35,975 nucleotides of DNA from an uncultured cyanobacterium (GTDB lineage Bacteria > Cyanobacteriota > Cyanobacteriia > Thermostichales > Thermostichaceae): NCBI GenBank assembly GCA_937944885.1, contig CALFBB010000026.1, positions 1 through 35,975 on the forward strand, read 5' to 3'. Within the stretch, counting starts at the first letter, position 1, and each line of letters begins with the position of its first letter. The notes beneath the pieces are model-generated. The model saw only the letters and a program-made list of their open reading frames with translations, did no database searches and was not told the origin of the DNA. The translations under genes and the position numbers were made by a program. Shown here one piece after another: positions 1-35,975 of the stretch.

Positions 1-830
1 GTTTCTTGTTTAGGCTCTCTCGAATGCCTGTCAAGTTCTCAAAAGCAAGGGCGGCTCCGATGTTTCTAGCATCCTCAACCAATCCCCTGCTGATGTTGTG
101 GTTCAACCAAGTAGCCTATCTCCCTTCTCTGCCAGAGAGCCTGCGAAGCAACTTCCGGCTGCTTCTGCTGCGTTTGCTTTGAACACTGGCGTACTCGACT
201 GAACCTGTCTCGGACTTTTTGGATGGTTTCACCACTCCAAGACCGTCCGTTACTAGCGGTGGCAATGTTTCTTCTGCCCAAATCAGCTCCAATCACCTTG
301 GGAGTTTTGCCAGTTGGTGGAGTATCCAATTCAACAGCAATGTTGATGTAGTAATCCCCCTTCTTGGCTTTAGACAGAGTCGCACTGGTGGGAGTTTGGC
401 CTCTCAACAATACAATTTGATAGCCACAATTTGATAGCCACCGATTTTCAAGTTGAACCAGACTCTTCCAGACATCAGTGTCACCCCCACCGCCTGTTTA
501 GACTCCCGGTACTCAAAAGTACGGGCATCCAAACTCAAGCTGGTTGGGCGAAATTTGTGAATTTGTTTGACCGCTTTGGCATTGCTGATCACCCGGCGAA
601 TAGCTTGGCAGACATGATTTGCTTCCAAGCCAGTTGCCGCTCTCACTGCTTTGTAAGTCAACTGATGCCGCTTGGTTGTGTTCCAGCATTTTTCTCGTTT
701 GGCGGCATCCAGAATCTGATTATAGGCATCAGCAAATCCCTTGAGAGTGCGCTCAATTTCTTGGCTCAGCTCTACTGGGACTATCAGCTTGCAAGGTACA
801 GATAGAGTCTGGCTTGTGGGTTGATTTTAA
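1..830 (-). pseudogene. tnpB: Decayed TnpB (IS200/IS605, IS1341-type) transposon nuclease, partial
   Basis: The minus strand encodes a recognisable TnpB in at least three frames, so this is a pseudogene. The first piece (about 827 to 404) has the N-terminal region with KFRPTSLSLDARTFEYRE and GRVWFNLKIGGYQI. The second (410 to 75) has LRGQTPTSATL and the first RuvC aspartate region, VIGADLGRRNIATAS. The third (about 105 to 1) reads ALAFENLTGIRESLNKK, the second RuvC acidic motif, and leaves the window before the zinc finger. The break between pieces one and two coincides with a perfect 14-bp tandem duplication at 413-440. A stop codon at 828-830 lies just before the first recognisable residues, and no ATG was found there. 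No TnpA partner or terminal hairpin is visible; the left end and any omega RNA are outside the window. The family is known for RNA-guided DNA cleavage, but this copy should be inactive. Confidence 0.9.
413..440. repeat. 14-bp perfect tandem duplication inside tnpB remnant
   Basis: The 14-mer CAATTTGATAGCCA occurs twice back to back (413-426 and 427-440). Fourteen is not a multiple of three. The duplication sits exactly where the TnpB reading frame breaks, after the GGYQI segment and before LRGQTPTS, so it is probably the inactivating mutation. Confidence 0.9.
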
Positions 831-955
831 CTCATCCAAACTTTGTTTGTTGTAAACTTACATGAAGGCAGGCTTTCCTCCCGACACTGACATTCAATGC
901 GGGTCTCTAGCCCGAAAAAAGATGATCTTGAGACTAAAGCCGCAGCGGAGAACGA

Positions 956-1957
956 CTAAAAACGAGACCAAGCCCCTAGCCATTCCCGGAGAGTTTCCCA
1001 CCATCCACTCACCTGTGCATCGGTCAAGGCCGGGGTCACATTTTCCTCTGGGAGGGGGGCCTGTCTGGGATCCACCGCGTAAACCCGAATGGGGTGTGCA
1101 TTGGGGGAGGGCTTCAGCGAATGAACCTGCACATGCGCAAGGTGTTCCCTTAGAGCTTGATACACGGGTGCCGATATCAACAGCTGCGAATTGAGCTCTA
1201 CATTGGCCGACTCCAACCAAGTAGCAACATTCACCGATCGGCCAAAGGCAGAGACCCGCTCAGGATCTTGAGGATCCACAGGCAGCAAAATGGTTGGCCC
1301 ATAGTGGATCCCAAGGGTAAGGCTCACTTGTGGATAAGAAAGTTCCCGCAATGTGGTGTTCAGATCCGCCACCGACCGCAGCAGAGCTAACCCGGTTTGT
1401 ACAGCTTGTCGTGCTGCTTGCTCAGGGTTTTTCAGACCAAAAAGAGCTAAGCTCTTGAAGCCATTGTGGCTGGTTAATACCCCCCGATACCGCTGTATAA
1501 GCGTGCCCATTTGAGTAAAATAGCGGCCCAAAGTATAGACAATATCGTAGGGGAAATGATCTTCATCAAAGGTGGACGTTCCCCGTAGAGAAGCACTGAG
1601 AATAGCAGCAGGAACCTGCTTACCGATCGAATGGGCCCGCAACTGGTGTTGAGCTACCTCCAGATCTTCGCTATCGACCACCAACCGCTGGATAGCGACA
1701 TCCCCGGTAATACGAGTTTGACAAGCAAGCCGAATATGAACAGGCAGATCCAACCGTTCTGCCAACTTTTTCTCGGCAGGGGTCATGCTACGGCAATGTT
1801 CGCTGCCTTGCAAAATCATGATCCGACAGGTGGAGCAGGCGGCATTGCCGCCGCAAGCATGGGCATGACGTACCCCTGCTGCCAGCAAGTTTTCCAAAAC
1901 TGTGTAAAAAGGATTGGCCTCGAAGGTAAGGTTGTCAGGGGAAGAGGTGATCCGCAT
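956..1957 (-). CDS. 2Fe-2S ferredoxin domain fused to a degenerate class III cyclase domain
   Basis: This 333-residue protein has two domains. Residues 1-95 form a plant/adrenodoxin-type [2Fe-2S] ferredoxin with cluster ligands C35, C41, C44 and C79 (CGGNAACSTC, then LACQT). Residues about 115-290 match class III adenylate/guanylate cyclases in fold-defining stretches (LGIHYGP, a SVNVAT segment, LLISAPVYQAL). The catalytic positions appear lost: the first metal aspartate is S123 (SASLRG), the second is F167 (HNGFKS), and the transition-state arginine after N243 is W247. I infer a redox sensor or scaffold without cyclase activity. It starts at an ATG at 1955-1957 and is divergent from the TPR gene across about 145 bp. 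Ferredoxin-cyclase fusions are known among bacterial cyclases; the partner of this one cannot be read from the sequence. The ferredoxin call is firm; inactivity is by eye alignment. Confidence 0.85.
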   Translation of the reverse strand: MRITSSPDNLTFEANPFYTVLENLLAAGVRHAHACGGNAACSTCRIMILQGSEHCRSMTPAEKKLAERLDLPVHIRLACQTRITGDVAIQRLVVDSEDLEVAQHQLRAHSIGKQVPAAILSASLRGTSTFDEDHFPYDIVYTLGRYFTQMGTLIQRYRGVLTSHNGFKSLALFGLKNPEQAARQAVQTGLALLRSVADLNTTLRELSYPQVSLTLGIHYGPTILLPVDPQDPERVSAFGRSVNVATWLESANVELNSQLLISAPVYQALREHLAHVQVHSLKPSPNAHPIRVYAVDPRQAPLPEENVTPALTDAQVSGWWETLREWLGAWSRF

Positions 1958-2103
1958 GTCGATAACCCACAGATCCGATCAAGGTATCCGGGATCGATAC
2001 GAAGCTACCCTCGGTTTGGATGCCTTTTACTCAAACTGGGTGCTACAGCTCAAATGATCTCAAATGATAAAGTACAGAAGAGCCTTCTGTGCGAGCGGTT
2101 TTT

Positions 2104-2946
2104 ATGCCTCAGTCTCAGCCAAAAGAGTCCCCTATCCGCAAGCTTTTTAAGCTATTGGTGTTGGTGATCGGCCCCCTCATTCTACTAAGTTTCTCTTTTG
2201 GCCCCCTGTTGCAAGCTTTTGGGCCATCTAGCTCGCCGGATACCAGCCTAATCACAGAGCAGCTGCGAGCAGAAGCCGATGGCTATCGAGCAGTACTGGA
2301 ACGGGAGCCGGATAACCGCATTGCTCTAGAAGGATTGATCAACACCCAGCTGCAACTCAATGAGCCGCAGGGAGCCATCGAACCGCTCAAGAAGCTGCTG
2401 GAATTGGAGCCACAAGATCGGGGACTGCGGGCTTTCTTGTCCCAAATTCAGCAGGAAACCGGGGATCTAGAAGGGGCACTGGCACAACTCCAGATTCTCT
2501 ACGAGCAAGACCCACAAGATAGCCAGGTGGTGCAGGAGCTAACCGGTGTTCAAATGAGCTTGGGTCGCCATGCCGAGGCCGTTGCCCTGTTGGAGAAGTA
2601 CCTAGAATCAGCCCCGGAAGATAACGACGTGCGTCTGCGTTTGGCCTTTATCTACGCCCGTACCAACCAAACCGAGAAAGCAATAGCGCTCTACGATCAA
2701 ATGATCGCAGCGGATCCGAGCGATTTTGCGCCTGTGTTGGGTAAAGCCATGGCCCTCAGTGCTGCGGAAGATGAAACCCTACGAGCACAAGCACCGCAGC
2801 TCTTTGAGCAAGCAGCCCGCCTAGCCCCACCCCAAGTTCGGGAGCAGATCGAGCGGGAAGCGGCACTTTACGCCCAGTTGAACCAACCGCAAGCTGTTGA
2901 GAGCCCTACGGATGGTGTGGAACCGCAATTCACACCGACTCCATGA
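2104..2946 (+). CDS. Membrane-anchored tetratricopeptide-repeat protein
   Basis: A 280-residue protein with a short basic N-terminus, one hydrophobic segment at about residues 13-38 (KLLVLVIGPLILLSFSF) and then some six TPR helical pairs filling residues 55-265. Typical TPR signatures recur: A at position 8 and 20, P near position 32, as in LEREPDN, LLELEPQD, YLESAPED and MIAADPSD. The C-terminal twenty residues are polar and probably unstructured. TPR arrays hold partner proteins; with the N-terminal anchor it is likely tethered to the plasma or thylakoid membrane. I chose ATG 2104; an in-frame GTG at 2089 would add five residues. It is divergent from the ferredoxin-cyclase gene and 190 bp upstream of an esterase gene. 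No specific complex can be named from sequence. Confidence 0.85.
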   Translation: MPQSQPKESPIRKLFKLLVLVIGPLILLSFSFGPLLQAFGPSSSPDTSLITEQLRAEADGYRAVLEREPDNRIALEGLINTQLQLNEPQGAIEPLKKLLELEPQDRGLRAFLSQIQQETGDLEGALAQLQILYEQDPQDSQVVQELTGVQMSLGRHAEAVALLEKYLESAPEDNDVRLRLAFIYARTNQTEKAIALYDQMIAADPSDFAPVLGKAMALSAAEDETLRAQAPQLFEQAARLAPPQVREQIEREAALYAQLNQPQAVESPTDGVEPQFTPTP

Positions 2947-3137
2947 GGGGTGTGGGTAGCATAATAAGAAGGTTGCCCCTACTTTTTAGACGTTGGCAGT
3001 TAGACGTTTTGGATAGCCGTTTGGATAGAGGTGAAAGCCAGATATACTATTTATTTCCTCTGGTATAGTGAGGGAACCATTGTGAATCCAACTGCAACGA
3101 TCTCTTAGCTCTCTCCAAGCCCCCTGGTTGCAATTCA

Positions 3138-3827
3138 GTGTCCACCTGGCCCTTTACCTATCGTTTTCAACCGCCCAGACAAGCTGGCTTGGGACCTGCA
3201 CCGCTGCTGGTCATGTTGCATGGGATCGGCAGCCATGAGGAAGACTTAATCCAGCTAGCTCCCTACTTAGATCCCCGCTTGGCCGTGGTGAGCCTGAGGG
3301 CGCCGCTCCCCTTGCCCATGGGTGGGTTTGCCTGGTTTGAGATGACCTGGACAGAGGCAGGGCCGCTGGCAAATATCCCGCAAGCTCGTACCAGCCGGCA
3401 GCTGCTCAGTTCCTTTCTGGATCGAGTGGTGCAAGCAGGGATTGGGAATGTGGCTTGCGATCCGGCTCAGGTCTATTTGCTGGGGTTTAGTCAGGGGGCA
3501 ATCATGAGTCTCTACCTAGCCCTGACCGAGCCAGAAAAACTGGCCGGGGTTGTGGCCATGAGTGGGTGCTTGCCAACAGAGGTAGTGGCTGAAGCCGCAC
3601 CCCCAGAATCTCTACAGAAGCTTTCCATCCTAGCTGTGCATGGGATCCAGGATACTGTTTTACCCATCCACCATGGCCGCGAGATTCGCGATTATTTTAG
3701 CCGCTTACCGCTGCGGTTTACCTACCGCGAATACGACATGGGCCATGAAGTTTCTCCCCAAAGCCTCTGGGATATTCAGGCTTGGTTACAGAATGCCCTC
3801 GATAAAGACTCCCCTAAGAATAGATAA
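3138..3827 (+). CDS. Alpha/beta hydrolase, phospholipase/carboxylesterase family
   Basis: The 229-residue protein is the size of the phospholipase/carboxylesterase (EstB/YpfH/acyl-protein-thioesterase-like) family. The oxyanion-hole region is VMLHGIGSHEEDL (residues about 25-37), the nucleophile serine lies in LLGFSQGA (about residue 119), the acid is the Asp of HGIQDTVLP and the base is the His of MGHEVS near residue 206. Substrates in this family are short acyl esters, lysophospholipids or thioesters; the real one cannot be read here. No signal peptide is evident, so it is probably cytoplasmic. The start is a GTG at 3138. It converges with the amidohydrolase gene that ends at 3938. Confidence 0.88.
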   Translation: MSTWPFTYRFQPPRQAGLGPAPLLVMLHGIGSHEEDLIQLAPYLDPRLAVVSLRAPLPLPMGGFAWFEMTWTEAGPLANIPQARTSRQLLSSFLDRVVQAGIGNVACDPAQVYLLGFSQGAIMSLYLALTEPEKLAGVVAMSGCLPTEVVAEAAPPESLQKLSILAVHGIQDTVLPIHHGREIRDYFSRLPLRFTYREYDMGHEVSPQSLWDIQAWLQNALDKDSPKNR

Positions 3828-3937
3828 TCCTAGCCTATGGGTAGTGAGACACCGATTCACCGACGAGAGAAGAAGTTGCTGCCATCCTGTCCCTAGGAGT
3901 TCCCAAACCAGCTCAGCCTCCACCCTTGTTCCCAGGG

Positions 3938-5266
3938 TCAAATCACCATCAGATCATCCAATTCACTGTAGTCGGGCAGGGTAGTATCAATCGGCTGTCC
4001 CTGCCGCAGCACCAGCCGGTCATGCTGAGGGCGGGAAAGCAGCTCGTCAAAACCACGTCCCTTGAACAAGACCAAGTCTGCCGGTAACCCCACGCCAATC
4101 TGGCCGCGATTCGGTAGGCCCATCACACGGGCTGGCGTCGTGGTTATCGCTTGGGGCCAATCTCCATAGGGAGTATCCAGGTGCAGAATGCGGGTTGCCT
4201 CCCGGAACACCTCCAAGGCATCGTGATCCCCAAAGCCGTAAAAGGGATCCCGGCAGTTATCACTGGCCAGCATCACCGGCACCCCTAGCGCCTTCAGCTC
4301 TTGGAGCAGGGTCACCCCCCGCCAACGGGGTGTACGGCCGGGATGACGATCCTGCAAATACAAATTGCACAGGGGCAAGCTGACTACAGCAATTCCTGCT
4401 GCTCGTACCATGGCCATGGTTTTGTTAGCTACCTGCGGCGGTTGCACCGCTAAGCTGCAGCAATGGCCACATACCACTTGATTGGGAAACTGGCTGCGTA
4501 GAGCGGCTGCTGCCACATGCTGCAGAGTGATTGCCGTCGGATCAGCAGTTTCGTCGGTGTGGAAGTCTAGATCTAGATCTCGCTCTTTGGCCAGGGTAAA
4601 CACCCTATCCAATTGCCGATCCAACTCCGGCCCCATCGCGGTGACACCACCCAGAATGCCACCTACCTCGGCAACTTTATCCGCCAACTTTTCCCCTTCT
4701 GGGGTAAGGAAAAATTCCAGGTCTAGCAGTGTAACCGCCTGCAGCTCCAGCTTACCTGCCCATTCTCGTTTTAGCTGCGCAAAGACATCTAGGTTGGCAA
4801 TGGTTTTAGGATCAGTACAATCCATATGGGTGCGTACCGCCTGGGATCCATGGACATAGCTACAGCGCAGGCCAAAGTTGAAACGGCGGTAGACATCCTC
4901 CCGAAACTGCTCCGGGGTGTAGATCTGTCCCATCCTTGCCCAATCTTTACTGGCAGCCTGAGCAGCAGCGGCAAAGGTGCCATTGGGGTTGCGGGTGCGG
5001 GGCCACACATGCCCCTTATCCAGGTGGGTGTGGATATCCACAAAGCAGGGCCAAACCTGTCCGCGCCTCAGATCCACACTTGGGATCCCTTCTGGGCCAA
5101 GACTGCCGACAGGCTGGAGCTGGGTAACTACCCCAGCACGAATCTCCAAATCCAGCAAAACCAGGTTATCTGGGTTGGGAGTAGCCCCAGGTACCGGATC
5201 TTTAAGTACCGAGAGGGGAATTTGGGCATTGAGTAGCCGGTAGTGATCAACACAGGGGATTTGCAT
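3938..5266 (-). CDS. codA: Cytosine deaminase-like amidohydrolase
   Basis: The 442-residue protein has the metal-dependent amidohydrolase fold with the features of CodA-type cytosine deaminases. The first metal ligands are in VDIHTHLDKGH, the next in LDFHTDE (metal His plus the catalytic Glu), then VVCGHC, and the aspartate in LASDNCRDPFYGFGD. The C-terminus returns to the small beta-sandwich (GVGLPADLVLFKGRG). CodA deaminates cytosine to uracil plus ammonia in pyrimidine salvage. Related enzymes act on isocytosine or triazines, so the substrate is an inference. I start at ATG 5266 (MQIPCVDHYR); an upstream in-frame start at 5311 would add 15 hydrophobic residues that do not fit the family. 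No transporter or purine/pyrimidine gene is beside it. Confidence 0.82.
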   Translation of the reverse strand: MQIPCVDHYRLLNAQIPLSVLKDPVPGATPNPDNLVLLDLEIRAGVVTQLQPVGSLGPEGIPSVDLRRGQVWPCFVDIHTHLDKGHVWPRTRNPNGTFAAAAQAASKDWARMGQIYTPEQFREDVYRRFNFGLRCSYVHGSQAVRTHMDCTDPKTIANLDVFAQLKREWAGKLELQAVTLLDLEFFLTPEGEKLADKVAEVGGILGGVTAMGPELDRQLDRVFTLAKERDLDLDFHTDETADPTAITLQHVAAAALRSQFPNQVVCGHCCSLAVQPPQVANKTMAMVRAAGIAVVSLPLCNLYLQDRHPGRTPRWRGVTLLQELKALGVPVMLASDNCRDPFYGFGDHDALEVFREATRILHLDTPYGDWPQAITTTPARVMGLPNRGQIGVGLPADLVLFKGRGFDELLSRPQHDRLVLRQGQPIDTTLPDYSELDDLMVI

Positions 5267-5519
5267 GATGAGCCACAAAAAAGTAACTCCTGATTTCAGG
5301 AGGATCCCCATCTGCCAGAATGCCTCGAAGGTTCTGACCCAGAATTATCAGACCCTGCTTCCCTAACCGGATCCCATCTTTAGGTAGCGATTATCGAGTG
5401 ATTACCGTATTCGTTGTCATTGCAGAACCCCCATCAGGAACAACCCAGGGGCCACAGTCTCAGTGGGTTGAGAAGTACCAACAGAGAAACCCCTCAAATA
5501 TGCACAGCAGCGCTCATCC
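5267..5519. other. Intergenic region between codA-like gene and yggT
   Basis: About 250 bp with no supportable gene. It holds two GGATCC palindromes (near 5310 and 5370). Both flanking genes read leftward, so it should contain the amidohydrolase promoter, but I see no convincing -35/-10 pair. Confidence 0.4.
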
Positions 5520-5843
5520 CTAAGCAAACTGACCCACCACTTGCATGGCAAAGCTAAGCAAAATAAAGGCCAGCCAAGGGGAAAAATCCAAACCACCAAT
5601 CGGAGGGATAATGCCGCGAAACAGGTTCAAATAAGGATCCGTCAGTTGGCTCAGCACCGACAAAATTGGATTGGACCAGTTTAGTTGGGGAAACCAGCTC
5701 AACAAAATGCGAATAATCAACAACGCATTGTAGATAACAATAAACTGGTAAATGGAGCGAAACAGCAACGACCCAGCAGTGGTGTAGACCAACCCAAAGG
5801 AAAGACTATCCATCAAAGGAGAGAAAAAGTAGCTGAGCATCAT
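5520..5843 (-). CDS. YggT/YlmG (Ycf19) family membrane protein
   Basis: A 107-residue hydrophobic protein with two membrane regions separated by the family hallmark: ALLIIRILLSWFPQLNWSNP, then LTDPYLNLFRGIIPPIGGLDFSPWLAF split across the loop and second helix. The arginine-containing first helix, the TDPYLNLFR motif and the IPP turn are typical of YggT/Ycf19. The family is linked in cyanobacteria and plastids to nucleoid distribution and cell division. ATGs at 5843 and 5840 are both possible starts. It lies downstream of the glycine-zipper gene on the same strand. Confidence 0.9.
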   Translation of the reverse strand: MMLSYFFSPLMDSLSFGLVYTTAGSLLFRSIYQFIVIYNALLIIRILLSWFPQLNWSNPILSVLSQLTDPYLNLFRGIIPPIGGLDFSPWLAFILLSFAMQVVGQFA

Positions 5844-5977
5844 GGTTGAAAAGCACAATCAGTGAATAGAAGCGGGCATTAGGTCAGCCTCGGGCAGCCT
5901 ACGCACTAGACCAACACCATTTCTAGTTTGGCATGGAGCGAGCAAAAACTGAGCAACAGAGGAACAGGGATCCCTTT

Positions 5978-6370
5978 TCACTCCTTTTTTATCTTCTCCT
6001 GGGCGGCTGAGGTTACATCCCTAACCATCAACTGGGCACGGGTAGCTTGAATCGCCTCATTCAACTCCGCGATCTTAGCTTCTAGGGTCCGTCGGGCCTG
6101 GGTAATCCGTTCTGCTTCCGTCTCCCAGGTTTTCCAGTCGGTGGAACTAGTAGTTGAAGAAGCACTGATATCCGGTCGCCCCGTGGTCCTTGGGATAGCT
6201 TGAGTACCATTCAGTCGTTCGAAATCCCGTCTTTGCCGATCTCCCTTGCCCATTTTCGGGGCCAGTACAAACCCGATCACCCCGCCTAGGATCCCGCCCA
6301 GCACGGCTCCCGTCACCACACCCGCAATAAAATCACCCTGTTGATCTGCCACGCTTTCGTCCGAGTCCAT
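5978..6370 (-). CDS. Small glycine-zipper membrane protein with C-terminal coiled coil
   Basis: A 130-residue protein with an acidic N-terminus and then a glycine-zipper transmembrane helix at about residues 15-38 (GVVTGAVLGGILGGVIGFVL) followed by APKMGKG. A Ser/Thr-rich linker covers about 55-77 and a heptad-patterned helix 80-120. It resembles the YtxH/gas-vesicle-like group of small membrane-anchored proteins in layout, but I do not recognise a specific family. It starts 33 nt after the ABC1 kinase stop, so the two are probably cotranscribed. The function is unknown; a helix-packing or membrane-tethering role is a guess. Confidence 0.8.
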   Translation of the reverse strand: MDSDESVADQQGDFIAGVVTGAVLGGILGGVIGFVLAPKMGKGDRQRRDFERLNGTQAIPRTTGRPDISASSTTSSTDWKTWETEAERITQARRTLEAKIAELNEAIQATRAQLMVRDVTSAAQEKIKKE

Positions 6371-6403
6371 CGCTTAGGCTTGTATTCTTCCGTTCTACCT
6401 TTT

Positions 6404-8164
6404 TTACCCCCTTCCTGCCAGCAAATCTAGCCAGGGCTGTGGCAGTTGCCAACGACTGAGCCGTTGCAGCTGGGCTTGCACCTGTTCCCTTAGTTCGGCA
6501 AAGGTATGGTGTAACTCAGGAGTGGGCAAGGATTTCAGAGTGGCTTGCCAGAGTTGACCAAGGGAAATTTCGGGGCTGAGCAAGTGCCACAGGCGCTGTA
6601 GCTCCTCAAGGTGAATGCGGTCATCCTCCGTCAGAGAAAGCACCAGTTGTCGGCGTAGGGTGCGAGCCTCGTCCGACATCAAGTAGCGCAAGCCCATCTG
6701 GGCTGTCGGCAGCAAATCTAACCCCCCATCGCTACGGGCAACTTGGATCAGGTTTTCTAGGCGGTTCCAGCGGAACTTGCCATCTTTAATCAACACCTGC
6801 AATAGCCGTTCCCGAATGCGAGGAGATTCATCTGTCAGGAGGCGCTTAGCCACATAGGGATAGGCCACCCCCACAATGCGAAACTGTGGATAAAGACTGA
6901 GGGCCACCCCTTCTTGGGTGACCAAAGAGCGGATCACCAAAGCAAAATGCGGCGGCACCTGAAATGGATAGCGGTACATCAAATCCGAGAACTGATCGGT
7001 GACGGTTTTGAAGTTAAAATTGACCACCTCCTGCGCAAGCACATCCGCCAGCACCGTTTCCAAAGCTGGGATCAGCTGTTGCCGGTCAACATCGGGCTGC
7101 AAAAAGCCCAGATGAATAAAATCCTCAATCAGGGCGTTGTAGTCCCGATCCACCAGATGTACCAGCGCATCCACCAGGCATTCCTTCATCTCCTGCGTGA
7201 GCTGATCCATCATGCCGAAATCGATATAGGCCATGCGACCATCAGTGAGGGCAAACAAGTTGCCGGGATGAGGATCAGCATGGAAGAAGCCGTACTCCAG
7301 CAGTTGCTTCAGGGCCGAGACCACACCAATGCGCACCAGTTGCTTGACCTCTAGATTGGCAGCTCGAATGCGCTCCACATCCGTTAGCTTAATGCCGTCA
7401 ATCCACTCCAGTGTCAGCACCCGGCGGGTCGTGTAAGCCCAAAAAATTCGAGGGACATACACATCCGGATCCCCACGAAAGTAGGCGGCAAAGCGTTCAC
7501 AGTTTTGCCCTTCATGCAGGTAGTCAATCTCTTCGTAGAGCTTGCGGCCAAACTCATCCACCACCGCCGTTAGGGTATTGCCCAAGTTTAGAGGCAACCA
7601 GGGCCCCAGCCAGGTAGAAGCCCAACGGATCAGGTACAGATCCAAACTCAGCTGCTCCCGCAAATGGGGGCGTTGCACCTTAACGGCTACCCACTCGCCA
7701 CTGTGCAATTGGGCTTTGTAAACTTGGCCCAAACTGGCAGCAGCCACCGGCTCAGGAGAAATCTGAGCGTAGATCTCAGCAATCGGACGACCCAATTCCG
7801 ACTCAATGCGGGCAAAGGCCTCTGAGGAGGGAAAACTGGGCAGTTGATCCTGTAACTGGGTCAGCTCTTCTAGGTAATCTTTGCGCACCAGATCCGGTCG
7901 CGTGGAGAGGGCCTGTCCCACCTTAATGAAGGTGGGTCCCAAATCGGTAAGTAACTTCCGCAGTTGCACCGAGCGCCGGGCTACATTGCGATCCGTATGC
8001 CCACAGAGCTGATCCCAGCGTAAGCAAAGCACAAACCACAAGAAAGGCCAAAAGATAGCCAGGCTACGGGCAATCACCTGAGGTAGCCGCCAACGGTAAT
8101 AACGGGAGATGTACTCAGGATCGTAGACTTCTAGCGAAGCAATAGAGGGTGTCTGGGCAGGCAC
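6404..8164 (-). CDS. ABC1/AarF/UbiB family atypical kinase
   Basis: The 586-residue protein carries the UbiB-family signatures in order. These are the KxGQ region FIKVGQALSTRPDLV (about residues 78-92), the alanine-rich loop PVAAASLGQVYKA, the ATP-site lysine in WVAVKVQRP, the catalytic segment FFHADPHPGNLFAL and the metal-binding YIDFGMMDQ. The C-terminal 150 residues are helical and may include a membrane-associated segment. Family members support quinone or isoprenoid lipid synthesis and, in cyanobacteria and plastids, plastoquinone and tocopherol metabolism. The start codon appears to be GTG at 8162-8164. It leads a likely operon with the glycine-zipper protein. Cyanobacteria carry several paralogues, so no gene symbol is given. 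Confidence 0.95.
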   Translation of the reverse strand: MPAQTPSIASLEVYDPEYISRYYRWRLPQVIARSLAIFWPFLWFVLCLRWDQLCGHTDRNVARRSVQLRKLLTDLGPTFIKVGQALSTRPDLVRKDYLEELTQLQDQLPSFPSSEAFARIESELGRPIAEIYAQISPEPVAAASLGQVYKAQLHSGEWVAVKVQRPHLREQLSLDLYLIRWASTWLGPWLPLNLGNTLTAVVDEFGRKLYEEIDYLHEGQNCERFAAYFRGDPDVYVPRIFWAYTTRRVLTLEWIDGIKLTDVERIRAANLEVKQLVRIGVVSALKQLLEYGFFHADPHPGNLFALTDGRMAYIDFGMMDQLTQEMKECLVDALVHLVDRDYNALIEDFIHLGFLQPDVDRQQLIPALETVLADVLAQEVVNFNFKTVTDQFSDLMYRYPFQVPPHFALVIRSLVTQEGVALSLYPQFRIVGVAYPYVAKRLLTDESPRIRERLLQVLIKDGKFRWNRLENLIQVARSDGGLDLLPTAQMGLRYLMSDEARTLRRQLVLSLTEDDRIHLEELQRLWHLLSPEISLGQLWQATLKSLPTPELHHTFAELREQVQAQLQRLSRWQLPQPWLDLLAGRG

Positions 8165-8265
8165 GCTTGAATTAGCTCACAACACTATCAAGACAGCTTA
8201 CCTATCGTAATCTTAGTTTGGGAGCGCCGGGAGCGGCTCAACCCAGCCCTGCTCAATCACTGGGT

Positions 8266-9552
8266 TTAAATCACTGTGTTGTCGGGAATGATGGAATCTT
8301 TGATGATGGTTACAATGCCATTGCTGATCCAAATCCCTTCTTCTTCCCGTTCTGCTTCTGTGACATGGTCTTTGTTGAGAATGCGTACATTGCGGCCAAT
8401 GCGAGCATTTTTGTCCACAATTGCGTTGATGATATGAGAGTTGGCCCCGATGCCCACCGGTGGGATCCCTTCGTTGAGCTTGGCTTGCCGCTCTTCTGCT
8501 GACTCATAGTAATCTGCCCCCATCACCAGGGTGTTTTCCACAATCGTATTGGCCTCTAAACGACTGCGAATGCCGATAATTGAGTTGCGAATCTGAGCAT
8601 TTTTGATAATGCAGCCATCGGCAATCATGGAATCCACAATGTGGGAATCGAGGATCTTATTGGGGGGCAAAAAGCGCGGGCGCGTGTAGATAGGCATCTT
8701 GCTGTTGAAGAAGCTAAAGGGAGGGTTAGGCTGCTTCACCAGCGCCAGGTTAGCCCGATAGAAGGCCTCGATGGTACCGATATCTTCCCAGTAGTCATTG
8801 AAGAGGTAGGCTTGTACATGGTACTTGCCGATGGCGGCGGGCAACACCTCTTTGCCGAAATCGGTGTGCTCCTTCACCTGCAGCATTTCGACTAGGGCTT
8901 CCCGCTTAAACACGTAAATGCCCATTGAGGCAATGTAAGGCTTGACTTGAGCTTCCTCAGGGCTAAGACCCAAGGCTTGGGTATCCACTTGGCAGGCTTT
9001 CAGTAGCTCGCCCTTTGGCTTTTCTTTAAAATCAACAACGCGGCCGTTTTCACCGATCTTGAGTAGACCAAAGCTCGAGGCAACCCTTTCCTCACAGGGC
9101 AGCACCGCCAGTGTCACATCTGCCCCCGTTTGCCGGTGATGTTCGATAAAGGGGCGATAGTCCATGCAGTAGAGGTGATCCCCGGAGAGAATCAAGTATT
9201 CCCGCGGCTTCCAAGACTCCATGAGCCAGAGATATTGCCGCACAGCATCGGCTGTACCCTGAAACCACTCTGGGTTGTCTGGGGTTTGCTGGGCGGCCAA
9301 AATATCCACAAAACCACCGCTAAAGGGGGAAAAGCGGTAGGTGTTAACAATGTGACGATTTAAGGAGGCAGAGTTGAACTGGGTGAGAACGTAGATCTTC
9401 TCAATCTCCGAGTTGATGCAGTTGCTGACCGGAATGTCAATTAGGCGATACTTACCGGCTAAGGGTACAGCGGGTTTGGCACGGCGTTTGGTAAGGGGGT
9501 AAAGACGGGTGCCACGCCCGCCTCCCAAGATAATCGCCAATACCTCGCGCAT
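8266..9552 (-). CDS. glgC: Glucose-1-phosphate adenylyltransferase (ADP-glucose pyrophosphorylase)
   Basis: GlgC makes ADP-glucose from glucose-1-phosphate and ATP, the committed step of glycogen synthesis. The 428-residue length is the cyanobacterial norm. The N-terminal nucleotidyltransferase has the [21 protein letters not shown] pyrophosphorylase signature region from residue 10, the PVSNCINS stretch and the glucose-1-phosphate site FKEKPKG. The C-terminal left-handed beta-helix has hexapeptide-like repeats ([18 protein letters not shown]) and ends in SIIPDNTVI. The ATG at 9550-9552 was chosen because [12 protein letters not shown] is the family start; 84 further in-frame upstream codons look non-coding. 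Allosteric control by 3-phosphoglycerate and phosphate is known for the cyanobacterial enzyme. It is divergent from the ParA gene. Confidence 0.97.
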
Positions 9553-9685
9553 GGTTTTCCTCCAGCTTACGGCCAGGCTACAACCACTAGCATAGACTGC
9601 TGTGGGGCCACCTGAACGGTCATCCTGAGGAGTTCCTGGAATAGGAGAAGATTCTGAAGAAGAACAAGCAGCATAGAGAGGGCTG

Positions 9686-10468
9686 ATGGCACGGATCTTG
9701 GCATTCACCAATAACAAGGGGGGGACCGGCAAGTCCACCCTTTGTGTACATGCAGCCCAACTAACGGCGCAGCAGGGGGAACGGGTGTTGTTGATCGATC
9801 TCACCTCCCAGGGGACTGCCAGCAGTTTGTACTTGGAGGAAGCCGGATCTCTGCCTGAGTCGGAAACGGTTTGGGCCAGCCTGCACCCCCACCACCAAAG
9901 GCCTTTGCTAGAGGTTATCTACACCAGTGATAAGGGTGTGGATGTTGTGCCCGCCCACAGCAATATGGCCGAGGTAGCAGCTCGGCTTGCTACTGCTGGC
10001 TCTGAGGGCTGCTACCTGTTGCAACAGCAGCTTAGCCCTTTGCTGACGGACTACGATTTTATTTTTCTGGATACGCCAGGGGAGCTGAATGCTCTCACGG
10101 CCAATGCTCTGCAGGTGGCTGAGCGAATCATTATTCCGACGCGGCTGAATCGAGCCGATTTTTCCTGCACAGAAGTAACATTACGCTATATCAATGCTCT
10201 CAAGGGCCAGCTCACCCAGGCTCGCACTGTCTTAACCATGCTGGATGATCGCTATTTGCCGGGAGGAATTTGGGCGGGATCCCATACGGGTCAGTTGTAT
10301 GTGCAAGCACAACAGATTTTCGCGGATGTGCTTTCACCCGTTACTATTCCAGATAGCAGTGATTTGCGCACCGCTTTCGACCATGGCCTGACGGTGGTGG
10401 AGTATCGGCCTGGATCAGCAGTGTGTCGGCGGTTGCTGCAGTTTGTTGAGTATGAGGTGCTCTTGTGA
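9686..10468 (+). CDS. ParA/MinD-type ATPase (orphan, with coiled-coil partner)
   Basis: This 260-residue protein is a deviant Walker-A ATPase. Residues 10-18 read NKGGTGKST with both the signature lysine K11 and K16. The switch I region is [14 protein letters not shown] (about 36-49) and Walker B is [13 protein letters not shown] (about 127-139). It lacks the N-terminal DNA-binding helix-turn-helix of plasmid ParA, so it is the short type that uses nonspecific DNA or membrane as a matrix. Its stop overlaps the start of the next gene by four bases (10465-10468), indicating translational coupling. Such pairs position plasmids, chromosomes, carboxysomes (McdA) or chemosensory clusters. No ParB gene is present in the window. 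It is divergent from glgC by about 130 bp. Confidence 0.93.
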
Positions 10469-10926
10469 GCGGATCTGACCGTAGCCTGTTTCCTTCTTCG
10501 GGAGGCTCTTCCCGCCGCTCCGGCGGACCGCGCCGCAAGGTCAGCGCTAAAACCGAGTCAGAATCTATCCCGACAGGCGAGGAGCCGACGACAATGTCCT
10601 CAGCAGAAGAAGTGGAAGCCTTGAAAAGCCAACTGGCAGAAAGTCAGCAACATTTGCAGGAGTGCCAAGCCAGGATCGCGGAGCTGCAGAGTCAGTTGCA
10701 ACAGGTGAGTACCCATCGGGATGAGCTGCAAAAAGCCCTGGCCCAGTTGCAAGCCCTCGCCGATGAACGGGCCAAAACCATCCAAGAGTTGCAGAGCCGC
10801 AAGGAACAGCTAAAGCCTCAGCCTCAGGCTCCCCTAGCCCATACGGCAAAGAAGATCATGAACCGACCCATTTTTGACAATGTGTCGGCCACGGATGAGA
10901 AGATGCCTCCTTACCTGTTGGATTGA
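10465..10926 (+). CDS. Small coiled-coil protein, candidate ParA partner/adaptor
   Basis: The 153-residue protein is not a recognised family. It has three parts. The N-terminal 48 residues are disordered, Ser/Gly-rich and basic (SSRRSGGPRRK), a pattern seen in peptides that stimulate ParA ATPases. Residues 49-115 form a glutamine-rich heptad coiled coil (ELQSQLQQVSTHRDELQKAL). The conserved-looking tail (IMNRPIFDNVSATDEK, then MPPYLLD) follows a QPQPQAP linker. The GTG start lies inside the end of the ParA gene, so expression is coupled. By position and architecture it should be the cargo adaptor for the ATPase. It resembles McdB in layout but contains no tryptophan anywhere, unlike the invariant C-terminal Trp I recall for McdB, so I do not call it McdB. 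Confidence 0.8.
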   Translation: MSGSDRSLFPSSGGSSRRSGGPRRKVSAKTESESIPTGEEPTTMSSAEEVEALKSQLAESQQHLQECQARIAELQSQLQQVSTHRDELQKALAQLQALADERAKTIQELQSRKEQLKPQPQAPLAHTAKKIMNRPIFDNVSATDEKMPPYLLD

Positions 10927-10969
10927 TGGTGGAGTGCTTATAGGTGAGGCTTTCTGCACCGGATCTATA

Positions 10970-10983
10970 CCAGGGATCCCTGG
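10970..10983. repeat. Perfect 14-bp palindrome around GGGATCCC upstream of sat
   Basis: CCAGGGATCCCTGG is its own reverse complement and lies between the coiled-coil gene and sat. It is an extended copy of the window-wide GGGATCCC palindrome rather than a clear operator. Confidence 0.85.
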
Positions 10984-11065
10984 GGGCGCTAATCTAGATT
11001 GAACGCGGAATTAAACACGTCTTGGGTTCAGCTTCGATTCACAAGGGTTTCGTTTGTGCTGGATC

Positions 11066-11084
11066 CCTGTCCAGCTCTGACAGG
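11066..11084 (+). promoter_or_regulatory. Small hairpin in the sat leader
   Basis: CCTGTC (11066-11071) pairs with GACAGG (11079-11084) around a 7-nt loop, about 45 nt upstream of the sat start. It could be part of the 5' leader. No riboswitch class is recognised and the function is unknown. Confidence 0.3.
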
Positions 11085-11129
11085 ACCTTCTGTTGTGCCT
11101 TGCTTCGCCGTTCACATCCCTAGCGTCTC

Positions 11130-12320
11130 ATGAGCCAATCTCAGTTCCCCGTCTCTGTTTGGGATGCCATTCCCCCCCATGGCGGCACCCTCATCAACCG
11201 CATTGCCCCTGCCGAGCAGGTGGAGGAGCTGCGCTCCAAAGCTGAACATTGTCCCACCCTCTACCTGAGTGAGCGGTCGCAATCGGATCTGGAGATGATC
11301 GCCATTGGGGGGTTTAGCCCTCTAACAGGGTTTATGGGTCAGGCGGATTATCAGGCGGTGCTGGAAACGATGCACTTGGCCAATGGCTTGGCCTGGTCCT
11401 TGCCGATCACGTTGCCGGTTTCGCCGCAGGTGGCAGCCGATCTCAAGGAGGGACAAGTCCTGGCTTTGGCTGCTGAAACAGGTCAGGTTATCGGTTTGAT
11501 GGAGCTGACGGAGAAGTTTACCTACGACAAAACCCGCGAAGCCCAGCAGGTTTACCGTACCACGGACGACAAGCATCCGGGAGTGAAGGTGCTCTACGAG
11601 CAGGGATCCGTCTACTTGGCCGGCCCGGTGACCCTTCTGCAACGGGCTCCCCATCCGCTTTTCCCGGCTTACCAGATTGACCCGGCCCAGTCCCGTCAGC
11701 TCTTTCGAGAGCGGGGCTGGAAAACCATTGTTGGCTTTCAAACCCGTAACCCCATCCACCGTGCCCATGAGTACATCCAAAAGTGTGCTCTGGAGATTGT
11801 GGATGGGTTGTTTTTGCATCCACTGGTGGGAGCCACCAAAAGTGATGATATTCCTGCCGATGTGCGCATGCGCTGCTATGAGGTGCTGATTGAAAAGTAC
11901 TACCCCCGGGAGCGGGTGATTTTGGCGATTAATCCGTCGGCCATGCGCTATGCCGGCCCCCGGGAGGCAATTTTCCACGCTCTGATTCGCAAGAACTACG
12001 GCTGTACCCATTTCATTGTGGGTCGCGATCACGCCGGGGTGGGAGATTACTACGGTACCTACGATGCCCAGCACATTTTTGACGAGTTTGAGCCGGGGGA
12101 GCTGGGTATTGTTCCCCTCAAGTTTGAGCATGCCTTCTACTGCACCGTTACAGGCACCATGGCCACGGCTAAGACCAGCCCCAGCCAACCCCACCAACGG
12201 ATCCACCTTTCGGGAACCAAGGTGCGGGAAATGTTGCGACGGGGTGAGGTCCCCCCACCGGAGTTTTCTCGGCCAGAAGTAGCCCAACTGTTGGTAGAAG
12301 CCATGCAAGAGCAGGGATAA
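11130..12320 (+). CDS. sat: Sulfate adenylyltransferase (ATP sulfurylase)
   Basis: Sat activates sulfate with ATP to adenosine 5'-phosphosulfate, the first step of assimilatory sulfate reduction. The 396-residue single-domain form is typical of cyanobacteria. Visible motifs are FSPLTGFM in the N-terminal domain, the nucleotide-binding [12 protein letters not shown] near residue 203, [11 protein letters not shown], and [14 protein letters not shown] near 305. The C-terminus has [15 protein letters not shown]. There is no APS-kinase domain fused to it. It stands alone, with about 200 bp upstream and a non-coding stretch downstream, so it is probably monocistronic. Confidence 0.97.
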
Positions 12321-12383
12321 GGGCTATTTGTTGGGGATCCCTGTGACCAAAGTGACCAAAGGCCTGAGTTGGATCAGCAAAAA

Positions 12384-12405
12384 GGGCCTGGAACAGTCCA
12401 GACCC
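12384..12405 (+). terminator. Possible hairpin terminator downstream of sat
   Basis: GGGcCTGGA (12384-12392) and TCCAGaCCC (12397-12405) form a near-perfect stem around ACAG, 64 nt after the sat stop. No U-run follows, so a Rho-independent terminator is not certain. Confidence 0.35.
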
Positions 12406-12436
12406 TACTGATAATTCGGAGGATCGCCCTCTGGTT

Positions 12437-12719
12437 TTAGGCAGGTTCCGCCAGATCAAGGGTTAGATTGCGGTCGAAGAAGCCCCAAGGTATGAGCTTA
12501 AAGCCGGTTCGATGCACCGGTATCACCGGCCAATCCTCCGGGCGAGGCACATGGGAGGAAATACCAAACTAGGACATCTTCCCCTTCCAGAGATTGGTCA
12601 TCGCTGATCCATCCGGGTAACTCTTCTCCCGGCTGGCTGTGGTTGGGATAAAGACCGGCAGCAGACAGTTCACCGGGTTTGTAGGGGGTGACCCACTCCC
12701 CCACATTGGCTTGGATCCC
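12437..12719 (-). pseudogene. C-terminal remnant of a copper amine oxidase (primary-amine oxidase), frameshifted
   Basis: On the minus strand one frame reads WVTPYKPGELSAAGLYPNHS, then the [16 protein letters not shown] stretch. A second frame continues with [20 protein letters not shown], then [15 protein letters not shown] and a stop (12437-12439). These are the consecutive C-terminal signatures of copper-containing amine oxidases, including the HxPRxEDWPVMP motif that supplies a copper-ligand histidine. A small deletion after VWY causes the frameshift, and a stop at about 12720-12722 closes the upstream end. Only roughly 90 of an expected 640 or so residues remain; nothing upstream resembles the rest. 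These enzymes oxidise primary amines to aldehydes. This is a relic that no single reading frame would reveal. Confidence 0.85.
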
Positions 12720-12898
12720 TTAGCTGTAGAAAATACAGCCCTCTCGTCAACCAGTACTATCTCCTGAAAATACGAAGTGTAAACCCCATAGATCCTGTGG
12801 TAACTTTATGTTTATACTTAGAAAATAATTAGAAAATAATAATTTATAATTTATTGCACTGTGAGCAAAACTTGCTCACCATTCCATTGTCCAAGACT
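12720..12898 (+). promoter_or_regulatory. AT-rich leader/promoter region of the photoreceptor kinase gene
   Basis: The 60 bp before 12860 are almost entirely A and T, in sharp contrast to the surroundings. They contain a direct repeat of AGAAAATAAT (12820-12829 and 12831-12840) and a TATAAT hexamer at 12845-12850, 49 nt before the chosen ATG. No clear -35 box is present at the right spacing. An AT-rich activator or UP-like element is possible. Confidence 0.45.
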
Positions 12899-15800
12899 AT
12901 GTCCATGGCTCAGACTTCAGGAGTACCACCATCCCTAGCTCAATTCTTAGAATTGGAGCCTCTTCTGGTCAGCTCCAGCAGCTCTGTTGCTGATGTTATT
13001 TCCCTGTTTGTTCAGAGAAATTCCCCCTTTCGCTACGCTTTAATAAAAGATATAGGCTCAGAGCAGTTGTTGGGTATCTTTACAGCTGGCGATGCTCTGC
13101 GCCAGGTTGCCAGAGGGCAGAAGGGATCCACCTTGGCAGAGGTGATGACGACGCCTGTTGTCACTTTTTCTGTCGGTGACTACCAGGATCCCCTGACGCT
13201 GCTTCGCTTTATGCAGGATCACCAGGTGAGCCATTTGCCTATTGTGGATGAGAGGGGATCCCTACTGGGGGTTGTCAATCGAGAAGATCTCTATCTCAAA
13301 CTGCTGCAAAACCGACAAGTTCAGCCTTCTTCTGTACAAAATGCGGTTGATCGAGCATTGTTCAATTCGGATCAACTGCAGCAGGAAATTCTAGAAAAAG
13401 AACTGCGCACTGCTTTGAATTTTCGCCTCAGTATTGAACGTTCTATTCCCCTGGGCATCGCTGCTGCTGACTTGAGCGGCAAACAGATCTACGTCAACGA
13501 GACCTTTGCTGAGATGGTGGGTTGGCCGAAAGAAGAGCTGATCGGACGGGATCCCCCCTATCCCTATTGGCCGCCGGAAGAGGTGGAGAGCATCTCTGCT
13601 GCCTTTACCCAAGGGCTGAAGCAAGGGCGACCTTTAGAGGGATGGGAACTGACCTTTATGCGCCGCAACGGAGAACGCTTCCCGGTGCGCATTTTGGATG
13701 CCCCCTGGCGAGATGCAGACGGCAACCTGATTGGCATGATTGCCAGTGTGCAGGACATCACCGCTGAGAAAGAAAGCCTATTACAACAGCAAAGGCTCGA
13801 ACAGTCTTTAAAACAACAGGAAGATCTATTTCAAAAGCTCTTCAATCTATCTGGGAACGGTATGGCTATTGCCAATGCGGCAGGGCAGATCGTGAGGGTG
13901 AATGATAGCTTTTGCCAGCTTACGGGCTATACCCACTCCGAGTTGCTCGGCAAGCATTATGAGGAAATTACGCATCCAGAGGATCTGCTCCAAGAAAGAA
14001 CCTACGTGCAAGAAATTGTATCGGGGCAGCGTCAAGGCTACAGGATGGAGAAGCGCTACATCCGCAAAACCGGTGAGAGTGTCTGGGTGGATCTGTCGAG
14101 TTTTATTGTCGATATCCCTGAGCAGGGAATCTTCGGGATTGCATTGGTTACCGACATCAGCCAACAGAAGCAAGTACAGGAACAGCTACAGCATCAATTG
14201 CAGCAAACCCAACTGCTCAGGCACATTACCCAGGGGATCCGTCACTCTCTGGATGTAGAAAGCATCCTCAACTTTACGGTGCAGGAAGTTCGCTGGTTGC
14301 TGAATGTGGATCGGGTGGTGCTCTACCGCTTTTTCCCCAATTGGGCGGGAGAAATTGTGGCAGAATCCGTAAGCCAACCCCAGTTGAGTCTGTTGGGTCA
14401 GGTGATTGAAGACCCCTGCTTCATGAAGGATTGGCACCACACCTATCAGCAGGGCCGCATCTCGGCCATCCCAGACATTCACACCGCACCCATTCAACCC
14501 TGTCATCGGGATCTACTGGCCGGTTTGCAGGTACGCGCCAACTTGGTTGTTCCCATTCTGCAAGGGGATCACCTCTGGGGCCTGTTGATTGCTCACCACT
14601 GTACAGCACCGAGACATTGGGATCCCTGGATGCCCGAATCTCTGAAGCAATTGGCCGATCAACTGGGCTTGGCGCTACAACAGGCGGACCTCTTTGAACG
14701 TCTACAAGCTACCAACACCCAGCTGCGCTACCAAGTGGAGGTGCGCAATGCCGAGCTGCACCAGCTGGTGAGCTACGAACAACTGTTGCGCCTGATCAGC
14801 GATGAGGTACGCTCTAGCCTCGATGAAAAAGAGATTTTGGCCACCGTTGTCCGGGAATTGAGCGGGTTTCTCCAGTTGGGCGCCTGTGGGGTTGCTCTGG
14901 TCGAGCCCACAACTTGTACTTATACTCTGGCTTATGAACAGGTCAGCTCCCTACCGGAGGTAGGTAAGGATATTGCCCTGCCTTTGGAGCCTCAGCTTCT
15001 CCATCAACTGGAGCAAGGCCAAACCCTCCATTTCAGCTTTCATCATCCGCTGCGCGGCTGGTGTACGATCATCGCCTGCCCGTTACTGATAGAACTTGAG
15101 CAACCTGGCACCGATGCTTCCACCTCTGAGCTTGCAGCCAGAACCACCCCTTCACTGTTGGGTTTTCTCGAGTTAATCCGCCTTCCCCAAGAAGGGTTCA
15201 CCCCTGCTGAGATCCGTTTTGCTGAGCAAGTAGCCATCCAATGCAGCATTGCCATTCGTCAAGCCCGCCTTTACCAAACCATTCAGCAGCAGCTGCAGCA
15301 GTTGCAAACCCTAAACCAGTTAAAGGATGAATTCCTACACATGGTCTCCCACGAGCTGCGTACTCCTCTGACGAGCATGAAAATGGCCCTGAAAATGCTG
15401 GAGATAACTAGCATCAATGAGCAACAGAGCCGCTACTTCAACATCCTTAAGCAGGAGTGGCAAAAAGAGCTGGATCTGGTCAACGATCTACTGGACTTGC
15501 AACGGCTGGAGTCGGGGCATCACACCCTTGAGCTGACCTGTGTGGTTCTTCAGGAATGGCTGCAGCAGCTTTTAGAGCCCTTCCTGTTACGCTTTCAAGA
15601 GCGTCAACTCAAGTTCAGTGCCCAGCTTTCTCCCCAACCGGTTACCCTGACTACCGATGCCGGCCTGCTCACCCGTATTCTCAGTGAATTGCTGAACAAT
15701 GCGGTGAAGTATACGCCCAGTGGTGAACAGATTCACCTTTTGGTCTCCACCTCTGGATCCCACCTGTGCCTACAGGTCATCAATACTGGTGCCCAGATTC

Positions 15801-16018
15801 CAGCTGAGCATCTACCCCACATCTTGGAGAAGTTTCATCGAGTTCCCCAGCTGGATCAGACCCAACAGGGAGGTACCGGATTGGGATTATCCCTGGTCAA
15901 AAAGGCCGTGGAGGTGTTGCGGGGCCAGCTGCGGGTGGAAAGCCGAGACAACCGCACTCTTTTTGAGGTTTGCTTACCGGATCTAGCGGCAGAGGGAAAC
16001 TCCCCAAAATCCCTGTAA
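12899..16018 (+). CDS. Hybrid-sensor histidine kinase with DXCF-type cyanobacteriochrome GAF domain
   Basis: The 1039-residue kinase has, in order, a CBS pair (about 13-141), PAS (178-290), PAS (312-421), GAF1 (438-597), GAF2 (627-790), HisKA with the phospho-acceptor H818 in HMVSHELRTPLTSMK, and a HATPase domain (SELLNNAVKYTP; GGTGLGLSLVKKA). GAF1 is bilin-lyase-like: the canonical chromophore cysteine C535 lies in QPCHRDLLAGLQVRANLVVP. A DXCF motif (DPCF, C507) lies 28 residues earlier, the spacing I recall for the blue/green photoreceptor TePixJ. I infer a light-sensing kinase, with nucleotide (CBS) and redox/ligand (PAS) inputs possible. No transmembrane helix is seen, so it is probably soluble. 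No response regulator lies in the window. ATG 12899 (or 12905) is preferred over a TTG at 12854. Confidence 0.93.
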   Translation: MSMAQTSGVPPSLAQFLELEPLLVSSSSSVADVISLFVQRNSPFRYALIKDIGSEQLLGIFTAGDALRQVARGQKGSTLAEVMTTPVVTFSVGDYQDPLTLLRFMQDHQVSHLPIVDERGSLLGVVNREDLYLKLLQNRQVQPSSVQNAVDRALFNSDQLQQEILEKELRTALNFRLSIERSIPLGIAAADLSGKQIYVNETFAEMVGWPKEELIGRDPPYPYWPPEEVESISAAFTQGLKQGRPLEGWELTFMRRNGERFPVRILDAPWRDADGNLIGMIASVQDITAEKESLLQQQRLEQSLKQQEDLFQKLFNLSGNGMAIANAAGQIVRVNDSFCQLTGYTHSELLGKHYEEITHPEDLLQERTYVQEIVSGQRQGYRMEKRYIRKTGESVWVDLSSFIVDIPEQGIFGIALVTDISQQKQVQEQLQHQLQQTQLLRHITQGIRHSLDVESILNFTVQEVRWLLNVDRVVLYRFFPNWAGEIVAESVSQPQLSLLGQVIEDPCFMKDWHHTYQQGRISAIPDIHTAPIQPCHRDLLAGLQVRANLVVPILQGDHLWGLLIAHHCTAPRHWDPWMPESLKQLADQLGLALQQADLFERLQATNTQLRYQVEVRNAELHQLVSYEQLLRLISDEVRSSLDEKEILATVVRELSGFLQLGACGVALVEPTTCTYTLAYEQVSSLPEVGKDIALPLEPQLLHQLEQGQTLHFSFHHPLRGWCTIIACPLLIELEQPGTDASTSELAARTTPSLLGFLELIRLPQEGFTPAEIRFAEQVAIQCSIAIRQARLYQTIQQQLQQLQTLNQLKDEFLHMVSHELRTPLTSMKMALKMLEITSINEQQSRYFNILKQEWQKELDLVNDLLDLQRLESGHHTLELTCVVLQEWLQQLLEPFLLRFQERQLKFSAQLSPQPVTLTTDAGLLTRILSELLNNAVKYTPSGEQIHLLVSTSGSHLCLQVINTGAQIPAEHLPHILEKFHRVPQLDQTQQGGTGLGLSLVKKAVEVLRGQLRVESRDNRTLFEVCLPDLAAEGNSPKSL

Positions 16019-16156
16019 GAACCCGGCAACCCATAGCAACGGTTAAAGCAGTATCAATACCCTGCACAGCCACTCTATAGGCCCAAGCTTCACTCGCAAC
16101 CTCGTCTTGCCTCATCCTCCCGGGCGGCTAGATCAGAAGTTGATGCTAGGAGGCTA

Positions 16157-16504
16157 TCACTCCAAGTAAGCACTCAACTCCTCCTCTAAAGTAGGCAGCT
16201 CCACTTCCCCTTGCTCCAGTTCTTGCAAATCTTGCAGTTGATTACGCAGGCGGGCAATCCGTTCCTGTAAATATTCTTTAATTCCTTGGGCACCTAAGTT
16301 GACACAGCTCCGGCAGGCTTCCCCATAGACTTGGCCGCGATCGTTGTAGACCACCGCCACCAGGACTTGATGCCCCCGTCTCTGGATCGGGTTAGCCCAT
16401 CCGCCGCAGATGATGCAAGGTACTCGGCCGTTGCCACCGTAAATGCTGCGTTCCCAAACGATCCTCACGCTCAGCCTCAATCGGTACTTTTCGCTCACCA
16501 GCAT
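16157..16504 (-). CDS. Conserved-looking small protein with two CxxC pairs, unknown
   Basis: A 115-residue protein I do not recognise. It has CIICGG near residue 31 and CRSC near residue 65, together a possible zinc ribbon. A strand-rich middle (HQVLVAVVYNDRGQVYGEAC) is followed by an acidic coiled-coil C-terminus (ERIARLRNQLQDLQELEQGE). The ATG at 16504 is used; an upstream TTG at 16519 is the alternative. It follows the next gene on the same strand by about 70 nt. The cysteine arrangement suggests metal binding; nothing more can be said. Confidence 0.7.
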   Translation of the reverse strand: MLVSEKYRLRLSVRIVWERSIYGGNGRVPCIICGGWANPIQRRGHQVLVAVVYNDRGQVYGEACRSCVNLGAQGIKEYLQERIARLRNQLQDLQELEQGEVELPTLEEELSAYLE

Positions 16505-16574
16505 ATGAACCAAGGCCAAGCGTCTGCCACCCTATCTTTGCCAAAAGCAAAACTGAGGAGCCAGATCCCACCCC

Positions 16575-16850
16575 TTAGCTACCGGATGAGGAACGATCCA
16601 TGGTGCGGTAAGTGAGGCTGGCAGCTACTTCCAGGGCTTTGGCAGCATCCCGAAAATAAAACCCCAGTTCTTCGTCCCTTTCGGTGCGATTGGGTTTGTT
16701 GAACTTAGCCTTGTACTGCACATTGCAATACATGGCCAACCCGACTAGGACTTCCGACAGGCCATGTTGGTTGATCAAATTCTCTACGTCGGTGAGCAGG
16801 CTCTTGATCAGGGCATCGGCGACAGGTTCTGGCAGGCTATCCAGATTCAT
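16575..16850 (-). CDS. Small helical protein, unknown
   Basis: This 91-residue protein is probably all-helical and soluble. It contains VENLINQHGLSEVLVGLAMY and a central charged stretch (KFNKPNRTERDEELGFYF) followed by RDAAKALEVAASLTYRTMD. I do not recognise the family; the composition and ATG start fit a real cyanobacterial conserved gene. Its upstream region carries three AGTAAGACA repeats. Confidence 0.65.
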   Translation of the reverse strand: MNLDSLPEPVADALIKSLLTDVENLINQHGLSEVLVGLAMYCNVQYKAKFNKPNRTERDEELGFYFRDAAKALEVAASLTYRTMDRSSSGS

Positions 16851-16882
16851 CAGGTTTCCTCATGACAACAGAACAACAGATG

Positions 16883-16918
16883 AGTAAGACAGAGATTCAG
16901 TAAGACATCAGTAAGACA
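16883..16918. repeat. Three direct copies of AGTAAGACA
   Basis: AGTAAGACA occurs at 16883-16891, 16899-16907 and 16910-16918, starting about 33 bp upstream of the minus-strand small gene. Start-to-start spacings are 16 and 11 bp. This could be a regulator-binding cluster or slippage-derived sequence. Confidence 0.7.
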
Positions 16919-16984
16919 GATAAGTAGGAACGAAAGTACAGCTCCTCGCCTAGGGATCCTTAAGAATTGATTCTCTTTCATCTT

Positions 16985-17023
16985 GGCCGGGTTCGGACCC
17001 TGTTGTACTGGTTCGTACCGGCC
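16985..17023 (-). terminator. GGCCGG...CCGGCC inverted repeat downstream of zinc-ribbon gene
   Basis: A 6-bp perfect inverted repeat with a 27-nt spacer lies immediately after the stop of the minus-strand gene at 17030. No U-run follows, so a terminator role is tentative. Confidence 0.3.
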
Positions 17024-17029
17024 TGTTGC

Positions 17030-17356
17030 TTATCTCCTGCGCCAGTACCGTAGCCAACCCAATAAACCCGGATAGTGAATAAAGGGCTCACGGGCCGATT
17101 GCTCCAGATGACGAGCGTGATCTTGGGATCCCGGGTGGCGCAGCCGATTCAAACGGATCAAATAGGCGTAGCGTAGCATGCGTTCCCGCAGTTGGGCAGG
17201 GGATGCGGCAAAACACTGGGGACAGAGGGGGCCGAGATCCAAGTAGGCATCGTTAAACAAATGGGGAACCTGTTTCTTGGCCTGAAAGCGTTGCCCACAG
17301 GTTGCACAGTGACAGAGTGCTGTTGGAGGATGCAGCCGTTGCCAGCGGATGTTCAT
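17030..17356 (-). CDS. Small CxxC protein downstream of GGR-family gene, unknown
   Basis: A 108-residue basic protein with CHCATCGQRF near residues 15-24 and LGPLCPQCF near residues 46-54, two CxxC pairs that could bind one zinc. The C-terminal half is rich in Arg, His and aromatic residues (LRERMLRYAYLIRLNRLRHP; GWLRYWRRR). The ATG at 17356 is used. It starts 18 nt after the flavoprotein stop and is probably cotranscribed with it. I do not recognise the family; a rubredoxin-like or zinc-ribbon nucleic-acid-binding role are both open. Confidence 0.72.
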   Translation of the reverse strand: MNIRWQRLHPPTALCHCATCGQRFQAKKQVPHLFNDAYLDLGPLCPQCFAASPAQLRERMLRYAYLIRLNRLRHPGSQDHARHLEQSAREPFIHYPGLLGWLRYWRRR

Positions 17357-17374
17357 TGCCAACTCCTGGTAACC

Positions 17375-18505
17375 TCAGGACAACAGGCCCCCACTTAATT
17401 TGCGAATGGCAGAGCTAGCCACATCGCTGTAACGCAGCTCTCCTGCCAAGATTTGCCCCATGCGACGGGTGGCACCCGGTCGTTTTACCCCTACTTTGTA
17501 GCCTAAGGCTGGAAACCGATAGAACAGCGACGCAATTCGCTTGGCCCAGCGCATTTCCGAGCCCCATTCCTGTTGCACCTGGGCAGAATAGTTGGCCAAC
17601 GCATCCCCCTTGCCGCCCAAGGCAGAGTCGATGGCTCGGGCCGCCCACAGACCGGTGAGCAAAGAGGGGCGGATCCCTTCGGCTGTGAAAGGATCCACCA
17701 CACAAGCGGCATCCCCGGCCAAGAGAGCATTTTGCGTGTGCAGGGGCTGATCTTCATCCCAAAGGCAAATCGGATGACCAAACTGCTTGACAGAGTTTAG
17801 GTCCACCCCAAAGGTGCGGGCATAGTCTGCTGCAATCTGGCGTAGGTTTTGCTTTTCTCCACCCCGAAAAGTACCAGCCCCAATCGAGTAGCCATCCGCC
17901 TTGGGAAAGTTCCAGATGTAGCCATTACTTACAGCCCCAAAGTCAAAATGGGCAGCTGCTGTCTGGGGCTGGGCCACCGGTACTTCTACTTCCAGGGCAG
18001 CGGCCAAGCGTCGTTGTCGTTCCCGAAAGCCCAACCACCTGGCCATAGAACCTTTCGCCCCATCCGCTCCAATCAGGTAGCGCCCCCAAACGGGGCCAGA
18101 GGTAGTCATCACCTGCCAGCGGTCAGTTTGCCATTCCAGGCCCAAGGCGGCAGATCCAGCTTGGAGAACTGCCCCCTGCTTCTGCGCCTGCTGGATTAGG
18201 TAATGGTCGAAGATGTCCCGCCGCACCATCCAAACGGGCTCCTTGAGATCTAAATCGGCCACCACCGGATCCCCGCTGCGCCAGGTATAGCGAATTTGCC
18301 GGATCTTGAGGGAGATGGCCGGGCCAAAGTCAAAATCAAACCAAGCCGCCACCATGGGAGACACCCCACCCCCACAGGGCTTGTAACGGGGCAGAGGATC
18401 CTTTTCCAGAACCAGCACCGAGCGCCCCGCCTTGGCCAGATGATAAGCGGCGGATCCCCCGGCAGGACCGGCACCGACAATGACGCAGTCGTAAACTTGT
18501 GACAT
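17375..18505 (-). CDS. Geranylgeranyl reductase-family FAD-dependent oxidoreductase
   Basis: This 376-residue flavoprotein has the N-terminal dinucleotide fold VIVGAGPAGGSAAYHLAKAG, the family motif YKPCGGGVSPM at about residue 45, GADGAKG near 150, and the second FAD motif LLAGDAACVVDPFTAEGI near 270. These define the geranylgeranyl reductase (TIGR02032-like) group, which reduces isoprenoid chains of chlorophyll, quinones or lipids. It lacks the ChlP-type N-terminus and is shorter than ChlP (about 406 residues), so I do not call it chlP. The start is ATG 18505. It forms a pair with the CxxC protein downstream. Confidence 0.88.
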   Translation of the reverse strand: MSQVYDCVIVGAGPAGGSAAYHLAKAGRSVLVLEKDPLPRYKPCGGGVSPMVAAWFDFDFGPAISLKIRQIRYTWRSGDPVVADLDLKEPVWMVRRDIFDHYLIQQAQKQGAVLQAGSAALGLEWQTDRWQVMTTSGPVWGRYLIGADGAKGSMARWLGFRERQRRLAAALEVEVPVAQPQTAAAHFDFGAVSNGYIWNFPKADGYSIGAGTFRGGEKQNLRQIAADYARTFGVDLNSVKQFGHPICLWDEDQPLHTQNALLAGDAACVVDPFTAEGIRPSLLTGLWAARAIDSALGGKGDALANYSAQVQQEWGSEMRWAKRIASLFYRFPALGYKVGVKRPGATRRMGQILAGELRYSDVASSAIRKLSGGLLS

Positions 18506-18514
18506 GGCTTCCAA

Positions 18515-18712
18515 AATGAACCCTTCCCCTGTGGGGTTCTGTGCATCGGCTCCTAGACTATCCCATTCAACCAGGATCCCAGGTAGGGCAAGGGATCCTT
18601 TATCTCCGCACCTTTTGCCAAAAGGAGGTAGGGAACAAAGCTGGGGATCCCTGCTAGCGAAGAGGAGCTTGTAAGCGATAATGGGTGCGGCGTTTGCACG
18701 AATGGCTCAGCG
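18515..18712. other. Divergent intergenic region with three GGATCC palindromes
   Basis: Between the flavoprotein and pheT the core GGATCC occurs at 18574, 18593 and 18645, three in about 80 bp. This region should hold both promoters, but no clear boxes are seen. Confidence 0.6.
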
Positions 18713-21193
18713 ATGCGCATCTCCCTGAAGTGGCTGCGAGAACTGGTGAACTTTGAGCTCTCACCAGAAGAGTTAGGCGAAGCCCTCACCCTGGTGGGAT
18801 TTGAGGTGGAAGAGATTGAAGATCGCCGCACGTGGGCCGATGGGGTTGTGCTGGGCAAGATTCTCAAAGCCGAACCTCACCCCAATGCTGACAAACTGCA
18901 AGTTTGCCAAGTGGATCTGGGAGCCGAGCAACCTTCTACCATTGTCTGTGGAGCTGCCAATGCCCGCGCCGGCATCCTGGTTGCCGTTGCCACTCCCGGT
19001 ACCCATTTGCCTGCCCTTAACCTCACCATCGAACAAGCCGAAAAGCGCGGTGTTGTTTCTGCCGGCATGATTTGCTCTTTGGCGGAGCTAGGGCTGGAGA
19101 AGACTTCAGAAGGGATCCACGAATTTCCGGCGGATCTGGATCTGCACACTTTCCCTTTGGGCTCCGATGTACGGCCTTTGCTGGGTTTGGATGATGTGAT
19201 TTTGGATCTCACCTCAACCGCTAATCGCGCCGATGCCCTGAGTATGGTAGGCATTGCCCGGGAAGTGGCTGCTATTACGCGCAATCCTCTGCACCTGCCT
19301 GGGATCCCAGAGCTGCAGGCCAAACCCATCCCCGGCCTTACCCTGGAGATTGCCGATGCCAACGCCTGCCCTGCCTACAGTGGTGTGTTGATCGAAGGGG
19401 TCAAAGTGGGTTCTTCCCCCAATTGGCTGAAGCACCGTCTGGCTGCCGCCGGTATCCGCTCCATCAATAATGTAGTCGATATTACCAATTTAATTCTCCT
19501 GGAGTGGGGACAGCCACTACACGCCTTTGATTGGGATCGTCTCCTCAAGGTCATGGACAAGCCAAAGCAACCCACCATTGGGGTGCGCTTTGCCCGAGCC
19601 GGGGAAACCCTAAAAACCCTGGATGGTCAAACCCGCACTTTGCGCCCCGAAAGCCATCTGATTACCGCTGCCGACCAAGCGGTAGCCCTAGCAGGGGTGA
19701 TGGGCGGGGAAGAAACCGAAGTTAACCCAGAAACCACCTCCATTTTTCTAGAAGCAGCTCTTTTCGACCCGGTGGTGACACGGCGCTCCGCCCGTTCTCA
19801 GTCTTTGCGCACCGAGGCTTCTGCCCGTTATGAGCGGGGGGTCAATTTTGCCGGCCTGGATCAGGCCCGGGATCGGGCGGTGCAGTTGATCCTGGAATTG
19901 GCCGGAGGAAAAGTTGTGGGTCTTACCACTTTTGACCAACGTCCCTCTTTGGAGCGCACCCTAGAGCTGCGGTTATCCCGGTTGATCGATGTGTTGGGGG
20001 ATGATGTCCGGGCGGCGGATGTGGAGGAGATCTTGCCGGCTTTGGGTTTTCAGCTCTCCCCCTGTGTCCCGGCCCCAGAACCTAGCGCAAAACCTGGCTT
20101 TCCCGAAACCGAAACGGCAAGGGTAGCCCGCTGTGTTTGGCAGGTCAAGGTTCCTCCCTATCGTCTGCGGGATATTGAGCGAGAGATTGACTTAATCGAA
20201 GAGTTTGCCCGTCTCTACGGCTATGACCGCTTCTCGGAGACCCTCCCCTCCGAGCCTCAGGTGGGATCCCTGTCGGTGCGGGAATCTCTGACCCGCCAGG
20301 TTCGGGAGGTTTTCCGAGGTATTGGTCTGACGGAGCTGTATCACATCTCCCTGTGCCCGGCAGAGGATAGCCGCTTGGTTACCATTACCAATCCTCTTTC
20401 ACCGGAATACTCGGCACTGCGATCTGCCCTTTTACCCGGCTTGGTGGAAGCCTTTCGCTTCAACTGGGATCAGGGCAATGGCCCCCTGCAAGGGTTTGAA
20501 ATTGGTCGCGTCTTTGCCCGTGCCCTTTCCCCCAGCCCCCACCCTTACCGAGAAGCTGAGCACATCGGTGGCATCATGGGTGACGATGTCCATTCCAAAA
20601 CCCGTTGGCGGCAACAACCGCTGGATTGGTTTGCGGCCAAAGGACTGTTGGTGTCCGCCCTAGAACGGTTGGGATTCAACCCGGAGTTTCGCCTGGACCC
20701 AGCTGACCAGCAATCTCCACAGCTGCATCCCGGTCGTCAAGCTAGCCTTTGGATTGGGGGAACCCGGATTGGCCAGTTTGGACAGTTGCACCCTCGCCTC
20801 TGCCAAGATAAGGGGTTGCCGGAGCAGGTGTACGGATTTGAGTTGCAGCTGGATCCCTTGCTGGAAGGCATGGAGAAGCGCGGGATTGTACAATTTGTCC
20901 CTTTTTCCACCTTTCCGGCCTCGGATCGGGACATTGCCTTCTTTGCTCCCTTGGAGCTGACAGTAGCCGAGTTGGAGCAAGCCATTCGCCAAGCTGCCGG
21001 GGAGCTGCTGCAGTCGGTGCACCTGTTTGATGAGTACCGTGGCCAGGGAGTACCTGAAGGTCAGCGCAGCCTGGCTTTCCACTTGGTATACCGTGCTCCT
21101 GATCGCACCCTCACCGATGCGGAGGTGGAAGCAGCCCAAAGCCGGGTGAGAAGCCAGTTGGAAAAACAATTCCAGGTCACCTTGCGCAGCTAA
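18713..21193 (+). CDS. pheT: Phenylalanyl-tRNA synthetase beta subunit
   Basis: PheT pairs with PheS to charge tRNA-Phe. At 826 residues it is full length. Domains in order are the opening MRISLKWLRELV, an EMAP-like tRNA-binding OB fold (about 40-150; KAEPHPNADKLQVCQVD), and the B3/B4 editing region (about 205-380). B5 follows (about 410-520), then the catalytic-like core with GLTELYHISLC and RSALLPGLVEAF. The ferredoxin-like anticodon-binding domain closes the protein (from about 730; FPASDRDIAFF). PheS is not in the window, as is common in cyanobacteria where the subunits are encoded apart. Its promoter lies in the 200-bp divergent gap. Confidence 0.97.
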   Translation: MRISLKWLRELVNFELSPEELGEALTLVGFEVEEIEDRRTWADGVVLGKILKAEPHPNADKLQVCQVDLGAEQPSTIVCGAANARAGILVAVATPGTHLPALNLTIEQAEKRGVVSAGMICSLAELGLEKTSEGIHEFPADLDLHTFPLGSDVRPLLGLDDVILDLTSTANRADALSMVGIAREVAAITRNPLHLPGIPELQAKPIPGLTLEIADANACPAYSGVLIEGVKVGSSPNWLKHRLAAAGIRSINNVVDITNLILLEWGQPLHAFDWDRLLKVMDKPKQPTIGVRFARAGETLKTLDGQTRTLRPESHLITAADQAVALAGVMGGEETEVNPETTSIFLEAALFDPVVTRRSARSQSLRTEASARYERGVNFAGLDQARDRAVQLILELAGGKVVGLTTFDQRPSLERTLELRLSRLIDVLGDDVRAADVEEILPALGFQLSPCVPAPEPSAKPGFPETETARVARCVWQVKVPPYRLRDIEREIDLIEEFARLYGYDRFSETLPSEPQVGSLSVRESLTRQVREVFRGIGLTELYHISLCPAEDSRLVTITNPLSPEYSALRSALLPGLVEAFRFNWDQGNGPLQGFEIGRVFARALSPSPHPYREAEHIGGIMGDDVHSKTRWRQQPLDWFAAKGLLVSALERLGFNPEFRLDPADQQSPQLHPGRQASLWIGGTRIGQFGQLHPRLCQDKGLPEQVYGFELQLDPLLEGMEKRGIVQFVPFSTFPASDRDIAFFAPLELTVAELEQAIRQAAGELLQSVHLFDEYRGQGVPEGQRSLAFHLVYRAPDRTLTDAEVEAAQSRVRSQLEKQFQVTLRS

Positions 21194-21383
21194 TGTCTCT
21201 TTGACTTTCTCCCTGGGCCTTTCGATCATCCGGCTTTGCTAAAACGATAGGGGATAAGTCTGTAAACAACCGACAGCCAATGAAACCTACCCGTTGATCT
21301 TGCCGTTGGGCAAAAAAGGCTTGAAGACGCAAGGTTTGCCATGCCTGTTCAACAAATAAAAAAATAAGATGAGAGGATCCGCT

Positions 21384-21460
21384 CCACTCCTCTGCCTAAG
21401 TTTCTCCTGGCCTGAAGCCATTATCCAACCACAACAAGAGAAACTTCCCCTGTGGAGTGG
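21384..21460. other. Two-stem inverted repeat, candidate structured RNA
   Basis: Nested perfect inverted repeats are CCACTCC (21384-21390) with GGAGTGG (21454-21460) and AAGTTTCTC (21398-21406) with GAGAAACTT (21438-21446). They are separated by a symmetric 7x7 internal loop. The 31-nt apical region contains a further small hairpin (TGGC/GCCA, 21408-21420). It lies between pheT and the tRNA gene. On the minus strand a T-rich tract (ATTTTTTTATTTG) follows about 20 nt later. No known family is recognised. Confidence 0.55.
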
Positions 21461-21497
21461 CCTAACAGCAGAGTAAAGAAAGCACCTGGCTAGAAGC

Positions 21498-21570
21498 GCC
21501 CACGAAAGGATTCGAACCTCCGACACCTGGGACCGGAACCCAGTGCTCTAGTCCACTGAGCTACGTGGGC
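21498..21570 (-). tRNA. tRNA-Arg (anticodon CCG)
   Basis: On the minus strand the 7-bp acceptor stem GCCCACG/CGTGGGC closes a complete cloverleaf. It has the D-arm AGCTCAGTGGACTAGAGC, the anticodon stem CTGGG/CCCAG around loop TTCCGGT (anticodon CCG) and the T-arm GGAGGTTCGAATCC. CCA is not encoded. It is 24 nt downstream of rnhB on the same strand, so it may be processed from the rne-rnhB transcript. Confidence 0.97.
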
Positions 21571-21594
21571 AAGGCAACTTTAGTTCCTATCGTA

Positions 21595-22224
21595 TCAATT
21601 TGCTTGCAGCTCTGCCAAGTGCACAAAACTACGGCGGTGCTGGGGGGTCAGCCCCAATTTTTGCAAAGCCTGTCGGTGTTCGCGTGTGCCGTAACCGACG
21701 TTGGTTTGCCAACCGTAGCCAGGGTACTGTTGATCCCAGCTCTGCATCAGGGTATCCCGCCAGACCTTGGCCACAATCGAAGCCGCTGCAATAGATAAGC
21801 TAATTTGATCCCCCTTCACCAGGGCCGTTTGCTGGGATCCCAATTCCGCTAGCGGTAATCCATCCAGCAAAATGTGCTCCACCGGACCCAGCTGGGCCAG
21901 CGCCCGTTGCATGGCCAGCACCGTTGCCCGGCGAATGTTGAGTTGGTCAATTTCAGCTGCAGAGGCACTGCCGATGGTTACGGCTAGGGCTACTTGTTGA
22001 ATCTGCTCCGCCAATCGAGTGCGTTGCTGCGGACGTAGCTGTTTGCAATCCCGCACCCCTGCCAGCTCTGCCGGATCCATTCCCACCGGCAAAATCACCG
22101 CCGCTGCAACCACCGGCCCTGCCAGGGATCCCCGCCCCACTTCATCCACGCCTGCCACCCGCTGGATCCCTTGTTGCCAAAGGGATCCCTCCCAAACCAA
22201 ACTGGGCTGTACCTGCTTTCCCAT
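21595..22224 (-). CDS. rnhB: Ribonuclease HII
   Basis: RNase HII removes RNA from RNA-DNA hybrids and single ribonucleotides in DNA. The 209-residue protein from ATG 22224 has the family signature [20 protein letters not shown] with catalytic D27 and E28. It also has the DCKQL region, the third acidic residue in ILLDGLP, and the fourth in the [12 protein letters not shown] region, with [14 protein letters not shown] between them. An upstream in-frame start (22320) would add 32 residues unlike the family. It follows RNase E by about 130 nt on the same strand, a gene order known from other cyanobacteria such as Synechocystis. Confidence 0.96.
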
Positions 22225-22358
22225 ACCCGACAGGGAGTAACCGACAGACTCAGGATGACAGGCCAGGCCCACAGCAAGATTCTGGGGTAAACAATAACGG
22301 ACGGTCCTGAATTGACCCAACGGATTGACCCCCGAAGGTGAGCGCGGACCCAGAAAAC

Positions 22359-24530
22359 CTAACTGCTGCGGGAGCGGCGGCGCCTTGAGGCTGCCGGAGA
22401 TTGCTGAGCCGGGTTCAGCAGCAGCTCTTCCGGCTCTGGGGTAAGGGACTCGGCAGCCGACGGCAGGGGAATCTGCTCTTCCTGGGCCAAGTTGGCCTGA
22501 AAAGCACCACCTAGATCCTGAGGTTCTGGTTCAACCTCAGCATCCACTTGGGCCTCAGATCGGAGTGAATCCACAAGCGATGGTTCATGGCCTTCCAAGG
22601 CCGTATTTTCCAAAACTGAACCCTGCGAGGCTGTAGCCACACCCGGTAGAGCTACCGTGACCACTGTATCTTGACCCGGAGGGGGTGGCTGATCAAGAAG
22701 CAACAGCGGTGATAGGCCCAATTCTGAATACACCCGTTGCTGCAAAGGCGTCATTTCAACCGTGATGGTTTGCCGTGCCACAGCAGGCCGACTTTCTTCC
22801 ATTCGCATTGGGGAGAGGTAATCTTTACGGGGGCTGTGGGCTTCTCCCTCTTCTGGGCGGCCAGAGCGACGGGCATCTCTGCGTTTTTGACCCACTCGTG
22901 AGCCAATACCTGTCATTTCTGGCGGCAAATCCTCCCCAAAAGCTTTTGCAGCCGAGAGGGCATCTGCTTCACTGTCCACCTGCCGGGGATCCCCCCCCTC
23001 TTGACGCTTGCGCCCTGCTTCTGCAGGAGACTCCTCCTCCAGCTGCGCCGGGATGGAAAAAAGGGAAAAGGGATCCAGTGGCGGTTTCTGGCCTCCTTGC
23101 CCCAGGCCCGACCGAGATCGCCGCAGAGGAGTAGGGGTACGACTAGACACCCCATCATTTCCCACCCGCAAACGCACCCGCTGGGAATCACCATCTCGTG
23201 GGGTGTAGCCTTGCTCATCCCCATGAGCGTCCTCCCCCTCGTCGGGCAGCGTTACGACAAGACCGTTTTCTACCGTCAGTAGGCGACCGGGCTCAACCCC
23301 CGGCAGTCGCGCCAGGATCCCTAAGCCCTCACAAGTGGGACAGGGATGACCAAAAATCTCGTAGAGGCTTTGTCCCTGGCGTTTGCGAGTCAGCTCCACC
23401 AAACCCAACTCCGAGAGTTGGACCACCTGCGGACGAGCCTTGTCACTGGACAGGGCCTTGTTAAAGTGCTCCAAGACCTGCAACTGGTCACGGCGGGAAT
23501 CCATATCGATGAAATCCACCACGATCACCCCGGCAATATTACGCAATCTCAGTTGGCGGGCAATCTCGGTGGCCGCTTCACAGTTGGTCCACAGCACCGT
23601 CTCGCGGGAGGTGGCCGATTGGGTAAAGGAGCCGGAGTTGACATCGATCACCGTCAGGGCCTCTGTAGGCTCGATGATGATGTAGCCACCGGAAGGCAGA
23701 TCCACCCGGGGGCGCAGTGCCTGACGAATGACGGCATTGACCCGGAAGTATTCCAAAATCGGGGTGGGTTCACGGTGGGCATCCACAAAGACCCCGGCAG
23801 GCATTTGGCCCTGGTTCCAACTTTGTAAGTAGGTGCGCACCCGCTTGGCCCCTGCCGGAGAATCGGTCACAATACGGTTCACATCTTCCGAATAAACATC
23901 CCGCAAAACCCGTTGAATAAAGTCATCATCCCGGTTGAGGAGCCCCGGCCCACGTGCCGACTGATACTGTTGCTGAATGTCTTCCCAGAGCTTTTTCAAT
24001 TGCTCTAGGTCGTCAATCATGGCCTCTTCAGACACTCCCTCTGCCTCAGTGCGCACCAGCAGACCCATTTGGGGCGGTTTGATCAAAATGGCCAGGGATT
24101 TGAGGCGGTTGCGTTCTTCTCGATCCTCAATGCGGCGGGACAGGTGCACCCCCTTGCCGTAGGGGCGTAACACCAAATACCGACCCGGAAAGGCCAGATC
24201 TCCGGTCAGGCGCGGCCCTTTGTTGCCGGTGGGCTCCTTCATCACCTGCACCAAGACCTTCTGCTGGGGCACAACCAGCTCCGTAATGGAGGCATGGCTG
24301 CGCTTGAGACGCAACGGACCTAGGTCGGTAACGTGAATAAAACCGTTGCGCTCGGAAGGGCCGATATTGACAAAGGCAGCATCGATGCTGGGCAGGACGT
24401 TCTCAATAATTCCCAGATAAACGTCCCCCACTTGGTGAGCACCACTGGCGACGATCAGCTCTTGAACTTGATCTTCAGCAAAGACGGCTGCAACTCGGTG
24501 TTGCTCGGCAATCACAATCTGCCTAGGCAT
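22359..24530 (-). CDS. rne: Ribonuclease E/G
   Basis: RNase E starts mRNA decay and processes rRNA and tRNA. The 723-residue protein has the S1 domain near residues 35-125 ([33 protein letters not shown]). The 5'-sensor/RNase-H-like part follows, then the DNase-I-like catalytic part with metal aspartates in [11 protein letters not shown] and [14 protein letters not shown], and the zinc-link CPTCEGLG near 405. After about residue 430 a poorly conserved tail includes [21 protein letters not shown] and ends in [12 protein letters not shown]-terminal arginine run is known in cyanobacterial RNase E as the PNPase-binding site. Start is ATG 24530. A long leader lies upstream. Confidence 0.95.
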
Positions 24531-25165
24531 CAACAAGCCTCCCTGCGCCAGGAGTAGAGTATGCCGGCTCCATCCACAGGGAAGGAGGCTGACCTACTGA
24601 TTGCCAGGATCCAGCGCGGATCCACTAACCAAAACCTAGTGAACATGGGGTTATCCATTGCTTGAACTGATGCTTGAACTAGCTTTATCAGGGTTAGCCC
24701 GTAAGTCTTTTCGGGGCTCGGGTGGGTAAGGATAAAGGAGGGAAAATACCCCTAGCAAAAACGGCTGCTCACATTCCTGTTTGAATATGGCTGCGGTCGC
24801 GACAGTGGGCTGGAGGCTTTTCTAGCCCCAACTTTAGCCAAGGCTCTGTTGCCAATCCCCCGGTGCAACCTCAATGGATTACAGAACAGGGAGGATACCA
24901 GAAGCACCCTGATGGAAAACCAAGGGGTGAGCTATCCCCTCCACTATCCACCACATTGCGCGTGTTCGCGTTCTCTGGGCATTGAGCTAAGACTGTTTCC
25001 ATTCCAGGAGCCGGTTCAACTCTCTACCCGCTGCTCACCTCGCCTTTGGTGAGGATAGGCCAACGAGCTTCACAGCAGCAGAAGCCGACGATGCAAAAAT
25101 TATAGCGCTTGTGAGATCCCTCAGCCTACAACCCTGTCGGCACAGTGGGGAACAACGGCAGGGGG
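24531..25165 (-). promoter_or_regulatory. 635-bp upstream region of rne: probable long 5' leader
   Basis: No gene is seen on either strand here. On the minus strand a perfect -10 hexamer TATAAT (25104 to 25099) would start transcription about 560 nt before the rne ATG. A stable hairpin CCTCACC-AAA-GGCGAGG follows at 25054-25038, and another (GGGCTAGA/TCCAGCCC) at 24828-24807. Long leaders with RNase E cleavage sites for autoregulation are known for cyanobacterial rne. No matching -35 is obvious, and read-through from the radical SAM gene is possible. Two GGATCC sites sit near 24607-24622. Confidence 0.5.
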
Positions 25166-27811
25166 TCAAGAGCCGGATTGATGATCTGTAAGCAGCAAGC
25201 ATAACCGTTCCACCGCTACTAGCTCCCAAGTAGGCAAGCCCAAGTTTTCAGCCATTTGCACCAGATGGACAGGCCGTAGGTAAGCGCCATCGTTGCGACA
25301 ACTGCCTCGATAGAAGAGGCAGGCAGATCCATCTGAGTCTTGGCCCTGGAATTCCAAGCAGTAAAGTAAAGCACGGGCATTGAAGGTGTAAGGTTTGCCG
25401 GATTTGGAGCGTCTCTCAATCCAAATTTCTGGGCTATCCAGGATTTGGTTGACCCAATCTACCCAGTTGGGATCACTATCCTCAGCTCTAACGGTGAGTT
25501 GATACTCGGCTGCATAAACCGCCTCAGTAGCAGAGGGATCGCAGCGGTTGATCTCTTGGATGGTGTGGATGGGGATTTCGGCAGGCAGTTGCTCCGTGAG
25601 GCGGGCCCGCAGCTCCTCGGGGCTAAAGGGCAGCTGCTCCCCAAACAAGTAACGGGGCAGCAGTTCCAGATCCAAAATTTCGCCGCATCCCACATGACCG
25701 ATCGGTAGAGCATTGGCATTGGAAAGGCGCGGCATCGGATGGTAGCCACCACTGAAGGCTAGGGGCAGCCCCGCCCGCCGACAGGCCCTTTCCCAAAGGC
25801 GCATCAGATCCAGATGTCCCAGCCAGCGCAGATCACCGGTCTTGCCATAGGTGATGCGAAAGCGTTGGGCTGCCTGTTCCGGCTCAAGGGGATCGGGGGT
25901 GGGAGTAGGTTTACTTTGCAGCGGTGGAATAGGGGCAGGCGGGAGAACAATGTTGTGGCCAAAACCAGGGCCACAGATGCCACAGGCGGAGCACCCCTCA
26001 AAGGAGCAGTCTTCTACGGTGATGGCTTCTAGGGCGCGGCGGTAATCTTTTTGTAACCATTTTTTGTCGATGCCGGTGTCGATGTGATCCCAAGGCAGGG
26101 GATCCTCCAGGTCAAACTCATGGACGGGCAGATGAGCGTTGGGAAGATCCGCAGCCGCTGTGCCCTCAGCTCCGGTGGCTTCCCGATAGGCTCTCACCCA
26201 GGCAGCATAGGCAGCCTCAATGTTTTCCCACCAGGCATCCATGCCGGCGCCGGCCCGCCAGGCCCGCTCAATCATCTGGCCCAGGGAGCGATCCCCCTTG
26301 CCAATGAGATCCTCTAAGATGCTAAAGCGAATGTCGGTGAAGTGGGCTTTCACCCCCCGCAGGTGCCGCAACTCTTGCTTTAGCAATTCTTGCTTGCGCT
26401 GAATATCAGCGTAGTCCACCCGGTGCCACTGAAAGGGGGTGTGGGGCTTGGGAGTAAAGTTGGAAAGGGTTAGGGTAAATTGCACCTTGGCCCGACCGAC
26501 GGCGGCGCATTCCCGTTGTAGCATGCGCACTGTGCGGGCAATCCCAAGCACATCCTCATCGGTTTCTCCGGGTAGCCCAATCATAAAGTAAAGCTTAATT
26601 TTGTCCCACCCTTCCTGGGCAGCAGTGCGAATGCCGCGAATCAGATCGGCATCGGTCAGCCCCTTATTGATAATGTCTCGCAGGCGCTGGGTGCCGGCTT
26701 CGGGGGCAAAGGTCAGGCCAGAACGGCGGGATCCCTTCATAATGGCGGCAATTTGGGCATCAAAGCGATCCACCCGCTGGCTAGGAAGAGAAAGGGCAAT
26801 CTGGTCTTTGAGGAGACGGTTGTGCAGCTCTGCCCCCACCGCCGGCAGGGAAAGATAGTCGGAGCAACTGAGAGAAGAGAGGGAAAACTCGTTGTAGCCG
26901 GTTTTGCGCAAGCCCTGTACCACAGCCTCCACCACCTGCTCTGGATCCACATCCCGCGCCGGACGGGTGAGCATCCCCGGTTGGCAGAAGCGACAGCCCC
27001 GCGTACAGCCCCGCCGCACCTCCATCACCAGTCGGTCGTGCACCGTCTCCACATAGGGCACCAACCCCACCGAATACTCTGGTTGGGGCATTGCTACCCG
27101 CCGGCGAATGCGAGTGGGGATCCCGGCAACAACAGGCCTGGGGGGAATCCCGGCATAAAACTGCGGCACATACACCCCTGCCACCTGGGCCAGATCCAGC
27201 AACACCTCTTGGCGAGACTTGGGCAGAGATTGGGCCAGCACCCTGCCGATTTCCGGCAGCACCTCCTCCCCATCCCCAAATACAAAAAAGTCAAAGAAAT
27301 CGGCAAAGGGCTCGGGATTGGAGGTAGCGGTTGGCCCGCCGGCAAAGATCAGGGGGCAAGCCGACACGGGCAAGGATTGGCGCTCCCACCAGTGAAGCGG
27401 GATCTCGGCCAGATCTAGCATCTCCAGGATGTTGGTGCCTCCCAACTCGTAGGCCAGACTGAAGCCGATGATGTGAAACTGCCGCAAAGGGCGGCGGGAT
27501 TCCACCGCAAACAACGGGATCCCCAGTTGGCGCATGCGGGCAATCAGATCCGGGCCAGGTAGATAGGTACGGTCACACAGCTGATCCGGTTGGGCGTTGA
27601 GGATGTTGTAAAGGATAATGTGGCCCAAGTTGGAGGCTCCCACCTCGTATAACTCCGGGTAGCTGAGAACCCAGCGCACCTGGGCCGAGTCCCAAGGCCG
27701 ATGGACGGCCCCAAATTCCTTGCCCAGGTAACGAGCAGGTCGCTGAATTTCAGGGGTGAGCAGACGATCCAGATCAATCGGACTGGAGCAAAGAGGGGTA
27801 AGAGTATGCAT
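25166..27811 (-). CDS. B12-binding radical SAM protein fused to DUF2344 (TIGR03960 + TIGR03936)
   Basis: The 881-residue protein has an N-terminal B12-binding-like region (about 40-210; PELYEVGASNLGHIILYNIL). A radical SAM core follows with the [4Fe-4S] motif RRGCTRGCRFCQPGM near residue 270 and LYFMIGLPGETDED. A second cysteine cluster is CSFEGCSACGICGPGFGH near 610. The C-terminal domain is of the radical-SAM-linked DUF2344 type (RITYGKTGDLRWLGHLDLM; FSGGYHPMPRLS). The two halves are known both as a fusion and as neighbours, often beside RNase E/G, as here. The reaction is not known to me; methylthiolation or RNA/protein modification are possibilities. ATG 27811 is the start. Confidence 0.92.
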   Translation of the reverse strand: MHTLTPLCSSPIDLDRLLTPEIQRPARYLGKEFGAVHRPWDSAQVRWVLSYPELYEVGASNLGHIILYNILNAQPDQLCDRTYLPGPDLIARMRQLGIPLFAVESRRPLRQFHIIGFSLAYELGGTNILEMLDLAEIPLHWWERQSLPVSACPLIFAGGPTATSNPEPFADFFDFFVFGDGEEVLPEIGRVLAQSLPKSRQEVLLDLAQVAGVYVPQFYAGIPPRPVVAGIPTRIRRRVAMPQPEYSVGLVPYVETVHDRLVMEVRRGCTRGCRFCQPGMLTRPARDVDPEQVVEAVVQGLRKTGYNEFSLSSLSCSDYLSLPAVGAELHNRLLKDQIALSLPSQRVDRFDAQIAAIMKGSRRSGLTFAPEAGTQRLRDIINKGLTDADLIRGIRTAAQEGWDKIKLYFMIGLPGETDEDVLGIARTVRMLQRECAAVGRAKVQFTLTLSNFTPKPHTPFQWHRVDYADIQRKQELLKQELRHLRGVKAHFTDIRFSILEDLIGKGDRSLGQMIERAWRAGAGMDAWWENIEAAYAAWVRAYREATGAEGTAAADLPNAHLPVHEFDLEDPLPWDHIDTGIDKKWLQKDYRRALEAITVEDCSFEGCSACGICGPGFGHNIVLPPAPIPPLQSKPTPTPDPLEPEQAAQRFRITYGKTGDLRWLGHLDLMRLWERACRRAGLPLAFSGGYHPMPRLSNANALPIGHVGCGEILDLELLPRYLFGEQLPFSPEELRARLTEQLPAEIPIHTIQEINRCDPSATEAVYAAEYQLTVRAEDSDPNWVDWVNQILDSPEIWIERRSKSGKPYTFNARALLYCLEFQGQDSDGSACLFYRGSCRNDGAYLRPVHLVQMAENLGLPTWELVAVERLCLLLTDHQSGS

Positions 27812-27900
27812 GGGGAATCCCAAGTGAAGAGAAAAACAGCAACTGGGTTAACCTGATCCGACTTTAACCTTTGCCAGGAGGGCAGTTCCTCAAGGGTAAG

Positions 27901-29859
27901 TCAAGGGACATTGGGTCGGATCCCTTCTAGGGCAATGATCTCCTGGATAACAGAGCGGACAATAGGAGCAGCGGTGGTGGAGCCAAAAGCATCTTCCCCA
28001 CGAGGCTCATCCAGTACCGCCAGAATGACATAGTTAGGGCGGAGGGCCGGAAAATAACCCACAAAGCTGGTGATGCGCTGACCCGATAAATACCCGCCCT
28101 GTGGGGAGGCCTTTTGGGCAGTACCGGTTTTGCCGCCGATCTCATACCCCTCAATCTTGGCCGATTGCCCCGTGCCAAAGTCCACCACATCCCGCATCTG
28201 GATGCGCACAGCTAAGGTGGCTTGCTCCGAGAGAACCCGCACCGGTTGGGGCTGCGGGGATCCCCAGACCAAGGTATCAGTGTCTTTCTCCACCAAGCCG
28301 CGCACCACATGGGGCTGCACCTTCCAGCCGCCATTGGCAATGATGCAGTGTAAACTGGCCAACTGCAGAGGCGTCAGAGCAAAGCCTTGGCCAAAGGCCG
28401 TGGTGGCCCGTTCCACCGGCACCGTAACAAACTGCCGCAGCGGCTTCAGGCGGCTGGCCGGTTCAAAGGGCAAATCCACACCGCTACGTTCATTCAGCCC
28501 TAGCCGCACCAAGGCGTTGTAGTACTGCCGTGGATCCAGCTTGCGCATCAGGTGCACCATCCCGACGTTGCTGGATTGTCTGAGAATATCACCCACGCTC
28601 ATCCAGCCATGGGCACCCCGCTGGTTGTAGTCGTAATTTTGGATTGGCCACTGACCCACAAGGATCCGCCCCTCGTCATACACCCGTTCATCCGGCCGAA
28701 AGGCACCGGCATTCAACCCAATGGCAATGTTGATAGGTTTGAAGGTGGAACCCGGCTCGTAGAGATCCGTAACTGCCCAGTTGCGAAACAGCGCCGGATC
28801 AAACTCGAAATAGCGGTTAGGATCGTAGGTAGGCTCGGTCACCAAAGCCAGGATCTCCCCTGTCTGCGGCTGCAGAACAATTACGGTACCCCGTAGAGCC
28901 TGAAATCGCTGCAGTTGCGTTTTCAGAGCAGCGCGAGCAGCCCGTTGCAGACGCATATCCAGAGTCAGCTGCAACACCGTCTCTCCGACTTGAAACAAGC
29001 CCTCCGGCACTTCCGCCGCCAAGAGCTGGCCGTAGCCATCGCGGGGAATTGTTACCGGTTGAACATGTCGCTCCACTAACCCCTGTTGGGAATACTCCAA
29101 TCCCGCTTGGCCTTGGTGATCCAGATCCACATAGCCCACCACCTCAGCAGCCATTTCCTTTTGAGGATAAATGCGTTGCCGTTCGCTCACCAACTCCAGT
29201 CCATCCAGAAAGAGCGCCTGAATTTGATCCGCCACCTCCTGCGAAACCCAGCGCTCCAGCCGCACAGTGTGATTGACCGATAGCTGTGCTGCCAGTTGCT
29301 CTGCCGGACGACGCAACACAGGAGCAAGAGCAGCTGCAATATCCTCAGGGGTGCGCCGGCCAAAAAGACGCGGGTGGGCCCAGAGAGTGTAGACAGGGCG
29401 ATCCACCGCCAGCAGCTCCGCCTGCTGCTTAGCAAGGGAGTGGCGATCCACAATTGAGCGGCGAGGGATGAAAGGCCGTAACTGGGCCCGCTGTTGGGCC
29501 TGGGCCCGCTCCTGCAACATCGGTCCCTGGCGGTGTTGTAGGTAGACCAAGCGGGCTCCTGTGAGGAACAGGGCAAGCACCAACACCAAACCGGTCATCC
29601 AAGTGCGAAAGGCCAGCTGCCCAACCGTCGGTAACTGGTCGCCGAGGATCCACCCCAGCCATAGCCCCAGTTCCTCAGCAAAGTTTTGCCCCTGGGCAGT
29701 GCGGCGGCGACGTGGGATCCTGACCAATCCTGTATCCCCAGTGGAGAACCCTCGGCCATCACCTAGAGCAGGCCGACGCAAACGGGAGGACGTGCGCTTC
29801 AAGGCCAACCGAGATACCCCACCCCTAGACCTGCTCTCCCACATGATCGCCGCATCCAT
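27901..29859 (-). CDS. ftsI: Penicillin-binding protein 2 / FtsI-type peptidoglycan transpeptidase
   Basis: This 652-residue class B PBP crosslinks septal peptidoglycan. A long basic cytoplasmic N-terminus (about 1-82) precedes one transmembrane helix (about 88-106; MTGLVLVLALFLTGARLVYL). A dimerisation/pedestal domain follows, then the transpeptidase. S371 is the acyl-enzyme serine in LYEPGSTFKPI (SxxK), SSNVG is the SxN motif, and GGKTGTAQK is the KTG box. No PASTA domain is present. The cytoplasmic tail is longer than in E. coli FtsI and Arg-rich (RIPRRRR), which may contact DNA, lipid or divisome partners. It heads a run with the radical SAM and rne genes; the next stop-to-start gap is about 90 bp. 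Confidence 0.94.
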   Translation of the reverse strand: MDAAIMWESRSRGGVSRLALKRTSSRLRRPALGDGRGFSTGDTGLVRIPRRRRTAQGQNFAEELGLWLGWILGDQLPTVGQLAFRTWMTGLVLVLALFLTGARLVYLQHRQGPMLQERAQAQQRAQLRPFIPRRSIVDRHSLAKQQAELLAVDRPVYTLWAHPRLFGRRTPEDIAAALAPVLRRPAEQLAAQLSVNHTVRLERWVSQEVADQIQALFLDGLELVSERQRIYPQKEMAAEVVGYVDLDHQGQAGLEYSQQGLVERHVQPVTIPRDGYGQLLAAEVPEGLFQVGETVLQLTLDMRLQRAARAALKTQLQRFQALRGTVIVLQPQTGEILALVTEPTYDPNRYFEFDPALFRNWAVTDLYEPGSTFKPINIAIGLNAGAFRPDERVYDEGRILVGQWPIQNYDYNQRGAHGWMSVGDILRQSSNVGMVHLMRKLDPRQYYNALVRLGLNERSGVDLPFEPASRLKPLRQFVTVPVERATTAFGQGFALTPLQLASLHCIIANGGWKVQPHVVRGLVEKDTDTLVWGSPQPQPVRVLSEQATLAVRIQMRDVVDFGTGQSAKIEGYEIGGKTGTAQKASPQGGYLSGQRITSFVGYFPALRPNYVILAVLDEPRGEDAFGSTTAAPIVRSVIQEIIALEGIRPNVP

Positions 29860-29949
29860 ACTATCGCTAGTGTAGGCCGGAAGTCCTTCAGTGGGGATCC
29901 GAAAATAGACAGGGTGGCTACGCTTGCAATGAATGTTTGAATGGGCTCT

Positions 29950-29972
29950 TTTGACCGTCTATCTTGGTCAAA
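29950..29972. promoter_or_regulatory. TTTGACC/GGTCAAA inverted repeat upstream of ftsI
   Basis: A perfect 7-bp inverted repeat with a 9-nt spacer sits between the CPP1-like stop and the ftsI start, both minus strand. It could be an operator (dyad half-sites 16 bp apart) or a weak transcription-end hairpin; no U-run follows. Confidence 0.35.
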
Positions 29973-29980
29973 GTCCCCAG

Positions 29981-30595
29981 CTAGTGTAAAAAATTGGTTA
30001 TCAGCCACATCACCCCAAAGGTAATTCCCACCAACAAGGCTCCCGGTGCATCCCCACCGGTGAGCGGGATAACAATGCCGTAAGCCAGCAGCAACCCCAA
30101 GCTCAAGCCTGCCAAGGCTAAGAGAAAGGAGCGAATAAAGCGCCGCTCTTTACGGTAGAGAAAATAAATAGAAACCATCAGCCCCAGTGCCAGCTGTAGT
30201 GAGGGATACTCATCAGAGGTGAAAATTACCCAGGCAATCAACCCCCCCAGAATGGCAGTGGTGGGCAAGAGGGTGTCAGCCAGGGTAGGAGTATCCAGCC
30301 AACGGTGAATCCAGCTGGAGGTTTTGCCAGCAGGTGGGGGCACACTCAGATCCGGTGCAGGGGTAGGAGTAGCCCGTTGCTCAGCGTAGCGAATCCGATC
30401 GGGAACGGCAATTTTGCCCTCTTTGCGCAGGCGCAGCCGCTGCATCAAGATGGCGTCGTAAGCTTGCTCCACCCGCTCCTGCTGCTGTTCATCCGCACCC
30501 AAGCTGGCCAGCAACCGCTCCCGTGCCGACTGAATCTCCTCGAAGGAGGCTTCTTCGCTGATTCCCAGTACTTGATACGGACTCATCTCAGCCAT
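29981..30595 (-). CDS. CPP1-like (J-like domain) membrane protein
   Basis: The 204-residue protein has an N-terminal J-like domain (MSPYQVLGISEEASFEEIQS, about 4-60) lacking the HPD tripeptide. A Pro-rich linker (TPTPAPDLSVPPPAG) is followed by four hydrophobic helices (about 108-204), ending GVMWLITNFLH. This is the layout of CPP1 (chaperone-like protein of POR1), which in plants stabilises protochlorophyllide oxidoreductase in plastid membranes and has cyanobacterial homologues. It begins 29 nt after the cysteine desulfurase stop, so the two likely form an operon. A link to chlorophyll synthesis is by family knowledge only. Confidence 0.88.
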   Translation of the reverse strand: MAEMSPYQVLGISEEASFEEIQSARERLLASLGADEQQQERVEQAYDAILMQRLRLRKEGKIAVPDRIRYAEQRATPTPAPDLSVPPPAGKTSSWIHRWLDTPTLADTLLPTTAILGGLIAWVIFTSDEYPSLQLALGLMVSIYFLYRKERRFIRSFLLALAGLSLGLLLAYGIVIPLTGGDAPGALLVGITFGVMWLITNFLH

Positions 30596-30624
30596 GATGA
30601 CCAGCCCCGTGACTCTTCAATACC

Positions 30625-31866
30625 TTAACCAAACCCAGCCCACAAGGCACTAGATCCCCGACCTAGACCAGAACCCGCAAGTACCGGCTGGGGTCTCAGG
30701 GACTCTCCTCCTAGGCCGGAAAGAATTAGTCTGCGCAGACACCCGGCTGCATACTCTACAGCAGCCGCAGTGGTGGTCCTACCAAGGCTAAGGCGAATGG
30801 ATCCCAAGGCTTCTGCTTCAGAGTAACCCATAGCCAAGAGAATGCGGCTGGGGATCCACTGCCCGCTGCTACAGGCGGATCCGGCGCTAATGCCGATTCC
30901 CAGCTGGCTCATGGCTGCAACCAACCCATGGCCCGGGATCCTCTCGGTGCAATAGCTGAGATGATGGGGCAGGCGTTGCTCCAGATCCTGCGGCCCGGTC
31001 AGGATTAATCCAGGCACCTCCTGCAATGCCCGATGCAACTGCTGCTGCAGCCTGCGTAACCGCGCCGTTTCCGACCGCAATTCTGCTGCTGCCAAAACTG
31101 CTGCCACCCCCAAGCCAACAATCCCGGGGATCCCTTGGGTGCCGGAGCGCAAGCGTCGTTCTTGTCCACCCCCGCGCAGGAGCGGATGCAACACCACTCC
31201 CGATCGCAGGTAGAGAGCACCGACCCCCTGGGGCCCATAGAGCTTATGCCCAGATAGAGAGAGCATATCCACCGGCAATTGGGAAAGATCCAACGGGATT
31301 CGCCCCACCGTCTGCACAGCATCACTGTGGAACAGGACCCCGGCTTGGCGACAAATGTGGCCTAGCTCAGCAATCGGTTGCAGGGATCCCACCTCATTTT
31401 GGCCGTGCAGAATCGAGACCAAGACGGTATTGGGCTGCAAGGCCTTTTTGAGCTGCTCGGGATCCACCTGTCCAAAGCGGTTGACAGACAGCCGGGTTAC
31501 CTGCCAACCTTGAGCTTCCAACTGGCGGGCAGCATTTTCCACCGAAGCATGTTCAACGCTGGAAATAATGAGATGTTGCGGCCTGCTCCAGCCTTGGGCA
31601 ACCCCAAACAGAGCTAGATTATTGGACTCGGTGCCGCCAGAGGTAAACAGCAACGCTTCCGGTTCACAGTTAAGGAGATCCGCCAGCTGCTGCCGTGCCC
31701 GTTCCATGGCCATTGCCGCTCGCTCTCCCCAGCCGTGCAAACTAGAGGGATTACCCCAGTGCTCTTCCATTGCCCTCTGCATCGCCTCCATCACCTCCGG
31801 TCGAGGTGGGGTGGTGGCGCTGTGGTCAAAGTAGAGAGTGGGATCCAGATGCGACATGTGCGACAT
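30625..31866 (-). CDS. Cysteine desulfurase (NifS/IscS family)
   Basis: This PLP enzyme takes sulfur from cysteine for Fe-S clusters and thiolation. The 413-residue protein has the N-terminal YFDHSATTPPRPEV and LLFTSGGTESNNLAL. The PLP lysine is in LSLSGHKLYGPQGVGALY (about 205-222) and the persulfide cysteine in ISAGSACSSGQWIPSRIL near 330. RLSLGRTTT follows. The last 30 residues are a Gly/Ser-rich extension (SGLGRGSSALWAGFG) of unclear role. ATGs at 31866 and 31857 are both plausible. No iscU or sufE gene is nearby, so its acceptor is unknown; SUF-type machinery elsewhere is expected. Confidence 0.95.
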   Translation of the reverse strand: MSHMSHLDPTLYFDHSATTPPRPEVMEAMQRAMEEHWGNPSSLHGWGERAAMAMERARQQLADLLNCEPEALLFTSGGTESNNLALFGVAQGWSRPQHLIISSVEHASVENAARQLEAQGWQVTRLSVNRFGQVDPEQLKKALQPNTVLVSILHGQNEVGSLQPIAELGHICRQAGVLFHSDAVQTVGRIPLDLSQLPVDMLSLSGHKLYGPQGVGALYLRSGVVLHPLLRGGGQERRLRSGTQGIPGIVGLGVAAVLAAAELRSETARLRRLQQQLHRALQEVPGLILTGPQDLEQRLPHHLSYCTERIPGHGLVAAMSQLGIGISAGSACSSGQWIPSRILLAMGYSEAEALGSIRLSLGRTTTAAAVEYAAGCLRRLILSGLGGESLRPQPVLAGSGLGRGSSALWAGFG

Positions 31867-32021
31867 AAAAGGCCCACCGCCAAGGACTCGATTTTTTCAT
31901 CTTAATGCCCTTCAGCCGCCGGTTACAGGAAGGATTGCCGTTAGCCAGTTTGGCTGCTCTCCAAAAGGGCAGCAGACAACCTACCCAGCTCAGGGGCATG
32001 CCTGCTGCCTCTCCCTTGAAG

Positions 32022-32062
32022 AAAAACCAGCCCCCTACCGCCCAAACAGCTAGAGGCTGGTT
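32022..32062 (-). terminator. Probable Rho-independent terminator after fba
   Basis: On the minus strand AACCAGCC (32062-32055) pairs with GGCTGGTT (32032-32025), an 8-bp stem with a 22-nt loop, and runs straight into a T5 tract. It lies 100 nt after the aldolase stop. The loop is long, so strength is uncertain. Confidence 0.5.
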
Positions 32063-32064
32063 CA

Positions 32065-32094
32065 CCAGTTGATTCGCAGCCAGTTGATTCGCAG
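32065..32094. repeat. 15-bp perfect tandem duplication
   Basis: CCAGTTGATTCGCAG occurs twice without a gap (32065-32079, 32080-32094), just before the terminator-like hairpin downstream of fba. Confidence 0.9.
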
Positions 32095-32163
32095 GTTGAA
32101 CTGTCGCTTCCTAGAGGTGGCCTCGACATGCCCCGCCGAGAATGCGCCAGGCCTAGCGAGGGG

Positions 32164-33243
32164 TTAAACGGCAACCGTCTTCTTCACCTGAGCGGACAAA
32201 GCACCAGAAGCATACTTGGCCGCCATCTCATCCAAAGTTACCACCGGTACCTTGGTGCCATGACCAGCACAGCCGAAGGCAATGTAGCGCTCGGCGCACA
32301 CCTTTTGCATTTCCTTGATGGAAGGTTTGAGGAAATGCCGTGGGTCAAAGTTGCTGGGATCCTCAGCCAGGGCCCGCCGCACCGCAGCAGTAATAGCCAA
32401 GCGGTTATCGGTATCAATGTTAACTTTGCGCACCCCGTTTTTGATGCCCCGCTGAATCTCTTCTAGGGGCACGCCGTAAGTTTCGGGAATGGAACCACCA
32501 AACTCATTGATAATATCGATCAATTCTTTGGGCACGGAAGAAGAACCGTGCATCACCAAATGGGTGTTGGGCAGACGGCGGTGAATTTCGGCAATCCGGT
32601 CCATATCGAGAATATCGCCCGTGGGTTTGCGGGAGAACTTATAGGCACCATGGCTGGTACCAATGGCAACCGCCAAGGCATCCACCTGGGTTTGCTCGAC
32701 AAAATCTACCGCTTGATCCGGGTCGGTGAGCAATTGATCATGGCTGAGCACCCCTTCGGCGCCATGGCCGTCTTCAGCTTCCCCTTGGCCGGTTTCCAAA
32801 GATCCCAAGCAGCCGAGTTCCCCTTCCACGCTCACGCCGATGGAGTGGGCTACTTTCACCACCTCAGCGGTGACGGCCACGTTGTACTCGTAGCTGGCGG
32901 GAGTTTTGGCATCCTCTTTCAAGGAGCCATCCATCATGACGCTGGTAAAGCCGTTGCGAATCGCGGAGTAGCAGGTGGCAGGGCTGTTGCCGTGGTCTTG
33001 GTGCATGGCCACAGGAATGTGGGGATAGGTTTCCACAGCCGCCAAGATCAGGTGGCGGAGGAAGTTCTCACCCGCATACTTACGTGCCCCCCGAGAGGCT
33101 TGCAGAATGACGGGGCTGTTGGTTTCGTGGGCTGCCTGCATGATCGATTGGATCTGCTCCATGTTGTTGACATTGAAAGCAGGAATGCCGTAGCCATTTT
33201 CCGCGGCATGATCCAGCAGCGTCCGCATTGCAACGAGAGCCAT
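32164..33243 (-). CDS. fba: Fructose-bisphosphate aldolase, class II
   Basis: This class II zinc aldolase interconverts fructose-1,6-bisphosphate (and sedoheptulose-1,7-bisphosphate) with triose phosphates in the Calvin cycle and glycolysis. The 359-residue length fits the cyanobacterial type IIB enzyme. Zinc and substrate motifs are [12 protein letters not shown] (about 79-90), [24 protein letters not shown] (about 205) and [12 protein letters not shown], followed by [12 protein letters not shown] strong Shine-Dalgarno (AGGAGGT, 33255 to 33249) lies 5 nt before the ATG and fixes the start. It is transcribed away from the secreted-protein gene at 33564. Confidence 0.97.
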
Positions 33244-33563
33244 CGGTTACCTCCTGAGGTGCTGACCTAACACATGTATGTGAGATTTGCTTGCCCTTGA
33301 TCTTAAGATACTTTTCACGTTTTGCGGGATAAACCTCTGTTGATCTGGGTGGCTTGTCTAAGGGCTCCTTGGCTGTCCTTGCAGGAAATGGCCGTGAGGC
33401 CCGCGTTCAGACGCAATCAGTACCCCGACCTGTCCAGATACAGTAGGGAAGGGAAAGGTGGCCCAGAACCTCAGTCAAACCTTGAGAAGCAGGGCCTGTT
33501 CCAAGCCCATGATTAGAACGTGCAAGTGACCCACAACAGTGTTTGCCAGGAGGAATCAGGAAG
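33244..33563. promoter_or_regulatory. Divergent intergenic region between fba and secreted-protein gene
   Basis: About 320 bp without a gene I can support. It contains the fba Shine-Dalgarno (33249-33255), a short dyad CACAT-GT-ATGTG at 33271-33282 in the fba leader, and AGGAGG at 33548-33553 before the plus-strand gene. No clear -35/-10 pairs are seen. Confidence 0.45.
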
Positions 33564-34214
33564 GTGCTTTGTGACAAGTGGCCCGTTTTCAAGCAGGCAG
33601 TCAAGCGAATGGGACAGTCCAGTTGGATGAGCTTGGGAATGGTCTCATGGGTGATGTTGGGCTTACAGCCGGTGGCTTGGGGGATCCCTGGGCAGTCGCC
33701 GGATCAAGCTGCTGCCTGGGTGCGGGATAACCCTGTTTTGCGGCCCCGCCCAGGTGAAACCCTGAATATCCATCGGGTCGAGCCGGATGGATCCCGGTTT
33801 ACCTTCCTGGCCTCGGTGGCCCCGCCTGGGCGGATCATCAATCCCCTGAATCGGGAGAGGATTCGCTCGGAGCGGATGACCTTCTTTCGCCCCCAAGGTC
33901 TGACCCCGGAGGATTTGTTTCAAGCGATTCGGGATGTCTATGGGCCGGAAATTGCAGCGGATTTGGATCAGGCGGTGGAGGTGATCCGCTACCCTGCTCC
34001 GGAAGCCCTGGCGGGCAATCAAACCTTTACCTTGTCTCTGGCTATTCAGGGGGTGGTGCTGCGGGGTAACCAACTGGTGTATTGGCTAGAGCTGACCCAG
34101 AACCCCGATGGTCGTGTGCAACAGGGGCAAGTTTGGGTTTTTGAAGAAGAATGGTTGAGCAAAGTGGAAGGAGAGCTGGCCGAGCGCTATCCGCTGCAGG
34201 TGCTGACTCGTTGA
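33564..34214 (+). CDS. Secreted/periplasmic protein of unknown function
   Basis: The 216-residue protein opens with a basic stretch and a hydrophobic segment (WMSLGMVSWVMLGLQPVAWG) ending near an AWG-IPG site typical of signal peptidase I. The mature part is about 175 residues with strand-rich sequence (LNIHRVEPDGSRFTFLASVAP) and a helix (GLTPEDLFQAIRDVYG). GTG 33564 is chosen because AGGAGG lies 10 nt upstream; ATG 33609 would leave only a short n-region and is the alternative. I do not recognise the domain. It is 67 nt upstream of the fused membrane protein gene on the same strand, so the two may be cotranscribed. Confidence 0.72.
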   Translation: MLCDKWPVFKQAVKRMGQSSWMSLGMVSWVMLGLQPVAWGIPGQSPDQAAAWVRDNPVLRPRPGETLNIHRVEPDGSRFTFLASVAPPGRIINPLNRERIRSERMTFFRPQGLTPEDLFQAIRDVYGPEIAADLDQAVEVIRYPAPEALAGNQTFTLSLAIQGVVLRGNQLVYWLELTQNPDGRVQQGQVWVFEEEWLSKVEGELAERYPLQVLTR

Positions 34215-34281
34215 TCGACGGCGGGTATTTGGCGAGGCTAGGGCATACTGTCAGGCGGAGGACTTGGGCGGCGCGGCTTTG

Positions 34282-35975
34282 ATGGGGCTCTTTTCCCTTT
34301 GCCTTTTTGGTAGTGCCTTTTGTCTGTTTTGGGGCCAGTTGCTGGTGGGCAAGTTGCTGCTGCCCGTTTGGGGGGGATCCCCGCTGGTGTGGAATACCTG
34401 CCTGGCCTTTTTTCAGGTGGTGCTGGGGTTGGGCTACCTGTGGGCGGATCGGGTGAAGCAGGGGTTTGCGCCAAGAGCCGGTGTGCTGATGCACGGGGCC
34501 TTACTGCTGGCGGGGTTGAGCCTGCTGCCTTTTCGCCTGGGCATTTCAGAGGGGATCCCGGTAGAGGTGCAGTCGCCGGTGCTGGCTTTGTGGGTTCAGC
34601 TCACCCTGGCGGTAGGGGGGCCAATGCTGGCCCTCTCGGCAACCACCCCTCTGCTGCAACACTGGTTTGCGCTGGGGGGCAGGGATCCTTCAAGGCGGGA
34701 TCCGTACTTCCTCTATGTAGCCAGCAATGCCGGCAGTTTGGCCGGGCTGTTGGCCTATCCGTTGCTGCTGGAGCCTGGTTTACCCCTCACCGGGCAAGCT
34801 TGTCTGTGGAAAGTCGCCTATGGGCTGGTGTCCGGGCTGGTGCTCCTCTGTGGGGCTGAAGTGCTACTGGGCCGGCGGTTTTCTGGGGCAAAATCTGCCC
34901 AACAGAAAGATGTTCTGGTCGGGGAACAGCCAGATCCGCAAGAGGCTGGGTCTGAGGAGCAAGTCAACGGCCGAAAGACCGGACAGGAAAAGCTTTGCAG
35001 AAACAAGCAAGGGGATCCCTGGCGTTGGGCGGCCCTGGCTTTTGTGCCCTCAGGGCTGTTGGTGGCGGTTACAACCCTCTTGACTACCGATGTGGGGGCG
35101 GTGCCGTTGCTGTGGACAATTCCGCTGGCCATCTATTTGATCACCTTCATGCTGGCCTTTGCCGGCTTCTCTCTCGATGGAGCGGGAGCAGGGGTAGCGG
35201 CCTTCTTAGTCTGTGGGGCGGTGGGGGTACAGGCGCTGGGCTGGGTACAGCCGTGGCTCTTGCTGCTGCCACTTCATTTAACAGCCTTTGGGTTGGTCTG
35301 CTGGGGGTGTCATAGCGAGTTGGCCGAATCCCGTCCGCCAGCAGAGGAATTGACCCGCTTTTATCTGGGGCTGGCCTTTGGCGGAGGATTGGGGGGAGTG
35401 TTTGCCGGCCTCTTGGCGGCGCAGGTGTTTGAGAATTTGCTGGAATATCCGCTGCTGCTGGCGTTGTCCCTGTGGGTAATGGGGGTGCGGGGCGGACAGT
35501 TGGGGCTCTGGCTGGGACTGGGGTTGATCTTGCCTCTATTGATGCTGGGCTTTCGGTTGCAGGCAGGGTTGCCTGTCGGAGCCGCGGTAGGCCTGGGGCT
35601 GGGGCTGGCTTGGCTGTGGATAATGACCGGCAAACCCAGATGGAAAACGGCAACCACCTGGGCTGCTATGACCTGTGGCATAGCTTTGCTATCGGGGCAA
35701 GCTTGGCTTCAACCCGGCTTAGAGGTTATTCACAGTGAGCGCAATGCCTTGGGGTTAAGCCGGATTGTAGAGTACCACAACCCAGTCGGGTCCTTCCGCA
35801 GCCTCTTGCATGGCACCACGCTGCACGGCAGCCAAAATTTGGATCCCGAAAAAGCCGCTGAACCGCTCACCTATTTTTCCCGTTCCGGGCCAGTGGGACA
35901 GGTTTTTGCCCAGTTTCGCCACCAAATTAGGGATCCCCATCCCGAGATTGCGGTGTTGGGACTGGGGATCGGTAC
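34282..35975 (+). CDS. Fused membrane/spermidine synthase-like protein, partial (3' end beyond window)
   Basis: An open frame runs from ATG 34282 to the window edge (564 codons). The N-terminal ~470 residues form about ten or more transmembrane helices, beginning with the family pattern LLPVWGGSPLVWNTCLAFFQ. YFLYVASNAGSLAGLLAYP follows, and TTDVGAVPLLWTIPLAIY marks the second helical block. A hydrophilic loop of about 50 residues (about 198-247) sits between the blocks. After the last helix come ERNALGLSRIVEY, LLHGTTLHGSQNL and PLTYFSRSGPVGQVF. The frame is cut within VLGLGIGT, the glycine motif of the methyltransferase-like Rossmann fold. These are the hallmarks of fused MFS/spermidine-synthase-like proteins. 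Their reaction is not established; polyamine synthesis should not be assumed. Confidence 0.9.
   Translation, partial: MGLFSLCLFGSAFCLFWGQLLVGKLLLPVWGGSPLVWNTCLAFFQVVLGLGYLWADRVKQGFAPRAGVLMHGALLLAGLSLLPFRLGISEGIPVEVQSPVLALWVQLTLAVGGPMLALSATTPLLQHWFALGGRDPSRRDPYFLYVASNAGSLAGLLAYPLLLEPGLPLTGQACLWKVAYGLVSGLVLLCGAEVLLGRRFSGAKSAQQKDVLVGEQPDPQEAGSEEQVNGRKTGQEKLCRNKQGDPWRWAALAFVPSGLLVAVTTLLTTDVGAVPLLWTIPLAIYLITFMLAFAGFSLDGAGAGVAAFLVCGAVGVQALGWVQPWLLLLPLHLTAFGLVCWGCHSELAESRPPAEELTRFYLGLAFGGGLGGVFAGLLAAQVFENLLEYPLLLALSLWVMGVRGGQLGLWLGLGLILPLLMLGFRLQAGLPVGAAVGLGLGLAWLWIMTGKPRWKTATTWAAMTCGIALLSGQAWLQPGLEVIHSERNALGLSRIVEYHNPVGSFRSLLHGTTLHGSQNLDPEKAAEPLTYFSRSGPVGQVFAQFRHQIRDPHPEIAVLGLGIG

Follow-up and report, generated by a model that had tools for sequence, protein, structure and literature searches.

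TePixJ is a chemotaxis-type receptor with a blue/green GAF domain of the DXCF class of cyanobacteriochromes (CBCRs; structures 4fof, 4glq and 3vv4), in which the DXCF cysteine is Cys494 (PMC6955287). PPHK (6oap) is a dual-sensor histidine kinase and resembles the protein described here in having a CBCR GAF domain within a kinase. The SyB-Cph1 group of knotless phytochromes (8w26, 2k2n) shares with it a bilin GAF domain with a Cys-His pair. We compare these systems with a sensor kinase gene found in the window, i.e., the whole stretch of 35,975 nucleotides that was analyzed, which corresponds to contig 26 in the 2.8-Mb genome of an uncultured cyanobacterium. In our judgment the gene product is very probably an orphan histidine kinase with several inputs, its light sensor being the first of its two GAF domains (GAF1), a dual-cysteine DXCF cyanobacteriochrome of the TePixJ kind.

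The features of the gene are collected in Table 1. The product is counted from the ATG; an in-frame TTG at 12854 is an alternative start that would add 15 residues. In the translated frame, Pfam finds a CBS region, two PAS domains, two GAF stretches, HisKA and HATPase_c, in this order, and the kinase motifs are intact. Pfam reports one CBS stretch at its cutoff (residues 80-132), and a profile built here spans the full pair. The first CBS motif contains GIFTAGD (13073-13093) with T62-x-x-D65, and the second GVVNRED (13268-13288) with N127-x-x-D130. The Pfam stretch for GAF1 covers residues 452-593 (14252-14677). The first-pass annotation had placed the start of this domain at 14214, which is off the codon boundary of the kinase frame; translating 14214-14690 gives stops, a trivial slip. 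No PHY domain is detected by Pfam in the 1039 amino acid kinase, where GAF1 is followed by GAF2 and the kinase domains and forms no PAS-GAF-PHY or GAF-PHY core.

Table 1. Features of the sensor kinase gene (positions are those of the window)
Feature	Position	Strand	Evidence
Whole gene: CBS-CBS-PAS-PAS-GAF1-GAF2-HisKA-HATPase_c sensor histidine kinase, 1039 aa	12899..16018	+	Open frame, Pfam
CBS pair, residues 20-131	12956..13291	+	Pfam PF00571, profile built here, PDB CBS proteins
PAS1, residues 179-287	13433..13759	+	Pfam
PAS2, residues 320-422	13856..14164	+	Pfam
GAF1, residues 443-603, predicted DXCF-type cyanobacteriochrome photosensor domain	14225..14707	+	PDB sequence matches, tree, predicted structure, fold search
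VIEDPCF, DXCF motif; Cys507 = TGC 14417-14419	14402..14422	+	Aligned to TePixJ VIEDPCF
QPCHRDLL, canonical bilin-attachment position; Cys535 = TGT 14501-14503, then His536	14495..14518	+	Translated frame
GAF2, residues 633-796, without Cys-His pair	14795..15286	+	Profile, alignment, tree
HisKA; SHELRTPL intact at 15347-15370	15323..15517	+	Pfam
HATPase_c; N-box NNAVKYTP, G-box GGTGLGL	15656..15979	+	Pfam

The relationship of GAF1 to known photoreceptors was examined by sequence search, phylogeny and predicted fold. A phmmer search of the PDB returned CBCRs or CBCR-derived proteins for the first fifteen distinct sequences, with PPHK in the lead (E-value 9e-46); PPHK is also the best PDB match by Foldseek. 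Whether GAF1 falls inside the cyanobacteriochrome clade had been proposed as a check. With three phytochrome GAFs as the root, a careful tree comprising 69 GAF domains puts it on the CBCR side with support 100/100. The same tree groups GAF1 with its two orthologues (100/100) and places it among dual-cysteine rows, outside a 14-row single-cysteine group that contains PPHK, NpR3784, NpR6012g4, AnPixJg2 and Slr1393g3. PPHK has a Tyr at the position of the DXCF cysteine of GAF1. Because the deep CBCR branches are not settled in this tree, we assign GAF1 to no named DXCF lineage. A quick tree with non-bilin GAFs as outgroup, now superseded by the one rooted on phytochromes, had placed around GAF1 a set of 14 rows (support 96), 13 of which are dual-cysteine. 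The AlphaFold model of GAF1 (mean pLDDT 92.2, pTM 0.88) matches TePixJ in Foldseek (4fof; E-value 1.5e-17) and in VIA (4glq; Z 23.8, rmsd 2.1 over 149 residues). The model superposes on blue-state TePixJ and also on other CBCR and phytochrome GAF structures, so that the fold cannot separate the two classes. A phytochrome identity was set aside on account of the missing PHY domain, which distinguishes the protein from the SyB-Cph1 group, and of the tree, which splits the two 100/100. The genome does encode a close relative of SyB-Cph1 elsewhere (L066).

The dual-cysteine arrangement described in the first-pass annotation is verified in the translation: the cysteine of DPCF (TGC at 14417) and that of PCHRDLL (TGT at 14501) are Cys507 and Cys535, exactly 28 residues apart. 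TePixJ has the same spacing, as taken from the phmmer alignment against the PDB. The DXCF motif of GAF1 (Asp505-Pro-Cys507-Phe508) aligns at the position of TePixJ Cys494, and the heptapeptide VIEDPCF is identical in 3vv4. The second GAF domain had been described as having no Cys-His pair, and in fact none of its five cysteines precedes a His. There is no GAF2 residue at the chromophore-cysteine column of the alignment, and the tree places this domain among non-bilin GAFs. The DXCF class proposed at the outset thus finds support in motif, alignment, tree and predicted fold, and GAF1 can be regarded as a well-supported predicted addition to the DXCF cyanobacteriochromes, carried by an orphan histidine kinase.

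What colors would such a domain sense? We compared eleven positions of the bilin pocket region (the two cysteines, the residue after the second, the Asp, the Phe, beta2, alpha4 and four further residues), which read C,C,H,D,F,I,L,W,D,Y,R in GAF1 and C,C,H,D,F,V,L,W,H,Y,R in TePixJ, the two domains being 42% identical in the structural alignment. The residues that we take to be the beta2 and alpha4 tuning positions were located in the GAF1 alignment via NpR6012g4; they are Ile486 and Leu543, non-Phe at both sites as in TePixJ. Phe at beta2 and alpha4 is associated with teal and red/green tuning (PMC5240096). The pocket-region Trp, Tyr and Arg are shared as well, including the counterpart of TePixJ Trp499, which touches a bilin propionate (PMC6955287). 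Two of the 11 positions differ: beta2 (Ile for Val) and one propionate contact, where His498 of TePixJ is replaced by Asp511. Since the pocket residues match TePixJ and neither beta2 nor alpha4 is Phe, a blue/green photocycle with phycoviolobilin (PVB) is our best guess for GAF1. This prediction stands on residue identity and not on close kinship, because TePixJ sits on a long branch of the careful tree without a supported grouping with GAF1.

GAF1 might instead be a photoactive DXCF cyanobacteriochrome with another photocycle (e.g., blue/orange or blue/teal), either because phycocyanobilin (PCB) is retained or because the tuning is different. Isomerization of PCB to PVB occurs in only some DXCF GAFs, and photoproducts from teal to orange are found in the class (PMC5240096); the altered propionate contact would fit such a difference. 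However, beta2, alpha4 and most of the other compared positions agree with blue/green TePixJ, and we consider this alternative possible, if rather unlikely.

It is improbable that GAF1 fails to bind a bilin, or binds one and is photochemically silent, being retained for its structure. The canonical cysteine is missing from many homologous GAFs of cyanobacterial kinases (69 of the 137 rows gathered here) and also from a GAF of the same genome (L065). Yet Asp505, Phe508, Trp512, Tyr516, Arg520 and both cysteines of GAF1 are all kept in two orthologues that are just 70-76% identical in the domain. More improbable still is that Cys507 and Cys535 form a redox or thiol switch and not a bilin linkage pair. 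Two close pocket cysteines could in principle make a disulfide, but these two occupy the C10 and attachment positions of TePixJ, and the DXCF cysteine follows the bilin cysteine across the family: a cysteine at the DXCF position is present in 51 of the 68 GAFs with the canonical Cys-His/Tyr versus 4 of the 69 without it (Fisher p-value 5e-18, indicative only, as the rows are related and the sample non-random). Finally, regain of a DXCF cysteine has been reported in XRG (red/green) CBCRs (PMC11284453), but an origin of GAF1 in that lineage is scarcely credible, for it has neither the WXDXXL motif nor a Phe at beta2, and the tree keeps it apart from the XRG/NpR3784 group (NpR6012g4, AnPixJg2, Slr1393g3).

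If GAF1 is a blue/green DXCF sensor, the kinase could work as follows. Cys535 most likely carries PCB covalently, and the protein probably isomerizes it to PVB. The same genome contains a heme oxygenase gene (E-value 6e-83) and a PcyA-family gene (PF05996, E-value 3e-81), and PCB should therefore be available. In the dark state Cys507 would form an adduct with the bilin at C10 and the absorption would be in the blue; light would then rotate the D ring and the Cys507 bond would break, giving a green-absorbing state. The change may be relayed via GAF2 and a helical linker to HisKA, where autophosphorylation of the His in SHELRTPL would be altered; the direction of kinase control is something we infer. 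The CBS pair would be modulatory, perhaps by sensing an adenosine nucleotide. No partner response regulator was recognized among the window ORFs scanned. No partner is seen among the neighbors of the kinase gene, which encode an ATP sulfurylase on the upstream side and, on the downstream side, a geranylgeranyl reductase-family protein. A promoter/terminator scan gave nothing above chance expectation.

The N-terminal part of the protein varies among orthologues. In the G001 orthologue (L002), a repeat of approximately 276 bp (G001:C1, about 259959-260234) lies in frame within the first CBS motif and interrupts it. Nine near-full copies (90% or more) of this repeat are present in the G001 genome, that in L002 included, and it is possibly a MITE-like element. 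In a separate deletion, the counterpart of window positions 13196-13548 is gone and the start of the second CBS motif is joined to the middle of PAS1. The frame is still open, and the dual-cysteine GAF1, GAF2 and the kinase are retained. The G005 orthologue (L003, G005:C3; 913 amino acids) keeps the CBS pair and PAS1 and has lost PAS2. It shares with L034 a GAF1 insertion of approximately 9-10 residues, located in the loop before LWGLL and missing from the window protein. The three orthologues, then, all have the photosensor and the kinase and differ in their N-terminal inputs. This pattern suggests a protein built around its photosensor, to which the CBS pair is an optional addition. Because the G001 orthologue has a broken CBS pair and an intact photosensor, the CBS pair seems dispensable and its link to the photosensor loose.

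Is the fusion of a CBS pair to a DXCF GAF unusual? The first-pass annotation had suggested as much. We searched the CBS region against 291 genomes of the class and read the surrounding frames. Many proteins combine a CBS module with a CBCR-type GAF, and at least 14 outside the genus, in addition to the G005 orthologue, combine it with a dual-cysteine GAF; one protein (L005) has a partial CBS module at its cut end. Two of these proteins, L008 and L042, come from other cyanobacterial genera and have exactly the domain order of the window protein by Pfam, CBS-PAS-PAS-GAF(DXCF)-GAF-HK, with a dual-cysteine first GAF and a second GAF without the cysteine. Their first GAFs are about half identical to GAF1, both have Phe at alpha4, L042 has Cys-Tyr, and the careful tree does not place either in a supported close group with the window protein. 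The CBS fusion is not rare, and the claimed oddity fails on comparison with other genomes. When mapped onto the quick tree (71 rows, 20 of them CBS-bearing GAFs), the CBS label has to change at least 15 times, a rough count in a sample selected for CBS; the CBS-GAF association therefore appears to have been often gained and lost. In two different genomes, L155 and L160 have two CBS pairs directly before a dual-cysteine GAF, with no PAS domain seen by eye. We found no description of a CBS-cyanobacteriochrome fusion in the open-access literature, where most CBCR papers from subscription journals are missing.

One could speculate that the CBS pair has an adenosine nucleotide or a similar metabolite as its ligand and gates the control of the kinase by the blue/green photosensor, so that light color and energy state are integrated. 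We regard this as doubtful. If it were true, the CBS-DXCF fusion in several unrelated cyanobacteria could represent a recurrent, uncharacterized design, and the repeated joining of CBS modules to dual-cysteine CBCR proteins offers a testable case of putative light and metabolite integration. The window protein itself adds a likely, predicted blue/green light sensor to a cyanobacterial genus that is probably early-branching and native to hot springs, and GAF1 is perhaps a thermostable DXCF GAF domain that would be useful for photochemistry.

Further CBCR-type GAFs are encoded by the same genome on contigs 23, 3 and 16 (L062, L063, L064 and L065). Two are dual-cysteine (DNCF/PCH and DECF/DCY), one has Cys-Tyr without the DXCF cysteine, and one has neither cysteine. 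Elsewhere in the window, a 333 amino acid frame on the minus strand (956-1957) fuses a 2Fe-2S ferredoxin domain to an adenylate/guanylate cyclase catalytic domain.
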